From Pigmentiphaga sp. NML080357 (lineage in GTDB: Bacteria > Pseudomonadota > Gammaproteobacteria > Burkholderiales > Burkholderiaceae_B): DNA of 64,000 bases. Shown here piece after piece: positions 1-64,000 of this stretch. The stretch's first letter is position 1, and each line of letters opens with the position of its first letter. Below the pieces are notes generated by a model that saw only the letters and a program-made list of their open reading frames with translations, did no database searches and was not told the DNA's origin. Position numbers and translations under genes: made by a program. Location of the stretch: assembly GCF_002188465.1 (NCBI RefSeq), contig NZ_NINW01000020.1:50288-114287 (forward strand). The letters are read 5' to 3'.

Positions 1-120
1 GGCGTAACCGTGTCCAACGTTCGTTTCTATGAAGCAGAGAGGTTGATCCATGCTACACGCACGGCAGGCAACCAGTGCCTCTATGGGCCCGTATCTAGCA
101 CCTATGCCAGTTTCAAGTAG
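1..120 (+). pseudogene. MerR-family regulator remnant
   Basis: The first 120 bases read open into the window in frame 1 and end at TAG. The peptide contains VRFYEAERLI followed by ATRTAGNQCLYGP, which is the winged-helix signature of MerR/CueR-type regulators (normally R-Y-Y-E-x-x-G-L-I then A-R-T-x-x-G-x-R-x-Y). Similarity stops abruptly after the GP at about base 93, and the last codons overlap the antisense 3' end of the relaxase gene. The effector-binding half is therefore missing. It looks like a truncated cargo gene at the junction between variable DNA and the conserved ICE backbone. The 5' part lies outside the window. Confidence 0.6.
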
Positions 121-1919
121 GGATTGTTCGGTGGCCGCTCATCGAACAGTTGGCCAGGGTCATCGAGTAAGTAGCCATGCAGCTTGCGCGACTTGCGCGG
201 GCCGGTGACCTCGCAGGTCCAGATGTTCAAGCTGCTGGGCTGCTTGCGATGGACCTGCAGCTTCTCGAAGCGCTTCTGGACCCATTGCCAGTCGACAACG
301 GCATCCTGCTTGGCGAGTGCTGGAACTTGAGGATGCTCCTGGACATAGCGCTGAAACACCCCAGGGCTTACCAGGAACACCGTGTCGTCCACGGTATGCA
401 CCAGTGCCTTGGCATCGTTGAGAATCAGCTTTCGGCTCTGCAAGCCATGCCTAAGCCAGCCCATGAAGTGCTCGCCCGAAGGCTGCTGTGTCGATGCCGA
501 AGATTTAGACGCTGGCACAGGCAGTACCAGCGAACTCGTTGCGAAGGCCGGGACGGGCTCTGCATCCTGTCGCGTCGCAAGGAGGTGTCCGGAGCCCACC
601 ATCGCCAGCATGTCTTCCATGACGTCAGGCAGGGGCTGAACTGCGGGCGGTGAAGCCAAGTTAGCGGGGCTGCTGCCTTCCCAAGGTGGCGTCGTCTGTT
701 CTTCCAAGACAGGCTTCGCGGCAGTCATAGGCGGGGCAGCCTCCGAGCCAGCATCCTTCTCGATTGCCGCAGCGTCGATTGCCACCGTGCCGGTAAACGA
801 TGCTGGCCGTTCGCCAGCTTCCCAGATCAGCGCGGGAGCTAGACGCAGCAGGGTAAATGAGTGGGACCAGCCGGTCGCACTGGTCACGGTCGCGCGCCAG
901 ACCGCCTTCCCGTCCGACGTCGGCTGCAATATGCCGTGGTCCTGAAGCACGTTGAACACCGCAGTGTTGTTCGTAGGGATGCCATCGATGCCCTCTGACA
1001 GCAGGTGCGCACGTAGCTTGTCCGAAACCGTCTTGCTCACCAGCCACAAGGCGTCCTCGGTGAGCCAGCCATCGGAGGCTTCGGGCTGGTTCAGCTTCAA
1101 CTCTTCCTTGAGCAGGTAGCGCAACCCGTCCAGCAGCTTGCGTTGCAGCGCGTGCTTGGGGGCGGCCATAGCGCGCGCGGGATCGCCTCCCAACTCTTGG
1201 GCCACGGAAGCGCGGTCGGCCTGTACGACAAGTTCGCCCAGCACGCCGGCGTGCTCGTACTGGCCGGCCAGGACGTAGAGCAGCGGTCCCCACAGGTCGG
1301 GATAGCCACTGAGCCAGTCCAGGGCATCACGGTCGAGGAGTTGGCGGTAGAGCAAACCTGTCGCAGCGCTGTGGAGCCGATATTCTCGATCGTCGCGGTA
1401 GCGGAAGCGGTATGGCTGGTGCAGCGGGCCGTGCCAGGGGTGCCACAGCGAGCCGTCGGCCAGTTCGACGTGCAGATCGACGGCGATCTTGCCGATGTCG
1501 TGCAGCAGCGCGGCATAAGCGACTGCGGCAGTCCAGGCTTCAGACTGCGCCGCCTGGTCTTCGGGACTGGCGCCAATGGGCAGCAGATGGGACTGCCGCA
1601 GCTTCAGGCTGTAGGCGACGATTTCCAGGCCGTGGTCGAGCATGCCGCCGGGGTAAGCGTGATGATGCGCCTCGGAAGCCGGGAAAGCCTGGACCAGCTC
1701 GGCGTAGCGTTCCAGTGGCGCCCGGTACAAGGTGGCGAACTGCTTACGTGAGAGCGACGTGCGCTGCCAGATGTGCTCCAGCAGTTTCTGCCGGCGCGGG
1801 GTGGCCAGCAGCGATGCGGCCGACTCGGGCCGCATCAACCCTTTCGGGAGGTCGGATGCGGGAGGTGGCGTCGGAGCGGTAGCGACCGCGGGCCGTTTTC
1901 GCTGGAACAGAGAGAGCAT
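102..1919 (-). CDS. traI: MobH-family conjugative relaxase (TraI_2)
   Basis: A 605-residue protein that should nick the origin of transfer and pilot the strand during conjugation. The N-terminal TraI_2 region has a His-rich stretch (residues 85-88 and His96, in HAYPGGMLDH) followed by the HD-type metal motif LLHDIGK (His140-Asp141). This replaces the HUH motif of most relaxases and defines MobH. A Pro/Ala/Ser-rich linker joins it to a C-terminal TraI_2_C domain of about 120 residues starting near GEHFMGWLRHGL. I chose the internal ATG giving MLSLFQRKRP; upstream in-frame sequence lacks family similarity. The length matches ICE relaxases. The gene lies at the edge of the backbone beside the remnant MerR gene. 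Confidence 0.9.
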   Translation of the reverse strand: MLSLFQRKRPAVATAPTPPPASDLPKGLMRPESAASLLATPRRQKLLEHIWQRTSLSRKQFATLYRAPLERYAELVQAFPASEAHHHAYPGGMLDHGLEIVAYSLKLRQSHLLPIGASPEDQAAQSEAWTAAVAYAALLHDIGKIAVDLHVELADGSLWHPWHGPLHQPYRFRYRDDREYRLHSAATGLLYRQLLDRDALDWLSGYPDLWGPLLYVLAGQYEHAGVLGELVVQADRASVAQELGGDPARAMAAPKHALQRKLLDGLRYLLKEELKLNQPEASDGWLTEDALWLVSKTVSDKLRAHLLSEGIDGIPTNNTAVFNVLQDHGILQPTSDGKAVWRATVTSATGWSHSFTLLRLAPALIWEAGERPASFTGTVAIDAAAIEKDAGSEAAPPMTAAKPVLEEQTTPPWEGSSPANLASPPAVQPLPDVMEDMLAMVGSGHLLATRQDAEPVPAFATSSLVLPVPASKSSASTQQPSGEHFMGWLRHGLQSRKLILNDAKALVHTVDDTVFLVSPGVFQRYVQEHPQVPALAKQDAVVDWQWVQKRFEKLQVHRKQPSSLNIWTCEVTGPRKSRKLHGYLLDDPGQLFDERPPNNPYLKLA

Positions 1920-2026
1920 GCGGATGTCCTGTCGCGGGCCGAGCGGGGTGCCTTTTTGCCTTTTCGAGGTAGGGCCATTCCCCTTGCAACCCATTCCCTC
2001 GCCATTTCGACCCTTTACAGCCTTTG

Positions 2027-2055
2027 GGTATAGGGCGACGGGTGCTGACCGTCCA
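2027..2055 (-). promoter_or_regulatory. possible promoter of traI
   Basis: On the minus strand TGGACG is followed after 17 bp by TATACC, about 110 bp upstream of the chosen traI start. The spacing is ideal but the hexamers are only moderate matches, so this is a weak prediction. The 300-bp interval between traI and the divergent prlF gene is also where an origin of transfer would be expected. I see no clear nick-site consensus that I can name. Confidence 0.3.
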
Positions 2056-2162
2056 CCGCCAATGCGGGTTGCGGAAGGGCCGTATTGATACAGGAAGGCT
2101 GGCTGTTCACGCCCTACGATGGGCCGATTCTTGGACTCGGGAGAACGCTGTGAGGCCTCAGA

Positions 2163-2191
2163 TTGACAAAGTAAGGAAATTTCCTTACCAT
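2163..2191 (+). promoter_or_regulatory. prlF-yhaV promoter with embedded operator
   Basis: TTGACA (2163-2168) and TACCAT (2186-2191) are 17 bp apart. The spacer contains a perfect 18-bp palindrome, GTAAGGAAATTTCCTTAC (2171-2188), which also covers the first bases of the -10. A dimeric repressor bound there would block polymerase directly. Autorepression by AbrB-like antitoxins is established for PrlF/YhaV, so this is the natural operator for the two genes that start 28 bp downstream. Confidence 0.7.
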
Positions 2192-2218
2192 GCAGGTATC
2201 GCAATCAGGAGAGTCGCC

Positions 2219-2536
2219 ATGCCTGCCATCCACGAAGTCGCCACGCTGACCTCTAAAGGCCAGATCACGCTGCCCAAGCCCATCCGGCAGGCGCTCGGCG
2301 TCGATGCCGGCGGCAAGCTCGCGTTCGATCTGCGGGGCAGCGAAGTCGTCGTCACCCGTGTTGATGCCGAGCACGAGGACCCCGCCATTGGCGCGTTTCT
2401 GAGCCTGCTGGCCCGCGACATCGAAGCTGGCCGGAACGTCCGGGGCCTGCCCGAGGATCTGGCGCGCGCCATGCTGGAGCATGCTGGCCACGGTGTGAAC
2501 CTGGACGAGGAGATCGACGGGAAAGTGGAACTCTGA
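2219..2536 (+). CDS. prlF: PrlF-type AbrB-fold antitoxin
   Basis: A 105-residue protein with an N-terminal SpoVT/AbrB swapped-hairpin DNA-binding domain (LTSKGQITLPKPIRQALGV, about residues 9-27) and an acidic C-terminal tail that should bind the toxin. It is the antitoxin and autorepressor of a YhaV-type module. The start ATG follows AGGAG at good spacing, and an in-frame extension further upstream crosses the promoter and operator. The stop overlaps the toxin start as TGATG, so the two genes are translationally coupled with the antitoxin first. Type II modules of this kind often stabilise ICEs against loss. Confidence 0.9.
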   Translation: MPAIHEVATLTSKGQITLPKPIRQALGVDAGGKLAFDLRGSEVVVTRVDAEHEDPAIGAFLSLLARDIEAGRNVRGLPEDLARAMLEHAGHGVNLDEEIDGKVEL

Positions 2537-2994
2537 TGCAACGGCATGGCTGGACGCTGCTCTTCCACGACTGCGTGATCGAGCAGTTGCAGAAACTGCA
2601 TGCGGCCGCGAGGCGCGCGCAGGAGAATGACCCGGCGGGCTTCGAGTCCAATGCCAACGTCAAGCTCTTCCGGGCCCTGAGCCAGTTGATGTTGGATGTG
2701 GTGCCAGGCGATCCGGCACGCGACGAGTACCGCCAGGGCAACACCTTGGGACCTGCCCACCGCCACTGGCGAAGGGCCAAGATCGGACGGCGGTTCCGGC
2801 TGTTCTTCCGGTACGACTCGAAGGCGAAGGTCATTGTGTACGCCTGGGTCAACGATGAACAGACCCTGCGGTCTTCGGGTAGCAAATCGGACCCGTATGT
2901 CGTGTTCGAGAAGATGCTCGGACGCGGGAACCCACCAGACGACTGGCACGCGCTGATACAGGCAAGCAAGCAGGATTGGAGCAAACTGGAATAG
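2536..2994 (+). CDS. yhaV: YhaV-family ribonuclease toxin
   Basis: A 152-residue RelE-fold toxin of the YhaV family. It starts MQRHGWTLLFHDC and contains the typical core LGPAHRHWRRAKIGRRFRLFFRYDSKAKVIVYAWVN-like region, split here by two aromatic and basic patches (residues about 72-105), and a conserved WHALIQ-x-SKQDW end. YhaV cleaves mRNA in a translation-dependent way and is neutralised by PrlF. The length is full for the family and the gene overlaps prlF by one base. Its place beside traI fits a maintenance role for the element. Confidence 0.88.
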   Translation: MQRHGWTLLFHDCVIEQLQKLHAAARRAQENDPAGFESNANVKLFRALSQLMLDVVPGDPARDEYRQGNTLGPAHRHWRRAKIGRRFRLFFRYDSKAKVIVYAWVNDEQTLRSSGSKSDPYVVFEKMLGRGNPPDDWHALIQASKQDWSKLE

Positions 2995-3020
2995 GCATCC
3001 CTCAGTAGCAGGAGACGACC

Positions 3021-3398
3021 ATGAACACCACGACACGCATCAGCACCGCAGAACGCCTCGGCCGCACCTTGGGTCGCGGATGGCGTGCCTACGTGCGCGG
3101 CGAACGCCGGGCATCGAGTTGGTTGGTGTCCAAGGGGGGGGCGGCGGCCGGTGCCACCGCGCTCGTGTGGGTGGTCAAGCTGGTTGCGCTCGGGGTGCTG
3201 CTGTACACCACCTTCTGGCTGGCGGTGTTGCTACTGCTGGGCGTTGCGGCGGTATGGATGGCTGGCAATTCGGCTAGAGATGAAGACCGCTGGACGCAAC
3301 AGGATGAATTGCGCAATGGCGAGGCGGGCTTTGGCCTGTATTCTTCCAATGGCCAGCGGCTCGACCCTCACGACCCGAACGATCCGTTCGATGACTGA
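3021..3398 (+). CDS. DUF3742 membrane protein
   Basis: A 125-residue protein with a basic N-terminus (RLGRTLGRGWRAYVRGERR), two closely spaced hydrophobic segments at about residues 44-60 and 62-80, and an acidic tail ending DPNDPFDD. This pattern is the DUF3742 family, carried almost exclusively by ICEs of this class next to the TraG-like gene. Function unknown; an inner-membrane accessory of transfer or stabilisation is plausible. A GGAGA site precedes the ATG. It converges on the TraG-like gene 15 bp downstream. Confidence 0.8.
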   Translation: MNTTTRISTAERLGRTLGRGWRAYVRGERRASSWLVSKGGAAAGATALVWVVKLVALGVLLYTTFWLAVLLLLGVAAVWMAGNSARDEDRWTQQDELRNGEAGFGLYSSNGQRLDPHDPNDPFDD

Positions 3399-3413
3399 GG
3401 TTTGGCCTGTTTG

Positions 3414-4931
3414 TCACAGAACCTTGCCGGCTACCTTGTTTACACCTGACCCGGCGCTATCACGCGCTTCCTTGGAGCCGACAGCAAGGTTCTGAGCAAT
3501 CACCCCAGCCTTAACTCCGACCCACCCCAAAGCAGCGACCCAAAACGTCGGCAGGACCAGAAACATCGTGCCTGTGACGAACATCAGGAGCATGTCGCCG
3601 AAGGCGTTGTTCAGCCCCACCAGCGGGTCGAAGTTGGTGTGCGGCCGGTTCCAGCCGAACCCCCAGCCATAAAGTGCGTCCAGGATCGTCGAATCGATCC
3701 AGCGCGCAAGCTGAAACCAGAAATCCGTGAAGAACAGCGCGAACTGCACGACGCTGACCGTGACGACCGTCTTCAAGTCATAGGTGCCCACGACCAGCAC
3801 GAGCGGGATGCAGATTACCAATGCCATCTTGAGCAAGGCGAGCACCATCGGCAGCGCCTGCCGCACGACGTCCATCGCGGGAAACGAGGCAATCGCGCCA
3901 ACTGCCATTCCAACGTCTCCCGTAGCCCGCGTCACGATGTTTGGCAAGGTCTTGTCGATCTGGCCGCCGTAGTCGGTATAGACGCTGCCTTGGTTCAGCT
4001 TCTGCTGCCGCGGTGACGCGATCGCGCGGATCACCGAATTGTCCACCTCGGCCCGGCTCAGGAAGCCAGCCCAGCCCGCCAGGCGATTGAGCAGGCTCGG
4101 GTCCACCTGTCCCAGCAGCCGTGCCCGCAGGCCATTGCTGCCATCAGCCCACCATTGCCTGCAGGTCGGGTAGCCACCGCCACTGGATACCTGGGCCAGC
4201 CCAGCGTCGCGGTTGCTGTCATAGGGCCAGTCATCGCGCGGCGTGCTGGAGCGATACGTGTCGTAGTACCCGTTCGTGTCGGTGAAGAACCGCGATCCGA
4301 TCCAGGTCACGTCGTGCATCTGCTGCTCATCAAGTTGAGGGCGCTGCATGAACAATTTGGCCCGTGCAGGCCCATAGCAATCCCGAGAGAAATCCGCTAC
4401 TTCCTGAGCCAGCACCGGATCATCGATGCGCGTGGCGTCGATCTCCATGCGCATCTGCCGCAGGTCCGTGCCGCACGGGATTGCCGCCACCGAAGCGCCC
4501 GTGACGGCGCGCGAGAGCGCGTGCATGAACGCCCACCACACCGGCACCTTCGCCGACTGGTTGTTGATGGTGCTGAAGGACTGCGACCAGCCGGTATCCG
4601 CGGGCTGCGCCACGCTGACCTGGCACTGGGCCGAGCGCGAGCTGTCGTACTGGATGGTGTTTAGGTCCACGTCGATGAACGGAATGCCGGCGAACATCAC
4701 CACCACGATGGCGACGAAGACCCGGTTCTCGATGCGGGCGGCGCTCAGCACGCCTTTATTGCCCTCGTCGGCGCCTTCAGCACGAGCTTTCAACCACTCC
4801 TGCACGACGATGGCGACGAAAGGCAGCGCGAATACCCCGCTGGATACGAGGGCCGCCCAGATGCCGTTGTTGACGATCCAGGAAACGAGTGTGAGGTAGT
4901 ACTCCAGGTAGTCGGTCGTGAAAAGCGTCAT
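3414..4931 (-). CDS. traG: TraG N-terminal-domain conjugative membrane protein
   Basis: A 505-residue multi-spanning inner-membrane protein of the TraG_N family used by G-type ICE conjugation systems for mating-pair stabilisation. N-terminal hydrophobic segments (residues about 15-45 and 70-90) are followed by a large Cys-containing periplasmic domain (about 95-330). At least three further membrane segments follow (about 345-480), including LPMVLALLKMALVICIP and FVTGTMFLVLP. It is the last gene of the mating-module run that begins near 23.5 kb, 13 bp after its upstream neighbour. It is much shorter than plasmid F TraG because the C-terminal exclusion domain is absent, as usual in this family. 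Confidence 0.82.
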   Translation of the reverse strand: MTLFTTDYLEYYLTLVSWIVNNGIWAALVSSGVFALPFVAIVVQEWLKARAEGADEGNKGVLSAARIENRVFVAIVVVMFAGIPFIDVDLNTIQYDSSRSAQCQVSVAQPADTGWSQSFSTINNQSAKVPVWWAFMHALSRAVTGASVAAIPCGTDLRQMRMEIDATRIDDPVLAQEVADFSRDCYGPARAKLFMQRPQLDEQQMHDVTWIGSRFFTDTNGYYDTYRSSTPRDDWPYDSNRDAGLAQVSSGGGYPTCRQWWADGSNGLRARLLGQVDPSLLNRLAGWAGFLSRAEVDNSVIRAIASPRQQKLNQGSVYTDYGGQIDKTLPNIVTRATGDVGMAVGAIASFPAMDVVRQALPMVLALLKMALVICIPLVLVVGTYDLKTVVTVSVVQFALFFTDFWFQLARWIDSTILDALYGWGFGWNRPHTNFDPLVGLNNAFGDMLLMFVTGTMFLVLPTFWVAALGWVGVKAGVIAQNLAVGSKEARDSAGSGVNKVAGKVL

Positions 4932-4944
4932 GGCCTCGATCCCC

Positions 4945-5316
4945 TCAAGCGGCCTGCATCAACAAGCTGGCTTCCAGCACGACGATGGCGACGACGCCCG
5001 CGATCTCGCTGCGCATCAGGCGGCGCCGTGCCTGCCCATCTGCCCCGTCCTGGTCTTCGCGCGCCAGCAGCCGGCGGCGCATCCAGAGCCACCCGTAAAC
5101 CGTGGCCCCGTACAGACACAGCCGCCACACGAAGAAGTAGCCCGATGCGGCCGCGAGCCACCGCTCCCATCCGGCCACGCTGCCGACCAGGTAGATGCCG
5201 GCGATGTTGGCACCCACCGCAGCGGCGACGAGCACCACCGCCCACAGCAGCGCCGTCGCCGCGCGCCGGCTGAAGAGCCAGCGCAAGGGGCGCCAGGCCA
5301 TGCGCTCCGCGTTCAT
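4945..5316 (-). CDS. ICE-conserved small membrane protein
   Basis: A 123-residue protein with three or four predicted membrane segments (about 18-40, 48-70 and 100-120) separated by basic loops such as MRRRLLARED. I do not recognise a named domain. Proteins of this size sit between the PFL_4711-family and TraG-like genes in related ICEs. Its start overlaps the stop of the upstream gene by 4 bp (ATGA), so it is co-translated with the mating module and is probably a structural or assembly accessory. Confidence 0.65.
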   Translation of the reverse strand: MNAERMAWRPLRWLFSRRAATALLWAVVLVAAAVGANIAGIYLVGSVAGWERWLAAASGYFFVWRLCLYGATVYGWLWMRRRLLAREDQDGADGQARRRLMRSEIAGVVAIVVLEASLLMQAA

Positions 5317-6707
5317 GGCCTGGCTCCGGGATTGCCCTTCTGCAACTGGTCAAGGCGGTCGGGTACCGGATCGCCCTCGTAGATGCCGCGCGAGCCGGCC
5401 GCCCGCGTGCCGTGGCGCTGGATGATGGCCATCGGCGAGTTGTTCGCCAGTTCGCGCCGCAGCTCCAATTCCGTCTTCAGGTTGCGGATCTCCCGGTCGA
5501 GCGTGTCGCTCTCATGGTTCACGGCCTGCACCGCAAGTTCGTTGGCTGCGACGTTGGGCTCCTTCTTGCCCGTGAGCAGCGTGCGTTGGAGCAGGAGCGC
5601 CTTCTCCAGCACCGATGACAGCGCCACTTCGGACGCGAGGCGCCGCGCCAGCAGGTCCTGGTCCGGCTCGTCGCGCAGCGCCTCGATCACGCCGCGGGTG
5701 ATCGGCAGCGACGTGCTGCCGGCCTCGCGCAAGTTCTCGAAGGTGGTATTACGCGTGCCGGAAACCAGCTCCTGCAAGACCTCCAGCTTGGCTTCGTACT
5801 CCTCCTGGATCAGCGGCGTCAGCCCGACGCCGGGCACCGTCTCGGTCTTAGTGCAGGAGTCGCACGTGCGCTGCACCTGCTCTCCGAGGGCGCGCGTGGC
5901 CCATTCGGTCGCCTGCTGCGGCGACGTCCAGGTCTGGCAGGACAGGCTCGCGCAACTGGTGGACGCGATGGAGGAGGTGTCCGTCACGCCGCGACCGTTG
6001 ACCAGGTTGTAGCCCGCGCGGGTGACGTCGCCGACCACCCGGATGGCGGACTGGCCCGCGCCACCGGCATTGCTGCCGCCCACCCAGGGCACGCCGTCGT
6101 TGCCGCGGCGCGTCTCGGCCTGTTCGACGGCCGATACGGCATCGTTGCTGCCAACCGCGTCACGCAGGGCCATGCCTTCGGCCATCTGGCTCCAGCCAAG
6201 CTGGCCACCCGCCGTCTCGGCCATCTTCTCCGCCATGGCGCGGCACGTCAGCTTGGAGCGGTCGAAGTCCAGCCGCGCCTGCAGCACGCCGTTAGTCAGC
6301 AGGTTGTACAGGCCCGGATCGGCGCGCTGAATGATCAGCGCCGGCAGCGATGCAACCGCGCTGGTCGCGCTCTGGATCACGTTGCTCATGATCTGCTGAA
6401 AGCCGTTCGTGATGCCGTTAAGCTGATTGCGCAGCGTGGTCTGGATGCTCATGTCGCCGCAGATCAGGTTGCTGTTCCACCCCACGCCGACCCCGATGGA
6501 ACGCATGCCGGCCGCGCGGCCCATGGACACCGCACTGCCACCGCCGATCGAGTACATGACGTCATCGCCGAGGACGGGGCCGCTGTTCTGGTATCCGACC
6601 TGCGCCCACGCCATGCCGCAGACCAGAGCGAGCGTGCCGGCCAGCGCCGTCGGGCGCAGCAGGCGGCACGCCTTGGCGGAAAGGTTCATCGGTTCAGGAC
6701 GCTTCAT
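5313..6707 (-). CDS. ICE protein, PFL_4711 family (TIGR03755), TraH-like
   Basis: A 464-residue exported protein. A signal peptide ends around AWAQ (residue 36), followed by the family's Gly-rich GGGSAVSMGR region. A Cys-rich central part (CDSCTKTE and paired cysteines suitable for disulfides) and a coiled-coil C-terminus (about 395-440) complete it. The family corresponds in role to TraH/TraF-type periplasmic mating-pair assembly proteins. The paired cysteines fit the DsbA-like protein encoded in the same module. I used the ATG preceded by GAGGTG; MNLSAKACR six codons later is an alternative start. Confidence 0.85.
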   Translation of the reverse strand: MKRPEPMNLSAKACRLLRPTALAGTLALVCGMAWAQVGYQNSGPVLGDDVMYSIGGGSAVSMGRAAGMRSIGVGVGWNSNLICGDMSIQTTLRNQLNGITNGFQQIMSNVIQSATSAVASLPALIIQRADPGLYNLLTNGVLQARLDFDRSKLTCRAMAEKMAETAGGQLGWSQMAEGMALRDAVGSNDAVSAVEQAETRRGNDGVPWVGGSNAGGAGQSAIRVVGDVTRAGYNLVNGRGVTDTSSIASTSCASLSCQTWTSPQQATEWATRALGEQVQRTCDSCTKTETVPGVGLTPLIQEEYEAKLEVLQELVSGTRNTTFENLREAGSTSLPITRGVIEALRDEPDQDLLARRLASEVALSSVLEKALLLQRTLLTGKKEPNVAANELAVQAVNHESDTLDREIRNLKTELELRRELANNSPMAIIQRHGTRAAGSRGIYEGDPVPDRLDQLQKGNPGARP

Positions 6708-6716
6708 CGTGGCACC

Positions 6717-7667
6717 TCAGAGGAAATCGACGCTGCCCAGGAACACCTGACCGCGGCGTTCGCAGCACGCATAGGGACGCCACAGCGCCCAGGCGTAGTC
6801 GCCTTGCTGGGCCTGGGTCAGCGTGCCGCTGTGCGGGAACACCACGCAGGTGTTGGACAGGCGCGGCGTCAGCTCCTGCCACTTGCCCGTAGAGGCATCA
6901 CCCTCCATCAGCTCGCCGGCCGGCCAGTAGCCGTCGCGGGCGTTGGCAAGCAGCGGCTGGTACACGTGGATCTGCCCGCGGCGCGTGACGACATCGCCCG
7001 CGCGCTGGGCCACCACAGCCCCGGATTTTTGGTCGTCGGTCTGGTGCAGGAAGCCGCCGCGCGGATAGACGTTGCCCCAGAGATTCATCGTGGTGCGCGC
7101 ACCGACCTCGCGCATGCCCGGAATCAACGCCTCCGGGTAGGCCATTTCAGGCACGTTGTAGCGCCAAGCCAGCGTGTCCAGCGTGCTGAGTAGATACGGC
7201 ATGAAGGCCGTGCCCGCGCCTTGGCAGAAATAGCCCGACGACGATGCGAACTGGTTGAATACCTCGCCGCCAGGATGGCCGATGACATCGCTGTTCTTGA
7301 ATTTGGCGAGGTTGTTTTCGTGGTCTTCGTTCGTGGTCCCATCCCCACCTGCCTGTGCGGATGGGTTGGGCGTGCTCATCGCCTGCACTTCGACCCAGGG
7401 GTTCTCCCCGGTGTTGCTGTAGCTGGAGACGACCGCATCGGGCACGTAGTGCCGGACCTTGGTGGACGTGCGCACCGTGCAGCCCGTCCAGGTGCAGTAG
7501 AGCCAGTAGCAGATGCCCACCACCCGGTATTCCAGGCAGTCCGGCGACATGACGGAGGACACGATGGTGGCGGTGTTCAGGGCGTAGCTGCCGGTGGCGC
7601 TGACCAACAGCAGCGAGGCCACGGCGACGCGCAGGCGGCGCAGCAAGTCGAATGGGCGATGGGTCAC
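6717..7667 (-). CDS. ICE protein, PFL_4710 family (TIGR03756), TraU-like
   Basis: A 316-residue exported protein with a signal peptide (LRVAVASLLLVSATGSYA) and many cysteines (for example CLEYRVVGICYWLYCTWTGC near residues 45-65 and CC near the C-terminus), as in TraU-like mating-pair proteins. It should be secreted and disulfide-bonded. The start is GTG at 7667, overlapping the preceding gene's stop as GTGA. A longer upstream reading frame would run through that gene and is not supported. Confidence 0.85.
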   Translation of the reverse strand: MTHRPFDLLRRLRVAVASLLLVSATGSYALNTATIVSSVMSPDCLEYRVVGICYWLYCTWTGCTVRTSTKVRHYVPDAVVSSYSNTGENPWVEVQAMSTPNPSAQAGGDGTTNEDHENNLAKFKNSDVIGHPGGEVFNQFASSSGYFCQGAGTAFMPYLLSTLDTLAWRYNVPEMAYPEALIPGMREVGARTTMNLWGNVYPRGGFLHQTDDQKSGAVVAQRAGDVVTRRGQIHVYQPLLANARDGYWPAGELMEGDASTGKWQELTPRLSNTCVVFPHSGTLTQAQQGDYAWALWRPYACCERRGQVFLGSVDFL

Positions 7668-8110
7668 GGCTGCGTCCTCCGGTACTGCTCGATGCGGGAC
7701 ACCGCCCGGGCCACGTCCGGCTCGCCATAGACCACATAGCGTTGATCTACCACGACGGCCGGGATGGCGGCGACGCCCAGGCTCCATGCATCGGCGACGC
7801 CCTGGTAGGCGGTGCCGATGCGGCGCTGAAGATCGGTGCCGCCTTGGTTCAGTCGTTGCCGGACGATGGCTGCTGCCCGCTCGGGGTCGGCCGGCAGATC
7901 CGCGGAAAGCTCGGCCTCGATCCGGGGCGCTTCGTCCAACTCGATCAGCCGCTCGCCGCCGGCGGTCTTGACCGGGTGGCGGCTGTCGGTGACGACCACC
8001 ACGTCGGCGGCGAAGGTGGCCGGGCTGAACACGGCCAGAGATGCCGGCAGCGCCACGGCCAGGCCAAGGGTTCGCCAGCCTGGTGCGAACCGGGTAAAAG
8101 CTGCTGGCAT
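7664..8110 (-). CDS. ICE protein, PFL_4709 family (TIGR03757), TrbC/TraW-like
   Basis: A 148-residue exported protein. After a signal peptide ending ATFAAD it has the family pattern VVVVTDSRHPV, a central RIEAELSADLPADPERA segment and the C-terminal VAAIPAVVVDQRYVVYGEPDVARA. This last part resembles the thioredoxin-like fold of TrbC. It is likely a periplasmic partner of the PFL_4710 and PFL_4711 proteins, with which it forms a contiguous overlapping run. Length is typical. Confidence 0.85.
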   Translation of the reverse strand: MPAAFTRFAPGWRTLGLAVALPASLAVFSPATFAADVVVVTDSRHPVKTAGGERLIELDEAPRIEAELSADLPADPERAAAIVRQRLNQGGTDLQRRIGTAYQGVADAWSLGVAAIPAVVVDQRYVVYGEPDVARAVSRIEQYRRTQP

Positions 8111-8220
8111 GTCATGCGCCCCGGAAGTTGATCAGGGCCATAGTCAAACGCCGAACCCCACGCGGCCCCAACAAACAATGCGCATCGCGGCCACCCCGCA
8201 TACCTGCTTGCGTCGCTGCG

Positions 8221-8248
8221 AAGAAAAAGCGGAGGCCGAAGCCTCCGC
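8221..8248 (-). terminator. intrinsic terminator of radC
   Basis: A perfect 8-bp stem (GCGGAGGC / GCCTCCGC, 8229-8236 and 8241-8248) with a four-base loop is followed on the minus strand by TTTTTCTT. It lies 26 bp past the radC stop, so radC is transcribed as a unit separate from the PFL_4709 gene downstream. Confidence 0.8.
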
Positions 8249-8273
8249 GCTGATCAACGAAGCAGTGCAACCT

Positions 8274-8768
8274 TTACAGCAGGCCGGACTCCGCAAAGGA
8301 GAACGGGGCACCCTGGCCGACGATGATGTGGTCCAGTACCCGCACATCGATGAGCGCCAGCGCGACCTGCAGTTGCTGGGTCAGCATGCGATCCGCGCTC
8401 GACGGTTCGGAGATGCCCGAGGGGTGCTGGTGGCTGAAGACCACCGCGGCGGCATTCAACTCCAGCACACGCTGCGCGACGACACGCGGATAGACCGATG
8501 TCGAGTTGATCGTGCCCCTGAACAACGGCTCGTAGGCCAGCACCTGGTGCATGCTGTCCAGGAACACAGCGGCGAATATCTCATTGGGCTCAGCGACCAG
8601 TTTCAGACGCAGGTAGTCCCGCACAGCGGCCGGTCGGCTGAGGCACGGTCCAGCTTTGAAGATCCGTCTCTCCAGCAGCACGATGGCTTGCTGGATGATC
8701 CAGTCCTCGTGTTGGGTAGCGATGGCGGAAAGCGACTCCAGGTAGGAGTCATTGACGACGAAAGACAT
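8274..8768 (-). CDS. radC: RadC-family JAB/MPN protein
   Basis: A 164-residue RadC core without the N-terminal helix-hairpin-helix region. The metalloprotease-like JAMM motif is intact: H-x-H-P-S-G (HQHPSG) followed by SSAD, giving two His and one Asp for zinc, plus the family end DVRVLDHIIVG. RadC copies on ICEs and phages have no proven repair role. ATG 8768 follows GGAGG. It interrupts the mating module and has its own leader RNA upstream and its own terminator downstream, so it is an independent transcription unit. Confidence 0.88.
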   Translation of the reverse strand: MSFVVNDSYLESLSAIATQHEDWIIQQAIVLLERRIFKAGPCLSRPAAVRDYLRLKLVAEPNEIFAAVFLDSMHQVLAYEPLFRGTINSTSVYPRVVAQRVLELNAAAVVFSHQHPSGISEPSSADRMLTQQLQVALALIDVRVLDHIIVGQGAPFSFAESGLL

Positions 8769-8902
8769 GGCGAACCTCCAGACGGTGAGATCGGAGGGCG
8801 CGCGCCCTGGGAGGGCAAGCCCTCCTGGGGAACGAACAAGGTGCATCCATCACCGCGGTAGCGGTGATCGTTCGCGGCCAGGACGCGAGGCGAACGGGTT
8901 GC

Positions 8903-8979
8903 GGTCAGCGCAGCGGACTGCGCCGTAGCCTTGAAGACCGGGGCTACCTGGGCATGTCGCCGACGACGTCGGCAGGCAT
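8903..8979 (-). ncRNA. structured leader, radC-type RNA motif, copy A
   Basis: Minus-strand element about 130-210 nt upstream of radC. It contains hairpin GCCGAC-GTC-GTCGGC-like at its 5' side, then GTAGCC pairing with GGCTAC around GGTCTTC, then GCGCAG pairing with CTGCGC. Four other copies in the window keep the same layout with compensating base changes in the stems. The 5' hairpin overlaps the last codons of the DsbA-like gene (MPADVVGDMPR). I believe it matches the radC RNA motif known from 5' UTRs of mobile-element genes, but this needs a covariance-model check. Confidence 0.68.
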
Positions 8980-9708
8980 TTCCGATGTGGGTGTGGTGGC
9001 GGGATCGCCGGCGGCGAGCATGTCCATGGCTGACAGCAAGGCATCGCCCTCGATCGGACCCTGCAGCAGGATCGCCTTGCCGCTTTCGCGATCGTGCAGC
9101 CGCAGCGACGGCGTGGCGGTCACGCCGCTGTTCGTGGCTTCCGCAGTTTGGGTACGAATCGCCGCGTCGGGCCGCTCGCTCGCGATGCACTGCTCGATGG
9201 CTGGCGTCAGGTCGGGGTAGCGCAGGTCCTCGGGCAAGCCCTGGCCGTCGCTGCGCGTGTGGGCATATACCCACTCGACGGCTTGCCAGAAGGTGGCATG
9301 CCCGCCGGCTTCGCCGGCGCATTCCGCCAGACGCGCTTCGGCAGAAGCGGCCGGTTCATGTGCGGCCAACGGCAGGTGGTGCCATTGCAAGGCCACGTCG
9401 GCATTGCCGGCCACCCAACGTTTGAGCACAGGGAAATAGGACCGGCAGAACGGGCATTCGAGGTCCGCGTACAGCGTCAGTGTGAAACGACCTTCCGGAT
9501 TGCCCATCTGCCACGGAGGCCCTGCCACCTGTGTCTCGCTGACTGGCGCCGAAGTCTGAGGTGTGGACCCGCCTGGCGAACGGGACACGAGCCAGATCAG
9601 CAGCAGCGCAACCAGCACTGCAGCCAACGCCCACGGCCAGCGGGTCCCCCAGCGCCGACGGCGGAACGCCTGCACCTGCATCGGGATGGAAGGATGTTTG
9701 TGTTCCAT
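8944..9708 (-). CDS. membrane-anchored DsbA-family thioredoxin-fold protein
   Basis: A 254-residue protein with a basic N-terminus, one membrane anchor (residues about 25-44, WPWALAAVLVALLLIWLV) and a periplasmic thioredoxin-like domain. Its active site CPFC lies within LYADLECPFCRSYF, and it has a cis-Pro-type ATPSLRL loop. It probably forms or isomerises disulfides in the many Cys-rich exported subunits of this conjugation system. ATG 9708 is preceded by GGAGAA; longer in-frame extensions upstream overlap the ATPase gene and are not needed. Its last 11 codons double as the 5' hairpin of the radC leader RNA. Confidence 0.82.
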   Translation of the reverse strand: MEHKHPSIPMQVQAFRRRRWGTRWPWALAAVLVALLLIWLVSRSPGGSTPQTSAPVSETQVAGPPWQMGNPEGRFTLTLYADLECPFCRSYFPVLKRWVAGNADVALQWHHLPLAAHEPAASAEARLAECAGEAGGHATFWQAVEWVYAHTRSDGQGLPEDLRYPDLTPAIEQCIASERPDAAIRTQTAEATNSGVTATPSLRLHDRESGKAILLQGPIEGDALLSAMDMLAAGDPATTPTSEMPADVVGDMPR

Positions 9709-9721
9709 GGCGTTCTCCGGC

Positions 9722-12617
9722 TTACGACAGTTCCAAGGCGGGCGACTCGATGCCGCGTGCCTGGTCGATCTTCTCGGCCACCTTGAAGGCGGCTTCCAGC
9801 TCGGTGCAGCCGTATTGCTGCATGAGCTGGTAGCGCTCGGCCTTCTCCTCGGGTTCGGTCTGCGCAAGCGCGAGGTAAAGGCTCGGCGGCACCGCGCGGA
9901 ACAACACTTCCATCGACTTCGACAGGATCACGCCCTCGGTGAATTTCCCCCCCCTCCTTGCGCGCAGAAAGCATCAGCGCTTTCTGCGCTGGTGAGAGTT
10001 CACGGAAGCGTGCAATCTTCTCGACCTCATCGGGCGGCATCGACAGGCAGATCCACCACTCAATCATGTTGAGCATGGGCTCTGCGGCACGCGGCAGGTC
10101 GTCGATGTTCTGGGTCGCCAGCCAGAACCAGGCGCCCAATTTGCGCCACATCTTGGTAATTTTCACGACGTAGGGCGCGAGCAACGGGTTCTTCGTGATG
10201 ATGTGGCCTTCGTCGGTCACATTGATGATCGGACGACCCAGGTACTGGTCGCGCTCGGCGATGTTGTTCACCGTGCTGATCAGGCTGATGTAGGCGATGG
10301 AGAGCTGCGCGTTGTAGCCCTCGCGGGCATAGGTCGCCAGATCCACCAGCGTGATGTCGGCCTCGGGCCACGGCGTGCCATCGCGGTCGAACATCTCGCC
10401 ATCGGTGCCTTGGCAGAACATGTCCATCGCGTCCGCCATCTCCAGCAGCCGCATGCGCCGCATCTCGGGAAGCGTCGAGTCCTGACCGCGGGCGCGCAGC
10501 GCGTTGCGCACGTCGCGAGTGAGCACCGTGCGCTTCTCAGCCACGCAGTGTTCGGCGGCGTCGAGGATGCACTGGCGGATCAGCGAACGGTCGGCCCGCG
10601 TCATCCGGGCTTCCTCCTTGTCCTCGCCGCCGGTGATCATCAGCCGTGCCGTGATCTCCAACTCGCCCAACACGTCACGCTGTTCGTCTGCCTCCATGAC
10701 CGAGGCATCCGGTGGCAGGTCTTCGTCCAACGCATCGGCATCGAGCGTCTGCACGTCGCTGGGTGTTTCGATCAGCCGGCGGGCATCCGCGAACGGTGCC
10801 AGGCTGATGCCCGATCCGGGGGCCAGCTTGACCCGGTTCACCGTCAGGCCCAGGCGCCTGGCGAAGTCGCTGAACAGCCCGAAGCTGTTGCCGGCTTCCA
10901 CGATGAAGAGGCGCGGCCGGTAGATGGCCGTGACCTGGTTCAGCAGGTTGTTGAGCGTGGCGCTCTTGCCCGAGCCGGTGGGGCCGAACAGGAATAGATG
11001 GGCATTCATCTGCCTGTCTAAGCGGTTCAGCGGATCAAACGTGATCGGCCCGCCACCGCGGTTGAAGAACGTGTTGCCCGGATGGCCCGTACCCTGGCTG
11101 CGACCCCACGCCGGCGAGAGATTCGCCACATGCTGGGCGAACATCAGTTGGGTGAACCAGTTTCGCCGATCCTGCGCGGGGTTGTAGCAGCACGGTAGCC
11201 AGCGCAGATAGCTGTTGAGCGGCGCGACTTCATCGTCCTCGCGAACGGGCTGCAACCCCGCGTTGAGCATCACGTTGGCGAGGTCCAGACCGCGCCGGTC
11301 AAGCTCGGCTTCGTCGCGTCCGCGCAGATAGAAGGCCAGCGTGCCGCGGTAGAGTTTGTGCGCGCTGCCGATGAGCGAGCGCGCCTCCTGCACGTCCTTG
11401 AGCGTCTGCTCCGATGCCAGTGTTTCGCCGACTGCCTTCTTCGCCAGGTGGTTCAGGTGCGATTCGAGAATGTCCTGGGGCGTCGCCACCATGGTCAGAC
11501 ACATCGTCGTGTCCTCGGGCATCTGATCGAACAGCGTGTTGATCGCATCGCCCTTGCGGGTTTCGCCAGTCAGGTGTCCCGTTCCGGGCGGCATGCGCAG
11601 CCGGTCAGTGACCAACACACGGTGCGGTATGCCGTCGAAGTGCCAGGTGCCATGCTCCACGTCCGAGCGTGGCTGGCTGAAGAAAAGCCGCTGGCTAAAA
11701 TCCCGCCCGCTCGCCAGTTCGATCTCGCCAGCCTCGGTGTCGGCGGGGTAGCGCGCGAACGCATAGAAGCGCTCCCGGTCCTCGACCCCAGGCCCGAGCA
11801 GCGTCGGACGCGGGTTGAACCAGCGCAGCAGCCAGTCATGGACGTCTGCCGCACCCAGGCGGCGAGCCTGGATGCCGGCGTTCGCCAGCCCGCCGCACAG
11901 GCGGTCGCAGACGATGTTCAGCATCTGCTCGGGTGTCTGGCCCCGGCGGTTTGCCTGGCCCTGTCCTTGTCCGGTCACGCGGCGATAGACGACCATGCGC
12001 ACACGCCTCGTCTGGCCGCGCCAGCGCAAGCGTGTGACCACCGTGTCCTGGAACAAGCCACCGGGCTTGGCCACCGCGCGCAGATGGTGGGCAAAGAACC
12101 GCAGGTAGAACTCCGTGAACACCGTGCCACGGGCGCGCGGCTGCACGTAGTCGCGCAACGTCTGCATGTACTGGTCGAAGCTCGGTTCGTCCTGGGCGTA
12201 GAGCTGCAACACCCAGGGGTTCTCGTCCAGTTCATCGAAGCTGTCCTGGAGCGCGTTTTCTAAGGCGTCGCGGGCGTGCGCGAGCCAGCCGGGTTCCCGG
12301 CCCTCGGTCCCCAGCGGCACCAGCTCGAAGAAGGCGGCCACCGATTGGCCGTCCTCCAGGAGCATCGATTTCGACTCGGGCAAGAACTCCACCCAGGGCA
12401 GCAGTTCCACGAAGGACGGTGCGACGTCGTACAGCGCCTGCTCGTCGGCCTCCGTCGCCGGCTTGCGGCCCCGGACTGCCGAGCCGGGTTCGGGGATGCC
12501 GACCTGCCGCAAGGCCTCGACGTGGCGCTGCCAGCCGTCCGGCTGCTCATCATCACCAGCGCCGGATGCGGCCAGCTTCGGCGCGGCCGGCTTAGGCCAG
12601 GGAAGTTTCCACCGCAT
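9722..12617 (-). CDS. VirB4/TraC-type conjugation ATPase, PFL_4706 family (TIGR03744), apparent frameshift
   Basis: The energising ATPase of the type IV secretion system, about 963 residues when two frames are joined. The first frame (from ATG 12617) carries Walker A GPTGSGKSA, a Walker B-like region IINVTDEGH and the helical segment ending ALMLSARKEGG. The reading then slips at a run of eight G on the minus strand (about 9947-9954). With seven G it would continue KFTEGVILSKSMEVLFRAVPPSLYLALAQTEP and end ESPALELS at 9722, the normal family C-terminus. As read, the first frame runs on unrelated sequence to 9597. This is either a sequencing or assembly error in the homopolymer or a genuine slipped or phase-variable tract; the rest of the module looks functional. 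The start overlaps the lipoprotein gene by one base. Confidence 0.85.
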
Positions 12618-13066
12618 CAGTAGGCCTCCACGCGCTCGCCTGGCATGGCGTACTGGATGCGCTGGTTGAGCGGGAAGACCGTCGTGTAGCCCGGCACCGG
12701 CACGGGGTCCGTGCCCGCCAGGTGCGGATACACGTACATGACGAGATCGGGATTGGGCAGACGCTGGAACTGGCGGTGGACCTCATTGCGCGCGGTGCGC
12801 GTGTAGCGCATCTGCTCGACGGGTGCGACCTGCACGTCGGCGTCGGTCAGGGGCCGACGCAGGCTCTGGCGCGCATCGAGCAGCTGGCGGCCGGCGTTCC
12901 GTCCGGCTGCGCCACCGCCGTCGCCGGCCTCCTGCTGCCAGATGTCCATCATCGTGCGGTCACCGTGGGTCAGCAGCTTTTCCTTGCTGGTGGCGCAGCC
13001 GCCAAGCACCGCGACGGCGAGGGCCAGTGCCAGGCCACGGGCCAGGTTAGTCAAGTTCGAGTGCAT
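12617..13066 (-). CDS. ICE lipoprotein (TIGR03751), TraV/VirB7-like
   Basis: A 149-residue lipoprotein: signal sequence LALALAVAVLGGC with the lipobox Leu-Gly-Gly-Cys at about residue 24. A soluble part containing RNEVHRQFQRLPNPDLVMYVYPHLAG and ending in VFPLNQRIQYAMPGE follows. The family occupies the VirB7/TraV position, tethering the outer-membrane core complex. The stop overlaps the ATPase start (ATGA). The start lies 20 bp inside the end of the VirB10-like gene. Confidence 0.85.
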   Translation of the reverse strand: MHSNLTNLARGLALALAVAVLGGCATSKEKLLTHGDRTMMDIWQQEAGDGGGAAGRNAGRQLLDARQSLRRPLTDADVQVAPVEQMRYTRTARNEVHRQFQRLPNPDLVMYVYPHLAGTDPVPVPGYTTVFPLNQRIQYAMPGERVEAY

Positions 13067-14465
13067 GGCTTTCTCCTGCGCGGTGATCGACCTTGCGGCC
13101 TTCGGGATCGAAGTCGATGGCGAGCGGCTTTTCGAGGTGGACGGCAACCTTGGCGCCGGGCTGGACATAGACGGCGGCGAACGCCTGGCCGTACAACTTG
13201 TTGACCCAGGCCGACATGTCCCGCACGCCGCCCGCCAGAATCTGGCCGACCGCTTCCTGGCCGGTGATGCCCACGGTGCCGATGGAGCCGTCCGAGCCGA
13301 CATAGGACATGCGGCCGCTGTCGCTCTCGATGAGTGAGGCCACACCGGCGCCGGCCGCGGTGATCAGGGCCTGCGAGCCGAGGTATTGCTGGGCGTTGCT
13401 GCGCCGCTCGCCGCTGACGCAAGGAATGCCGTGGGGATCGCTGATCCAGCCCAAGCCATCGCGCTGTTGGTTGTTCTGCTGGTTGCCCTCGCGGTCTTCG
13501 GGGATCGTGCGAATCGTGCCGTCGTGGAAGACGAACGTGATGCTGCGCACCTGGCCGCGCACGCACGAGAGCGTCCAGTCGCCCGAAGCGGTGCCGCTGA
13601 ACACGGCGCCGGCCACGTCGGGAATGTCGATGCCATTGGCGGTCAGGTTGTCCGGCCCGACCAGAACTTTGAACGGATAGGGATCGTTGACCGTGCCGTC
13701 GATCGGCACGCGGCCGATCAGCGCTGTCATGGCGACCGAACCCATGAGCGTGGAGTTGGTCGGCACGGTGTAGACCGGCTTGGCACTCTTGACCCCGGCG
13801 GCGCGGGCGCCCGCGTTGGCCACGGTTTCCGCAGTGGTTTCGAGCGTGCTCTGCGCCGGGCCGAAGCTCGTGGGGAAGCTCATGCCGCCGCTCGCGCCAC
13901 GCCCCCCGTTGCGCCCCTCGGCGGGCTTTGCGTCGTCCGGCTCGACCCACCGCACGCCGCCCTCCATGCCTGCCTCGTCGCCGCCCTGCAGCCCCAGGCC
14001 CACGGGCAGGTCCGCATGGCCGCCGCCGCGCCCGCCGATGCTGTCCAGACGCCGCTGCAGGTCGGCGAGCAGCCCTTCGGTCTGCTGGCGCGCGCTGGCC
14101 GCCTGCTCTTGGTCGCGGCGCAGGTTGGACCGCTCGGATTCGAGCGCCGAGTTGATGCGCTGGTCGATGGAGTTCTCGCGCTGGCGCAGTCGCTGGTTCT
14201 CTTCACGCTGCGACTTGTTGTCCGAGAGCGCGGTCTGAAGCTCGGTGCGCAACTGCTTCACTTGGGCAACGAGCGTCGCCACGGTGTCGCGCGGGGTGTC
14301 GCCTTCGATGCCCAGCGCCTTCATTTCATCGGGCGTGAGCTGGGCGCCGTTGTCCGCCGCGGGTGGCGCCGTGCTGCCTCCACCCGAGAACAGCCGGATA
14401 CCGACGAACAGCACCAGGATGGCAACAGGGATCATCAGCCACTTGAGCAGGCCGTTACTGCGCAT
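13047..14465 (-). CDS. ICE protein, PFL_4705 family (TIGR03752), VirB10/TraB-like
   Basis: A 472-residue inner-membrane-anchored periplasmic protein: one N-terminal membrane helix (MIPVAILVLFVGIRLF), a long coiled coil (residues about 65-145, with runs such as LRQRENSIDQRINSALESERS), then a beta-rich C-terminal domain with Cys pairs (LSCVRG and GIPCVSGERR). This is the architecture of TraB/VirB10 scaffold proteins that span the envelope. It overlaps the VirB9-like gene before it and the lipoprotein gene after it, consistent with a core-complex sub-operon. Confidence 0.87.
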   Translation of the reverse strand: MRSNGLLKWLMIPVAILVLFVGIRLFSGGGSTAPPAADNGAQLTPDEMKALGIEGDTPRDTVATLVAQVKQLRTELQTALSDNKSQREENQRLRQRENSIDQRINSALESERSNLRRDQEQAASARQQTEGLLADLQRRLDSIGGRGGGHADLPVGLGLQGGDEAGMEGGVRWVEPDDAKPAEGRNGGRGASGGMSFPTSFGPAQSTLETTAETVANAGARAAGVKSAKPVYTVPTNSTLMGSVAMTALIGRVPIDGTVNDPYPFKVLVGPDNLTANGIDIPDVAGAVFSGTASGDWTLSCVRGQVRSITFVFHDGTIRTIPEDREGNQQNNQQRDGLGWISDPHGIPCVSGERRSNAQQYLGSQALITAAGAGVASLIESDSGRMSYVGSDGSIGTVGITGQEAVGQILAGGVRDMSAWVNKLYGQAFAAVYVQPGAKVAVHLEKPLAIDFDPEGRKVDHRAGESHALELD

Positions 14466-15366
14466 GGCGGGCCTCCTTGGTGTTCTCGTCGCCGTCCGGC
14501 TGCGGCAGATGCACGGCCGGGTCGAAGCGGTGAATCGCCGGCAGCAGCGACTGCGCGAGACCGCGGCCGCGCGTGACCAGGTACAGGACGGTCGTGTCCT
14601 CGGGCGTGCCGCGCGGGCCCAGCGCCTCGTGCTGGAAGGTGGCGGTGAGGAAATCGCCTTGCAGCACGCGCGGGTCGAGCGTGATCCAGCCGCCGCTGCC
14701 GTTGGTTAGGCGCACGGCAGTGACCCACTGGTCCTCCAGGCGCCACGACGCGAGTGCGACCGCGCGCACGGGCAGCGTTGGCATCAGTGTGTCCAGGTCG
14801 AGGTCGCGGGGCAGGTTGACCCGCATGACGCCCGGAAGCGGCTCGACGGTGCGCAGCGGTGCGTAGAGGTTCTGCGCGGCGAAGCGCGTCAGCACGACAG
14901 GGACCGGAGTTTCGCGCCGCGCGGTCCGCGCACCTGCTTGGCCCTGGGCGCGTGCCGGGGCCTCGGCACTGTCGGCCTGCTCGCCATAGCGTCCCGGTGC
15001 GCTGTCACCCTCGACGATGCGCACCGGCTCCAGCTCGGCTTCCCCGTCCTTGGGTGGTTCGGCTGCGATGTCCAGCAGGATCAGCGCGCCCGTGTCGGCG
15101 TCCTGCAGTTGCAACCGCGTGGGCTCGATCGGCTCGCTGGCGCGCAGGTACACCGCGCCCCCCGCACTCTGCACGCGCAGGCGTTCGCCCACGCCCGCGG
15201 GCACGCCCACGCGCACGTTGCGGTCGATGAACACGATGCGTTCCTGACCGACCTTCAGCGGCACTGCCAGTGGCATGCGTTCCCAGCGCAGGATTTCCAC
15301 TGCATGGGCGACGGGTGCCGCGGCCACGGCCAGTAGCCCCAGCAGCGCGAGTACAGGGTGCTTCAT
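14455..15366 (-). CDS. ICE protein, PFL_4704 family (TIGR03749), TraK/VirB9-like
   Basis: A 303-residue secreted protein with a clean signal peptide (cleavage near AHAVEIL). The N-terminal half has the family's ERIVFIDRNVRVGVP region and beta-rich segments to about residue 105. A low-complexity linker (about 115-150) and a C-terminal domain ending RFDPAVHLPQPDGDE follow. By position and architecture it is the secretin-like core component pairing with the VirB10- and VirB7-like products of the adjacent genes. Confidence 0.85.
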   Translation of the reverse strand: MKHPVLALLGLLAVAAAPVAHAVEILRWERMPLAVPLKVGQERIVFIDRNVRVGVPAGVGERLRVQSAGGAVYLRASEPIEPTRLQLQDADTGALILLDIAAEPPKDGEAELEPVRIVEGDSAPGRYGEQADSAEAPARAQGQAGARTARRETPVPVVLTRFAAQNLYAPLRTVEPLPGVMRVNLPRDLDLDTLMPTLPVRAVALASWRLEDQWVTAVRLTNGSGGWITLDPRVLQGDFLTATFQHEALGPRGTPEDTTVLYLVTRGRGLAQSLLPAIHRFDPAVHLPQPDGDENTKEARHAQ

Positions 15367-16055
15367 GGGGTGTTTCCTCCTTGAGGCGCTTGCGGAGACA
15401 GGCCACTCGGCGCCGGGCGCGTCGGCTCCGGTGCACTGATGCGCTGGGGCGCGCCGTCGTAGCAGTCCAGCGCCAGGCCGAACGGGTTACGGGCGGGATC
15501 GACGTCCACCCGCGTGACCTTGATCGGATAGCGCACCAGGGCGCGCTTGACCTGCTCGGCGCCGTAGTACTCGTCCGCCGTGATGTCCAGCGTCACCACC
15601 CAGTCGCGATCGGACACGGTGCGCACGCGCGCCGTGGGGTCGTCGCCATAGCCGCGGCCGGGAATCTCGTAGATGCCGCGCACGCGCTGACGCAGCTCGC
15701 CCGTGGAGCGGCGGTAGTCATAGTCCGCCCGCAGGAAGGCCTGGCAGGACGGGGTGAGGTACGGCGAGAGCGTGTGGAGGTTGCGCGAGTAGTCTTCCTC
15801 GCCATTGGTTGGCCAGCGGTTCAGCGTCTGGAACACGTAGAACGTGAACGCATAGACCGATTCGGGCGGCACTTCCCACCACTTGCGGGTACTGCCAGAG
15901 CGCAGGTCGGGCGGGACGTGGATGGTCAGGTCGCGCGGCGCGCTCCACCAGCCGCCGCCCATGACCAGGGCGACGACGACCAGCGCGCCCGCGGCCAGCC
16001 GCAAGGTCTTGATGTGCGCCTGCAGGTGGGTGATCTCGTTTTTGAAGCGGCTCAT
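15363..16055 (-). CDS. ICE protein, PFL_4703 family (TIGR03746), TraE/VirB8-like
   Basis: A 230-residue bitopic protein. A short cytoplasmic N-terminus (MSRFKNEITHLQAHIKTLR), one membrane helix (about 19-36) and a periplasmic domain rich in aromatic residues (TRKWWEVPPESVYAFTFYVFQTLNRWP) resemble TraE/VirB8 nucleating proteins. It ends in a Pro-rich tail. The start is the ATG at 16055; longer reading in the same frame crosses the neighbour's gene. It overlaps both neighbours by 4 bp. Confidence 0.85.
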   Translation of the reverse strand: MSRFKNEITHLQAHIKTLRLAAGALVVVALVMGGGWWSAPRDLTIHVPPDLRSGSTRKWWEVPPESVYAFTFYVFQTLNRWPTNGEEDYSRNLHTLSPYLTPSCQAFLRADYDYRRSTGELRQRVRGIYEIPGRGYGDDPTARVRTVSDRDWVVTLDITADEYYGAEQVKRALVRYPIKVTRVDVDPARNPFGLALDCYDGAPQRISAPEPTRPAPSGLSPQAPQGGNTP

Positions 16056-16450
16056 CGCATGCTCCTGCGGGTGGACCAGAAGCCCGAGCGCGAGATCAGC
16101 ACATGGCCACCCACCCAGCCGGCCATCAGCGGATGGCGCGTGGCGATGCGCCATTGCAGTTGCCGATACAGCCAGGTGTCGGGACGCCCACGCTTGAGGC
16201 GGCGCAGGATGCCGCCGCCGATGAAGACGCCGAGCGCCACGCCCAGGACGACGAAGGTCGGCGCCAGCGCGATCGTGCGGAACACCCAGGACAGCGGCGC
16301 GCCGACCAGCAGGCCGGCGGCACCGGACAGGCCGCAGCAAATCCAGAGTTCGTCAGCGGTGAGGCCGCGCACCACAACGGGATGGCGGTTGAGCCGGTGC
16401 GGAAGGAAGGTGACCGTTCCGTCCGCACGGACGTGCTGCTGCTCGGACAT
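16052..16450 (-). CDS. ICE membrane protein (TIGR03750), TraL-like
   Basis: A 132-residue protein with the N-terminal motif VTFLPHRLNRHPVVVRGLTADEL and two membrane helices (about 38-58 and 62-82), then a basic tail with RRLKRGRPDTWLYRQLQWRIA. This TraL/VirB3-like layout is conserved between the pilin-like and VirB8-like genes of these ICEs. It probably assists pilin insertion and ATPase docking. Confidence 0.83.
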   Translation of the reverse strand: MSEQQHVRADGTVTFLPHRLNRHPVVVRGLTADELWICCGLSGAAGLLVGAPLSWVFRTIALAPTFVVLGVALGVFIGGGILRRLKRGRPDTWLYRQLQWRIATRHPLMAGWVGGHVLISRSGFWSTRRSMR

Positions 16451-16461
16451 ACCGGCCTCGC

Positions 16462-16821
16462 TTACAGGATGCCGGTGGCTTCGGTGAGCAGCCAGATGCC
16501 GATCACAAGCAGCACGGCGCCGATAGCGACCGTGAGGCCGAACTGGCCCCACGTCTTGCGGCCGGTGTGGATCTCCGCGTAGGTCCCGTAGGCGTGGTAG
16601 CAGACGCCGATGAACATCGACGCCACCACCAGCAGGGCCACGAGCATGATGATGTCGTAGCCGTAGTTGCGGATCGTCTCCATGATGCCGTTGCCGGTGC
16701 CGCGCGTGGGGTTCTCCAATTGCGGCAGACCTTGCGCGAACGACAGCGCCGGCAGCGCGGCGGCGCCCAGGGCCACGGCGGCGCGCTGGGCAAAACGGGA
16801 AGTGAGGTTGCGGTTGTGCAT
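16462..16821 (-). CDS. ICE membrane protein, PFL_4702 family (TIGR03745), pilin-like
   Basis: A 119-residue protein: signal peptide (cleavage near SFAQG), a short hydrophilic part containing PTRGTGNGIMETIRNYGYD and two hydrophobic helices (about 57-76 and 92-112) joined by a short polar loop. This is the size and topology of VirB2/TraA-type pilin precursors. It lies directly upstream of the TraL-like gene. Best candidate for the conjugative pilus subunit in this module. Confidence 0.8.
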   Translation of the reverse strand: MHNRNLTSRFAQRAAVALGAAALPALSFAQGLPQLENPTRGTGNGIMETIRNYGYDIIMLVALLVVASMFIGVCYHAYGTYAEIHTGRKTWGQFGLTVAIGAVLLVIGIWLLTEATGIL

Positions 16822-16837
16822 GGTCGGGCCTTTCAGG

Positions 16838-17071
16838 TCAGGACAGAAGGAAGAAACTCAGGACGAGGTACATCGCGACGAAGCGGATGCAGACGCCGAG
16901 GAACTGGCGCTGGTTGAGGCGGCTCTCGGACCACCCCACGTAGGCCGTTCGGATGGCCCAGACGCCCCACACGAGCAGGACCGCGAACACGACGCCGACC
17001 AGAACGGTCGCCATCGCGGAAGGCGCGATACCGCTGTTGGCTTGAAATGCCGAGACCTGGGCGCCGTTCAT
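16838..17071 (-). CDS. ICE membrane protein, PFL_4701 family (TIGR03758)
   Basis: A 77-residue protein with two hydrophobic segments (about 17-40 and 62-76) and the family signature VGWSESRLNQRQFLG between them. It is of pilin-like size without a classical signal peptide. The start overlaps the end of the RAQPRD gene. Probably a small structural or assembly membrane protein of the mating apparatus. Confidence 0.82.
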   Translation of the reverse strand: MNGAQVSAFQANSGIAPSAMATVLVGVVFAVLLVWGVWAIRTAYVGWSESRLNQRQFLGVCIRFVAMYLVLSFFLLS

Positions 17072-17451
17072 TGCTTGCCCTCCGCAGTCGTCGCCGGCAG
17101 CGGCTCGGTCGCCCGTTCGGTGCGGTATTCGCCGGCCAGTTCGGAGGGGGCGCGCGGTTGAGCGCGCGATGGCGTCAGGTGAAATTGGATGCCGGCGCGC
17201 ACGCGCGCCAAGTCAGCCTGGAGCCGCGGGTAATCGAAGTGGTAGCGCTCGCCCGGTGTGATGGGGGTATGCGCGGCGCTGTCCGCGACGGTGCGTTCCA
17301 GCGCGTCGAGCTGGCGCAGCGCGGCGACCAACTCCTGGCGCTGCGCCGGGGACTCGGCCAAGGCCATCGGGGACCGGCCCAGCACGAGGGCCGTCACGAG
17401 AAAAGTGGGCACGCCGCGATGCGCGGCGCGCAGCCAGATCGAAGCCAACAT
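17068..17451 (-). CDS. RAQPRD-family ICE protein (TIGR01690)
   Basis: A 127-residue exported protein named for a conserved C-terminal motif. It has a signal peptide (cleavage near ALAES), then QRQELVAALRQLDALERTV and the motif region PSRAQPRAPSELAGEY. In this copy the final Asp of the RAQPRD motif is Ala. The gene overlaps the PFL_4701-family gene by 4 bp. The family's role is unknown beyond strict association with this conjugation system. Confidence 0.83.
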   Translation of the reverse strand: MLASIWLRAAHRGVPTFLVTALVLGRSPMALAESPAQRQELVAALRQLDALERTVADSAAHTPITPGERYHFDYPRLQADLARVRAGIQFHLTPSRAQPRAPSELAGEYRTERATEPLPATTAEGKQ

Positions 17452-17549
17452 CGCGCCATTCCTGTGTGATCAGCAATGGGTTGATCGTGGAGATCAGGGC
17501 TGTTTCAGGCCGCAAACAATAGGAACCCGGAAGCGACCGGATTGATGGC

Positions 17550-18299
17550 CTAGAGGTACTTTTTGAAGCTGCCCGCGGTCAGGCTCACGGCCAGTCCCAG
17601 CAAGGCTGCGCTGGGCAGCAGGATCAGCAGCGGATGCACCGAGATCGGCAGCGCGAGGTAGGTGATCCAGGGCAGCACGGCCAGCGGCATCAGGCTCGCT
17701 TTCGCGCGGTGGTAGATGAAGCCGGATTCCCGGCCCGCGCCGAACCGCCGCACGTCCCGCCGCACCAGGCCGTCGATCAGGCCGACGAATGCCGCAGTGA
17801 GGATCAGCGGCAGCGTGAGCACCAGGACCAGCAGGCGCACGAGGAACGTGAGCGTCGTGAAGGCCGCGGCGATCAGGTAGCTCTCGGCCCAGACATAGGC
17901 CTGGCTGATGTAATAGCGGAAGTTGCGCGTCGGCTCGCGGCTGGGCGCACGGGCGCGCTCGGCGGTCTGGCTCATGCGCTCCAGCAACCCCGAGCGCACG
18001 AACACCCACCCGTACCCGGTATCCACCAGCTCGTGCGCCGTGCGCCCGGGCTCCTGCACCACCACGCTGCGCGTGAAGTGGTTCGACAGGTGCCCGAGTT
18101 CGTACTGCAGCATCTGCTGGGAGTGGCGCCAGCCCTGGTCCTTCCAGAACAGGTGCATGCCGACGCACTCCACCACGATCGAGAACAGCAGCGAACCGAT
18201 CAGCACCCCGAGCAGCCTGAACGGCAAGGTGATGGTGCCGACGATCAGCCCCTGGCGCTGGTTCTGCTCCCGCTGCGCGGTCGAGGCGGCATCCTTCAT
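17550..18299 (-). CDS. ICE membrane protein, PFL_4697 family (TIGR03747)
   Basis: A 249-residue integral membrane protein with an N-terminal helix pair (about 17-50), a periplasmic or cytoplasmic segment containing WKDQGWRHSQQMLQYEL and NFRYYISQAYVWAESYL, and three or more C-terminal membrane helices (about 135-245). It is always adjacent to the coupling-protein gene, whose stop it overlaps by 4 bp (ATGA). It may anchor or regulate TraD. Confidence 0.83.
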   Translation of the reverse strand: MKDAASTAQREQNQRQGLIVGTITLPFRLLGVLIGSLLFSIVVECVGMHLFWKDQGWRHSQQMLQYELGHLSNHFTRSVVVQEPGRTAHELVDTGYGWVFVRSGLLERMSQTAERARAPSREPTRNFRYYISQAYVWAESYLIAAAFTTLTFLVRLLVLVLTLPLILTAAFVGLIDGLVRRDVRRFGAGRESGFIYHRAKASLMPLAVLPWITYLALPISVHPLLILLPSAALLGLAVSLTAGSFKKYL

Positions 18300-20485
18300 G
18301 GTGCGGCCTCGCCGGTGCTGTCGTCGGCGCCGGTGGCCACCGCGTCAGGCTCGGCCGGAGCGGCGTCATCCAGCAGGTCGTCGGGCAAGGCAGCCTCCTG
18401 CAAGGCTGGGGAACTGGTGAACTCCCACCATTGCGTGGCCTCGCTGTAGCTCTGACGCATGTACCCAGCCAGTTGCTGCAAGTCCGCCGGCATCACTTCA
18501 TCGGGGTCAGGCGCTGGCAGTGGCATCCGGACCTTCCAGAGCTGACCACCCTGCAGCAGCGCGAAGCATTGGCCTTTGGGCAGGCCGACGACGTGGGATG
18601 GCTCGATCATCGGCACGCTCGACATGCTGATGCGGTCTTGCGTGTTGCTGGTGAAGTCCGTCGTCCCGCGGATGTCCGAGGCATCGGTCGCGCCGGAGAC
18701 GATGGTGGTGGTATAGACCTCCACCTTGGGCAATTGACGGGTCAACAATTCCGCGGTGGCGGTTTCCCGAACCCGCAGCATGAACAGGTTGTTGAAGTTG
18801 CCGATCACCTGGCCGGCCTTCGCGCGGTTGCCGATGCGGGCCTCGATGTCCGAGAGCGTCTGCGTATACGCGGTCACCTGCAGCCCGGCACCGCCGCCCT
18901 TGTTGATAAGGGGGATGAACTCGTCGCCCATCAGTTCGTTGAACTCGTCGGCATGGACGTTGATGGGAATGCGCGTGCCAGCCGAGGCACCCGGCAGGCC
19001 GTCGTCGATCCCGTGCTTGTAGATGTGCCCGGCTACCGACACCAGGTCGGAGAACATGGAGTTGCCGACCGCCGCGGCGACTTCAGCATCCGACAGCGCA
19101 TCCAGGCCGACATAGACCACGGCGCGCTTCCTGATGACTTGCATCCAGTCGAAGATCGGGCGCGCGTCAGACAGGTCGGAGTAATTCGGCGCCAGGAGTT
19201 GGGCGATCTTGCCGCTGGTGAGCTTTTCCAGCAGCGGCAGCAGCGATGCAACGATCTTGTCGAAGTAGGTCTTGTCGTAGCGCACCGCCGAGCGCAGGCC
19301 ATCGAGCACAGGGTCGTAGTTGCGCGCCTGGGAGAGGTATTGCTCCAGCGCCACCACACGCTTCTCGCGCCCGATCATGTTCCTTGGGATGTTCTTCTCG
19401 TTGAGCTTGGCCTCGATCTGGACGATCACCTCCCAGGTCTTGGGCTCGGTCTTGGCGAAGTAGTGTTGGGCGTACTCCATGAACAGCGCGTCGATGTTGA
19501 TTACGTGCCGCTGGATCAGCATGTAGTCCGGGCGCTGCCCCAGTTCCACCAATGCGCGCGCAATGATGTTGACGAAGCGCCATGCGAACTCGCGGAACGC
19601 TGCACTGTTGCCCTCGCCGGAGAGTTGCCCGGCAATGCGCGTGGCGACTTCACTGATGCGTCCGAAGCGCCCCACCGCGTTGTAGCGTGCAGAGAACTCG
19701 GGCCAGCCGAGGTGAAAGACGTAGAACTCGCCCTCGCGACCCGCTCGCTTGGCTTCGACGTACATGCGTTTCAAGAGATCCGCGTCGCCCTTGGGGTCGA
19801 TGACGATCACGACCTCATGCTCACCGTCTGCATTCGTGCGACGGATGTCCTGGGTGACGAACAACTCGGCCAGCCGCGTCTTCCCCACGCGCGTGGTGCC
19901 CAGCACCAGCGAATGGCCGACGCGCTCACCCAGTGGCAGGCTGACGTCGACCTCGTCGGGTTCGATGCCGTGCAATCGCGGCAGGCCGCCTACCGGTGGC
20001 AGTGGCCGCACGGGGTTGAATGACACATCCCAGCCCGTGAGCCGTACGAGGCGAGACAGTGGAAACGGTGCGAACTCCAGCCGCTCCTCCAGGCGTCGCG
20101 CCAGCCGGTATGCCGGTGTTGGCTCGACGTAGCGGCGAAATTCCGGCCGGTACGTCTGCATCAGCCTGTGGGTGTGCTTCTGTTCCCACAGGAAACCGCG
20201 CCCCACGAACAGGCGCTGCTGGCTGACCGGCACGTCCCTGCTCGTCATCACGTAGCGCGGCAGGCGCCGGATGTTGCGGCGGTAGCGCAGGATCACCCGC
20301 GCATCGCGGTAGCGGATCGCGCCATAGGCGCCGAACGCCAGTGCGGCACCGACGCCCATGGCTGGGCTCAGCGCGAGCGACCACGGGGCCACCAGGGACA
20401 GAAACGCGGCGCCCGCACATGCCGCGACGGTGTATAGCTCCACCGCTGGGCGCAACAGGACTTCGACGGGCTGTTTCCCCGACAT
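18296..20485 (-). CDS. traD: conjugative coupling protein TraD (TIGR03754)
   Basis: A 729-residue AAA+ coupling protein linking the relaxase-DNA complex to the secretion channel. Two N-terminal membrane helices (about 18-55) precede the ATPase domain, with Walker A LGTTRVGKTRLAELF (residues about 192-206) and a Walker B-like VVIVIDPKGD. The later conserved INVHADEFNELMGDEFIPLINKGG stretch is split around the catalytic acid (about 515-540). The C-terminus is acidic and Ala-rich. It is full length for the PFGI-1-class TraD family and closely coupled to the TIGR03747 gene. Confidence 0.92.
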   Translation of the reverse strand: MSGKQPVEVLLRPAVELYTVAACAGAAFLSLVAPWSLALSPAMGVGAALAFGAYGAIRYRDARVILRYRRNIRRLPRYVMTSRDVPVSQQRLFVGRGFLWEQKHTHRLMQTYRPEFRRYVEPTPAYRLARRLEERLEFAPFPLSRLVRLTGWDVSFNPVRPLPPVGGLPRLHGIEPDEVDVSLPLGERVGHSLVLGTTRVGKTRLAELFVTQDIRRTNADGEHEVVIVIDPKGDADLLKRMYVEAKRAGREGEFYVFHLGWPEFSARYNAVGRFGRISEVATRIAGQLSGEGNSAAFREFAWRFVNIIARALVELGQRPDYMLIQRHVINIDALFMEYAQHYFAKTEPKTWEVIVQIEAKLNEKNIPRNMIGREKRVVALEQYLSQARNYDPVLDGLRSAVRYDKTYFDKIVASLLPLLEKLTSGKIAQLLAPNYSDLSDARPIFDWMQVIRKRAVVYVGLDALSDAEVAAAVGNSMFSDLVSVAGHIYKHGIDDGLPGASAGTRIPINVHADEFNELMGDEFIPLINKGGGAGLQVTAYTQTLSDIEARIGNRAKAGQVIGNFNNLFMLRVRETATAELLTRQLPKVEVYTTTIVSGATDASDIRGTTDFTSNTQDRISMSSVPMIEPSHVVGLPKGQCFALLQGGQLWKVRMPLPAPDPDEVMPADLQQLAGYMRQSYSEATQWWEFTSSPALQEAALPDDLLDDAAPAEPDAVATGADDSTGEAAP

Positions 20486-20489
20486 GGCC

Positions 20490-21029
20490 TCATTGCTCGA
20501 TGCCGGTCGCCGTGATCAGCGCCGGGTAGTGCCGCAGGCCCAGGCGTTCGGCCAGATCATCGCCGGCCACGGGGGCCATCGGCACGCCAGGCGCCAGTGC
20601 GCGCAACCGCGCCAAAGCCTGCGCGGTCTCGACATTGACCACCAGGCCGACCGCGCCGCGGTCGTGCAGCGACGCCGCGTGACGGCGCAGCCAGGCTTGC
20701 GAGGTCTCATCGTCGCCGATGACCACGAAAGGCCGCAGGCCCGGTGCCTCGATCACGCGCCGCGCGACGAAGCCGGGCATCAGCTTCGCGCTGCGTACCG
20801 GCAGCATCGCTGCCTCGTCAGCGGGGGTGGCGGGAATCTGCGGCGTCGGAATGGGAGGCCGCAACGCGCTGTTGGCGCGTGGCTGCAGGTTAAGCGCTTC
20901 GTAGTACGGCAGCGCCGACGCGCCGCCGCGGTCCTCGACCACGATCAGCGGTTCGGCGGCATGCGCGACCAACGGCAGCGCCGCCAGCAGCGCGAGCAGG
21001 CCCCGCAGGGTCCAGAGCGGTTTCGTCAT
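20490..21029 (-). CDS. ICE protein, PFL_4695 family (TIGR03765)
   Basis: A 179-residue secreted protein: signal peptide to AHAAEP, then the family pattern LIVVEDRGGASALPYYEAL and a C-terminal part ending DLAERLGLRHYPALITATGIEQ. The end resembles the TraW/TrbC-type thioredoxin fold of the PFL_4709 protein. It lies 4 bp before traD and overlaps the transglycosylase gene. Likely a periplasmic assembly factor. Confidence 0.83.
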   Translation of the reverse strand: MTKPLWTLRGLLALLAALPLVAHAAEPLIVVEDRGGASALPYYEALNLQPRANSALRPPIPTPQIPATPADEAAMLPVRSAKLMPGFVARRVIEAPGLRPFVVIGDDETSQAWLRRHAASLHDRGAVGLVVNVETAQALARLRALAPGVPMAPVAGDDLAERLGLRHYPALITATGIEQ

Positions 21030-21616
21030 GGGGTCGACTCCTGACGCACGGCTCGCGCCGTGGCGATTGAGTGCGTGCCCTGCACGCGGGCGAGGTGTCG
21101 GGATACGCTGCGTCGATAGCGGGCGGCAGGCTCACCGCCCGCGGGCCGGTGGTAGCGGCCCATGGCCAGCAGCCAGTCTTCACCGGGGGTGTACTGCTCC
21201 TTGAGGATCTCGGCGGCGCTGGCGAGATTGCGGTACGGGTCCAACAAGTCGCAGGCATGGGTGTAGCGGTGCGGGTGGTAGCCCAGGTTGATCTGGCCCA
21301 GGCCCGCGTCGATGCGCGTGGGTGGCGTAGATCGCATCGCCTGCTGCAAACCGGCGCAGGCATCGGCACGGGTGGCGAAGCGCCGCGACTGGCCGGCGAC
21401 ATTCAGGGTCCACGGCCATGGGACGATGCGTCCATTGCGTCGCATGCCGCTCTCCTGCAAGGCCACGGCGTAGAGCACCGTCGAGGGAATGCCCGCGCGC
21501 TGTGCGGCAAGCTGGTAGGCCGGTGGCGGAACCTCCTGGGCATGGGCGGCGCAGGCGAACAGGCCCGCAGTGAGCGCCAGTGCGCGCAGCAGCGCCGTTA
21601 CGGCTGGCGTTGCCAT
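21026..21616 (-). CDS. lytic transglycosylase (SLT fold)
   Basis: A 196-residue secreted peptidoglycan-cleaving enzyme that opens the wall for the conjugation channel (VirB1/PilT role). A signal peptide ends CAAHAQEV. The SLT catalytic Glu lies in YAVALQESGM, and the conserved AGLGQINLGYHPH and LLAMGRYHRP motifs follow. ATG 21616 overlaps the preceding gene by 19 bp; the long in-frame upstream extension is antisense to nothing recognisable and lacks a signal peptide. Confidence 0.87.
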   Translation of the reverse strand: MATPAVTALLRALALTAGLFACAAHAQEVPPPAYQLAAQRAGIPSTVLYAVALQESGMRRNGRIVPWPWTLNVAGQSRRFATRADACAGLQQAMRSTPPTRIDAGLGQINLGYHPHRYTHACDLLDPYRNLASAAEILKEQYTPGEDWLLAMGRYHRPAGGEPAARYRRSVSRHLARVQGTHSIATARAVRQESTP

Positions 21617-22323
21617 TGGCCGTTCACTTCGCGCACAACCGCAGGCAAATCGCCGGGCAGGCTCAGCGACAGCCAGCGGCCGCCGTCGTGGTTGAGCGTG
21701 ATGCCGCCGCTGCGCACCCGGGCCGGGTCGATCTGGGCGCGCTTGGCCCAGTCGCGGATGCGCGCATCGTCCTGGCGGCTGCCGACCATGTAAAGGTCGA
21801 ACTCGGCACCCGAGGATTGCAGGCGTTGGACGAGTTGCCCGCAAGCCGCGCAGCCGTCCTTGATGAACACTGCCGTGCGACCGCTGCCCCGCGCAGCGGC
21901 GGCGCCTGGCCTCTCGTCAGACAGGTTCACCCGCTGCATGCCGGGGTTCAGGCGCTGCCAGGCCTCGTCGTAGGCGCGCTGGTACGCGAGCAGCTTCTCC
22001 ACGCGGCGCGCTTCGACTTGCACCTGCAGCTCTGCGTAGCGCCGCCGTTCTTCGTCGGTGCGCGCCTCGATGCCCAGGGCGGACAGCGGGTCCAGATTTG
22101 GCGAGTAGATGCCCAGCGGCCCATCCATCAAGTCGCGATAGCGCGCCCATTCCTGCGGTTGCAGGCCCCATTCGCCTGCCACCCGGTCGTCCAGGATGCG
22201 GGCGGCCAGCGGGCGCTCCTGGCTCTGCGCATTGCGGGCGGGGGTCGTGGCGGGCTGCTGCGCCCAGGCGGGCAACTGCATGGAGCCCAGCAGGAACGCG
22301 TACAGGATGATCGACGGCTTCAT
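21598..22323 (-). CDS. ICE protein, PFL_4693 family (TIGR03759)
   Basis: A 241-residue secreted protein with a signal peptide (cleavage near AWAQQ). It has the family core GEWGLQPQEWARYRDLMDGPLGIYSPNLDPL and a C-terminal thioredoxin-like domain with a redox motif CAAC (FIKDGCAACGQLVQRL). Like other Cys-containing parts of this system it probably acts in the periplasm during channel assembly. The start ATG lies at 22323. Confidence 0.84.
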   Translation of the reverse strand: MKPSIILYAFLLGSMQLPAWAQQPATTPARNAQSQERPLAARILDDRVAGEWGLQPQEWARYRDLMDGPLGIYSPNLDPLSALGIEARTDEERRRYAELQVQVEARRVEKLLAYQRAYDEAWQRLNPGMQRVNLSDERPGAAAARGSGRTAVFIKDGCAACGQLVQRLQSSGAEFDLYMVGSRQDDARIRDWAKRAQIDPARVRSGGITLNHDGGRWLSLSLPGDLPAVVREVNGQWQRQP

Positions 22324-22337
22324 GTGGTGGGCTCCGG

Positions 22338-22982
22338 TCAAGGAATCGCCACGCGACGGGTCTGGTCGCCGGCCTGGAACACCGCGGCATTGCCCTCGAT
22401 CGCCTGCAGGCGCCACGGACCCAGCGCATCACCCGGCAGCAGCACCTGGAGCTGATCGGGCGTGAAATCTCCGGCACTCGGGGCGACGGACACGCTGCGC
22501 TGACCCGCGCGCAGCTCAGCGCCGACGACACGAAATGGCAGCGGCGGCGGTTCGGACTTGGCGGTGGCCGGTTGGCTCGGGGTGCGCCGCTGGGTAGGCG
22601 CCGCTGCACGCGCAGTCGCTTGGCGCACCTTGATCTGCTCGACTTCGGTACGCAGCGCCTGAACGTCCTCGGCGGTGGCATAGCCACCCAGCGCCTGTTC
22701 GGCTTGAACGATGCGCGCCTCCATTGCCTGCCGAGCGTCTTGCAGGCCTGCGGCGGTGGCGGCTGCGGGCTGCTGCTGCAAGGCCCGCGTGGTCTCGGCC
22801 AGCCCGGTCACCTGGGCTTCGAGGCGCTGCAACCGGACATCGAGCTGCTGCTGGTCGGCCTGATCGGTCATCGTCTGGTGGCCCAGGATCGCGAAGACAC
22901 TGAGACCCAGCAGCCAAAGCCAGAGCAGGCTTTGCAACACCACGGCGGCGGTCGGGCGCCGGAGCGGCTGTGCCGCGTTCAT
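22338..22982 (-). CDS. ICE coiled-coil membrane protein
   Basis: A 214-residue protein: one N-terminal membrane helix (about 13-35), a coiled coil (about 43-118, containing QQQLDVRLQRLEAQVTGLAETTR), a Pro/Thr-rich linker and a small beta-rich C-terminal domain (VVGAELRAGQRSVSVAP to the end). This resembles PilP-type pilus assembly proteins in outline, but I cannot assign a named family. The overlap with the PilL-like gene places it in the same transcript. Confidence 0.65.
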   Translation of the reverse strand: MNAAQPLRRPTAAVVLQSLLWLWLLGLSVFAILGHQTMTDQADQQQLDVRLQRLEAQVTGLAETTRALQQQPAAATAAGLQDARQAMEARIVQAEQALGGYATAEDVQALRTEVEQIKVRQATARAAAPTQRRTPSQPATAKSEPPPLPFRVVGAELRAGQRSVSVAPSAGDFTPDQLQVLLPGDALGPWRLQAIEGNAAVFQAGDQTRRVAIP

Positions 22983-23545
22983 GGCTGGCCTCCCGCAAAG
23001 GGGAACGTCTGCACGGCCTCGGCAGCAGGCGGCTCGGACACCGGCTCGGCACCGGTGTCGCGACCAGGCCGCTCGAAGCAGACCTGCCGCGTCCGGTCAT
23101 CGGCGTGCAGTTCCCAAGCCGGACCGGCCAGGGTGAGCAGTGCATCGCGCAAGGTCATGGGGCCGAGATGCAAGTGCGCCGCCGGCAGCGGCAGCGCGTA
23201 CAGCTCGATCACCGCATGCGGGGTCTCGCAAAGCTGGTAGCCGCTGCGTTTGAGCACATGCCGCAGCCCGTCGCCGACCGTGGCGCGGACCTCCTCGGGC
23301 ATGGACACGTCGATGGTCTGCACCAGCAGATCGCGCTGCGCCGCCATCGGCGCCAGCTCCACCAGGGTGTAGCGGCCATAGCGCACGACGGGAATGAACT
23401 CGGGCGGTGCAGCCTCGGGCGCGGGTGGGACGTCCTCGACGGTGCTGGCGGCCAGCGGCGGTGGCGTGGTCGCGCAGCCGCTGGCCAAGGCTGCGGCCAG
23501 GAGGCTGGTACCGACCAGACACCGGGATACATGGATTGCAGGCAT
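22979..23545 (-). CDS. PilL-like lipoprotein (TIGR03748), first gene of the mating operon
   Basis: A 188-residue lipoprotein with a lipobox LASGC (about residue 24). The PilL N-terminal domain pattern begins VVRYGRYTLVELAPMAAQRDLLVQTIDV and continues to HLGPMTLRDALLTLAGPAWEL. It is the most upstream gene of the minus-strand mating run. The ars operon begins 170 bp further on in the opposite direction, so the divergent interval 23546-23713 must hold the promoters of both. Confidence 0.83.
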   Translation of the reverse strand: MPAIHVSRCLVGTSLLAAALASGCATTPPPLAASTVEDVPPAPEAAPPEFIPVVRYGRYTLVELAPMAAQRDLLVQTIDVSMPEEVRATVGDGLRHVLKRSGYQLCETPHAVIELYALPLPAAHLHLGPMTLRDALLTLAGPAWELHADDRTRQVCFERPGRDTGAEPVSEPPAAEAVQTFPFAGGQP

Positions 23546-23676
23546 GGCATCGGCTCTTCTGTTGCGATGCCGATACCTTGGCTGCGCGCGGCTGCGCGGT
23601 CAGTCAGAAATGCGAACTGGGGGGTGCCCGCTTTTGCAGTCCAACACATAGCGCAACCCGCAAATCCAACTGTGGT

Positions 23677-23707
23677 TTGCACATTAATTCTATAAATGTT
23701 GTATTAT
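23677..23707 (+). promoter_or_regulatory. ars promoter and likely ArsR operator
   Basis: TTGCAC (23677-23682) is 17 bp from TGTATT (23700-23705), with TATTAT overlapping as an alternative -10. The stretch is strikingly AT-rich against its surroundings and holds the imperfect dyad ATTCTATAAA...TATTATCGAAT, the usual appearance of an ArsR operator covering its own promoter. arsR begins 7 bp after this block. Confidence 0.55.
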
Positions 23708-23713
23708 CGAATC

Positions 23714-24034
23714 ATGAAAGAGGATCAAGCCATTTCCGCCTTAAACGCCCTGGCTCACACCCAGCGCCTGCGCGTGTTCCGCGCCTTGGTCGTTGCTGGC
23801 CCGGGCGGACTGACGCCGAGCACGCTAGCTGACCAGCTCGACGTGGCCCGCAACACCTTGTCCTTCCACTTGAAGGAACTGGCCCATGCTGGCCTCGTCA
23901 GCATCGAGCAGCAGGGCCGCAACCTGATTTATCGCGCCGAGTACGGCCGCATGGACGGTCTGATCGGTTACCTGACCGAGCATTGCTGCCAAGGTGGCGT
24001 ATGCGAGGTTTCTCCATCCAAGACCTGCTGCTGA
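23714..24034 (+). CDS. arsR: ArsR-family arsenite-responsive repressor
   Basis: A 106-residue SmtB/ArsR winged-helix repressor (HTH about residues 33-66, STLADQLDVARNTLSFHLKELAHAG). The usual arsenite site in the DNA-recognition helix is absent. Instead the C-terminus carries Cys91, Cys92, Cys97, Cys105 and Cys106, resembling the C-terminal arsenite site of the Acidithiobacillus-type ArsR subgroup. It should release the promoter upstream when As(III) or Sb(III) binds. ATG 23714 was preferred over an upstream TTG that lies inside the promoter. Confidence 0.9.
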   Translation: MKEDQAISALNALAHTQRLRVFRALVVAGPGGLTPSTLADQLDVARNTLSFHLKELAHAGLVSIEQQGRNLIYRAEYGRMDGLIGYLTEHCCQGGVCEVSPSKTCC

Positions 24035-24036
24035 CC

Positions 24037-24531
24037 ATGACCGATACCACTTACAACGCCTTGTTCATCTGTACGGGCAATTCGGCCCGCTCCATCCTCG
24101 CCGAAGGCATCCTCAACGACATGGGCCAAGGGCGGTTTCACGCCTGGTCGGCAGGTAGCCATCCGAAAGGCGAAGTTCACCCGCTGGCACTCGCCACGCT
24201 GGAGCGGCTGCACCTTCCGACAACGGGCTACCGCAGCAAGAGCTGGGACGAGTTCGTGAAGCCCGATGCGCCGGTGTTCGATTTCATCTTCACCGTCTGC
24301 GACAACGCAGCCGGCGAGGCGTGTCCGCTGTGGCCGGGCAAGCCGGTGTCGGCGCATTGGGGCGTGCCTGACCCGGCAGCCGTGGAAGGCACCCTGGAAC
24401 GACAAAGCAAGGCGTTCTTCGATACCGCCATGACGCTGCGCCGACGTATCGAGTTGTTCCTGTCGCTTCCGATCAAGAGTCTCGATGCCATGTCGTTGCA
24501 GCGTGAACTGCGCGACATCGGCCGCCAGTGA
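24037..24531 (+). CDS. arsC: arsenate reductase, low-molecular-weight phosphatase type
   Basis: A 164-residue enzyme of the LMW protein-tyrosine-phosphatase fold. The P-loop CTGNSAR (C-x5-R, residues 12-18) holds the nucleophile, and the redox cysteines lie in TVCDNAAGEACP. This is the thioredoxin-linked arsenate reductase chemistry that converts As(V) to As(III) for export. The start ATG follows the arsR stop by two bases, so the genes are coupled. Confidence 0.9.
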   Translation: MTDTTYNALFICTGNSARSILAEGILNDMGQGRFHAWSAGSHPKGEVHPLALATLERLHLPTTGYRSKSWDEFVKPDAPVFDFIFTVCDNAAGEACPLWPGKPVSAHWGVPDPAAVEGTLERQSKAFFDTAMTLRRRIELFLSLPIKSLDAMSLQRELRDIGRQ

Positions 24532-24541
24532 GGCCCGCCCG

Positions 24542-25618
24542 ATGAGCGCAACCGATACTGCCGGCCCCGCGCCAGCAAACTCCGCCATGAGCGGCTTTGA
24601 GCGTTACCTGACGCTATGGGTGGCGGTGTGCATCATCGCGGGGATCGCTCTGGGCCAGTTCGCGCCCGCCGCATTCCAGGCCATCGGCCGCATGGAGATT
24701 GCCAAGGTCAACCTGCCGGTCGGCCTGCTGATCTGGGTAATGATCATCCCCATGCTGCTGAAGGTGGACTTCGCCGCGCTTGGCCAGGTGCGCCAGCATT
24801 GGCGGGGCATGGGGGTCACGCTGTTCATCAATTGGGCCGTCAAGCCGTTCTCAATGGCGTTGCTGGCGTGGATCTTCATCCGCCACGTCTTTGCCGACTG
24901 GCTGCCCGCCGATCAGCTCGACAGCTATATCGCCGGCCTGATCCTGCTGGCTGCTGCACCGTGTACCGCAATGGTTTTCGTTTGGAGTCGGCTGACTGGC
25001 GGTGATCCGGTATTTACGCTGTCGCAAGTGGCCTTGAACGACACCATCATGGTGTTCGCCTTCGCACCCATCGTCGGCCTGCTGCTGGGCCTGTCGTCGA
25101 TCACGGTGCCGTGGGACACCTTGCTGGTGTCGGTGGGTTTGTACATCGTCATTCCGGTCATCCTGGCCCAGCTCTGGCGCCGGGCGCTGCTGCGCAAGGG
25201 GCAGGCCGTGTTCGACAGGGCACTGGAACGCATCGGCCCATTGTCCATCGCCGCGCTGTTGCTGACGCTGGTGCTGCTGTTCGCCTTCCAGGGCGAGGCC
25301 ATCATCCGGCAGCCGCTGGTGATCGCCATGCTGGCGGTGCCGATCCTGATCCAGGTGTTCTTCAATTCCGGTCTGGCGTACTGGCTCAACCGCCAGGTGG
25401 GCGAAAAGCACTGCGTCGCTGGGCCATCCGCGTTGATTGGTGCCAGCAACTTCTTCGAGCTGGCCGTGGCCGCCGCCATCAGCCTGTTCGGCTTCCATTC
25501 CGGCGCAGCACTCGCAACAGTGGTCGGCGTGCTCATCGAGGTGCCGGTCATGCTGCTGGTGGTGCGCGTGGTCAATCGCTCACGCGGCTGGTACGAACGC
25601 CGCGCGACCACTTCGTAA
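24542..25618 (+). CDS. acr3: arsenite efflux permease Acr3
   Basis: A 358-residue inner-membrane carrier of the BART/Acr3 superfamily with about ten membrane helices. The hallmark cysteine in the fourth helix region is present (LAAAPCTAMVFVWS), as is the conserved GASNFFELAVAAAISLFG-like helix. It exports As(III) made by the two reductases flanking it. ATG 24542 is 10 bp after arsC. Confidence 0.92.
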   Translation: MSATDTAGPAPANSAMSGFERYLTLWVAVCIIAGIALGQFAPAAFQAIGRMEIAKVNLPVGLLIWVMIIPMLLKVDFAALGQVRQHWRGMGVTLFINWAVKPFSMALLAWIFIRHVFADWLPADQLDSYIAGLILLAAAPCTAMVFVWSRLTGGDPVFTLSQVALNDTIMVFAFAPIVGLLLGLSSITVPWDTLLVSVGLYIVIPVILAQLWRRALLRKGQAVFDRALERIGPLSIAALLLTLVLLFAFQGEAIIRQPLVIAMLAVPILIQVFFNSGLAYWLNRQVGEKHCVAGPSALIGASNFFELAVAAAISLFGFHSGAALATVVGVLIEVPVMLLVVRVVNRSRGWYERRATTS

Positions 25619-25634
25619 CCTCCAAGAGGCATCC

Positions 25635-26057
25635 ATGAGCACCATCACGATCTACCACAACCCAGCCTGCGGCACCTCGCGCAACGTGCTGGGCCTGATC
25701 CGCAACAGCGGCGAGGAACCGACCATCATCGAGTACCTGAAAACGCCGCCCGACCGCGACACGCTCCAGGCGCTGATCGCGGCGATGGGCGTGCCGGTGC
25801 GAGACGTGCTGCGCGAGAAAGGCACGCCCTATGCCGACCTCGACCTGGGCAACCCGAAGTGGAGCGACGACGACCTGATCGGCTTCATGCTCCAGCATCC
25901 CATCCTCATCAACCGGCCTATCGTGGTCACGCCGCTAGGCACGCGCCTGTGCCGGCCTTCGGAAGCCGTGCTCGACCTGCTGCCGCAGCCGCAGCGCGGC
26001 GCGTTCAACAAGGAAGACGGCGAGCCGGTGGTCGATCAGGACGGCCGCCGTGTCTGA
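25635..26057 (+). CDS. arsC: arsenate reductase, glutaredoxin-dependent ArsC type
   Basis: A 140-residue ArsC/Spx-family protein. The catalytic Cys lies in [11 protein letters not shown] (Cys12). The substrate-binding arginines are expected in LINRPIVVT and GTRLCRPSE, both present. It is unrelated in fold to the arsC two genes upstream, so the operon has two independent ways to reduce arsenate (thioredoxin- and glutathione-linked). The stop overlaps arsH by 8 bp. Confidence 0.92.
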
Positions 26058-26772
26058 ATCTCGTCTCGACCTGCCGAACATCGACACGGCGCTGTTCCAG
26101 CAACCGGACACCGAACATCTGTTCGCGCCGGCACGGGCCACGCACGCGCCGCGCTTCCTGCTGCTCTATGGTTCGCTGCGCGAACGCTCGTTCAGCCGCC
26201 TCGCAGCCGAAGAAGCCGCACGCATCTTGCGGGCGCTGGGCGGCGAGACCCGATTGTTCAATCCGTCCGGGCTGCCTCTGGTGGACGATGCGCCGGCCGA
26301 TCACCCGAAGGTCAAGGAACTGCACGAACTGGTGCAATGGGCCGAGGGCATGGTGTGGAGTTCGCCGGAGCGCCACGGCGCGATGACCGGCCTGATGAAG
26401 ACCCAAATCGACTGGATTCCGCTGTCGGTCGGCGCGGTGCGCCCGACCCAGGGCAAGACGCTGGCGGTGATGCAGGTATCGGGCGGCTCGCAGTCGTTCA
26501 ACGCCGTCAACCAGATGCGCGTGCTGGGCCGCTGGATGCGGATGCTGACCATCCCGAACCAGTCCTCGGTCGCCAAGGCGTACCAGGAGTTCGACGAGGC
26601 CGGACGCATGAAGCCCTCGGCCTACTACGACCGCGTGGTGGACGTGATGGAAGAACTGATGAAGTTCACGCTGCTCACGCGCGACGTGGCGCCGTATCTG
26701 GTGGATCGTTACAGCGAGCGCAAGGAAAGCGCTGAATCACTGTCCAGGCGTGTACGGCAAGGTGCAATTTGA
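26050..26772 (+). CDS. arsH: ArsH NADPH-dependent FMN organoarsenical oxidoreductase
   Basis: A 240-residue flavodoxin-like flavoprotein. The FMN phosphate loop is [10 protein letters not shown], followed by [21 protein letters not shown] and [21 protein letters not shown], both characteristic of ArsH. It oxidises trivalent organoarsenicals such as methylarsenite. It starts with GTG, overlapping the second arsC, and is the last gene of the five-gene operon. Confidence 0.92.
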
Positions 26773-26784
26773 CGCTGCGAGGCG

Positions 26785-26819
26785 CTGAAAAAAGAGCCGA
26801 CGACCTCTCGGTCGTCGGC
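26785..26819 (-). terminator. intrinsic terminator of the helicase gene
   Basis: A perfect 10-bp stem GCCGACGACC / GGTCGTCGGC (26796-26805, 26810-26819) with loop TCTC is followed on the minus strand by TCTTTTTTC. It lies between the convergent arsH and helicase genes, 13 bp past the helicase stop. It lacks a U tract on the plus strand, so it serves mainly the minus-strand transcript. Confidence 0.85.
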
Positions 26820-26831
26820 ATTGCGTGAAGT

Positions 26832-29111
26832 TCAGGCGGCGACCAGTTGCCGGGCCAGTGCGACCTCGACGGAATCACCATCCTGGTTCAGGACATCCAG
26901 CCCCGATTCGGGCACGTCGCCCGAGGTGGACTGCGAGACCATGATCTTCTTGGCCATCAGTTCCAGGCAGGTCATCTGCGAAGAACCGGCGTAGCCGAGG
27001 TAGATCACGCGCACCGGCAACTTCTGCCCGATGCGCCAGGAGCGGCGTGCCGCCTGCTGGAGCGAGTACACGTTGTAGCCCGACTGCATGAACACGATCG
27101 TCGGAAACTCCAGCAAGTCCAATCCCGTCTTGACCAGCTCGGGATTGGTGATGAGCACGTCGATGCCACGATCCAGTTGCTCAGCGATCCAGTCTTCGCG
27201 GCGGCTGGCATCCACGCTTGCGCGCAGCACCGCCACCTTGAAGCCTTCTTGCTCCAGCAGCACCTTCAGGCGCGACGTGGTGTCCCGCGTGCCGGTATAG
27301 ACCGTGTAGGCCAGAACCTTGCGGCCCTGCGCCTTCTCCGCTTTGCAGATGTCGATCAGCTCACGCTCCTTGGGGCTGATCTCGAACTCGTTGAACTGAG
27401 CCGGGACAAACGCCAAGGTGTTGCGCGTGCGCGGATGCACCACGGTCTCCGACCGGAAGCAGCAATCCGGCCAGGCCAGCAGCACGTTGAGGACCACACC
27501 CAGCAAGGTCGTATCGCGTCGCGCCAGAGCCTGTTTCAGCTCCGCGGTCAGCCGACCCGCCAGATCGCGGTAGGCCGCGGCTTGCGCCGTGTCCATCGCG
27601 ACTTCACGGAACTCCTCGTCATACGGCGGCAGGACGTTGCCACCGATGTCCTTGAGCTTGAGAAAGATCGTGAACGGCAGGATGCAGCGCAGCACGCCCT
27701 TGGGGCCAAACCCCGGGGCCTTGACCGTGCGCACCGATACCTTGGTGCCCTTGGCCGTCTTGTGCGCCGTGCCGGTGCTCTCGGAGTAGATGTCCTTCAA
27801 CACCCCGTGATCGCGCATGAACGCCATCGCAGCCGAGGTCATGCTGCCGCTCGTGGTCGGGCGGTAGCCGTCTTCGATCATCCGCCCCGGAAGGGCTCGG
27901 AACAGCAGGTGGAACAGGTCGTCCCCGTAGCCGCCCATCAACGTGCCGGTCAGCAGCAAGGTCTTGCGAGCCTTCGCCGCCAGCACGCCCATGGCCTGGC
28001 CCTGGGCACTGCCCCCGTTCTTGTACTCATGTGCCTCATCGGCGATGAGCAGGTCGAACGTGCCTTGCGGCAGGTAGCGTTTGATGAACTCGGACGGCTG
28101 ATAGCCGCCCTCGCCAAAGCCGAACTCCATGTTGGCCATCGCACGTTCCATGCGCGTGGCCTGACGGTCGGAAAACACCAGCTCGCCGTTGCCATCCATG
28201 AGGTTGATGAACTCATGGATGTTGTCGCCGAGCATCGACGCCAGGAACCCGTCACCGAACTTTTGCATCAGCTTCTGCGCGGTGACCTCTCCGATGGTCG
28301 GTATGCGCTTTAAGGCTTTGAGCACGGCCGAGGACTGGTCGCTGCCGGACAGACTGCGCGGGCGGATCAGTGTCCACAGGGGCGCGGCGCAGTGGCCGCA
28401 CTTCCTGCGGCACTCCTCGGCTTGGAGCGCGATCGGGTTGACCGGCTCGCCGTCGAGGTCGGTGATGACCGTGCCGCAGTCCGGGCAGGCCGCCACGTCG
28501 CCGTGGCGGGTGCGCCGCGTGGTGAAGACAGGCTTCCAGTGAAAGCCCATCCGCATCCTGACGCGCCCCAGGACGAAGAACTCCTGGCCCGTGGGCTGCA
28601 CGCCCAACTGCTCGCGCAGCTTGATGAGCTTGACGAGCGTATCCGGCCCGTTGAGTACCCACACCTTGGCACCGGCCACCGTCTCCTGGATCTCGCGCCG
28701 CCACTTGTAAACCAGGTGGGGCGGCGACAGCACCAGAGTGCGGCGATAGCCTTCGGCGTTGAGCACGGCGGCCGTGGCAATGCCGACGGTCGTCTTGCCG
28801 CAGCCCATCTCGCCATTGACGATCGCAGCACGTTCGCCACGGTCGATCAGCAGCTCGGCGGCGGCGTGGACGACTTCGGCCTGGGCTGGGAACAGCTTGC
28901 GCTTGAGGCTGGCGACCACCAGTTGCCGGTGCGCCTGCGGTTGGCCGGTATAGACCGGCGGATTAGCGCTGTTGAGGGCGTCGAGTAGTTCGTCGCCGAA
29001 CTCGCCGACAAAATCCTGAAGGCTCAGGGTCAGAGGGGAAGATTCCGCGTCGAGCAGTTCGCCCTGTACGGGCGCGGATTCAGCGGCAGTGGTTTCGAGA
29101 TCGAGGGACAT
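26832..29111 (-). CDS. SNF2-like DEAD/DEAH-box helicase of ICE
   Basis: A 759-residue superfamily 2 helicase. Walker A is GEMGCGKTT (about residues 98-106), the DEAH box is LLIADEAHEYKN, and the C-terminal helicase domain ends with VFMQSGYNVYSLQQAARRSWRIGQ-type motif VI (arginine finger). A zinc-ribbon-like insert with four cysteine positions (CPDCG and CRRKCGHC, about 215-245) separates the lobes. It is carried at this position in many ICEs of the class; its role, for example in replication or remodelling of the excised DNA, is unproven. It has its own leader and terminator. Confidence 0.82.
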   Translation of the reverse strand: MSLDLETTAAESAPVQGELLDAESSPLTLSLQDFVGEFGDELLDALNSANPPVYTGQPQAHRQLVVASLKRKLFPAQAEVVHAAAELLIDRGERAAIVNGEMGCGKTTVGIATAAVLNAEGYRRTLVLSPPHLVYKWRREIQETVAGAKVWVLNGPDTLVKLIKLREQLGVQPTGQEFFVLGRVRMRMGFHWKPVFTTRRTRHGDVAACPDCGTVITDLDGEPVNPIALQAEECRRKCGHCAAPLWTLIRPRSLSGSDQSSAVLKALKRIPTIGEVTAQKLMQKFGDGFLASMLGDNIHEFINLMDGNGELVFSDRQATRMERAMANMEFGFGEGGYQPSEFIKRYLPQGTFDLLIADEAHEYKNGGSAQGQAMGVLAAKARKTLLLTGTLMGGYGDDLFHLLFRALPGRMIEDGYRPTTSGSMTSAAMAFMRDHGVLKDIYSESTGTAHKTAKGTKVSVRTVKAPGFGPKGVLRCILPFTIFLKLKDIGGNVLPPYDEEFREVAMDTAQAAAYRDLAGRLTAELKQALARRDTTLLGVVLNVLLAWPDCCFRSETVVHPRTRNTLAFVPAQFNEFEISPKERELIDICKAEKAQGRKVLAYTVYTGTRDTTSRLKVLLEQEGFKVAVLRASVDASRREDWIAEQLDRGIDVLITNPELVKTGLDLLEFPTIVFMQSGYNVYSLQQAARRSWRIGQKLPVRVIYLGYAGSSQMTCLELMAKKIMVSQSTSGDVPESGLDVLNQDGDSVEVALARQLVAA

Positions 29112-29132
29112 GGTGATGCTCCAAAGAAAAAT

Positions 29133-29179
29133 GGGGCATGCACCACCCCCAGCGGGGCAATGGCATGCCCCGTGGTGGG
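29133..29179 (-). ncRNA. pseudoknot-like leader of the helicase gene
   Basis: Minus-strand leader ending about 20 nt before the helicase ATG: CCACCAC, then GGGGCATGC, a short spacer, GCCCC, GGGGGTGGTG and GCATGCCCC. CACCAC can pair with GTGGTG, and GGGGCATGC can pair either with the inner GCCCC or, over nine bases, with the final GCATGCCCC. The two long pairings cross, giving a pseudoknot or mutually exclusive states. The same order recurs before other genes in the block. Confidence 0.55.
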
Positions 29180-29247
29180 AAGAGAATCGACGCGTGGCTG
29201 AGGGTGGTTGAAGGTGCTGGCCTGGGCGGCCCGCAGGTGAACCGTGC

Positions 29248-29553
29248 TCAGTCTTCGGACGGAAGCACGATGACGGTTGCGCAGCGCTGCGAATCGGTGA
29301 CGATGCGAATGGCGAGCCCCGGATGGATCACGTAGTGCGATTCCAGCGACGCGCCCGATTGAAGCGCGCTGCTGTTCGTCTGCCATTGCTGGATGTTGAC
29401 GTCGCCCCAGTCGCCACGGGTGTGGCGCCTGAAGTACGGGATCGGGTCCAGGCGACCCGCGCGGACCAGGCGGTCTACACCTCTGCTGAAGATGAGCGCC
29501 CCGATGGGGAACGCCAGCCGCTGGCAGTAGGTTTCGATGCGATGCGATGCCAT
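29248..29553 (-). CDS. ICE small protein with RGDWG motif, paralogue 1
   Basis: A 101-residue soluble protein, function unknown. It shares with the next gene the pattern P-x-x-Y-x-x-R-H-x-R-G-D-W-G-D/E (residues about 37-51), followed by QxN and an I-x-P-x-L-A-x-x-I-x-T-x-S core and a terminal LP-x-E. The two are clearly diverged tandem duplicates. It has its own leader, with GAGCCAC able to pair with GTGGCTC. Confidence 0.7.
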   Translation of the reverse strand: MASHRIETYCQRLAFPIGALIFSRGVDRLVRAGRLDPIPYFRRHTRGDWGDVNIQQWQTNSSALQSGASLESHYVIHPGLAIRIVTDSQRCATVIVLPSED

Positions 29554-29642
29554 GGGCTCCTCCTTGATGAGTCATTGAGCCACGACACCCCTGCCGGAGT
29601 GAAGTGGCTCCGTCAGGTGGATGAGGATGACGATGTGGGGCC

Positions 29643-29963
29643 TCAGATCAGGTCCCGCTCTTCGGGAAGCTGGACCACCGTGGTCTGGTGGTCCTCGCTG
29701 GTCTTGACGATCAGCGCCAGGTCCGGCGTGATCCTGAACTGCGAGATCATTAGGTTGTCCTGTTGGATCGCCACGTCGTTGGCTTGGCGTGTGGCCTCAT
29801 CGATCTCGCCCCAGTCCCCGCGCACATGGCGCTGGACATAGGCCAAGGGGTCGATCAGGCCTCGCCGGGCCAGCCAATGCACCTTCTCGCTCAACTTCAA
29901 CGTACTCGGTGCGAACAACGGTTGCTTGTGCGGCGCAGGCCGCTTGAACGGATTGGGGATCAT
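29643..29963 (-). CDS. ICE small protein with RGDWG motif, paralogue 2
   Basis: A 106-residue protein starting MIPNPFKRPAPHKQP with the same PLAYVQRHVRGDWGEID motif and C-terminal LALIVKTSEDHQTTVVQLPEE as its neighbour, at roughly one third identity by eye. Often annotated only as plasmid-related protein. Function unknown. The start was set at the ATG after GGAGAAACACC; an upstream in-frame extension is Arg-rich and not conserved-looking. Confidence 0.7.
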   Translation of the reverse strand: MIPNPFKRPAPHKQPLFAPSTLKLSEKVHWLARRGLIDPLAYVQRHVRGDWGEIDEATRQANDVAIQQDNLMISQFRITPDLALIVKTSEDHQTTVVQLPEERDLI

Positions 29964-30013
29964 GGTGTTTCTCCTTCGAGTTGGTACAGCAGGACGGCAG
30001 CGCGTCCGGTGGA

Positions 30014-31123
30014 TCAGCGAATGGTCAACACCTCGCCCCGTGTCGCGGAGCCAGGTGTCATGTCCCACGCGCGGATGACGGGAACGAACTTGTCGGTGAG
30101 GATGCGGGTCTCGGCGATGGAGCCGTCTTCGCGTTCGGTGAACTCCCGCTGGAGCGTCTTGTCCTTGTGGGTGTCACCTTTGACGACGAGCACGCGCCCG
30201 GTCTTGGAGCGCACAACCCCCGAGATCGCACCCGCGGCCAGAGCCAGGGCGAGATGCCAGCGGGACAAGGCCCGCGCCGGTGGACGCAGCGATTGCTGCG
30301 CAGCCCCCAGGTGCGTGTCCTGCGATGGCCACAAGCCTTGCAGCCTGCCAACCTCATCGGCGAACTGCTCGGGCTCCATCGTCACGCGGAAGAAATGCTC
30401 TGGCTCGGCCGGGCTGGCGGGGACGATGTACGGCAGGAACGGCCACTCGCTCGGCAGTTCCTCGGCTTCGACTTCGCCTTGCCCTACCTGCAACAGCAGA
30501 TTGCGCACGGCCTTGACGCCATCGGGCACCTGCTCGCGCTGGCGCACCCGGCGTCCGAAGATCACCACCTGCTTGAACTGCGTCTCCACCGCTCGGTAGA
30601 TGCGCAGGTCCGTGTAGTGGCGCGTCAGCCAGCCGACCAACTCCGCGTCGAGCACGTAGCCGGGGACGATGAAAACCAGCACGCCGCCGTATTGCAGCAG
30701 CGAGAGCGTGCGCTGGTAGAACAGCTTTTCAAGGCGGGCACGGCCCTGGCCCTGATAGCCGATGTTGCCGTTGACGTCCTTGGACAGGTCCCCATACGGC
30801 GGGTTGAGCCAGAGCAGCCCGAAGGACTGCTTGGAGACCATCGTGTCCATCAGGTCCGCGTGCAGGCAGTGATCGACCAGGCCGCGGGCATGGCGCGCCC
30901 GCTCCGCGTCGAACTCGACGGCGAACGCCTTTGCCTGCTCGCGCCCGAGGGCATGGGCGGCTTCGGCGATCGCCACGCCTTCGCCGGCGCAGGGATCGAG
31001 GATGCACATCGGCCCGTCGCTGGGCATCAGTGCGTTGAGCGCTCTTTCGAGCGTGGGTTCGTCGGTCGGGAAATATCCGTTCTTGACGAAATTGCGGGCG
31101 AGCCGCGGGAACATGAGGGCCAT
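30014..31123 (-). CDS. DUF6094 SAM-dependent methyltransferase-like protein
   Basis: A 369-residue protein with an N6-adenine-type methyltransferase core: motif I CILDPCAGEGVAIAEAA (about residues 41-57) and the catalytic motif LLWLNPPYGD (about 103-112, matching D/N-P-P-Y). The C-terminal half (about 215-369) is a separate domain. This combination is DUF6094, typical of ICEs of this class. It may protect incoming DNA or modify DNA for regulation. No cognate nuclease is adjacent. Confidence 0.78.
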   Translation of the reverse strand: MALMFPRLARNFVKNGYFPTDEPTLERALNALMPSDGPMCILDPCAGEGVAIAEAAHALGREQAKAFAVEFDAERARHARGLVDHCLHADLMDTMVSKQSFGLLWLNPPYGDLSKDVNGNIGYQGQGRARLEKLFYQRTLSLLQYGGVLVFIVPGYVLDAELVGWLTRHYTDLRIYRAVETQFKQVVIFGRRVRQREQVPDGVKAVRNLLLQVGQGEVEAEELPSEWPFLPYIVPASPAEPEHFFRVTMEPEQFADEVGRLQGLWPSQDTHLGAAQQSLRPPARALSRWHLALALAAGAISGVVRSKTGRVLVVKGDTHKDKTLQREFTEREDGSIAETRILTDKFVPVIRAWDMTPGSATRGEVLTIR

Positions 31124-31187
31124 GGAAGTCTCCTGGTTGGCGGGGATGAAACACGGAAGTACGCCAAGGCGTGCCTCCGAGGGTGGG

Positions 31188-31835
31188 TCAAGCCGCTACC
31201 GCTTCCGGCGTCCAAATCTTGGCCGGATACGGATAGGCGGTGAGCGCGTCGCTGCGGATCAGGGAGCCGAGCGCCAGGGTCAGCGCCGGCACGTCGATGG
31301 CGAGCCGATGGCCTTCCAGCGGCCCGAGGGCGAACGGAAGGCGGGCCAGCATCTCGCGGGTTTGCAGCAGTTCCAGCACGGTCTCGCGCCAGTGATCGAG
31401 CAGCGGCAACGGGCAGGTGTCCCGCACCAGCATCCACAGGCGGTCAAGCCTGTGGGCGCTGTCGCGTGGCAGCAGTGCCAATGCGCTGGCGTTGGCCTTG
31501 TCGGGCTTGACGCAGCGCCGGTCGAACAGCCACACGTTGGACAGCGAGCCGAACAGCGTCCGCCGGTACGCGCGCGTGATGCGCTTTTCCAGGCGATCGA
31601 CGTTGCCGATGAATACCGGGACGCTGCCGCCCTGGTCGGTGATGACGTGGAACTGGTCCAGTCCCTGCTCGTCGCGCCCGAGGGTCAGGCGAGCGAGGAA
31701 CTGCTGGACGGCGGTGTCCCGCGCCCAGATGGACAGGAAGATCAGGTTGCCCTGGTCATCGCCGACGCAGGCGTCGGCCATCACGTCCGGGCATTCGTCG
31801 ATGCGGTACAGCGTGGAAGAAGTGTTTGCGGGCAT
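31188..31835 (-). CDS. ICE hypothetical protein
   Basis: A 215-residue soluble protein that I do not recognise. Features: an N-terminal segment FLSIWARDTAVQQFLARL, a Lys/Arg-rich centre (RLEKRITRAYRRTLFGS) and a C-terminus ending YPYPAKIWTPEAVAA. It is a single-gene unit with a structured leader, flanked by methyltransferase-like and small ICE genes. Function unknown. Confidence 0.65.
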   Translation of the reverse strand: MPANTSSTLYRIDECPDVMADACVGDDQGNLIFLSIWARDTAVQQFLARLTLGRDEQGLDQFHVITDQGGSVPVFIGNVDRLEKRITRAYRRTLFGSLSNVWLFDRRCVKPDKANASALALLPRDSAHRLDRLWMLVRDTCPLPLLDHWRETVLELLQTREMLARLPFALGPLEGHRLAIDVPALTLALGSLIRSDALTAYPYPAKIWTPEAVAA

Positions 31836-31854
31836 GGTGGTGTCCTCGGATGAA

Positions 31855-31903
31855 CGGGAACAGCACCGCCCGCTGGGGCAAGTACTGCCCCAGGGGGTGG
31901 AAG
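31855..31903 (-). ncRNA. pseudoknot-like leader of the 31.2-31.8 kb gene
   Basis: Minus-strand leader: CCACCCCC, TGGGGCA, loop GTACT, TGCCCCA, GCGGGCGGTG, CTGTTCC. TGGGGCA and TGCCCCA form a 7-bp hairpin. GGGGCAGTAC can instead pair with GTGCTGTTCC over ten positions including G-U pairs. Same architecture as the helicase leader. Confidence 0.5.
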
Positions 31904-31911
31904 AAAACCGC

Positions 31912-32172
31912 TCAGTCCGGCTCGAACTGCCGGGTGTGCGGGTTGAAGTGAAGCGGCTCGTCCGCCGAAGTGATCGGCGTGAAGCCTTCCAGGTAGATGT
32001 TGTTGAGGTACTGGTCGCGGTAGGTCAGTGCCTGCCGTGCCTGGTCCTCGGTGAGGCCGTTGTCGATGAAGTACGCCAGCATTTCCTCGTCGGAGGACAC
32101 TTCGTCGTTGGACAAACTCCCTTCAACGAGTGCCAGCAACGAGGGCGGAAGCGTTGCCAGGATCGGGTCCAT
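31912..32172 (-). CDS. ICE small acidic hypothetical protein
   Basis: An 86-residue acidic protein (MDPILATLPPSLLALVEG... ending HFNPHTRQFEPD) with no recognised domain. It starts only 16 bp after the next upstream gene and has no leader of its own, so it is the second gene of a two-gene unit. Function unknown. Confidence 0.62.
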   Translation of the reverse strand: MDPILATLPPSLLALVEGSLSNDEVSSDEEMLAYFIDNGLTEDQARQALTYRDQYLNNIYLEGFTPITSADEPLHFNPHTRQFEPD

Positions 32173-32188
32173 GTCGGTTCCTCCTGGC

Positions 32189-32596
32189 TCAGGCCATCGA
32201 CGCCGCGGCGGATGCCGCGGATGCCGTGGGTGTGCGCCGCCGGGCGTGGTAGGCGCGAACGCCTGCACGCCAGTCGGCGGACTGCTCCGGTGCGAGGTCC
32301 AGATAGGACAGCGGGCACGTGTAGTAGTACGGGTGCATGGACTCGTCCAAGGACTTGTAGCCCCACTGGCCGCCGCTTCGTTCAAGCAGATCGCAGCGGA
32401 TGTAGCGCAGGGACTGGCCCGGTGCGAGATCACGATGCACGCCTTCGACCTTGGCGGTCACTTCGGCGACGGACCACAGCACGTTGCCGCGCAGGGTGTG
32501 AGCGATGACCTTGACGCTGGCGCGCTCGGTCTCTTGCGGTGCGATCAGTTCCGCGATCAGTTCGGACCGCGATTGGTTTGAGAAATACCAGCCCAT
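32189..32596 (-). CDS. DUF6927-like ICE protein
   Basis: A 135-residue protein starting MGWYFSNQSRSELIAEL, with WSVAEV and the aromatic-rich WGYKSLDESMHPYYYTCPLSYLDLAP. I associate this pattern with DUF6927, a domain found in mobile-element proteins, but this is from memory. The C-terminus is a low-complexity Ala/Ser tail. First gene of the pair with the 86-residue protein, with a structured leader upstream. Confidence 0.65.
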   Translation of the reverse strand: MGWYFSNQSRSELIAELIAPQETERASVKVIAHTLRGNVLWSVAEVTAKVEGVHRDLAPGQSLRYIRCDLLERSGGQWGYKSLDESMHPYYYTCPLSYLDLAPEQSADWRAGVRAYHARRRTPTASAASAAASMA

Positions 32597-32618
32597 GAGA
32601 GGCCTCCTCGAAAAGTTG

Positions 32619-32658
32619 AGCTGAAGGCCTCCCCGTGGGGAAGAACCCCCAGCGGGTG
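32619..32658 (-). ncRNA. pseudoknot-like leader of the DUF6927-like gene
   Basis: Minus-strand leader CACCC, GCTGGGGGTT, CTTCCCCA, CGGGGAGG, CCTTCAGC. TGGGG pairs with CCCCA as an inner hairpin. GCTGGGGGTT can instead pair with GGCCTTCAGC over ten positions with G-U pairs. It keeps the order seen in the other leaders while the sequences differ. Confidence 0.5.
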
Positions 32659-32700
32659 ATGGAATGCCGCATCTGCGGCGAAGGAACCTATGCGTCGCCC

Positions 32701-33042
32701 TCAATCCCAGTCGTCATCGTCTCGATCACAACCGGCCGGGCAGTAGCCGAACTCGATCCCGTGCGAGCAATAGCCATGCTCCGCATTCCAGTCCTGGGTT
32801 TCCTGCCGTTCGGCAGGTGTTGCGTAGTCCCATTCCTGGGCCGCGATTTCGAGAGCCTGAGCACGTTGCTCATCCGGCAAACGATTGGCCTGTGCGTCGA
32901 TCGCCGAACTGAAGAGCGTCACGTAGTGGTCGTAGGACAAGCCGCAACCGCGCTGGGCGTGTGCGGCGGCCGCTTTGCAAAGGTCCCGCCACGCGGGTTC
33001 ATCCAGCGTTGAACGCGGGGTATCGCAAGCGATGGTGGACAT
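32701..33042 (-). CDS. ICE hypothetical protein with Cys/His tail
   Basis: A 113-residue protein. The N-terminal half is helical (AWRDLCKAAAAHAQRGCGLSYDHYVTLFSSAID). The C-terminus holds HGYCSHGIEFGYCPAGCDRDDDDWD, with three Cys and two His that could bind a metal ion. No named family recognised. Single-gene unit with its own leader. Confidence 0.65.
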   Translation of the reverse strand: MSTIACDTPRSTLDEPAWRDLCKAAAAHAQRGCGLSYDHYVTLFSSAIDAQANRLPDEQRAQALEIAAQEWDYATPAERQETQDWNAEHGYCSHGIEFGYCPAGCDRDDDDWD

Positions 33043-33062
33043 GATGGAGACCTCCAGAAAAT

Positions 33063-33107
33063 GGCCAGGGCCTCCCCCGCATGGGAAAGGAACCCCGGCG
33101 GGTGGAT
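33063..33107 (-). ncRNA. pseudoknot-like leader of the 32.7-33.0 kb gene
   Basis: Minus-strand leader CCACCC, GCCGGGGTT, CCTTTCCCA, TGCGGGGGA, GGCCCTGGC. CCCGC can pair with GCGGG as the outer stem. GCCGGGGTT can pair with the final GGCCCTGGC over nine positions, crossing the outer stem. Confidence 0.5.
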
Positions 33108-33136
33108 GAAGAACACCGCGCATGCGGCGTCTGCGA

Positions 33137-33826
33137 TCACGCAGGTTTTGGTTCGGCCTGGCGGCTCCACTCCTGCGTCTTGAAGTCCAGCGCGTAGCCC
33201 AGCTCGCCCAGGCGGGCGATCTGCGCGCGCAGGGTGCGGCGGTCGATGGTCGAATCCAGTTTCACGGACTCGCCCAGCGGCCACAGCAGGCCGAAGAGCG
33301 CGGCGTCACCGTCTTCGGTGCTGCCGGGGGCAGCGGCCGTAGCAGGCGGTGGCGCATCCACGCCGAAGGGCGTGGTATCGACCAGCGGGTCCGCGGACGC
33401 CTGCACGGGTGCGGGCTTGGCGGGCCTGGACGCTTTGGTGGGCTTGGCCGGCGTTGCCGCAGGCTGCGCCCCTTGCTCTTCATCGAGCGGATCGACGTCC
33501 TGGGTGGCGAAGCTGCGGGCTTCGTCGCGGCTGAGTTTGTCGATGCCGTTGAGCGTCATGCCGTCGAGGCTGGCACGGATCTCGAACCGCATGCCGCCGC
33601 CGACCGGATAGGACTTCGGGAAGATGTACCTGATGATGAATTCCCCGTCGTACTTGCCTTCGGGGTACTGCTCCAGCTCCGGGTCTTTGACCTCGAAAGT
33701 ACCGAGGTGCGTCGCGAGGCGGCCAACCGTGAACGGGCCGTTCTTGCCGCGGATGGTACGCAGCGTGAGCTGGCCGGGGACGACGATGGGCGCAACAGAT
33801 TTCTCGGAAGCCGATGGGGTTGCCAT
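33137..33826 (-). CDS. DUF3275 protein
   Basis: A 229-residue protein. The DUF3275 core (about residues 15-90) reads LTLRTIRGKNGPFTVGRL, KYDGEFIIRYIFPKSYP and GGGMRFEIRASLDGM. A Pro/Ala/Lys-rich linker follows (about 115-165), then a C-terminal motif with LFGLLWPLGESVKLDSTIDR. Conserved in this class of ICE, function unknown; the beta-rich core may bind nucleic acid. Confidence 0.8.
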   Translation of the reverse strand: MATPSASEKSVAPIVVPGQLTLRTIRGKNGPFTVGRLATHLGTFEVKDPELEQYPEGKYDGEFIIRYIFPKSYPVGGGMRFEIRASLDGMTLNGIDKLSRDEARSFATQDVDPLDEEQGAQPAATPAKPTKASRPAKPAPVQASADPLVDTTPFGVDAPPPATAAAPGSTEDGDAALFGLLWPLGESVKLDSTIDRRTLRAQIARLGELGYALDFKTQEWSRQAEPKPA

Positions 33827-33920
33827 GATGGTTCTCCTGATGATGAATGACGGGCCGCCGACGGCACCCGGTGGATGAGAGGAAATGGCCTCGCCCGAGG
33901 TGGGCGAGGTCCGCGTGGCA

Positions 33921-34748
33921 TCACGCCTTGAGCTGGCGCATGCCTTCGGCCAGCAGCCACAACGCCCGGTTCAGGCGCAGGTTCTGGTCGATGCCTTGCA
34001 CCGGACGGGTGCGCTGATTGCGGCCGTTGGCCGTGCGTCCGTTCAGGCCCCCTTTGACTAGGTTCTCCTGGACGCGGTTGAAGACGGCCCACAGGTCGTT
34101 CTTGCGGTCGTCCCATCGCCGAGGGGCCAGCAGTTGGCTCTCGGTGACAGGCGTGGACTTGGCCGGATCGTCGTACTTGAGTGCGAGCGCAGAGTTCGCA
34201 AAGACCTCCGCTTCGCCCTCATCGAGGGTGATGGTGCGCATCGCATCGCGCGCGTTCTGCACGCGCTCGAAACCTTCGAGGACTCCGTAGGCACCTTCGA
34301 TCACCTGGCTGGCCACGTCGCCCTTGTGGGGAACGCGGATGTCTGCGGTGGTGTCACCGCAAACCAGGCCGTTGTGGCAGACGAACCGGAACATGCCGGC
34401 GAGCATCTGATAGCTGCTCGTGCCGTCATGGCTGTTGAGCAGGATGATCTCGTTCGCCTCGTCGCCGTTGATCTGGCTTGCATGGCGAAGTCGGATGAGG
34501 TGCTTCGTGTACTCGCGCCGGTCTTCGTTGCGCACGCGCGTCTGACACACCATGAAGGGCTCGAAGCCCTCCTGGCGCAGCTTGGTCAGCACGGTCGAGG
34601 TCGGTATGTAGGCATACCGATCGGACCGGCTCCCATGTGGAGCGTCGGCGAAGATCGACGGAACGACGGCACGAATGCGGTCGTCCGAGAGTGGGCGATC
34701 AGAGCGCAGGATCGGGGATTGCGGAGCAAAGCGGGATACCAGAGACAT
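33921..34748 (-). CDS. DUF932 protein
   Basis: A 275-residue DUF932 protein. Typical segments are RYAYIPTSTVLTKLRQEGFEPF, RLRHASQINGDEANEIILLNSHDGTSSYQM and MFRFVCHNGLVCGDTTADIRVPHKG. DUF932 genes are common on plasmids and ICEs beside anti-restriction genes; the biochemical role is not established. The leader contains an 8-bp hairpin CCGCGTGG / CCACGCGG. Confidence 0.85.
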   Translation of the reverse strand: MSLVSRFAPQSPILRSDRPLSDDRIRAVVPSIFADAPHGSRSDRYAYIPTSTVLTKLRQEGFEPFMVCQTRVRNEDRREYTKHLIRLRHASQINGDEANEIILLNSHDGTSSYQMLAGMFRFVCHNGLVCGDTTADIRVPHKGDVASQVIEGAYGVLEGFERVQNARDAMRTITLDEGEAEVFANSALALKYDDPAKSTPVTESQLLAPRRWDDRKNDLWAVFNRVQENLVKGGLNGRTANGRNQRTRPVQGIDQNLRLNRALWLLAEGMRQLKA

Positions 34749-34893
34749 GGCTGATCTCCTTTGAGAAATTCGACAACCGCGTGGCCGTGAGACCACGCGG
34801 AACTCGGGGGATGAAATGCGCAAGCACGCGTCCTGGGGACGCGGCGTACGTGGGGAGGAAAAGCGACAAGGCCCCGTGAGAGGCCGTGCCGGA

Positions 34894-35799
34894 TCAGAAC
34901 GAAGCAGCCAATGCCGGCTCCTGCTCCTGGACTTGCGCCTCGGGCTCGCGCTCGGCGGGCTCGGTGGCCGTGTCGATGGCATCGTCGGCTTCGGACGCGG
35001 ATGCGTCTTCGGCCGGCGGCGCCTCGGCTTGCGCCTGGCTCGTCGGATAGACCTGGGTGCCGTCGATCTTGATGAGACCGATGTGGACCAGCGTCGATTC
35101 CAGGCTGGCGGCCGGTTCCCCGGCGTGCTCACCCTTGGTGCGGATGTACGGATCGATCTTCATGTCGTTCAGACGGAAGGCGATCAGCACCTTGCGGTCA
35201 CCCTCGACGGCCTGAACGCACCGGCGAACCAGGTGCTCGGCTTCCGGGGTGGCGACGATGGTGTCGAAGTACCGATACTCCGGTTCATCGACAGGCCCGG
35301 CCAGTGCCGCGACGGTGCAAGAGAGGAACGAGTCGCCAGCTTTTGGGGTGACGTCCTTCACACGATTGAGATAGCCGATGCCGCGGGTGATCAACTCGTG
35401 CTGCTCGATCGAAGCCAGTTCGGCCCGGTCGATCAGTTCGGCCTTGAGCAGTCGCGCCTTGAGGGACGCGGCGGCCTGACCCTTCTGCTCACCCTTGTCG
35501 CGGATGTACACATCGCCCCACAGGTCACCGAGGCGAAAGCGCACCAGCGGGCGCTGCTTGGGATCGTCAACGCCGATGTAGCGCTGAACGAGCTTCTTGG
35601 CCTCGGCACCCGAGACCTTGACGTCGAAGTAGCGGTAGCTGGGGTCCCGGGCGGGGCCGACCAGCGCGGCGATGGTGCATGCCAGGAAAGGCTGCGCACG
35701 GCGGCCGCCCCGGACGGGCACTTCACGGACACGCTGGATGTAGCCGATGCCCGAGGTGTGGAGGTCGAAATACGATTTCTCGTTGGACGTGGTGTTCAT
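34894..35799 (-). CDS. DUF3577 (STY4534-family) protein, internally duplicated
   Basis: A 301-residue protein containing two tandem DUF3577 domains. Domain 1 (about 15-125) has IGYIQRVREVP, SYRYFDVKVSG and VRFRLGDLWGDVYIRDKGEQ. Domain 2 (about 135-240) has IGYLNRVKDVT, EYRYFDTIVAT and IAFRLNDMKIDPYIRTKGEH. An acidic low-complexity tail follows. Single-domain members of about 150-200 residues are usual, so this is a fusion by duplication. It has two leader RNAs (35827-35876 and 35943-36023). Confidence 0.8.
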   Translation of the reverse strand: MNTTSNEKSYFDLHTSGIGYIQRVREVPVRGGRRAQPFLACTIAALVGPARDPSYRYFDVKVSGAEAKKLVQRYIGVDDPKQRPLVRFRLGDLWGDVYIRDKGEQKGQAAASLKARLLKAELIDRAELASIEQHELITRGIGYLNRVKDVTPKAGDSFLSCTVAALAGPVDEPEYRYFDTIVATPEAEHLVRRCVQAVEGDRKVLIAFRLNDMKIDPYIRTKGEHAGEPAASLESTLVHIGLIKIDGTQVYPTSQAQAEAPPAEDASASEADDAIDTATEPAEREPEAQVQEQEPALAASF

Positions 35800-35826
35800 G
35801 GTGAATCTCCATTGGGATGAAGCGGA

Positions 35827-35876
35827 GACACACCGGCCCACGCATGCGGGGAAGGTGCGTGACCCCGCGGTGGGTT
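35827..35876 (-). ncRNA. pseudoknot-like leader of the DUF3577 gene
   Basis: Minus-strand leader: CCCACC, GCGGGG, loop containing ACGCACC, CCCCGC, ATGCGTGGG, then GGTGTGT. CCCAC pairs with GTGGG and GCGGGG with CCCCGC. The loop ACGCACC can pair with the downstream GGTGTGT, an H-type pseudoknot. It is the clearest example of the repeated architecture and may be one of the known DUF3577-associated motifs. Confidence 0.6.
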
Positions 35877-35942
35877 GATAAGGCGAAAGCATCCGCCACC
35901 AGAGGCTGGTGGCCGCTCGCGGAAGGATGCGGTGCGAGCTGG

Positions 35943-36023
35943 CTCGGTCACGCAGTGGGAACTGCGCCGCAACCTCGAAGACCGATGGTTGCCTGGCATG
36001 TCGCTGACGACGTCAGCAGGCAT
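35943..36023 (-). ncRNA. structured leader, radC-type RNA motif, copy B
   Basis: Minus strand, upstream of the DUF3577 gene. Hairpin GCTGAC / GTCAGC, then GCAACC pairing with GGTTGC around GGTCTTC, then GCAGT / ACTGC. Compared with copy A, both stems differ at paired positions while keeping complementarity (GTAGCC/GGCTAC there, GCAACC/GGTTGC here). Confidence 0.68.
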
Positions 36024-36109
36024 GGGGCCAGCATGGCGGGGCCTCGCGCGCGCGGCAGCAATCAATCGGCACCCGGGCGCTTCCCTTTGTCCGCGCCACC
36101 CGGCGCCTG

Positions 36110-36560
36110 TCACAGGCACTTGGCGCCGCGCAGGTGCTCGGGGGTATCGGCGCGCGGACGGCCGGGACGGCTCCAGGCGCCGCCACCGCGCGCGCCGATC
36201 AGCCGCCAGCCGGCGGCGCGCAGGCTGGCGCCACCTTCGTCGGGCATGGTGTAGGTGAGCAGGCGTATGTAGCCCAGCGCCCTTGCCGCCTGCCAGGCCG
36301 CGCCGTAGAGCTTGCTGCAGGCGCTGGGTGTGCCGTCGGTGCACAGCCGCGTGACTTCCAGCGTCCAGGTGCCGCGCGACCGGGCGGCCGACAATGGCCA
36401 CGCCGTGGATCAGGTCGCTGTCGCTCAGCGTGACGGCCAGGGCGAACTTCGCGCCCTGGACCGGGCGGTGGTGGCGATGGTGCGACAGAACGAATGCATT
36501 GGCCGTGCGCAGCGACACCGGTAGGAGGTGCAGCCTCGGCGAGGTCGATGGCGTGTTCAT
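36110..36560 (-). pseudogene. XF1762-family (GNAT-like) gene, frameshifted
   Basis: Two reading frames together give an XF1762-family protein. The first (from ATG 36560) ends FAL...IHGVAIVGRPVARHLD. The second continues WTLEVTRLCTDGTPSACSKLYGAAW...GASLRAAGWRLIGARGGG to the stop at 36110. The break is near 36385. Relatives read LDDGWTLEV here, so about 11 bp seem lost, as would follow from slippage between two copies of CTGGACG. Unless read differently in the cell, the gene is dead. The family is ICE- and phage-borne, acetyltransferase-like in fold. Confidence 0.7.
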
Positions 36561-36663
36561 GCGGTTGTCTCCGGTGGCATGCCGGCGTTGTGGCCGGCGG
36601 GGCGTGCCTCGGCGGCTGGAGACAAACGCGCACGCGCGGCGATGGCGGCGGTGCGAACAAAAG

Positions 36664-36684
36664 AAGGCCCCCGATGCGGGGGCT
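36664..36684 (-). terminator. intrinsic terminator of the DUF3085 gene
   Basis: Minus strand GCCCCC-GCATC-GGGGGC followed by CTTCTTTT, 18 bp past the DUF3085 stop. A compact GC hairpin with a U-rich tail. It now terminates the truncated 3' half of the split gene. Confidence 0.75.
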
Positions 36685-36701
36685 GCGAGGCGGTTGCCGC
36701 G

Positions 36702-36998
36702 TCAGGCGGGAGGCACCACTGCTAAGGACAGGTGCGTGGCGGTGGCGGAAAGCACGAGATCGTCCGCCGAGTGCTGGAGGCGCGTGAACAGGCCGTCCTT
36801 CGGGTCGAAATACTCCGCGAAGTCATCGCCGCCCAGCTCGCGGCCGGCGAGGTGCCACCAGTCATCGAACGGGTCGGTGTCCGGGTTGCATCCGACGGCG
36901 TAGGCGAGCAGTGCCTGGCGCCCATCCGGGCGACGCTCCCCACGCTCGGCGAGGAAGTACACGCCCTGATCCTTGACCAGGACAATGCGGCACTGATT
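36702..36998 (-). pseudogene. DUF3085 gene, 3' part (split by the mercury transposon)
   Basis: Encodes the C-terminal 97 residues or so of a DUF3085 protein: CRIVLVKDQGVYFLAERGERR, then NPDTDPFDDWWHLAGRELGGDDFAEYFDP and the end LSLAVVPPA. Joining it to the 5' part at 40932-40993 after removing the transposon and one copy of TGATT restores an open frame of 117 codons with no change. The gene was therefore intact until insertion. An internal ATG could still give an 86-residue fragment. Function unknown; ICE-conserved. Confidence 0.85.
36994..36998 (+). repeat. 5-bp target-site duplication (left copy)
   Basis: TGATT directly outside the left inverted repeat, matched by TGATT at 40932-40936 outside the right one. 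Five-base duplications are the rule for Tn3-family transposition, so the insertion occurred by normal transposition in place. Confidence 0.9.
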
Positions 36999-37036
36999 GG
37001 GGACGTCTCAGAAAACGGAAAAAATCGTACGCTAAG
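36999..37036 (+). repeat. left terminal inverted repeat of the mer transposon
   Basis: 38 bp beginning GGGGACGTCTCAGAAAACGG and ending ATCGTACGCTAAG. It matches the right repeat at 40893-40931 except for one substitution (A for T at position 5) and one fewer A in the central A run. This is the standard Tn3-family end. The tnpA stop codon lies inside it, as usual. Confidence 0.92.
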
Positions 37037-38029
37037 CCGGTTGCAGCGGTCGTAGCGGCCTGAACTTGCCCGCGCCGATCTTGGCGCTGCTGCGCCAGAG
37101 GTAATCGCCGGTCAGGTTGATGTGCTCCCAGCCCAGCGGCGACAGGTACTGCAACAGGGCGTCATCGACAGTCTGGCCGTGACCGCGTAAGGCGTTTGAG
37201 GCCCGTTCCAGATAGACCGTGTTCCACAACACTATGGCCGCCGTCACCAGGTTGAGGCCGCTGGCCCGGTAGCGCTGCTGCTCGAAACTGCGGTCGCGGA
37301 TTTCGCCCAGCCGGTTGAAGAACACGGCGCGGGCTAGCGCGTTGCGGGCTTCGCCCTTGTTCAGTCCGGCATGCACGCGGCGGCGCAGCTCGACGCTTTG
37401 CAGCCAGTCCAGGATGAACAGCGTTCGCTCGATGCGGCCCAGCTCGCGCAGCGCCACGGCCAGGCCGTTCTGGCGCGGGTAGCTGCCGAGTTTCCTGAGC
37501 ATCAGCGAGGCCGTCACCGTGCCCTGCTTGATCGAGGTGGCCAGCCGCACCTTGGCGTTGATCGCCTTGCCGGACGCCTGGAACTGCTGCTGATGCTTGT
37601 GCTTGGCAGCGTTGAACAGCTTGCCCAGGATGCGGTCGTGCAGGTCGATGATTTCGTCGGTGACGGTGGCCATGCCCTCGATGGCGAGCGCACCAGGGTC
37701 GCGTAGCGGCGCTGTGCCTCGAACTTGGCCAGATCGGCGGGCGTCATCTGGCCGCCTTCGCGGGCGATCTTGAGCAGGCGGTTCTGGTGCACCGACCGCT
37801 CGATGCCGGAAGGCAGGTCGAGCGCCTGCCAGGCTTTGAGGCGCTCGATGTGTTCGAGTATGTGGCGCGAGTTCGGCTTGACGGGCGACTGGCGCAGCCA
37901 GGCCAGCCAGGTCGTCTTGCCGTTGTCGTGGCGCTTGAGCAGATCGTCGAGGCGGTGCCGGTGGGTGGCCGACAGGGGATCGGACAAGGCCGCGTAGATG
38001 CGGCGGTTGGCGCGGCTGTAGGCGTTCAT
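37032..38029 (-). pseudogene. tnpA: Tn3-family transposase remnant
   Basis: About 332 residues remain of a protein of roughly 990. The first part ([26 protein letters not shown] to AQRRYATLV) comes from the N-terminal third. A one-base deletion near 37690 shifts the frame, after which [26 protein letters not shown] continues. The sequence then jumps at about [14 protein letters not shown] to the last 170 residues, including [14 protein letters not shown], which holds the third catalytic acid region. The two catalytic Asp regions are deleted. Not functional. Confidence 0.88.
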
Positions 38030-38047
38030 CGAACACCTCCCTTTTCC

Positions 38048-40034
<1,987 letters not shown>

Positions 40035-40046
40035 GGTGATCTCCTT

Positions 40047-40397
40047 TCAGTAGAACAGCGGCAGGACGTAGGGAAACGCGAGGGCAACCAGAACCAGGGC
40101 GGCCACGATCCAGAAGATCACCTTGTAGGCAGTCCGCACTTGGGGCACGGCGCAAACGTCGCCGGGCTTGCAGGCATGGGCTGGTCGGAAGATGCTGCGC
40201 CAGGCGAAGAACAGCGCGATGAGCGCTGCGCCGATGAAGATCGGCCGATACGGCTCCAGCACGGTCAGGTTGCCGATCCACGCGCCAGAGAAGCCGAGCG
40301 CGACCAGGACAAGGGGGCCGAGGCAGCAGGCCGAGGCGAGGACGGCCGCGACGCCGCCGGTCGCCAGTGCGCCGCAGCCGTTCTTGGGTTCCGACAT
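40047..40397 (-). CDS. merT: mercuric ion transporter MerT
   Basis: A 116-residue inner-membrane protein with three helices. The first helix carries the vicinal cysteines (VLASACCLGPLVL) and the cytoplasmic loop after helix two the second pair (AHACKPGDVC). It imports Hg(II) for MerA. Start ATG 40397 is set by GGAGA spacing; it is the first gene after the mer promoter. Confidence 0.95.
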   Translation of the reverse strand: MSEPKNGCGALATGGVAAVLASACCLGPLVLVALGFSGAWIGNLTVLEPYRPIFIGAALIALFFAWRSIFRPAHACKPGDVCAVPQVRTAYKVIFWIVAALVLVALAFPYVLPLFY

Positions 40398-40432
40398 AAG
40401 GTTCTCCTTCCGGGACTTCGCTTGATGCTGTA

Positions 40433-40463
40433 ACGTTACTTCCGTAGTCAACTACGGAGTCAA
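40433..40463 (-). promoter_or_regulatory. merTPA promoter and MerR operator
   Basis: On the minus strand TTGACT (40458-40463) and TAACGT (40433-40438) are separated by 19 bp, the over-long spacer typical of MerR-activated promoters. The spacer contains the dyad TCCGTA-N6-TACGGA (40441-40458), the MerR binding site. merR is transcribed divergently from its own start only 6 bp outside this block. Confidence 0.88.
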
Positions 40464-40468
40464 GCGCC

Positions 40469-40876
40469 ATGGAGAACGCTCAAGAGAATCTGACCATCGG
40501 GGCCTTCGCCAAGGCAGCCCGGGTCAACGTGGAGACGATCCGCTTCTATCAGCTCAAGGGCTTGCTACCCCAGCCGGAGCGGCCCTACGGTCGCATCCGC
40601 CGCTACGGGCAGGCGGACGTGGCGCGGGTGAAGTTCGTGAAGTCAGCCCAGCGCCTGGGATTCAGCCTGGATGAAGTCGGCCAGCTCCTGAAACTGGAGG
40701 ACGGCACCCATTGCAGCGAGGCGGCCGAACTGGCTGCTCACCGGCTGGCCGATGTGCGCGCACGCATGGCGGACCTCACGCGGATGGAAGAGGCCCTGTC
40801 GACGCTAGTGAGAGAGTGCAACGCGCACCATGGCAATGTTTCCTGCCCGTTGATCGCAGCTTTGCATTGCTGCTAA
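40469..40876 (+). CDS. merR: mercury-responsive regulator MerR
   Basis: A 135-residue MerR protein: winged helix with [26 protein letters not shown] (first 50 residues) and the three Hg-ligand cysteines in [17 protein letters not shown] and VSCPLI. It represses the divergent mer operon without Hg(II) and untwists the 19-bp spacer when Hg(II) binds. Confidence 0.95.
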
Positions 40877-40892
40877 AGGGCCCACTTCGGCT

Positions 40893-40931
40893 CTTAGCGT
40901 ACGATTTTTTTCCGTTTTCTGAGACGACCCC
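40893..40931 (-). repeat. right terminal inverted repeat of the mer transposon
   Basis: 39 bp reading outward-to-inward on the minus strand GGGGTCGTCTCAGAAAACGG and ending TACGCTAAG; partner of 36999-37036. It lies 16 bp past the merR stop. Confidence 0.92.
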
Positions 40932-40993
40932 TGATTGGCGATGGCTTCGGTCAGCACGGGGCGCAGGTCAGCGCCTTTGAATCGCAGTGACAT
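40932..40993 (-). pseudogene. DUF3085 gene, 5' part (split by the mercury transposon)
   Basis: Start codon ATG 40993 and the first 20 codons (MSLRFKGADLRPVLTEAIAN) of the DUF3085 protein, then the TGATT duplication and the transposon end. The frame continues into transposon sequence and stops soon after. A GGAGA site and a leader with CATCC-CATC-GGATG nested in AGGCC/GGCCT precede it. The rest of the gene is at 36702-36998. Confidence 0.85.
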
Positions 40994-41137
40994 GGATGAA
41001 ATCTCCTGTGTGGAAGAATGAGAAAGGCCTCCATCCGATGGGATGAAGGGCCTGTAGTGCACGCGGCCGGAACGGCTGGAACGCCGTGGCGGATGCCTCG
41101 GGTCAGCCGCAGGACCGCCCGGTTTCGCTGCGGGGCG

Positions 41138-41962
41138 TCATGCCGGGACGGCCTGGCGCTTGCGGGCCGCTTTCGCGTCGAGGATGCTCACGTCGATCTG
41201 GCGCCAGCGCCCGTCGTCGATGAGCCTCTCCAGCACTTCGCCGAGCATGTCGAAATACACCTCGTCGTGCCGATCGACCAGTTCGACCGATTCACCGTTC
41301 TGACGGTGCAGTTCCACCACGTAGGTGTCTCCGCCGCGGTCGTAGAGGATCGTCACCCGGCCCTCGAACTTCGCGGTCGAGACCGTGAAGCTGATCGCCG
41401 GCGGGGTCTCGATGATCTTGGAGGGCGTGGGATCGACCCAGGTGAAGTCGCGGGCACCGGCATCCACCAGCATGTGGGTGATGCGCCGGAAGCGATCGGG
41501 GGCCGGCATCTCCTCCAACTGCTCGATGAGCTGGCCCAACTCCATGCACTGCGGCGTGGGAATGGGCAGCTTGGCCGGCGCCGAGCCGAGGATGTGCCTC
41601 GTGATGGTGTACGGCGTGCCGTCCGAAGTCTCCTCGGTGATGACCTCCGGCGTGTCCGCGCGCAGTCCGTCGAAGCGACGACGGGCATAGGGTTGGACAT
41701 GCACCTTGGCGCCTTCGGCAGGAACCGTGGTCACCAGGCTGGGATCGAGCACCGCGAACTCGGAAGGCTTGAGCTTGACGACGATGGCATCGTCGGTCGC
41801 GGCGACCACCTTGCCGTCGAAGGGTTGGGGGTCGATGGCGAAGCCCAGCGTTGAGGACAGCGGCTGATCATCGAACACGCGGTACTTGAACGACCGCACG
41901 TTGCGGGGCACATGGCCTGCGACCAGCGAAGGCATCATGGATTTGATGAGGGAACGATCCAT
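41138..41962 (-). CDS. ICE hypothetical protein
   Basis: A 274-residue soluble protein starting MDRSLIKSMMPSLVAGHVP. Notable parts: GFAIDPQPFDGKVVAATDDAIVVKLKPSEFAVLD (beta-rich, about 40-75), a central helical region with QLIEQLEEMPAPDRFRRITHML and the end LERLIDDGRWRQIDVSILDAKAARKRQ. No named domain recognised. Single-gene unit with both leader types upstream. Function unknown. Confidence 0.68.
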   Translation of the reverse strand: MDRSLIKSMMPSLVAGHVPRNVRSFKYRVFDDQPLSSTLGFAIDPQPFDGKVVAATDDAIVVKLKPSEFAVLDPSLVTTVPAEGAKVHVQPYARRRFDGLRADTPEVITEETSDGTPYTITRHILGSAPAKLPIPTPQCMELGQLIEQLEEMPAPDRFRRITHMLVDAGARDFTWVDPTPSKIIETPPAISFTVSTAKFEGRVTILYDRGGDTYVVELHRQNGESVELVDRHDEVYFDMLGEVLERLIDDGRWRQIDVSILDAKAARKRQAVPA

Positions 41963-41982
41963 GGGGAAACTCCTTGAGGAAA

Positions 41983-42029
41983 AACAAGGGATTCCCCGCC
42001 CGCAAGGGAGAGGTCCCTTGTGGGTGGCG
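41983..42029 (-). ncRNA. switch-like leader of the 41.1-42.0 kb gene
   Basis: Minus strand CCACCC, ACAAGGGA, CCTC, TCCCTTG, CGGGCGG, GGAA, TCCCTTGT. The first arm ACAAGGGA (42014-42021) is complementary to both the middle TCCCTTG (42003-42009) and, over eight bases, the last TCCCTTGT (41984-41991). The two pairings exclude each other, and the second crosses the CCC/GGG outer stem. Confidence 0.58.
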
Positions 42030-42062
42030 TGGATGGACGCGGTAGGTCCGTAGGAAGAAACG

Positions 42063-42140
42063 ACCAGCACGGTTTCCCGCGCTTGCAGCCTCGAAGGTCT
42101 CGACTGCCTGGGCATGTGCCGGCAACGCCGACGAACATGG
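42063..42140 (-). ncRNA. structured leader, radC-type RNA motif, copy C
   Basis: Minus strand, upstream of the 41.1-42.0 kb gene: hairpin GTCGGC / GCCGGC with loop GTT, then ACATGCCCAGG, then GCAG pairing with CTGC around a purine-rich GACCTTCGAG. Same order and conserved single-stranded ACATGCC as copies A, B and D. Confidence 0.62.
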
Positions 42141-42225
42141 GGCAAGCATGGCCCTGGGGCGGTCTGCCTGCCCGCAGGAAACGGCACCGCACCACAACCG
42201 TTTTCCTGTGCTGCGGGCAAGAAAA

Positions 42226-42243
42226 AGCCCCTCGAAAGGGGCT
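42226..42243 (-). terminator. intrinsic terminator downstream of the 42.3 kb gene
   Basis: AGCCCC-TCGAAA-GGGGCT stem-loop followed on the minus strand by TTTTTCTTG, 8 bp past the stop of the 92-residue gene. It separates that gene from the leader of the next unit. Confidence 0.78.
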
Positions 42244-42250
42244 GGAGGAA

Positions 42251-42529
42251 TCAGGCTTGGTACACGAAGTAGTGCTCGCGCTGACGCGGAAAGAACACGT
42301 GTTTCCACGTGTCGCCGCTTGTGTTGCCACCGTCGAAGACGACCATTTCGTAGTCGTCCACGTCGGTGTCCACCAGGTCGGCGCTGGCGATATGGCGCAT
42401 GTGCAGCGTGCCGCTCATGCGCTCGAATACCAGGATCTGGCCGATGGCATCTTCCTGGCTCATGGCGTTGACGCAGGCTCCGAGTTGGTGCTCGAAGTCG
42501 GATGCGGGTGTGATGAGGTCGGGGAACAT
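42251..42529 (-). CDS. ICE small hypothetical protein
   Basis: A 92-residue acidic protein (MFPDLITPASDFEHQLG ... ADLVDTDVDDYEMVVFDGG ... FFPRQREHYFVYQA). No named domain. Its leader has a 10-bp hairpin GCCGGCCCGG / CCGGGCCGGC immediately before the ribosome-binding site. Function unknown. Confidence 0.65.
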   Translation of the reverse strand: MFPDLITPASDFEHQLGACVNAMSQEDAIGQILVFERMSGTLHMRHIASADLVDTDVDDYEMVVFDGGNTSGDTWKHVFFPRQREHYFVYQA

Positions 42530-42626
42530 GGGATCGCTCCTGTGAAAGTGCGCCGGCCCGGCTCTCTGGCGGGAGACCGGGCCGGCATGCGGTGAGGACA
42601 AGGAAGGCCGGGGATGTGTGTGGCAG

Positions 42627-43364
42627 CTATTCGCCGGCCAGCGATAGGCCCGGCAACACGGGTGCGTCGGCATCGAGGATGAGGATGCGCACGTCGGCCT
42701 GGCCGGCCAGTTCAAGGATCTGTGCCAGCTCGTCCGGCATGCCCTTGCTGCGGTGCTCCTGCCGAAGCTGCTCGGCGGCGATCCCCTCGACGTCCTGCAG
42801 GTGCTGGTCCGTCCAGGGCGTGGAGATCAGCTTGACGCCGATCGCCGGGCTGTAGGGAATCCGGAACGCGATGAACAAAAAGGCCTCCGGCGTCGCGAGG
42901 TCAGCCAGGTTGGCCAGGTACTGGCCGGTTTCGCGGCTGATGTGCGCGCTGCTGATTTCCCAGCACCGGCTGTAGTAGCCGGTCTCGAAGCTCAACCGCT
43001 GCACGACTTCCCGTGCGGCCTCGGCCGAATAGGTGTCGCCAATGTGGACGGGGCGGCCGTCGAAGTCGTCGCCGTGGATCGCGTACACCACGGCACCCAC
43101 CATGCCTTCGCCGCTGCCCCCTTCAGCCGCGTCGCATTCGGCGATCAGTGCGGCGCCGACAGGTTCGGTGCCAGTCCTGACCACCGCGAAGTCGCTGGTG
43201 ATGATGCAAGGAGAAGAAACCAGCGCCGCGTCGCAGAGGTGCTGCTGGCTCGGGTGGATGTTTCGCCAAACATGCGGGCTTCCGTCCTCGTAGCTGATGG
43301 ACAGCGTGCGGACGATTTTCAGATTCCAGTAGCCGCGTAGAAAGGGATTGGGATTCTGGGACAT
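42627..43364 (-). CDS. ICE hypothetical protein (possibly DUF5983)
   Basis: A 245-residue soluble protein. An alpha/beta N-terminal region (RTLSISYEDGSPHVWRNI, then SSPCIITSDFAVVRTG) is followed by a C-terminal part (TPEAFLFIAFRIPYSPAIGVKLISTPWTDQH). I have a faint association with DUF5983 but cannot support it further. Leader with CACCGGG / CCCGGTG hairpin. Confidence 0.62.
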   Translation of the reverse strand: MSQNPNPFLRGYWNLKIVRTLSISYEDGSPHVWRNIHPSQQHLCDAALVSSPCIITSDFAVVRTGTEPVGAALIAECDAAEGGSGEGMVGAVVYAIHGDDFDGRPVHIGDTYSAEAAREVVQRLSFETGYYSRCWEISSAHISRETGQYLANLADLATPEAFLFIAFRIPYSPAIGVKLISTPWTDQHLQDVEGIAAEQLRQEHRSKGMPDELAQILELAGQADVRILILDADAPVLPGLSLAGE

Positions 43365-43447
43365 GGGATTTCTCCAACAGAATAATGATGGAGCAAATCC
43401 CCGCCACCGGGAATTGACCCCGGTGGGTGGAAAGAAAGGAAACAGCG

Positions 43448-44134
43448 TCAGGTGACGCTGATCGTTGGCGTTTGGGCCAATCGCTCGGCGACGCGCCGGC
43501 GCAAATTCATGCGGAATGGCTCGTCGCTGACGCCCGCCAGCAGATTGATGGTCTCCAGCGCGATCAGGGCCGAAGCCTCTTCTATGTCGGCGGCCACAAT
43601 GGTCTTGCGCAATTGGTCGCCGAGCTGGAGGGCCTGGGAGGAGGAGCTGATGAAGCGGACCTCGCGGCTCAGGTAGCAGCCGTTGCCGCCGAACTCGAAC
43701 AGCCGCGGCTTGCTGCAGTACCAGCAGCCCTCGAACTGGATGGCGGTCAGGTGGTGCCCGTCATCGAACCGGGTGGCGATCAGAAACAATGCGTCGAGAT
43801 CGGCGGTGTCCTCGAACGAATGACGGTCGATCAAGTTCCCCAGCTCTTCGTCCTCATCGGCACGGAAGTGCACGGCGAGCAGTTCGAGCAGCGGCGGGAT
43901 CGACAGCCCTTCGTCGTCCGGCATCGGAATACCGAGTTGCGTGGCCAGGTCTTCCAGGCCATCGAGCACGTCCGGCCATTGCGGATTGGTGGTCTCGGCG
44001 ATCTGGGCGATGTAGGCCTGCCCGTTGCCGGGGTGGCTCTCGTCCAGCGCGAAGGCGCCGAACAGCGCCTGGATGACGGGCGTCACACGGTCGAGCACGA
44101 GAACGCCGGTGGCTTCGTAGTAGTTGTTGGCCAT
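43448..44134 (-). CDS. ICE hypothetical protein
   Basis: A 228-residue soluble protein starting MANNYYEATGVLVLDRVTPVIQALFGAF, with ATRFDDGHHLTAIQFEGCWYCSKPRLFEFGG (two close cysteines) and a helical C-terminus. Proteins of this opening recur in ICEs of the class; function unknown. The leader can form CCCCTGCGGA / TCCGCAAGGG, whose GGATGCCA strand can also pair downstream with TGGCTCC. Confidence 0.65.
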   Translation of the reverse strand: MANNYYEATGVLVLDRVTPVIQALFGAFALDESHPGNGQAYIAQIAETTNPQWPDVLDGLEDLATQLGIPMPDDEGLSIPPLLELLAVHFRADEDEELGNLIDRHSFEDTADLDALFLIATRFDDGHHLTAIQFEGCWYCSKPRLFEFGGNGCYLSREVRFISSSSQALQLGDQLRKTIVAADIEEASALIALETINLLAGVSDEPFRMNLRRRVAERLAQTPTISVT

Positions 44135-44316
44135 GAAGGCTCCTTTCGATGAATGAACGGAGCCAGCCCTTGCGGACGATGGCATCCGCAGGGGAAACCG
44201 CCTGATGCCGGATGGCGCTGGGCGGGGAGAAAACGCGAGGGACATGGCCTCGAACGAGGCGCATGTCCCTCATGGGGTCCCGTGAACGCAGTGATGAAGG
44301 TGTGCCAGGGACCGGC

Positions 44317-44709
44317 TCACCAACCGCTGTAGTTCAGCAGCAGGTCGGCGATCACCTGGCGACGTGGCAGATCGAGGCCGTCGAAGTCCGACAACCCGTT
44401 GAAGTGGCAGCGCTTGAGCATGGCACCGCCCTCGCGCGCGTTGTAGAAGCTGACCATCGCGGACAGGAACATGCGTTCCCCGCTGCTCAGGACGCCGAGG
44501 GCGTCGTTGAGCCGCAGCATGTCGGGACGCAGATCCCACTTGCTCTTGGCCTGGTTCAGACCTTCACGGGTGCCATCGCCAAACCATTGCGGGCCGGCGA
44601 TTTCGACACCACGCTTCCAGGCCTCAAAAAAGGCTTGGGGCGCAGCGCTGAAATGCCGTTCTTCCCGAACGATCTGATCGACGACTTCCTGCGGCAGTAG
44701 CTGGTTCAT
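44317..44709 (-). CDS. ICE small hypothetical protein
   Basis: A 130-residue mostly helical protein (MNQLLPQEVVDQIVREERHFS ... LGVLSSGERMFLSAMVSFYNAREGGAMLKRC ... VIADLLLNYSGW). No named domain. It starts 21 bp after the stop of the next upstream gene and lacks its own leader, so the two form a pair. Function unknown. Confidence 0.65.
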   Translation of the reverse strand: MNQLLPQEVVDQIVREERHFSAAPQAFFEAWKRGVEIAGPQWFGDGTREGLNQAKSKWDLRPDMLRLNDALGVLSSGERMFLSAMVSFYNAREGGAMLKRCHFNGLSDFDGLDLPRRQVIADLLLNYSGW

Positions 44710-44730
44710 GACGTGATTCCTCCAGTTGGA

Positions 44731-44952
44731 TCAGGGAATGGCGAGCTGGGACCAGCCGCCTCTTTCGAGGGCACGTTGAGCCGCAGCATGGCTGCGGAAG
44801 TACTCACGAGATTCCCGCGAAACGGGACCTTCGGTATCGCGCGTGCCGATGTAGTGGCCGGCGGCGCTGTGCAGGACTTCGAGCGGCAGGAACTTGCCGC
44901 AGTAGGTCAAGGCCAATTGACCGAATCGGCCGAAAGAGGCTTGCTGGGACAT
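44731..44952 (-). CDS. ICE very small hypothetical protein
   Basis: A 73-residue protein (MSQQASFGRFGQLALTYCGK ... SREYFRSHAAAQRALERGGWSQLAIP). The C-terminus resembles the short sequence found at the end of several ICE ORFans, but no domain is recognised. First gene of the pair with the 130-residue protein; preceded by both leader types (pseudoknot-like 44966-45016 and radC-type 45071-45151). Confidence 0.62.
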   Translation of the reverse strand: MSQQASFGRFGQLALTYCGKFLPLEVLHSAAGHYIGTRDTEGPVSRESREYFRSHAAAQRALERGGWSQLAIP

Positions 44953-45070
44953 GGATGGGCTCCTTGGAAAAGCGGGGCCCTGTCCCTCACGGGATGGCAG
45001 CTCCCGCACGCGGTTGAAAAAAAAGCATCAGCGTCTTGGGAACGCGCGTCCGCGCAATGGATGCGATGCG

Positions 45071-45151
45071 GACTGGTGGGTTGCGCGGAGAGAACCCCGC
45101 GGCAGCCTGAAACCCTGGCTGCTGGCATGTGCTGACGAATCAGCGGACATG
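45071..45151 (-). ncRNA. structured leader, radC-type RNA motif, copy D
   Basis: Minus strand, upstream of the 73-residue gene: GCTGA-TTCG-TCAGC hairpin, ACATGCC, then CAGCC pairing with GGCTG around AGGGTTTCA, then GCGGGG...CCGC. The stems differ from copies A-C at both partners, keeping the pairing. Confidence 0.66.
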
Positions 45152-45230
45152 CGGACAGCTTCGTGAGGGTGCCGCGCCACGTCAGTTGGAAATCGGCATC
45201 TGGTCCAGCCCCGATTGATGTGCGCAGGAC

Positions 45231-45259
45231 AAAGAAAAGCCCCGCAACGAGTGCGGGGC
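45231..45259 (-). terminator. intrinsic terminator downstream of the 45.3-45.8 kb gene
   Basis: GCCCCGCA / TGCGGGGC (45239-45246, 45252-45259), loop ACGAG, followed on the minus strand by TTTTCTTT. It lies 27 bp past the stop of the 185-residue gene. Confidence 0.82.
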
Positions 45260-45285
45260 GGTCATGACGGTGCGGTGAGGCTGGA

Positions 45286-45843
45286 TCAGCGGGGCTTGTC
45301 ACCCAGGACATGCTGCTTCCAGATGGCGAATGCCTCGTCCGCTGGCAGCTCGGCCAGGATGATGATGGGCTGGTCCTGTCGGCTGCGCAGCTTTGCGAAA
45401 TACGCCGCGCGGTCGGCAATGGCCTTGAGCTTGATGCCCTTGAGGAACAGCAGCCGGCCGTCCTTGATGAACAGCACCTTGTTGCCGATGTCGCGGTTGA
45501 ACGCGGTGCGCAGCTTGCGCTCCGCATGCATGGCATCGGCCAACTGGTCCACGAGGAAGTCGAGCGTCATGTCGATGAGAAGCGGCTCGTCGTCCTCGCG
45601 TTCGACGTCGAGCGATGCCGGCGGCAGGCTCTTGGCGAATTCCTCGGCCTGGGCCAGCAGCGCGGCCTGGCCTTGCAGCGGGCGCACGAACGTCGAGCCG
45701 CCGTGTCCGTCATTGCGGGCTTCGGCGATGGGCCTGCCGTCGAACATGACGGTGGCGGTGAAGCACAGCGTTTCCTCGCTCGCGAAATCCGCGACCTTGA
45801 GGTTCTTGAGCGTGATGCGGTCTTGTCGGGTGATGGTGTCCAT
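45286..45843 (-). CDS. ICE hypothetical protein
   Basis: A 185-residue protein beginning MDTITRQDRITLKNLKVADFASEETLCFTATVMFDGRPIAEARNDGHGG. That opening, with a beta-rich segment and then an aromatic and basic helix region (KVLFIKDGRLLFLKGIKLKAIADRAAYFAKLR), is common among ICE hypothetical proteins; function unknown. Monocistronic: leader RNAs upstream and its own terminator downstream. Confidence 0.67.
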   Translation of the reverse strand: MDTITRQDRITLKNLKVADFASEETLCFTATVMFDGRPIAEARNDGHGGSTFVRPLQGQAALLAQAEEFAKSLPPASLDVEREDDEPLLIDMTLDFLVDQLADAMHAERKLRTAFNRDIGNKVLFIKDGRLLFLKGIKLKAIADRAAYFAKLRSRQDQPIIILAELPADEAFAIWKQHVLGDKPR

Positions 45844-45968
45844 AGGAAGTCCTGTTATCGACCGGGTTGACGACACGCCCCTGACGGGACGCGGCATACA
45901 TCCCGTGGGTTGGAGGAAGGTGGCATCGATGCCCGGTGGGCAGCGTTCGCCGGAGAGATGCCGGGGCG

Positions 45969-46047
45969 AACTGGCGGGTGGCGTGGGAGGAACCCACGGC
46001 AGCCTTGACACCCTGGCTGCTGGCTGTTGCCGATGCGTCGGCAATGC
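45969..46047 (-). ncRNA. structured leader, radC-type RNA motif, copy E
   Basis: Minus strand, upstream of the 185-residue gene: TTGCCGA-CGCA-TCGGCAA hairpin (7 bp), CAGCC pairing with GGCTG around AGGGTGTCAA, then GTGGG-TTCCT-CCCAC. It is the least similar in single-stranded positions (CAACAGCC replaces CACATGCC) but keeps all three stems. Confidence 0.62.
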
Positions 46048-46086
46048 AGGAGGGAGGATCACGCGGCCCGCCGGCCGCGTCGTGCA

Positions 46087-47697
46087 TCAATCCGAAGCGC
46101 TCGATCCCGTCTTGTGCGGGCACTGCACCAGCCGCTGGCCCAGCCACGCGACACACGGCACGGCCATGGAGTTGCCGATCGCCTTGTAGCGGGGCGCGTC
46201 GGCGGCGGGCTTGCCGCGGTACGGCACCAGCGTGTAGTCGTCGGGCATGCCTTGCAGCCGCTCGCACTCCACAGGCATCAGCCGACGTACCCGCCACTGC
46301 GACCAGTCGCCCGGGCCGGGGTCGTTCCAGTCGTAGCGGAAATGTGCCTCGAAGTCCGGTGCCAGCACATGGGGCTTGTCGGCACCGCCGCTGCTGGTGC
46401 GCAGCGCGGTCGAGACGCCATCGCCCAGTTCAGCGGCCAGGCCTTCGGTGCGACCGCGCAGCGCCACGCCGATCACCATCGGCCGGCCCTGGCCCGGCTT
46501 GCCGCCACCCGTGGAGAGCGTCCCGGCAAGCTGGCCGTGGCCGGATTCCAGCCGCAGCTCGCCGCGCGAGTTCTGCGCGAACGCGATGGCCGGCACGACG
46601 CCGGCATTCGCGTGGCTGAGGCGATGCCCGCCCGCGCGCAGCGTCGGTGCCCAGGCCATCGTTGCATCGGCTCCGCAGCCCTGGGCGGTGAAGGCGATGA
46701 TCGGCACACCCTTGCCGGTGCCGTCCTCGCTGCAGCCCTTGCCGCCGTTGGCGGTGCTGAGCGTGTGGCTGATGCTGCCCGCGATGGACTGCGCCACGAA
46801 GGTCTCGACCTCGAAGTCGTTCTTCGGGCCAGGTGCCGCGGTCAGGCAGGCCGCGACGTCAATGGGGCCTGCGGTGTTGCCCCCGCCGAATCCGAACGTC
46901 ACCGTGGCCTTGCCGTAGGGCTGCTTCAGTCCTGCATATCCCGAGTACCCGCCTGCTGCCGCAGCGCCCGATCCAGCAGCGCCGGCAGCGTCTTGCCACG
47001 GCACGAAGCCCGGCGAAGAATCCCCGCGCACGCCGTCGCGCTCAAAAAGTACCTCGGCGGGATCGACGCCACCTCCACCACTTGCCACAAGAAACACGCG
47101 ACGGCGCCGTTGGGCGACGCCGAAATATTGAGCATCGAGCACGCGCCAGGCGATGCGGCGCCGGGGTCCAGACACACAACCTGCGTGCGCCCATTTTTGC
47201 CCTGGCGGTTCGAGCGCACGGCTTTCTCCAGCCAGTGCTCCCAGGAAGTGCCCGAAGGCGTTGCTGCGGTCGCTGAGGACGCCGGGGACGTTTTCCCAGA
47301 CGAGCGTTGCCGCCGGGCGGCGGTCTTGGTGGCGGGTTTGGTCGATGGCATTTGCAAGCTCCACATAGGCAAGGGTCAAGGCACCACGTGGGTCGTTCAG
47401 CCCCTGGCGCGCGCCGGCCACGCTGAACGACTGGCACGGCGTGCCGCCGACCAGGATGTCGGGCGCTGGCACGGTGCCGGCGCGGACCTGGCGGGCGATC
47501 GCGGTCATGTCGCCCAGGTTAGGCACGCGGGGGTAACGGTGGGCGAGCACGGCGCTCGGGAACGGCTCGATCTCGGCGAACCACGCGGCTTCGAGGTCGA
47601 GCGGTTGCCAGGCGAGGCTCACGGCCTCGATGCCGCTGCAGACGCTGCCGTAGAGCAGCGGCGTGTTGCGCGGCGGTGCGCAAAGATTCGGGTGCAT
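46087..47697 (-). CDS. C5-cytosine DNA methyltransferase
   Basis: A 536-residue DNA (cytosine-5) methyltransferase. Motif I is LLYGSVCSGIEAVSLAW, motif IV with the catalytic Cys is GGTPCQSFSVAGAR, motif VI WENVPG, motif VIII QRRRRVFLVA, and motifs IX/X sit near the C-terminus (RRLMPVECERLQGMPD and YKAIGNSMAVP). The long variable region (about 245-440) is the target-recognition segment. No restriction enzyme gene is adjacent, so it is an orphan, probably protecting the ICE from host restriction. Confidence 0.9.
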   Translation of the reverse strand: MHPNLCAPPRNTPLLYGSVCSGIEAVSLAWQPLDLEAAWFAEIEPFPSAVLAHRYPRVPNLGDMTAIARQVRAGTVPAPDILVGGTPCQSFSVAGARQGLNDPRGALTLAYVELANAIDQTRHQDRRPAATLVWENVPGVLSDRSNAFGHFLGALAGESRALEPPGQKWAHAGCVSGPRRRIAWRVLDAQYFGVAQRRRRVFLVASGGGGVDPAEVLFERDGVRGDSSPGFVPWQDAAGAAGSGAAAAGGYSGYAGLKQPYGKATVTFGFGGGNTAGPIDVAACLTAAPGPKNDFEVETFVAQSIAGSISHTLSTANGGKGCSEDGTGKGVPIIAFTAQGCGADATMAWAPTLRAGGHRLSHANAGVVPAIAFAQNSRGELRLESGHGQLAGTLSTGGGKPGQGRPMVIGVALRGRTEGLAAELGDGVSTALRTSSGGADKPHVLAPDFEAHFRYDWNDPGPGDWSQWRVRRLMPVECERLQGMPDDYTLVPYRGKPAADAPRYKAIGNSMAVPCVAWLGQRLVQCPHKTGSSASD

Positions 47698-48228
47698 GTC
47701 GGTCTCCTGTTCGTATGGCGCAGGGCCATCGCCCTGGCCGGGGCGTTGAAAGGCAGGAGAAAGGCGCCGAAGGCCCCAGGGGCCTTCGGCTCGGGAGGAA
47801 AGAAGAACCACCCGTGGGCTGATTGGCAGGCCCGGTCGTCGCTAGAACCGTCTGCTCATCAAGCAATCACACCCGGCCCATGTCGTGGCTGGGGCCGGCA
47901 TCGTCTGGCGCACATCCGCGCACAAAGGGAGCCCGTTTTTGCGCCGGCGGGCACCGGCACCGAATACCGCTGACCACGAAGGGTCTCCGGGTGGCTCGCA
48001 CAGGCAAGCCATCGGGGGACCCTTCGCAGCGTGCGGAAGAGATGCGGACGGGGAGAACGCGCGGGGTGCGGTTCGCGGAGAAGCTACCTTCAGGTCCCGC
48101 GGCCGGGGGCGGCTGAACGGGACGCGCACACGGACAAGAAGGCGTTGCGCGCTGGGCGTCCCGCAGGGCATGCGGAACACGGGCCACGCCGCCGATGGCG
48201 GGCACGGCTCACGGGGAACGGGGGTCGG
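47698..48228 (-). other. 531-bp interval between topB and the methyltransferase gene
   Basis: No convincing gene. It starts (on the minus strand) after the topB stop and holds the methyltransferase leader, including a 10-bp stem GCCGAAGGCC / GGCCTTCGGC at about 47766-47790 preceded by CCCACGGGTGG. The rest is GC-rich, with short reading frames that lack ribosome-binding sites. Confidence 0.5.
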
Positions 48229-50250
48229 TCAGGAGCCTTTGCGGCCGCTCTTGCGTGGGCGCGAGGCACCACGCTTGGACGTGCCGGTTTCGACCGGCAG
48301 CGTGCCTTTGCAGTCGGGATAGCGACTGCACGACCAGAACGGGCCGCTCTTGCCGGTGCGTTGGCGCGTGGGCGCGCCACACTGCGGACAAGCCGGTCCT
48401 TGGGGCACCTTGATGGACAGGGACGTGCTGCCGTACTGCGCGATCAACTGCGAAATCCATGCAGCCTGCTTGCCGATGAACACATCCAGGGTGAGTTGTC
48501 CGGCCTCGATCATGTCCAGCGCCTGTTCCCAGACGGCGGTGGTGCCGGGGTCGGCAATCGCCGCGGGCACGGCGTCTATCAGCGTGAGCGCCGCATCCGA
48601 TGCGCGGATGGAGCGTCCCTTCTTCACGATGTAGCCGCGGGCGATCAGCCCGCTGATGATGTTGGCCCGCGTCGCCTCGGTGCCGATGCCCGTCGTGTCC
48701 TTGAGCTTCTGCTTCAGGCGCGGGTCGGTCACGAAACGCGCAACGCCCTTCATCGCCTTGACCAGTTCGCCCTGGGTATAGGGCTTGGGCGGCATCGTCT
48801 TGAGGGCCTTGATGTCGGCCCCGGCGACCTGACATGCCATCCCGTCGCGCAATGCGGGCAGCACCTGGCTGCGCGGGGCATCGCCGTCCTCGTCGGCGCT
48901 GCCTTCACGTTCTGGCTCGGCCAGCACCAGGCGCCAGCCCTTGACGACGACCTGCTTGCCCGTGGCCACCAGCTTCTGCTGGCCGCAGGAGAGGTCCGCC
49001 ACGGTGCGGTCGAACTCGTGGTGCGGGAGGAACTGGGCCAGGTAATGCGCCCGGATCAGCCGGTACACCGCCTGCTCCTTCTCGCTCATGGCGGAGAGGT
49101 TCGCGGGTTCGAGCGTCGGGATGATGCCGTGGTGCGCCGTCACCTTGCTGTCGTTCCAGGCGCGCGAGCGCTGGGTGCGGTCGAGCTGGCCCATGATCGG
49201 GGCCAGCGTGGGATCGGTCTTTAGCAGGCTGTCCAGGACCGTGGGCACCTCGGCGAACATGCTTTCGGGGAGGTAGCCCGAATCCGAGCGCGGGTACGTC
49301 GTGGCCTTGTGCGTCTCGTACAGGGCCTGGGCAATTTCCAGTGTCTCCTGCACGTCCAGCCCAAGCTGCTTGGAACAGACTTCCTGCAAGGTGCCCAGGT
49401 CGAACAGCAGCGGCGGGCCTTCGCGCACGCGCTCGGTTTCGACCGACACCACCTGGGCACTGCCCGCGGCGCGGATCTGCTGCGCGGCCTGCTGTGCGAT
49501 GGGCTGCTGCAGGCAGCGGCCGGCGTCGTCGGCGCTGGCATCGGGTGCCACCCACTGCGCGGTGAACGTCTGACCGCCTGCGGACAAGGACACGTCGATG
49601 GCCCAGTACGGCACGGACACGAAGGCCGCGATCTCTCGGTCACGGTCCACCACGAGTTTGAGCGTCGGGGTCTGTACACGCCCGACCGACAGCACGCCGT
49701 CGTAGCCGGCTTGCCGCCCGAGCACGGTGAACAGCCGGCTGAGGTTCATGCCCACAAGCCAGTCGGCGCGCGAGCGCGCCAGCGCCGAGTAATACATCGG
49801 CAGTGTCTCGGCCGAGGGCCGCAGCTTGGCGAGCGCGGTGCGGATGGACGCATCGTTGAGCGCCGACAGCCACAGGCGTTCGATGGGACCGCGGTAGCCG
49901 CACAGGTCGATGATCTCGCGGGCGATCAGCTCGCCCTCGCGGTCGGCGTCGGTGGCAATGACAAGGTGGGTCGCCTTCGCCAGAAGCGCCTTGACGACCT
50001 TGAACTGCGTGGCGGTCTTCGGCTTGACCTCGACCCGCCACTGCTGGGGAATGATGGGCAACTGCTCCAGCGACCAGCGCTTGAGCGCCGCGTCATAGAC
50101 CTCGGGTGCTGCTGCTTCGACGAGATGGCCGATGCACCAGGTGACCGTGACGCCGGAGCCATTGAGGCAGCCTTCACCGCGCTGGGTGGCGCCGAGAATC
50201 CGGCCGATGTCTTTGCCCTGGGAGGGCTTCTCGCACAGAAACAGCCGCAT
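48229..50250 (-). CDS. topB: DNA topoisomerase III
   Basis: A 673-residue type IA topoisomerase. It has a Toprim domain at the N-terminus (FLCEKPSQGKDI and the acidic ATDADREGELIAREI), the active-site Tyr in TTYPRSDSGYLPE and a C-terminal zinc ribbon (CPQCGAPTRQRTGKSGPFWSCSRYPDC). ICE-borne TopB with SSB is thought to support rolling-circle processing of the excised element. The pair topB-ssb is in the order found in ICEclc. Confidence 0.93.
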   Translation of the reverse strand: MRLFLCEKPSQGKDIGRILGATQRGEGCLNGSGVTVTWCIGHLVEAAAPEVYDAALKRWSLEQLPIIPQQWRVEVKPKTATQFKVVKALLAKATHLVIATDADREGELIAREIIDLCGYRGPIERLWLSALNDASIRTALAKLRPSAETLPMYYSALARSRADWLVGMNLSRLFTVLGRQAGYDGVLSVGRVQTPTLKLVVDRDREIAAFVSVPYWAIDVSLSAGGQTFTAQWVAPDASADDAGRCLQQPIAQQAAQQIRAAGSAQVVSVETERVREGPPLLFDLGTLQEVCSKQLGLDVQETLEIAQALYETHKATTYPRSDSGYLPESMFAEVPTVLDSLLKTDPTLAPIMGQLDRTQRSRAWNDSKVTAHHGIIPTLEPANLSAMSEKEQAVYRLIRAHYLAQFLPHHEFDRTVADLSCGQQKLVATGKQVVVKGWRLVLAEPEREGSADEDGDAPRSQVLPALRDGMACQVAGADIKALKTMPPKPYTQGELVKAMKGVARFVTDPRLKQKLKDTTGIGTEATRANIISGLIARGYIVKKGRSIRASDAALTLIDAVPAAIADPGTTAVWEQALDMIEAGQLTLDVFIGKQAAWISQLIAQYGSTSLSIKVPQGPACPQCGAPTRQRTGKSGPFWSCSRYPDCKGTLPVETGTSKRGASRPRKSGRKGS

Positions 50251-50526
50251 GTCCGTCCATCCGCTTCCCGTTGTTCATGGAGTTGCCGGGATCGAGGATG
50301 CCGAGCGCCTGCGGAAGCAGCAGCAAACAAGCCGCATGCGGTGGCGACCGCTTTCACGAGATGGGATGGCTGCGGCGGGGATGGCGTGCAGCCGGTGGTG
50401 TGCTGGCCGGGAGCCGCGATGTTCGGGAGCGCGTGGAAGCCGGTGGACGTCGGTGGAGCTATCCCCAGGGGATAGCTCGCGAGGACATGGGGGGCGGCGA
50501 AGAGCCGCGGCCGCCCCCATGCTGGG

Positions 50527-50979
50527 TCACTTCCTGCTCTTGGTCTCCTTCGGCGCAGCCGGTTCCTGGGCGGGCTGGGGCTTGGGCTGCGCGTCCTGCG
50601 CGGTCTCCTGCGGTTTGGGGCTGAGGACGACGGACTCGATGCGGAACGGCAGGATGCCGACGCTGCGCGCGTTGATCTGCCAGGTCTCGCGCGGCTGCTC
50701 CTCGTTGTCGGTCCAGGGTTCGCGCTCCATGCGGCCGACGACCAGCACGCGCATGCCCTTCTGGTAGAGGTCCTTCCAATGCGCGGCGTCGCGGTGCCAG
50801 ATTTCCACCGGCGCCCAGAAGCCGCCGCGATCCTCATAGTCGCCGCCCTTGGTGGGAACGGGGTTGTCGAAATAGACGTTCAGCCGCAGCAAGCGCCGCG
50901 GTTCGTCGTTGCCGTTGGGGAACTCCCGGTACTCGGGGGGCGAGCCGATGTTGCCTTCGCCGGAAAAATGCGTGCTCAT
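50527..50979 (-). CDS. ssb: single-stranded DNA-binding protein (ICE type)
   Basis: A 150-residue OB-fold SSB: STHFSGEGNIGSPPEYREFPNG, the aromatic strand FWAPVEIWHRDAAHWKDLYQKGMRVLVVGRMER and a Pro/Gln-rich tail ending KSRK. It lacks the acidic DDDIPF tip of chromosomal SSB. In ICEclc the equivalent gene is cotranscribed with the upstream integrase-regulator gene inrR. Confidence 0.87.
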   Translation of the reverse strand: MSTHFSGEGNIGSPPEYREFPNGNDEPRRLLRLNVYFDNPVPTKGGDYEDRGGFWAPVEIWHRDAAHWKDLYQKGMRVLVVGRMEREPWTDNEEQPRETWQINARSVGILPFRIESVVLSPKPQETAQDAQPKPQPAQEPAAPKETKSRK

Positions 50980-51052
50980 GGTGTGATCTCCGTGGTGGTT
51001 GAAATACCCGCGCCTCACTGCCGCCGGGCGCGTGCTGGGGTGCCCGACGCGA

Positions 51053-51580
51053 TCACCGATCGCGCACTGCGGGGGGTATGGACGCGAGCCGGCGCAGGTA
51101 GGCGTCTTCCGCCTCGGCGGCCTTGCTGGCGCACTCCTGGGCCTGCCTGCCCAGGGTGTGCAACAGGCTGATCTGCATGTTCAGCGTGATGCGCTGCAGC
51201 TCGATCGCGTGCAGGTCGGCCAGCAGGTTGACCGGCGTGCTGGTGCTCGCCATCAGCTCCTGCCACAGGGCCACGCCCATGGCCGAGCGGTCGTGCCTGC
51301 GCCAGCGCAGGAACGTCGTTCCCGCGCCAGTGGTCTGCTGGGCCAGTTCCACGGGCAGCAGGTGGAAGGGATGCCCACTGGCCTGTTGCAGCACTTGTCG
51401 CTGCGCCAGGCCGATCAACTCGTCGCGCATGGCGAAGCACTGGCTGGCCCAGGCCTCCAAGTCCCCTTTACCTTTAAAAGGCTTTAAAAGGCCTTTTAGA
51501 GAGGCCGCGTGCTCCAGGCGCATGAAGGCTCCCTGTTGCAGGCCCCGGAAGTAGCGGGTCGGCTGGTACAGATCGCTCAT
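51053..51580 (-). CDS. DUF3158 protein, positional match to ICEclc InrR
   Basis: A 175-residue protein with LYQPTRYFRGLQQGAFMRLEHAASLKGLLKPFKGKGDLEAW and RHDRSAMGVALWQELMA, a DUF3158 pattern. It lies directly upstream of ssb and overlaps the PFL_4669-family gene by 4 bp. In ICEclc the gene upstream of ssb is inrR, needed for full integrase expression in transfer-competent cells. I propose equivalence by position only. Confidence 0.72.
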   Translation of the reverse strand: MSDLYQPTRYFRGLQQGAFMRLEHAASLKGLLKPFKGKGDLEAWASQCFAMRDELIGLAQRQVLQQASGHPFHLLPVELAQQTTGAGTTFLRWRRHDRSAMGVALWQELMASTSTPVNLLADLHAIELQRITLNMQISLLHTLGRQAQECASKAAEAEDAYLRRLASIPPAVRDR

Positions 51581-52371
51581 GCGGATTCGTCCTCGCCGGC
51601 AGTGGCTGCGCCTTCGGACGGGTCGGCAGCAGCGGCCGCATCACCATCGGCGCTGGTAGCGGCTGCGGCAGGACTCTCACCGCGCTGTTGTAGACCACGG
51701 CGCACGATGGGTGGCGCAAACTTCGAGCGGTGCGTGCCTTCGAGGACGTCCTGCGGCAACTCGCCGAACTTCTCCAGCGCGGCCCGCGCTGCGGCATTCT
51801 TCGCCGCGAAGTCGTCGCGCGTGCAGCCCGAGTAGCGGTACTGCTGGGCCAGCGAGAACAGGCTGCGCAGCGCGTGCGCGCCCTCGTTGAGCCAGCGCTC
51901 CAAAGTGCTGCGGTCGATCAGCGCGGTGTGGTGGGCGAGGATCAGCTTGCGCGCGATGTCGTCGTAGTCGGCCAGGAGATAGACGGCGGCAAAGCCCAAC
52001 TGCGCATTGACGAACAGCGGCAGCTTGACGGGCTGCACGTTGAGATTCTCGCCCAGGGTCAACGCGGCGGGCACGCCGGCCAGGGCCTGGTCCACCTGTT
52101 CGCGCAGCGTCTGCAGCGTGGTCTTGGTCTGGTCGAGCTTGTCTTCAATGCGCAGCATCCACCAGTCGCTGTACGGGTCGTCCTGCTCCGAGCCGCGCTT
52201 CATCTTGTTCATGACGGCGATGTAGCCGTTCAGGCCGACGATGCCAGGTCGCCCCTCAGCGGCGGCGCGGCCATGCCAGATGCGCGAGGCGTGGTGGGTG
52301 TGCAGCGTCAGCGACATCGCGCTGCGCAGGGAGCCGAGGTTGAGTTGCAATGGTTCGTTGCTGGTTGCCAT
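51577..52371 (-). CDS. ICE protein, PFL_4669 family (TIGR03761)
   Basis: A 264-residue protein. The family opening LGSLRSAMSLTLHTHHASRIWHGRAAAEGRPGIVGLNGYIAVMNKMKRG is present, with DRSTLERWLNEGAHALRSLFSLAQQYRYSGCTRDDFAAKN later and a low-complexity Ala/Glu tail. Function unknown; strictly linked to this ICE class. First gene of the unit that continues into the DUF3158 gene and ssb. Confidence 0.84.
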   Translation of the reverse strand: MATSNEPLQLNLGSLRSAMSLTLHTHHASRIWHGRAAAEGRPGIVGLNGYIAVMNKMKRGSEQDDPYSDWWMLRIEDKLDQTKTTLQTLREQVDQALAGVPAALTLGENLNVQPVKLPLFVNAQLGFAAVYLLADYDDIARKLILAHHTALIDRSTLERWLNEGAHALRSLFSLAQQYRYSGCTRDDFAAKNAAARAALEKFGELPQDVLEGTHRSKFAPPIVRRGLQQRGESPAAAATSADGDAAAAADPSEGAATAGEDESA

Positions 52372-52800
52372 GGTGATCGCTCGCTGGTGGACAGGGAGCC
52401 GCCAGCATCCGCATGCGGCGGAAGGCAGTCAGTCAACAAACCGAAATGAGCCGGCCCCGGTTCTGTGCGCGCTGGCGGTGCAGCGCGCAACGGTCCCCTG
52501 GGGACCGCTCCGCAGATAGGCACTCACGTCGGCGTTCCCGTCCTCGGTTGTTGACGGTATGCGTGCTGCACCGCACGTCGCGCTGCCGTTCGACACGATC
52601 CTTCGCCGCGCAGCCGTCCCCAGGGGACCGTTCCGTTGAGCGCCATGGAGGTCTGCTTCATGGCCTTGCCAAGGCGCTTTGCCCAGGTTTCGCGCAGCGG
52701 GTCGCGCCGTCGCCCGGCGCTTCACCGCACAGCCGTCCCCTGGGGACCGTTCTGTTGACCGCCATAGACGTCTACTTCACGGCTTTGCCAAGCCCTGCGC
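52372..52800. repeat. repeat-rich regulatory interval upstream of the PFL_4669-DUF3158-ssb unit
   Basis: A 429-bp gap with three dyads at about 120-bp steps: CGGTCCCCTGGGGACCG (52491-52507), GTCCCCAGGGGAC (52616-52628) and GTCCCCTGGGGAC (52735-52747). The second and third are each followed by about 95 bp of similar sequence (CGTT-CYGTTGA-CGCCAT and so on). The third copy runs into the 3' end of the STY4528 gene, so the second copy is a degenerate duplicate of that gene's end. In ICEclc the promoter that is active only in transfer-competent cells lies in the matching interval. Confidence 0.65.
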
Positions 52801-54033
52801 TCAGGTCTTGCGCAGCAGGTCGCGCAGGCGCTCGATGTGCTGCCGGGCCACCTCGGGCGGCACGACGTTGCGCGGCGGCTCGGATGGTGGCGCTCGCGCC
52901 GCCGATGGTGTTGGCGGTGCCGGGCTGGTCTGCTTGGCCCACGCATTGAACTCGCCGCGCATGGCGCGCTGGATGATGCCGAACAGATATCCGGCGGGGT
53001 TGCGGATGCCATGCTTGCCGCACCGTGCGGCCCATTCGTCCAGCACGGCCTGCCGCAGGGCAGCGTCCACCTGCTGCAACGCCATCCTGGCTCCGGCCTG
53101 CTGTTCCGCCTTCAGTTCCGCGAAGCGCTTGGGCCATTGCAGGTCGCCCAGCGCACGCGCCTGCGCGGTAGTACGTACTTCATCAATACGACTACTACGT
53201 ACTGTACGGTCCTGCTTCGGATTCCGAAGAGCGCCGTCTGGCGCGGGTTTCGGCCCTGCTTCGGATTCCGAAGAGGGGCGTTCGCCATTCCGAAGAAGGC
53301 TCGCGGGCCCTTCTTCGGAATCGTGGATCGCATCCTCCTGTGGATAACTTTCGGTGGCGGTGATGCCCTGGTCGGCCAGGCGCTCGGCGAGCACTTGCAG
53401 CCGCGACGGCAAGGTGCGTCCGGACAACATCGGGTCGTCCGCGATCTCCTGGAGGGTGTTGAGTCCCACCACCTGAACGGCCTTGGCCGAATGCCCCAGC
53501 GACTGGCTGACCAGGGCCAGGTAGTCGGCGTCGAGCTGCATCGCCTCGAACGGTGTCAGGGGTTCGTCGTGCAGGACGTAGAGGTTGCCGAGGATGCGGC
53601 CGGTCTTGGCGTCGCGCCGTCGTCGCACGAGGCTCAGCCAGCGCGTCAGGCGCAGCAGCGTCAGCGCCCGCGCGACGGTCTCGTGGGAGGCTTGTCCCGC
53701 GCAGGGCATGGACGCCAGCCAGGGGCGCAACTGCTCATAGGTCGGGAACGCCGTGACGCCGTCGTCGTTGAGCATCAGCCGGAACACCTGCCAGGCGTTG
53801 CGCTCCAGCGGTGTCAGGCGGCGGTCGAGGAACAGCCGCCGCGGCACGCTCTCGTGCCGATTGCCACTGAACAGGAAGGCGTCGCCGGACGCGGCAGGCG
53901 TGGGCACTGCCATGGGCGCTGGCGCGCTGGGATTTGGCTTGGGCGTGAGGTCCTTCAGCGCAGCGTCGAACAGGTCGGCGAGTGCGATGGGGCCTTGACG
54001 CGGGGCTCGTGGGGCGGTGTCGTCCACGGCCAT
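52801..54033 (-). CDS. STY4528-family ICE replication/regulatory protein
   Basis: A 410-residue protein. The N-terminal half (LFSGNRHESVPRRLFLDRRLTPLERNAWQVFRLML and GQASHETVARALTLLRLTRWLSLVRRRRDAKTGR) has two winged-helix-like parts and is the STY4528 signature. A low-complexity stretch (about residues 236-290) is encoded by palindrome-rich DNA. The C-terminus (AARCGKHGIRNPAGYLFGIIQRAMRGEFNAWA) resembles replication-initiator or helicase-loader tails. The order parB-X-Y in ICEclc ends with the activator genes bisD and bisC; this gene occupies one of those downstream positions, but I cannot assign it. Confidence 0.75.
   Translation of the reverse strand: MAVDDTAPRAPRQGPIALADLFDAALKDLTPKPNPSAPAPMAVPTPAASGDAFLFSGNRHESVPRRLFLDRRLTPLERNAWQVFRLMLNDDGVTAFPTYEQLRPWLASMPCAGQASHETVARALTLLRLTRWLSLVRRRRDAKTGRILGNLYVLHDEPLTPFEAMQLDADYLALVSQSLGHSAKAVQVVGLNTLQEIADDPMLSGRTLPSRLQVLAERLADQGITATESYPQEDAIHDSEEGPASLLRNGERPSSESEAGPKPAPDGALRNPKQDRTVRSSRIDEVRTTAQARALGDLQWPKRFAELKAEQQAGARMALQQVDAALRQAVLDEWAARCGKHGIRNPAGYLFGIIQRAMRGEFNAWAKQTSPAPPTPSAARAPPSEPPRNVVPPEVARQHIERLRDLLRKT
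53169..53321. repeat. cluster of palindromes inside the STY4528-family gene
   Basis: Two exact copies of CTTCGGATTCCGAAG (53215-53229, 53259-53273) 44 bp apart, then a 13-bp inverted repeat ATTCCGAAGAAGG / CCTTCTTCGGAAT (53287-53299, 53309-53321) built from the same TCCGAAGA word. Nearby, TACGTAC occurs twice (about 53172-53178 and 53196-53202), the first within the palindrome GTACGTAC. The encoded residues are low complexity. Confidence 0.7.
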
Positions 54034-54036
54034 GGC

Positions 54037-54597
54037 CTAGCCCAATCCCTGATCGACCCAGTTCCTGATCGCGGCCCAGACCACCGAGAGCGGCAATGAC
54101 ATGCCCTCGGCCAGGTCCATGGCCGCATCGAGAATCGAGGTCTCGTCCTCCAGATCGACGTTCCTGCTGCTGGTCACGGCTTTCCATTGCCGCCACAGTT
54201 CGGTGTCCTGGGTCTCGTCCAGGACGGGGTGGCGCCCCTTGCGCTTGGGCAGGCCGAGGATCTCCCGCCGCAGGGCGACTTCCTGATGGGTCAGGCCATA
54301 GAAGCGGCTGACCATCTCCGTGCTGGCCCCCAGCCGCAGCATGCGATCGACCGTGGCGATTTCCTTCTCCACGTCCTGTGCCTGGTTGAGCAGGCGCTGC
54401 AGCACTTCGCGGTTGACCGTGACCGAGCACCACGAGACGCTGGCGTTGGCCAGCACGCTGATCAGCGCGGGGTGCTTGAGCGCATCCAGCTCGGCCTCGC
54501 CGAAGCCCATGGCCTTGCAGCGGCGCAGTTGGCCGTTGCGAAGGTCATACAGCGCCTGGGCAATCACGGCCTGGTTGAGCGGATGCGATGTGGACAT
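54037..54597 (-). CDS. DUF2857 protein (candidate BisC/BisD-type activator subunit)
   Basis: A 186-residue protein with DUF2857 features: MSTSHPLNQAVIAQALYDLRNGQLRRCKAMGFGEAELDAL, QDVEKEIATVDRMLRLGASTEMVSRFYGLTHQEVALRREILGLPKRKGRHP (a helix-turn-helix-like region about residues 90-125) and an acidic helical end. ICEclc has a heteromeric activator (BisDC, distantly FlhDC-like) encoded just after parB in the alpA operon. Position and size fit one subunit, but which one is uncertain. It ends 3 bp before the STY4528 gene start. Confidence 0.75.
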   Translation of the reverse strand: MSTSHPLNQAVIAQALYDLRNGQLRRCKAMGFGEAELDALKHPALISVLANASVSWCSVTVNREVLQRLLNQAQDVEKEIATVDRMLRLGASTEMVSRFYGLTHQEVALRREILGLPKRKGRHPVLDETQDTELWRQWKAVTSSRNVDLEDETSILDAAMDLAEGMSLPLSVVWAAIRNWVDQGLG

Positions 54598-54611
54598 GCG
54601 GCCTCCCTCGC

Positions 54612-56291
54612 TCACGTCCCGGGCGCCGTGGTGCCGGCTTCCAGGTCCAGCAGACGCCGGGCGAGGCGCAGCAGCCGAAAGAGCTTGACCAACGCCGTGT
54701 CGCTCAAGCGCCTTGCGCCGCTGCCATGGCCTTGGCTCTGGCCGTGCAACAGGGTCGGCAGGTCGGCGGCGAGCTGCGCGCCGTCCAGGCCCGCTTCGGC
54801 GACGGGCTGACCCGTCAGGGAAGCGAGCAGCGTCAGCACCGCGCGGCCGAGCGGCGACGGGGCTTGGCCGCGGGCGCGGCACGCAAACCCGATGCCATCG
54901 GCGCGATCCTCGATGCACTCGTCCAGGCCTGCCTCCCCGGCGATCTCGCGCGCGAACTGCGCGATGTGGATGCGCAGCCGATCGGGCGTGTCCAGGCCGG
55001 CGTCGATGTACCAGACGTCGGAGATCGGATAGAGTCCGCCGGCTTGCACCGGGATGGACTGCAGCACGCTCGCCGAGAAGTCGGGCGGCAGCGCATCGCC
55101 CAACTGGTCGGCGACCATGCGCTGGATCGACTGCAGCCGTTCGGTCGTCGGTGCCGGCGAGACGATGTGCTCGCGAAGCAGATCGCTCGGTGCAGCCGCC
55201 GGGCTTCCCGTGGCCGCTTCGCCAGCCGCCGTGTCGTCGTGGCGCAAGGTGGGCTCGGACACCGCTGGGCTGGCGGGTGGAGGACCGGCCGCCGCTGCAG
55301 GCGTGGCGATGGACGATGCTGCGCCCGGGGGAGTCGGCGTGCTGGCGGTGGGCGAAGGCAACGCCGGCGGCGCCGCAGGTGGCGTCGGGTCGCTGACCAG
55401 CGCCCGGTGGCGGCTTTCCGATTCGGTCAGGTCCAGCGCCAACACGTCGTAGCCGACGCCCAGCAGCTCGGACATCTGGCCGATCAGCTCGTCCTGCACG
55501 CGCTGCGGCGCGAACTCGTCGCCCTGCGTGTCGAACTGCGCCAGCACCTCCTGAAAGAAGCTGTCAAATTCCAGCGGCAGCGTGCGGTCCTTGGCATAGT
55601 GCTCCCAGGTGCGTTTGCAGGCCGTGCGCATGACCGACAGCCGCTCGACCTGGTGGCGCCCCAGGCCGCCATAGAGCACAGTGGGAATGGCGGGCAGCAG
55701 GTAGCGCACCGCGTCGGCCATGCGGGTGATGTGTGACCGCTGGACGGGGAAGCCATCGGCCGCCAGGCGACGGGCCAGTTCCGACTGGCTCAGGGCGGCG
55801 CTGCTCTCCTGCTCGTAGAACTCTCGTGCCTTCTCGACGCCGAGCGCGCGCTCGATGAATGTGAGGCCGCCGCGCAGTTCGTTCTCCGCAAGATGCCCGG
55901 TTAGCGCGACGATTTCACCGCGCTGGGGCCATGGCCGGAACAGGCACGATATGCGGAAGAAGCGTTCTTCCTTGGTCTCCGACCAGAGTTCGCGCAGGAT
56001 CGCCAGTCGCGTGTTGCCGCCGTTGCGGATGATGTAGTGGTCCTCGCCGGGCCGGCGCGTGATGGCCGGCGCCGCGTCCAGGCCGCGCTCGCGGATGGAC
56101 GCCTTGATTTCCTCGTAAGCCGGGTTGCGCTTCATGCGCGGGTCATGGTCGTAGGGCCGCAACTGGTCCAGCGTCACGACCATGGGCGTGTCCGCGATCG
56201 GGTCGCTCAAGGCCGTAGCCGCTGGGCCGCTGCGCTCGAAGCCGGCCGCGAGCAGCTTGCCGGCCATGTCCTGCGAGGTCATGTCAGCCAT
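54612..56291 (-). CDS. parB: ParB-family ICE partition/nuclease protein (TIGR03764-like)
   Basis: A 559-residue protein with a ParB/Srx N-terminal domain (VVTLDQLRPYDHDPRMKRNPAYEEIKASIRERGLDAAPAIT, IIRNGGNTRLAIL). A helix-turn-helix follows (LSQSELARRLAADGFPVQRSHITRMADAV), then a long Pro/Ala-rich linker (about 320-400) and a C-terminal domain specific to the ICE PFGI-1 class. It is probably a partition or stability protein working with the ParA encoded two genes upstream. ATG 56291 lies inside the end of the HicA-like gene. Confidence 0.87.
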   Translation of the reverse strand: MADMTSQDMAGKLLAAGFERSGPAATALSDPIADTPMVVTLDQLRPYDHDPRMKRNPAYEEIKASIRERGLDAAPAITRRPGEDHYIIRNGGNTRLAILRELWSETKEERFFRISCLFRPWPQRGEIVALTGHLAENELRGGLTFIERALGVEKAREFYEQESSAALSQSELARRLAADGFPVQRSHITRMADAVRYLLPAIPTVLYGGLGRHQVERLSVMRTACKRTWEHYAKDRTLPLEFDSFFQEVLAQFDTQGDEFAPQRVQDELIGQMSELLGVGYDVLALDLTESESRHRALVSDPTPPAAPPALPSPTASTPTPPGAASSIATPAAAAGPPPASPAVSEPTLRHDDTAAGEAATGSPAAAPSDLLREHIVSPAPTTERLQSIQRMVADQLGDALPPDFSASVLQSIPVQAGGLYPISDVWYIDAGLDTPDRLRIHIAQFAREIAGEAGLDECIEDRADGIGFACRARGQAPSPLGRAVLTLLASLTGQPVAEAGLDGAQLAADLPTLLHGQSQGHGSGARRLSDTALVKLFRLLRLARRLLDLEAGTTAPGT

Positions 56292-56553
56292 GGCCGCACC
56301 CCTCGCAGTCCCCACGACCGCCGGCCGGCGCCATGCGGGCCTCTCGCTCGGCGCGGCGGATCTGCGCACGGGCGTTCAATTCGGCCCGGTGGTCACTCGC
56401 TGTCGAACTCGTGTAGATCGCCGCGCAGCCGGCCTTGGTGAACTTGAGGTGCCCGCCCGGCGTGCGCTTGACGTGCCAACCCTCACCGACCGCGAACTCG
56501 ATCAGGGCGCGCAGCCGCTTGTGGCCGCGGGCCAGCTCATGTGCGTTCGCCAT
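56284..56553 (-). CDS. HicA-like small protein in the position of ICEclc shi
   Basis: An 89-residue protein with the dsRBD-like HicA pattern: FAVGEGWHVKRTPGGHLKFTKAGCAAIYTSSTASDHR, in which GGHLKF replaces the usual catalytic GSHHxF. It overlaps the end of parA and the start of parB. No HicB antitoxin gene is adjacent. In ICEclc the small gene between parA and parB is shi, reported to impair growth of transfer-competent cells. This is the best candidate for that function here; the assignment is positional. Confidence 0.72.
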   Translation of the reverse strand: MANAHELARGHKRLRALIEFAVGEGWHVKRTPGGHLKFTKAGCAAIYTSSTASDHRAELNARAQIRRAEREARMAPAGGRGDCEGCGHG

Positions 56554-57412
56554 GGGGCCTCCCAGGATCAAGAGGTCGCTGCGGGCGGCCGGATACTTGA
56601 GCCAGTCGGTCCTGCCATTGCGGGAACAACTCGCTGGCGAGCGCGCGCATCGTGTCGAGCGCGGCAGGGGCGACTCTGCCGGGCGGCTGGCGGTGCTCGA
56701 CCCGATGCACTGGCAGGCCGCGCGTTGCGGCGCGTGGATACGCTTCTATGGCCGGCACGTCGGTGGCGAGCACGCGGATGCCGGCGCTGTCCTGGAACAG
56801 GTCGCGCAGGGCCTGCTGGATCAGCCGTGCGTTGGCGGACACCGGGTGGACGCGGTTGATGAGCAAGTGCAGCGGCGGCGGTTCGATACCCAGGTGCCGG
56901 TACGGCGCAATGTCTTCGAGCAACTGCATGGTGCCGCGCCGCAGCTCGCGTGCCGCGAGGATCTCCGGCGTGACGGGCGACAGCGCGAGATCGGAGGCGA
57001 GCACCGCCATCTCCAGCAGCACGGAACGCGCGCCCTGGGTGTCGATCAGCACCAGGTCGTAGAGGGGAGCAAGTGCTGGCAGCAGATGCCGCAACCGCAG
57101 GCGGCCATCCGGCGCATGCAGCAACAACGTGTTCAGCTCGCCCCGGTGGTCGTTGGACAGCACCAGGTCCAGGCCCGCGATGATCGTGCGGGACACGAGC
57201 TGGCCAAGGTCGCGCTCGTTGAAGGCCAACAGCTCATAGATGCCGCCCGGCGCGCGCTGGGTCAGTTCGTAGTAGGAGGACAAGGTGGGCTGCACGTCGA
57301 GATCGAGCAGCAGCACGCGCAGGCCCGCGTCCGCGGCGAGCCCGCCCAGGTTGGCGGCCGTCGTGGTCTTGCCGACGCCGCCCTTCGTTGAAATGATGGA
57401 CACGACCTGCAT
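56537..57412 (-). CDS. parA: ParA-family ATPase
   Basis: A 291-residue P-loop ATPase with the deviant Walker A KGGVGKTTTAANLGG (residues 10-24), Walker A' LLLDLDVQPT and switch-region LVLIDTQGA. Full length for ICE ParA/Soj proteins. The gene lies between alpA (42 bp upstream) and the HicA-like gene (16-bp overlap) and is part of the right-end regulatory operon. Confidence 0.9.
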   Translation of the reverse strand: MQVVSIISTKGGVGKTTTAANLGGLAADAGLRVLLLDLDVQPTLSSYYELTQRAPGGIYELLAFNERDLGQLVSRTIIAGLDLVLSNDHRGELNTLLLHAPDGRLRLRHLLPALAPLYDLVLIDTQGARSVLLEMAVLASDLALSPVTPEILAARELRRGTMQLLEDIAPYRHLGIEPPPLHLLINRVHPVSANARLIQQALRDLFQDSAGIRVLATDVPAIEAYPRAATRGLPVHRVEHRQPPGRVAPAALDTMRALASELFPQWQDRLAQVSGRPQRPLDPGRPHGERT

Positions 57413-57454
57413 GGCGCTCTCCGGCTGGGAATGGGAAGTCCGCGGGAGGGCGGG

Positions 57455-57667
57455 TCAGGTCCGGTGGTTGAGGCGCTCGGCGATCCACTGGTCGATTTCG
57501 ATCGAATCCCAGCCGACAGCGCGCACGCCCAGGCGCAGCGCCTGAGGGAACTGGCGCTTCTTCATCAGGTTGTAGATGTGGGCGCGTTTGAAGCCGGACT
57601 TCGCTTCGACTTCATCGAGCCGCAGGATGCGGCGCTCGTTCGGCGGGAGTACAGGGGTCTGCGACAT
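57455..57667 (-). CDS. alpA: AlpA-family transcriptional regulator
   Basis: A 70-residue MerR-like excisionase/AlpA protein: ILRLDEVEAKSGFKRAHIYNLMKKRQFPQALRLGVRAVGWDSIEIDQWIAERL. It has the typical helix-turn-helix and wing (GVRAVGW). AlpA family proteins activate integrase or excision genes, and alpA heads the operon alpA-parA-shi-parB in ICEclc. I chose MSQTPV as the start; an upstream GTG would add three residues. Confidence 0.88.
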   Translation of the reverse strand: MSQTPVLPPNERRILRLDEVEAKSGFKRAHIYNLMKKRQFPQALRLGVRAVGWDSIEIDQWIAERLNHRT

Positions 57668-57740
57668 GGCGGTCACTCCTGAACGCTCGGTGGCGTTTGT
57701 TGGCGTGACCTCTATTCAATAGACCTGGCTGCGGAAAGAC

Positions 57741-57767
57741 ATTGCAAATGCAATCTCCGCGATTGCA
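57741..57767 (-). promoter_or_regulatory. candidate operator upstream of alpA
   Basis: A perfect 14-bp palindrome ATTGCAAATGCAAT (57741-57754) with an additional half-site ATTGCA at 57762-57767, 74 bp upstream of alpA, in an AT-rich patch of an otherwise GC-rich region. It lies where the regulated alpA promoter should be. No strong -35/-10 pair is evident on the minus strand, consistent with a promoter that needs an activator. Confidence 0.55.
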
Positions 57768-57785
57768 CATACAAGCTGGATAACC

Positions 57786-58532
57786 TCATGCGCTTGCGCT
57801 ACGGACGTACCTCTTAGCGTTGGCGAACTTTCCGTTTAAGGTGCGCTCAGTGATGCCCATGGTGCCGCCGTAGTGGGCGACCAATGCAGAGACAAGGGCC
57901 TCCTGCGTTTTGAAGCTGGAATAGGGCACGCCTGAAGGCGACTGGCTCAGCATCAGCGTCAACATCCCTCCAATGATGTTGAGATAGGTCGTTTCCGCCC
58001 GTTCGCTGATCTCGCATTGCTTGGATGCCAACAGCACCGAGGATTGCTTGAGTAGCGTGTCGTGCTGCTCCTGCAGTTCTCGCATCTCACGTCGGGCTTG
58101 TTCAAGCGCGGCCTGAAGGGCCAGCCGCTCCACGAGGATCGCCTGTCCTGTTTCCATGGTGATGAAAGGATGCGCCATGCGTTCGCCACGGCTGAACAGA
58201 AATCCTGGCCGGTGCTCGGGATAGTGGGTGCGCATCCAGCGTTTTAGATCGACATGGCGAACAGTCAGATCCAGAGAATTGAGCAGCTTCGGATCATTGA
58301 GCGTGATCCCGTTCTTGCCGTAGGGCAGCTCTCCGTTGAGGATGCCGTCATAGATACGTTCCGAGTGCAGCCGGCACTCATTCCATCGAGGGCAGTTCAG
58401 CGACCGAGGCAGGACACGCGGTGACGCGATCGTGGCCAGGATCATCGGGAGATACCGCAGCAACCCAGCCCATCGGATGGCCGCCTCGATGGGACGATAG
58501 AACACCTTTGATGTTGAAATGTCCTTGTGCAT
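57786..58532 (-). CDS. ICE right-end hypothetical protein with coiled coil
   Basis: A 248-residue protein. The N-terminal part (MHKDISTSKVFYRPIEAAIRWAGLL) is followed by VRHVDLKRWMRTHYPEHRPGFLFSR, a coiled coil (about 130-175, LALQAALEQARREMRELQEQHDTLL) and a conserved C-terminus with TYLNIIGGMLTLML and GITERTLNGKFANAKRYV. Similar proteins occur near integrases of other elements. Function unknown, possibly DNA-binding. ATG 58532 follows GGAG; the longer in-frame upstream sequence is not protein-like. Confidence 0.7.
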   Translation of the reverse strand: MHKDISTSKVFYRPIEAAIRWAGLLRYLPMILATIASPRVLPRSLNCPRWNECRLHSERIYDGILNGELPYGKNGITLNDPKLLNSLDLTVRHVDLKRWMRTHYPEHRPGFLFSRGERMAHPFITMETGQAILVERLALQAALEQARREMRELQEQHDTLLKQSSVLLASKQCEISERAETTYLNIIGGMLTLMLSQSPSGVPYSSFKTQEALVSALVAHYGGTMGITERTLNGKFANAKRYVRSASA

Positions 58533-58982
58533 GTCTTCGTCTCCTTTCGGGTGCGCTACATCACCGGCTCCTTTCTTGCCCAAGGGCTGTTGTGTCGTTA
58601 TGGCCTGCGACGGACGCTTGAGGCGATGCCCTAAGCGAAGGCGGAGGAGGCCATTGGCGTCCGCCGCAGGTGGCCTTGTCTTGCTTGATATGCAAGAATC
58701 GATCAGTTGCCGGCCCATCGAGCGATGAGGACGCAAGCTCGATATTGGCGCTCACGGTACCAGCGTCATAGGTGGCGCAAAGCCCATCAAGACCGATTTG
58801 GTATAGTCTGATATCCAGACGGTTCAAGACCAGCGAGTTGAAGCGTTCGACGCCCCTACGTCCAGTTGGTGACTGGAAATCAGCGGTTAGTGATGCATCG
58901 CTCCACATGCTGATATATCGACAAAGTATCTGCCGCAGTACCAGTGACCCTGCCAGGTTGCCCCAGCACATAGGAGACGGAG
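58533..58982. other. 450-bp interval near the ICE right end
   Basis: Divergent interval between the coiled-coil gene (-) and the DUF305 gene (+). It contains a small inverted repeat CTTGC-TTGATAT-GCAAG (about 58680-58696) and TATAGT at about 58802. No gene is supported. Confidence 0.4.
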
Positions 58983-59483
58983 ATGGCTGAACATTCCCAT
59001 GAACATCAACATCACACATCCGGTCAGATGGGTAAGCACGGCCGACCATACGCCAAGTTCTGGGTGAACATGGTGTTGGGCCTCGTCGTCATGTACTTCG
59101 TAATGTTCAGCATGATCGACGGCGCCAGGGACTTCAGAAACAATCTCAACATGCTCTACATGGCGGTCACTATGTGGGCGCCAATGGGCATCTTCATGCT
59201 AGCGACAATGCCCGGCATGTTTCCAAACCGGCGGCTCAATCTCGTGCTGTACGGCTTGTTTGCCGTTCTCACACTCGGTTCTTTTGCCGCTACCCGTGCT
59301 CAAACCGGAATCGGCGATCGACAGTTCATCGCGTCTATGGTCCCGCACCATTCGGGAGCGATCCTCATGTGCCGCGAGGCGCAGCTCTCAGATCCGGAAC
59401 TCGTCAACCTATGCCAAGCGATTTCCGATGGCCAGCGCGCGGAGATCGAGCAGATGAACCGGATTGCTGCACGCCTTCGTTGA
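58983..59483 (+). CDS. DUF305 membrane protein
   Basis: A 166-residue protein with a His-rich N-terminus (HSHEHQHH), three membrane helices (about 28-45, 55-75, 80-97) and a C-terminal DUF305 domain carrying FIASMVPHHSGAILMCREAQLSDPELVNLC. DUF305 proteins often sit beside copper and silver resistance genes, and the motif H-H-x-G-A-x-x-M-C could bind soft metals. GGAGACGG precedes the ATG. It is the last gene before the att site. Confidence 0.82.
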   Translation: MAEHSHEHQHHTSGQMGKHGRPYAKFWVNMVLGLVVMYFVMFSMIDGARDFRNNLNMLYMAVTMWAPMGIFMLATMPGMFPNRRLNLVLYGLFAVLTLGSFAATRAQTGIGDRQFIASMVPHHSGAILMCREAQLSDPELVNLCQAISDGQRAEIEQMNRIAARLR

Positions 59484-59773
59484 GGCTGGCTGCCACTACA
59501 CTGGCGCCGCGTTGCGCTCCGGCGAAGTTAGCCGCAGCGATGTAAAGATGAGTACTTGCGGTGTTCCGATGCCGGCGGTTGTGTCCTACAGCCGTCCAGG
59601 TGCCAGGCAGTCCACGCGACACCACCCCGCGCTGCCTGCGGAGCGAGCGCAAGTCATGATCGTCGCAAGTTGGAGTTCGATAGCGAACCCGCTCAGCAGC
59701 TGGACGCATCAGGCGTAACGACGGGTGGATGGATCATCCTTGGACGCTGGTGGAAGTGGTTGGATGAACTTTG

Positions 59774-59802
59774 TTGCCGAGGGCGAAAAACAAGGCTATA
59801 AT
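59774..59802 (+). promoter_or_regulatory. strong outward promoter at the ICE right end (Pcirc-like)
   Basis: TTGCCG (59774-59779), a 17-bp spacer and a consensus TATAAT (59797-59802) point out of the ICE toward the att core 69 bp away and the integrase gene beyond it. In ICEclc a constitutive promoter at this end, Pcirc, drives intB13 only after the ends are joined. This is the same arrangement. No gene lies between it and the att core. Confidence 0.8.
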
Positions 59803-59870
59803 TGAGTTCTTCGCTGATCACCACAGTGGAGAAAGTGATTGGGAAACAGAGACTTAGCGCTCTAGTGCAT

Positions 59871-59888
59871 GACTCGTTTCCCGCTCCA
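59871..59888 (+). other. att core (3' end of tRNA-Gly(GCC))
   Basis: GACTCGTTTCCCGCTCCA differs at one position from GTCTCGTTTCCCGCTCCA, the last 18 bases of tRNA-Gly(GCC) and the known ICEclc attachment core. The sequence to its left does not fold as a tRNA, so there is no intact tRNA-Gly gene here. Left of the core is the ICE right end, right of it is the integrase end. Confidence 0.85.
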
Positions 59889-59896
59889 ATTTATGA

Positions 59897-59988
59897 TCTA
59901 CAGACTTCCACTGACGTCTGTAAGTCATTGAAAAGAGGAGCTTCGGCTCCTTTTTTCATTCCAGCGAAAGCCACGGAAGTCCACTGAC
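59897..59988. repeat. repeats flanking the att core, possible integrase arm sites
   Basis: TACAGAC...GTCTGTA forms a 7-bp inverted repeat about 12 bp right of the core. TCCACTGAC occurs within it (59907-59915) and again at 59980-59988 in the same orientation. P4-type integrases bind short arm repeats beside the core, so these are natural candidates. Confidence 0.45.
59931..59956 (+). terminator. intrinsic terminator between att core and integrase
   Basis: AGGAGC-TTCG-GCTCCT (59936-59951) followed by TTTTT, preceded by AAAAG, so it can also end minus-strand transcripts. In an integrated ICE it would follow the tRNA-Gly gene. Here it stands between the outward promoter and int and should attenuate read-through. 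Confidence 0.8.
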
Positions 59989-60112
59989 AGCCACCATTTT
60001 TGAGGCCAAAAACAAGGCCAAAGAATGCGGGTCGTGCCGGTTCCGGGTTGTTGCTGGGGTTGGATCGGGATGACAAGCAGCATCGGGCCTAAGTCCAAGA
60101 CTTAGGAGCTTG

Positions 60113-62050
60113 ATGATGACACTCTCTGATCTGACCGTGCGGCAAGCCAAGGCCGCCGAGAGAACCTACAGCATCCCCGACACCGATGGCCTCGGCCTGG
60201 TGGTCGCCCGCACCGGCGGCAAGTCGTGGCATTTGCGCTATTACTGGCTCGGCAAGCAAAAGCGCATCTCCCTGGGGAACTACCCCGAGATCGGTTTGCG
60301 CGAAGCGCGCACCTTGCGCGACGAAGCCCGGGCGCTTCTGGCAAAGGGCGTCAACCCCCATACCGATCGGAAACAGAAGCGACACGCGGTCAAGCTTGCG
60401 GCCGACTACACCTTCAAGGCCGTCTTCGATGCGTGGGTCGAGCATCGCCGCAAGGAAATCAAGGAGGGCAGGAACAGCACGCTGTCGCAGATCCTGCGGA
60501 TCTTCAACAAGGACGTGCTGCCTAGCCTCAAGCAGATGTCGATCTACGACATTCGCCGGCCCCAACTCCTGGGCGTCCTGGCGAGGATCGAGGAGCGCAA
60601 GGCGTTCACCACTGCCGAGAAGGTCCGCACCTGGCTGGGGCAGTTGTTCCGCTATGCCCTCGTCATCGTGGAGGGGCTGGAAGCCAATCCGGCCTCCGAC
60701 CTGGACGTGGTGGCCGAGCCCAAGCCCCCGGTGAACCACAACCCCTACCTGCATCTTCCGGAGCTCCCCGAGTTCCTGCACAAGCTCAGGCTCTACAACC
60801 CTCGTGGTTGGCAGACCCAACTCGGCATCCGGCTGCTGTTCCTGACCGGCGTGCGTACCGGCGAGCTGCGGCTGGCGACCCCGGACCAGTTCGATCTCGA
60901 CCGTGGCCTGTGGATCATCCCGCCGCAGATCGTCAAGCAACTCCAGGACGAGATGCGCAAGGCCGGCAAGCGCCCGCAGGACGTTCCGCCCTACATCGTG
61001 CCGTTGTCCGTGCAGGCCATCGAGATCGTGCGCTACCTGTTGGGTGTGATGAGGCCGGCTCAGGTCCATCTGCTCACGCACCGCAGCGAACTCAAGAAGC
61101 GCATCAGCGAGAACACCCTCAACGCGGCCTTGAAACGAATGGGCTACGAGGATCAACTGACCGGTCACGGCATCCGCGGAACCATCTCGACGGCGCTCAA
61201 CGAGATCGGCTATCCCAAGATTTGGGTGGACGCGCAGCTTTCGCACTCGGACCCGAACAAGGTGAGTTCGGCCTACAACCACGCCAAGTATGTTGAGCCG
61301 CGCCGCCGGATGATGCAGGACTGGGCGGATCGTCTCGATCTGCTCGAACAGGGCCAAGTGGAAGCGGCCAGCGCGCACCTCACGATCCATATCGAGGGCG
61401 TGCCGGCCATGGCAGAGGAGGACAAGCCCAACACCATCGTCGCTGCTGCTTCTGCGGCATCCGTTCCGCCTGTGGTGGCCGAACCCATCGTCGTGACGCC
61501 AAACGACGGGGGAATCACCTTCCAGCGACTGTCGCAGGTACCACCGCCCCCGACGCATGCGCCAGAGCCGGAGGTGTCAGTCATCCAGCGCGAGCGCGAG
61601 GAAATGCTGGCCATCTACGAATCGCCGAGCAGTCTGCCGGTCCCGCTGTTCGGCAAGTTGGCCGGGAAGTCCAAGGACCAGATCAACCGCGAGCTGAAGG
61701 CGGGCAAGCTGCTGTCTATCAGCTTGGGCAACCGCGGGCAACGCGTGCCCGACTGGCAGCTGGTACCCCTCAAGCACAAGCTGGCACAGGTGCTCATGAA
61801 CCAGTGCCCGCATGCGGATCCGTGGGACCTGTACCGGATGCTGACCCGCCCACATCCGGACCTGGGTGATCGCGCAGCCATCGACATCGTGACACCAGGA
61901 AATTTGGGCATGGTCGTGCGGGTCATCGCGGGCACCCAGCAGCAGCCAAACAGGCCCGGACCTGACTCGTCTGTGCAAGGTATTCCAGAGGAGACTCGCC
62001 AGCGCATTCAACGGTTGCTAAATGATGCGGCAATGCTCGAAAGTGCCTGA
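60113..62050 (+). CDS. int: P4-type tyrosine integrase (IntB13-like)
   Basis: A 645-residue site-specific recombinase. It has an N-terminal DUF4102 arm-binding domain (LTVRQAKAAERTYSIPDTDGLGLVVARTGGKSWHLRY), a SAM-like core-binding domain (about 105-190) and a catalytic domain. The catalytic domain holds Arg in LTGVRTGELRLATPDQF, H-x-x-R in GHGIRGTISTALNEIG and the Tyr nucleophile in KVSSAYNHAKYVEPRR. A C-terminal extension of about 220 residues is characteristic of the ICEclc integrase group. AGGAG (60104-60108) precedes ATG 60113 and ATG 60116; the second has better spacing. Confidence 0.93.
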   Translation: MMTLSDLTVRQAKAAERTYSIPDTDGLGLVVARTGGKSWHLRYYWLGKQKRISLGNYPEIGLREARTLRDEARALLAKGVNPHTDRKQKRHAVKLAADYTFKAVFDAWVEHRRKEIKEGRNSTLSQILRIFNKDVLPSLKQMSIYDIRRPQLLGVLARIEERKAFTTAEKVRTWLGQLFRYALVIVEGLEANPASDLDVVAEPKPPVNHNPYLHLPELPEFLHKLRLYNPRGWQTQLGIRLLFLTGVRTGELRLATPDQFDLDRGLWIIPPQIVKQLQDEMRKAGKRPQDVPPYIVPLSVQAIEIVRYLLGVMRPAQVHLLTHRSELKKRISENTLNAALKRMGYEDQLTGHGIRGTISTALNEIGYPKIWVDAQLSHSDPNKVSSAYNHAKYVEPRRRMMQDWADRLDLLEQGQVEAASAHLTIHIEGVPAMAEEDKPNTIVAAASAASVPPVVAEPIVVTPNDGGITFQRLSQVPPPPTHAPEPEVSVIQREREEMLAIYESPSSLPVPLFGKLAGKSKDQINRELKAGKLLSISLGNRGQRVPDWQLVPLKHKLAQVLMNQCPHADPWDLYRMLTRPHPDLGDRAAIDIVTPGNLGMVVRVIAGTQQQPNRPGPDSSVQGIPEETRQRIQRLLNDAAMLESA

Positions 62051-62343
62051 CGCTGGCCGACGGCCAAAGATGGATGCTTTGGCCGTCGGAATTGAGCTAC
62101 AGGATGCGGGCCTTTGCAGTCCACAGCGCATACGGCGCGGCGCGATGAGGCGTGCGGCCATCCTGAAGGCCACAGACTTCTGAGCGGCTACAACCGGACT
62201 GAGTCAGCCCCTACGTCGTCCCAGAATGTAGTGGTCGTATTAGTGAGCGCGCCGCAGTAATTAGCGAGATGTAATGGGGTCGTCATCTCACTGAAATGTC
62301 TGAATTCCTAGGATTAAATCTCCTACTGAGGGAGATTTAAAAA
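62051..62343. other. interval downstream of the integrase with a 13-bp hairpin
   Basis: A perfect 13-bp stem CCGACGGCCAAAG / CTTTGGCCGTCGG (62057-62069, 62077-62089) lies 6 bp past the integrase stop. It has no U tract, so it may be an end-stabilising or weak terminator hairpin. GC content falls toward 62300. No gene is supported. Confidence 0.6.
62314..62340 (+). promoter_or_regulatory. hairpin sequestering the ribosome-binding site of the DUF2790 gene
   Basis: TTAAATCTCC (62314-62323) pairs perfectly with GGAGATTTAA (62331-62340) around TACTGAG. The ribosome-binding sequence GAGGGAG sits in the loop and 3' arm, 4-10 bases before ATG 62344. Translation should therefore be low unless the hairpin opens. 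Confidence 0.55.
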
Positions 62344-62677
62344 ATGAAGTTATTCAGAAATTACATCATCGCACTAGCAATTATCGCTCTTGCTCCCGCC
62401 TTTGCTGACGGCTCGACGGATCGACTGTATGGTGAAACGCTGCAAGCAAATGAAGCTTCCACACGTGCATATGCCTTGAACGCAGGAAAGAATCCTGCCT
62501 CCCGTCGTCCATTATCGCTACGGAATGACGCTTGATATCGCTAAGGTCATCGGGCTCACGCCCACCTATGGAAAGTGCGGAATAATTCCGGCGCAGATGT
62601 CTTATGTGGAATCGAAAGGAGAAATCAACATACTCGAATATCGCGCTTCGGGGAGCGGCTGTCGAAACGAGAACTGA
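62344..62677 (+). pseudogene. DUF2790 small exported protein, frameshifted
   Basis: The first frame gives a signal peptide (MKLFRNYIIALAIIALAPAFADG) and a polar stretch to NAGKNP, then stops at 62535. The next frame from about 62504 continues VVHYRYGMTLDIAKVIGLTPTYGKCGIIPAQMSYVESKGEINILEYRASGSGC to the stop at 62677, the DUF2790 domain. One extra base between 62480 and 62504 explains the break. DUF2790 proteins are small periplasmic proteins of Pseudomonas, often near metal-responsive genes. The AT content is higher than its neighbours. Confidence 0.72.
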
Positions 62678-62771
62678 CTGTACGAGATGCGATTTACAGT
62701 ATTCAACTTGCCCTAGGTGTGATGTTTCAATAGGTTGTTCACTTGGGGTGCCGATAGGCCGCACCGGAAAC

Positions 62772-62799
62772 GGCAGGGCCTCGGTTATGAGACCCTGCC
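62772..62799 (-). terminator. possible terminator of the efflux-pump gene
   Basis: GGCAGGGNCTC / GAGNCCCTGCC stem with one mismatch and a six-base loop, 12 bp past the stop of the RND gene. No long U tract follows, so this is a moderate prediction. Confidence 0.5.
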
Positions 62800-62810
62800 G
62801 CGTTGCAACG

Positions 62811-63878
62811 TTAGCGCGGCTTACGCATCAGCAGATAGGCAGCCGGAATCACGAACAGCGACAGCAACGGTGCGGTCACCATCCCGCCGAGCATCGGAGC
62901 TGCTATGCGGCTCATGACTTCAGAGCCCGTGCCGCTGCTCCAAACAATGGGTACCAGGCCCGCCAGGATGACCGCAACGGTCATCGCTTTTGGGCGCACG
63001 CGCAGCACCGCCCCTTCCCGGATCGCATCTAGCAGTTCTTCTCGCGTTGGGTTGCGCCCATCGGGGCAACGTTCCGCCAAGGCCTGCTTCAAATAGATGA
63101 GCATCACCACGCCGAACTCCGCCGCCACACCTGCCAGCGCAATGAATCCCACGCCGGTGGCGATGGACAGGTTGTAATTCAGCAGGTACAGGAACCAGAT
63201 GCCCCCCGTGAGCGCGAAGGGCAAGGTCGCCATGATCAAGCCCGCTTCGTCCACACGCGCGAAGGTCAGGTACAACAGAACGAAGATGATCAACAGGGTG
63301 GCAGGCACCACAACCTTCAGGCGTGCATTGGCCCGCTCCATGTATTCGAACTGCCCGGAGTAGGTGATGCTCACACCCGGCTCCAGCTTGACCTGCTGCC
63401 CGATGGCATCGCGCAGTTCGTTGGCCACCGAGGCTAGATCACGGCCGCGCACATCGACATAGACCCAACCGGAGGGCCGTGCGTTCTCGCTCTTGAGCAT
63501 GGGCGGTCCATCGGTGATCGCGATGCGTGCCACGGTCCCCAACGTGATCTGCTGACCCATCGGCGTGAAGATGGGTAGTTCTGCCAGCCGTTGTGGTGAA
63601 TCACGCCATTCTCGCGCGTAGCGCAGATTGATCGGAAAGCGGGCAAGCCCCTCGACCGTTTCCGAGACGTTTTCGCCACCCACCGCGCCGGCGATGACCG
63701 CCTGGACATCGGCGATGTTCAGGCCGTAGCGACCGGCGGCTACGCGGTCGATCTGAACATCCACGTAGCGCCCGCCCGTCAAGCGCTCCGCGAGTGACGA
63801 CGTCACGCCGGGAATGCCCTTGGCGACCTGCTCGACCTCTGCAGCGATGCGATCGATCACGCCCAGGTCGTTGGGTAA
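62811..63878 (-). pseudogene. CusA/CzcA-type RND metal efflux pump, 3' part
   Basis: About 355 residues of the C-terminal third of a heavy-metal RND pump (normally about 1,050 residues). It contains [25 protein letters not shown] and [20 protein letters not shown] (periplasmic docking region). Membrane helices include [39 protein letters not shown] and [12 protein letters not shown]. The gene is cut at about 63872-63878 by the end of an insertion sequence; the 5' part may continue beyond the IS, outside the window. Cu(I)/Ag(I) export (CusA-like) is more likely than Zn/Co/Cd, by the [13 protein letters not shown] pattern. Confidence 0.82.
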
Positions 63879-64000
63879 TCCCCCCATTTTTAGCGTTTGC
63901 CAGAAGTAGGAACGCTATGCGGCCATGGCGAGCCGCTGTTTCGGGGTAAATCCGCCCAGGGCCATGTTCGGGCGCTCGTGATTGTAGGACCACATCCACT
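63879..64000 (-). mobile_element. IS3-family insertion sequence, terminal part
   Basis: The minus strand encodes the end of an IS3-family transposase (WMWSYNHERPNMALGGFTPKQRLAMAA, stop at 63915-63917), the usual C-terminus of the integrase-core OrfB. About 37 bp of IS end follow (containing CTAAAAATGGGGGG) before the pump gene resumes. The rest of the element lies beyond the window. Confidence 0.78.

What the first reader, a model, noticed from the sequence alone, without database searches (positions are those of the whole stretch)
59774..60118. ICE right end joined to an integrase end through att, with no tRNA gene: circular form or tandem ICEs
Seen: the core genes run alpA, coiled-coil gene, DUF305 gene, outward promoter, then GACTCGTTTCCCGCTCCA, then a terminator hairpin and an IntB13-like integrase reading away. 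The 18-mer matches the 3' end of tRNA-Gly(GCC) at 17 of 18 positions, and the bases to its left are not a tRNA. Known: when ICEclc-type elements integrate, int lies beside the intact tRNA gene at one end, and the parA/alpA end lies at the other. Inference: this junction is an attP of an excised circle, or the inner att of two ICEs in tandem. The efflux-pump DNA right of int may belong to a second, different element.
Basis: partly seen in the sequence, partly recalled or inferred. Interest (0 to 1): 0.85.

Follow-up and report, generated by a model that had tools for sequence, protein, structure and literature searches.

The report
Mobile element caught as excised circle
In this draft bacterial genome the two ends of a mobile DNA element, estimated at 115,000 bases, are joined to each other, and the chromosomal site where most of its relatives sit is present without it, so the element had likely popped out as a free circle in at least part of the sequenced culture, an ordinary step in the life of such elements.

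Summary
At window 59871-59888 an 18-bp core identical to the 3' end of the host's own tRNA-Gly(GCC) joins the parA/alpA end of an ICEclc-type element to its integrase end, with no tRNA gene. In the own genome (59 contigs) the core occurs at three places: this junction, and tRNA-Gly at the end of C44 and the start of C31, which share exactly 127 bp. C44+C31 read clpB, tRNA-Gly, chromosome: an empty site (attB). The contig holding the window (C10) appears to close on itself: its ends enter and leave one insertion sequence with a matching 4-bp duplication, and they carry the two parts of one cusA gene. The efflux DNA right of int is therefore most likely the same element. A second ICE of this family in the same assembly is laid out integrated (attL on C4, attR on C18), which argues against a general assembly fault. 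C44 stops at the exact base where attB and attL part, so some cells probably still held the element integrated. An identical tandem array alone does not fit, because it leaves no empty site. Best reading: attP of an excised circle. Circular and tandem ICEs of this kind are known; this is a new member.

The parts
54612..56369 (-). ParB of the PFGI-1 ICE type
   Evidence: TIGR03764 above cut-off
56537..57412 (-). ParA-type ATPase near the right end of the ICE
   Evidence: AAA_31 and ParA-type hits
57455..57676 (-). AlpA-family regulator
   Evidence: PF05930 Phage_AlpA, 78.7 bits, cut-off 21; no NCBIfam hit
57786..58736 (-). Coiled-coil gene; by position probably a BisR counterpart (inferred)
   Evidence: No family hit; the sister ICE has a 48% identical relative in a 253-aa ORF upstream of its parA; BisR of ICEclc is 251 aa with no Pfam domain (PMC7423338, passages); not compared with BisR itself
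58983..59483 (+). DUF305 protein, last gene before the right end
   Evidence: PF03713
59774..59802 (+). Outward right-end promoter (counterpart of Pcirc of ICEclc)
   Evidence: TTGCCG-17-TATAAT; by eye a similar -35/-10 layout stands in most right ends printed; activity not tested
59871..59888 (+). attP core, identical to the 3' end of the host tRNA-Gly(GCC)
59900..59988 (+). Repeats ACAGACTTCCACTGAC / ACGGAAGTCCACTGAC, with imperfect inverted partners at 59743-59764: candidate integrase arm sites
   Evidence: role inferred
59929..59958 (+). Terminator-like hairpin between the core and int
   Evidence: 92% complementary arms; stays folded in the predicted circle transcript
60113..62050 (+). 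Tyrosine integrase of the ICEclc/PAGI-2 kind, 645 aa
   Evidence: domains; 80 closest relatives fetched at 76-100% identity; the family label ICEclc/PAGI-2 for the integrase is recalled
62811..63873 (-). C-terminal third of cusA, cut by an insertion sequence (the open frame runs 14 bases on into it)
   Evidence: TIGR00914 profile positions 692-1037; the N-terminal part, 1-692, lies at the left end of C10
63874..64000 (.). First 127 bases of the insertion sequence through which C10 would close on itself
   Evidence: shared with C14 and C24; GTTG on both flanks of the C10 ends

Best explanation
The junction joins the right end of an ICEclc-type integrative and conjugative element to an integrase end through an 18-bp core, and it is most likely the attP site of the excised circular form of that element, an estimated 115 kb around, sequenced beside chromosomes whose tRNA-Gly(GCC) site is empty. 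Shown: one right end and one integrase end of this kind in the assembly, joined; the tRNA-Gly followed by chromosome; cusA split across the two ends of the contig. Inferred: that the contig closes through the insertion sequence; that the integrase recombined attL and attR to make attP and attB; that some cells still held the element integrated, since contig C44 stops at the exact base where attB and attL part. In the circle the outward promoter at 59774-59802 would lie upstream of int and would drive its expression for reintegration, across the hairpin at 59929-59958, as reported for ICEclc and ICEKp1.
For: attP contiguous, no tRNA. Core at 3 places in the own genome with up to 2 mismatches; the other two are one tRNA-Gly(GCC) locus, shared by C44 (end) and C31 (start) over exactly 127 bp. 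C44 is clpB plus tRNA-Gly; clpB is found in 10 of 10 congeners and stands directly beside a tRNA-Gly match in 8 of 10 (not in G005 and G006, about 30 kb away). C31 has long matches from about base 2545 in 6 of 10 congeners, in G008 on the same contig and strand as clpB and tRNA-Gly. Of 268 genomes of the family only this one matches the junction over its whole length. In 72 of 80 relatives of int the core is the end of an intact tRNA-Gly; 3 of 80 are cut too short, 5 of 80 have no tRNA. C10 would close through the IS: split cusA and GTTG on both flanks, with GCTG likewise pairing C24 and C16. Graph model at K=127: attB with some attL gives the observed ends of C44 and C31. Sister ICE laid out integrated in the same assembly.
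Against: No reads, coverage or copy number could be seen, so the share of excised molecules is unknown. The IS has three entries and three exits; pairing C10 with itself rests on cusA and the 4-bp match. In the model, any attL beside attP also breaks C10 about 109 bp past the core, and all four junctions would start C31 at the core; neither is seen, so the assembler would have had to bridge them. attL and attR are not in the contigs. C15 and C44 also end in a 127-bp overlap with no visible alternative, so a break alone proves little. Tandem-bearing cells mixed with element-free cells would give the same graph.
Confidence: 0.8

Rival explanations
1. Two or more identical copies of the ICE sit in tandem in the tRNA-Gly site, and the junction is their inner att; the empty site comes from cells that lost the array.
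For: Tandem amplification of the clc element is in print (title seen in reference lists). Tandem accretion of different ICEs is seen in a relative: a contig of Eoetvoesiella caeni with two right-end/core/int junctions 88.7 kb apart. Tandem plus empty cells gives the same graph as the four-junction mixture.
Against: Alone it leaves no attB, yet tRNA-Gly followed by chromosome is in C31; alone it would carry C44 on into int and start C31 in the ICE right end, which is not seen. It needs a second kind of cell to explain the data.
Confidence: 0.13
2. The junction is an assembly join made by a graph assembler between the two ends of an integrated ICE, with no such molecule in the cells.
For: The assembly is fragmented and contig ends overlap by 126-127 bp, so it looks like a k-mer graph product. 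The contigs do not show attL or attR.
Against: The 18-bp shared core is shorter than the 127-bp overlap, so a k-mer assembler needs reads across the junction; integrated-only input gives no such contig in the model. The sister ICE was laid out integrated in the same assembly. The reciprocal product attB is also present.
Confidence: 0.05
3. Two different ICEs are adjacent, the one right of int (with the efflux pump) being a second element.
For: Adjacent different ICEs occur in E. caeni and in Bordetella petrii (PMC2717098, passages).
Against: The two parts of cusA lie at the two ends of the same contig; only one int of this kind is in the genome, the next being 64% identical on C4; in 7 other genomes both ends lie on one contig at the spacing of one element.
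Confidence: 0.02

Closest known systems
ICEclc of Pseudomonas knackmussii B13 (excised form, Pcirc promoter, IntB13)
   Different: Copper/silver cargo here and another host genus; excision, promoter activity and transfer were not tested here, and the ICEclc sequence itself was not compared
ICEbph-sal of P. putida KF715 (pKF715A)
   Same: ICE with a tRNA-Gly core found by genome sequencing as an extrachromosomal circle with attP beside int, as well as integrated (PMC6563109, passages)
   Different: 483 kb and tRNA-Gly(CCC); there both forms were backed by Southern blot, here by contigs only
State-dependent int promoter switch of ICEKp1 and ICEclc
   Same: Right-end promoter and terminator-like stem-loops between att and int (PMC13023037, outline and the whole Results section)
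   Different: Here read from sequence only; whether the leader relieves the terminator was not tested at the bench
Adjacent clc-like islands GI1-GI3 of Bordetella petrii
   Same: Related integrases and att sites, circular intermediates found by PCR (PMC2717098, passages)
   Different: Different islands in a row in a chromosome; here one element joined to itself

Membership tests
ICEclc/PFGI-1-type ICE | Tyrosine integrase with arm-binding domain at one end | tested here: met
   identity to IntB13 itself not computed
ICEclc/PFGI-1-type ICE | 18-bp core equal to the 3' end of a tRNA-Gly gene of the host | tested here: met
   18 of 18
ICEclc/PFGI-1-type ICE | MobH/TraI relaxase, TraD, TraC-type ATPase and TIGR03749/TIGR03752 genes | tested here: met
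   above cut-off
ICEclc/PFGI-1-type ICE | ParB, STY4528, PFL_4669 and topoisomerase III genes toward the non-int end, with parA and alpA | tested here: met
ICEclc/PFGI-1-type ICE | Self-transfer by conjugation | not testable with these tools
   needs mating
Excised circular ICE | attP joins both ends without a tRNA gene | tested here: met
Excised circular ICE | Reciprocal empty attB in the same genome | tested here: met
Excised circular ICE | The rest of the element closes into one circle | tested here: inconclusive
   closure through the IS inferred from split cusA and a 4-bp match; the IS interior is not in C10
Excised circular ICE | Copy number or read support | not testable with these tools
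   no reads or coverage held
Identical tandem ICE array | Both chromosomal sides join ICE ends (attL, attR) and no attB | tested here: not met
   C31 starts with the tRNA and runs into chromosome; a tandem mixed with empty cells is not excluded
Right-end promoter switch (Pcirc/P3'end) | Promoter active and reading into int in the circle | not testable with these tools
   only the motif was found

The most novel reading that the evidence does not exclude
In this strain one ICEclc-family element lives chiefly as a free, self-replicating circle of about 115 kb while its sister ICE in the same cells stays locked in tRNA-Gly(CCC), so the strain is a natural two-element test of what holds an ICE in the chromosome and of whether their excision switches are insulated from each other.
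Probability: 0.3. Interest if true: 0.58.

Novelty: new member of a known kind. Interest (0 to 1): 0.4.

Why it matters
Excised forms of such elements have been shown by PCR or blots (PMC8704644, PMC2717098, PMC6563109: passages). Here a draft assembly holds both the joined ends and the empty site, with a related ICE laid out integrated in the same genome as a control. If the circle is the main form, the strain would be a ready system for asking how an ICE with partition and replication genes persists like a plasmid, and how two related ICEs are switched apart.

Tried and rejected
A circle-only reading frame as an antiterminator. A frame opens at GTG 59835, crosses the core and the hairpin, and ends at 59987. 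In left ends this phase is open through the hairpin in 48 of 50 distinct sequences, the other two phases in 1 and 0. The two misses are L067 (stop before the stem) and L019, whose contig starts near the core so that its register is wrong; L019 is also the 1 in the other phase. These sequences are closely related, so the count is weak. Of 15 right ends printed, 11 are distinct left of the core, and by my reading 6 of 11 have a start codon at that place (GTA or none in 5). By eye, variation does not gather at third codon positions. Not adopted.

A leader that unfolds the hairpin: the predicted fold of the circle transcript keeps it.

Class-wide search for more right ends: 369 genomes, 15 with a match, one of them the own genome; the other 14 match only short pieces.

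Other matches that reach or cross the core from the right-end side were fetched from 12 genomes and read, not all of the matching genomes. G004, G007, G016, G052, G053, G121, G130 and G173 show no int in the stretch fetched right of the right end (for G173 no core with up to 3 mismatches was found; for G007 the int lies on its contig C3). G226 and G230 have a tRNA-Gly with an int remnant. G120 has a right-end-like sequence, a core with 2 mismatches and int fragments (41-55% identity) without tRNA: a degenerate joined case. G133 (E. caeni) has two full joined cases.

Papers: the search for Pigmentiphaga together with 'integrative and conjugative' gave 0 papers. I claim no absence from print beyond that search.

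I also corrected the clpB/tRNA count, the C24/C16 duplication and the IS start, added the model's failed prediction for C10, and lowered the main confidence from 0.82 to 0.80.

Full report
What was checked. The core 18-mer lies at 59871-59888, is unique in the window with up to 3 mismatches, and no tRNA gene is found in the window. The genes named are there: ParA, DUF305 and the integrase, AlpA, and a coiled-coil ORF without a family hit. There is a sigma-70-like outward promoter at 59774-59802 and a hairpin between core and int.

Where the other copies of the core are. The window is bases 50288-114287 of contig C10 (114,287 bp) in a genome of 5,734,860 bases in 59 contigs. The core, with up to 2 mismatches, occurs at three places: C10, C31:110-127 and C44:4357-4374. 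The last two are each the end of a tRNA-Gly(GCC), and the last 127 bp of C44 equal the first 127 bp of C31, so I take them as one locus. Other contig ends share 126 or 127 bp too, as in a k-mer graph assembly; the assembler is not known to me.

Is that locus the empty site? C44 carries clpB and tRNA-Gly. In 10 congeners clpB is found in 10 of 10 and stands directly beside a tRNA-Gly match in 8 of 10; in G005 and G006 that match is about 30 kb away. C31 has tRNA-Cys at 2266 and long matches from about 2545 on in 6 of 10 congeners (G001, G002, G004, G007, G008, G009). In G008 these lie on the same contig and strand as clpB and tRNA-Gly, about 32 kb further on. Bases 128 to about 2260 of C31 show only scattered weak matches, so the site is empty of this ICE but not shown to be pristine.

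Is int usually beside a tRNA? One search returned the best 80 of 386 loci with a relative of int. Of the 80, 72 have tRNA-Gly ending at the core, 3 have too little sequence, and 5 have no tRNA. Of the 5, one (L034, Eoetvoesiella caeni) has an ICE right end with ParA and ParB in front of the core; the other 4 show no such end.

Is the junction seen elsewhere? Of 268 genomes of the family, 75 match some of the junction region and only the own genome matches all 585 bases. In 7 genomes (G004, G028, G031, G045, G051, G089, G090) left-end and right-end matches of 87% identity or more lie on one contig in the expected order, 89 to 160 kb apart; G052 and G173 do so with more divergent ends, 77-83 kb apart. 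That each pair bounds one integrated element is inferred. G120 has a degenerate joined case.

Does C10 close? Its last 127 bases (window 63874-64000) are the start of an insertion sequence shared with C14 and C24; its left end comes out of one shared with C30 and C16. Flanks: GTTG before and after for C10, GCTG for C24 and C16, no such match for C14 and C30. Cus permease positions 692-1037 lie at the right end and 1-692 at the left end, on the same strand. So C10 right, IS, C10 left is the natural pairing, and the circle would be about 115.2 kb, taking the IS length from an 88% relative on C56. The IS interior of this copy was not read.

A control in the same genome. A second relaxase of the PFGI-1 class and a second integrase (64% identity) lie on C4. 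That integrase stands beside an intact tRNA-Gly(CCC). Its core, searched with up to 1 mismatch, has three exact places: C4, C18 and a tRNA-Gly(TCC) on C57. The C18 copy has no tRNA, has the second ParA (83%) on its contig on the expected side, about 11 kb away, and is followed by 1.8 kb read without int. So the sister ICE is laid out integrated. That C4 and C18 bound one element is inferred; the contigs between were not traced.

What the contig ends say. A small graph model (K=127) was run on the four possible junctions. Excised-only input would merge C44 and C31; integrated-only input would make no attP or attB; an identical tandem alone would carry C44 into int. The observed ends of C44 and C31 (C44 stops at the core end, C31 starts with the shared 127 bp and runs on) are those of attB and attP plus some attL. 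That same input would also break C10 about 109 bp past the core, and all four junctions would start C31 at the core; neither is seen, so some bridging by the assembler must be assumed. C15 and C44 also overlap by 127 bp with no visible alternative, so a break by itself proves little; its exact place is the telling point.

How it would work. Established knowledge: the integrase recombines attL and attR into attP and attB. In ICEclc an outward promoter (Pcirc) is listed as the promoter of intB13 and described as outward facing and constitutive. In ICEKp1, and by reporter tests in ICEclc, a right-end promoter drives int in the excised state, and stem-loops before int act as a potential terminator, which a 15-bp leader piece of ICEKp1 is suggested to relieve (PMC13023037, Results). 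The anatomy here is the same: promoter, core, hairpin, int. Activity is inferred. I tested two ideas for how the hairpin might be passed and adopted neither (see Tried and rejected).

Verdict. Most likely an excised ICE circle sequenced together with its empty site, with some integrated copies. Whether the circle is the main form cannot be told without reads. A circular form of a related ICE has been found by sequencing before (ICEbph-sal KF715), so this is a new member of a known kind.

Noticed in passing
G000 C4:108814-110881 (L154) and C18:47774-47791 (L162): A second ICEclc-family element in the same genome, laid out integrated at tRNA-Gly(CCC), with a right-end promoter-like sequence (TTGCCG-17-CATAAT, by eye) before its core.
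   Followed up: partly
L028 and L099: In Tistrella mobilis an identical int end lies on the chromosome record and a 99.6% identical right end on plasmid pTM3; both junctions share CTCAGATCC and neither has a tRNA: a secondary site whose two halves are now on different replicons, or a misassembly.
   Followed up: partly
L117 and L118 (G133:C10): Eoetvoesiella caeni carries two right-end/core/int junctions 88.7 kb apart on one contig: different ICEs in tandem.
   Followed up: partly
window 59835-59987: A reading frame that exists only in the joined form, from GTG through the core and the terminator-like hairpin; open in most left ends, but its start codon is not conserved.
   Followed up: yes
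C10:1-16200 (L007): Copper/silver cargo: cusA (split), a CusB-like adaptor, copD, a copper P-type ATPase and a CopA-type multicopper oxidase.
   Followed up: no
L128 (G230) and L123 (G226): Stretches of 2.7-2.9 kb between two cores with only a short match to int beside tRNA-Gly: probably decayed ICEs.
   Followed up: no
C14 and C30 ends (L134, L132): The third copy of the insertion sequence shows no target duplication between its flanks, which hints at a rearrangement.
   Followed up: no
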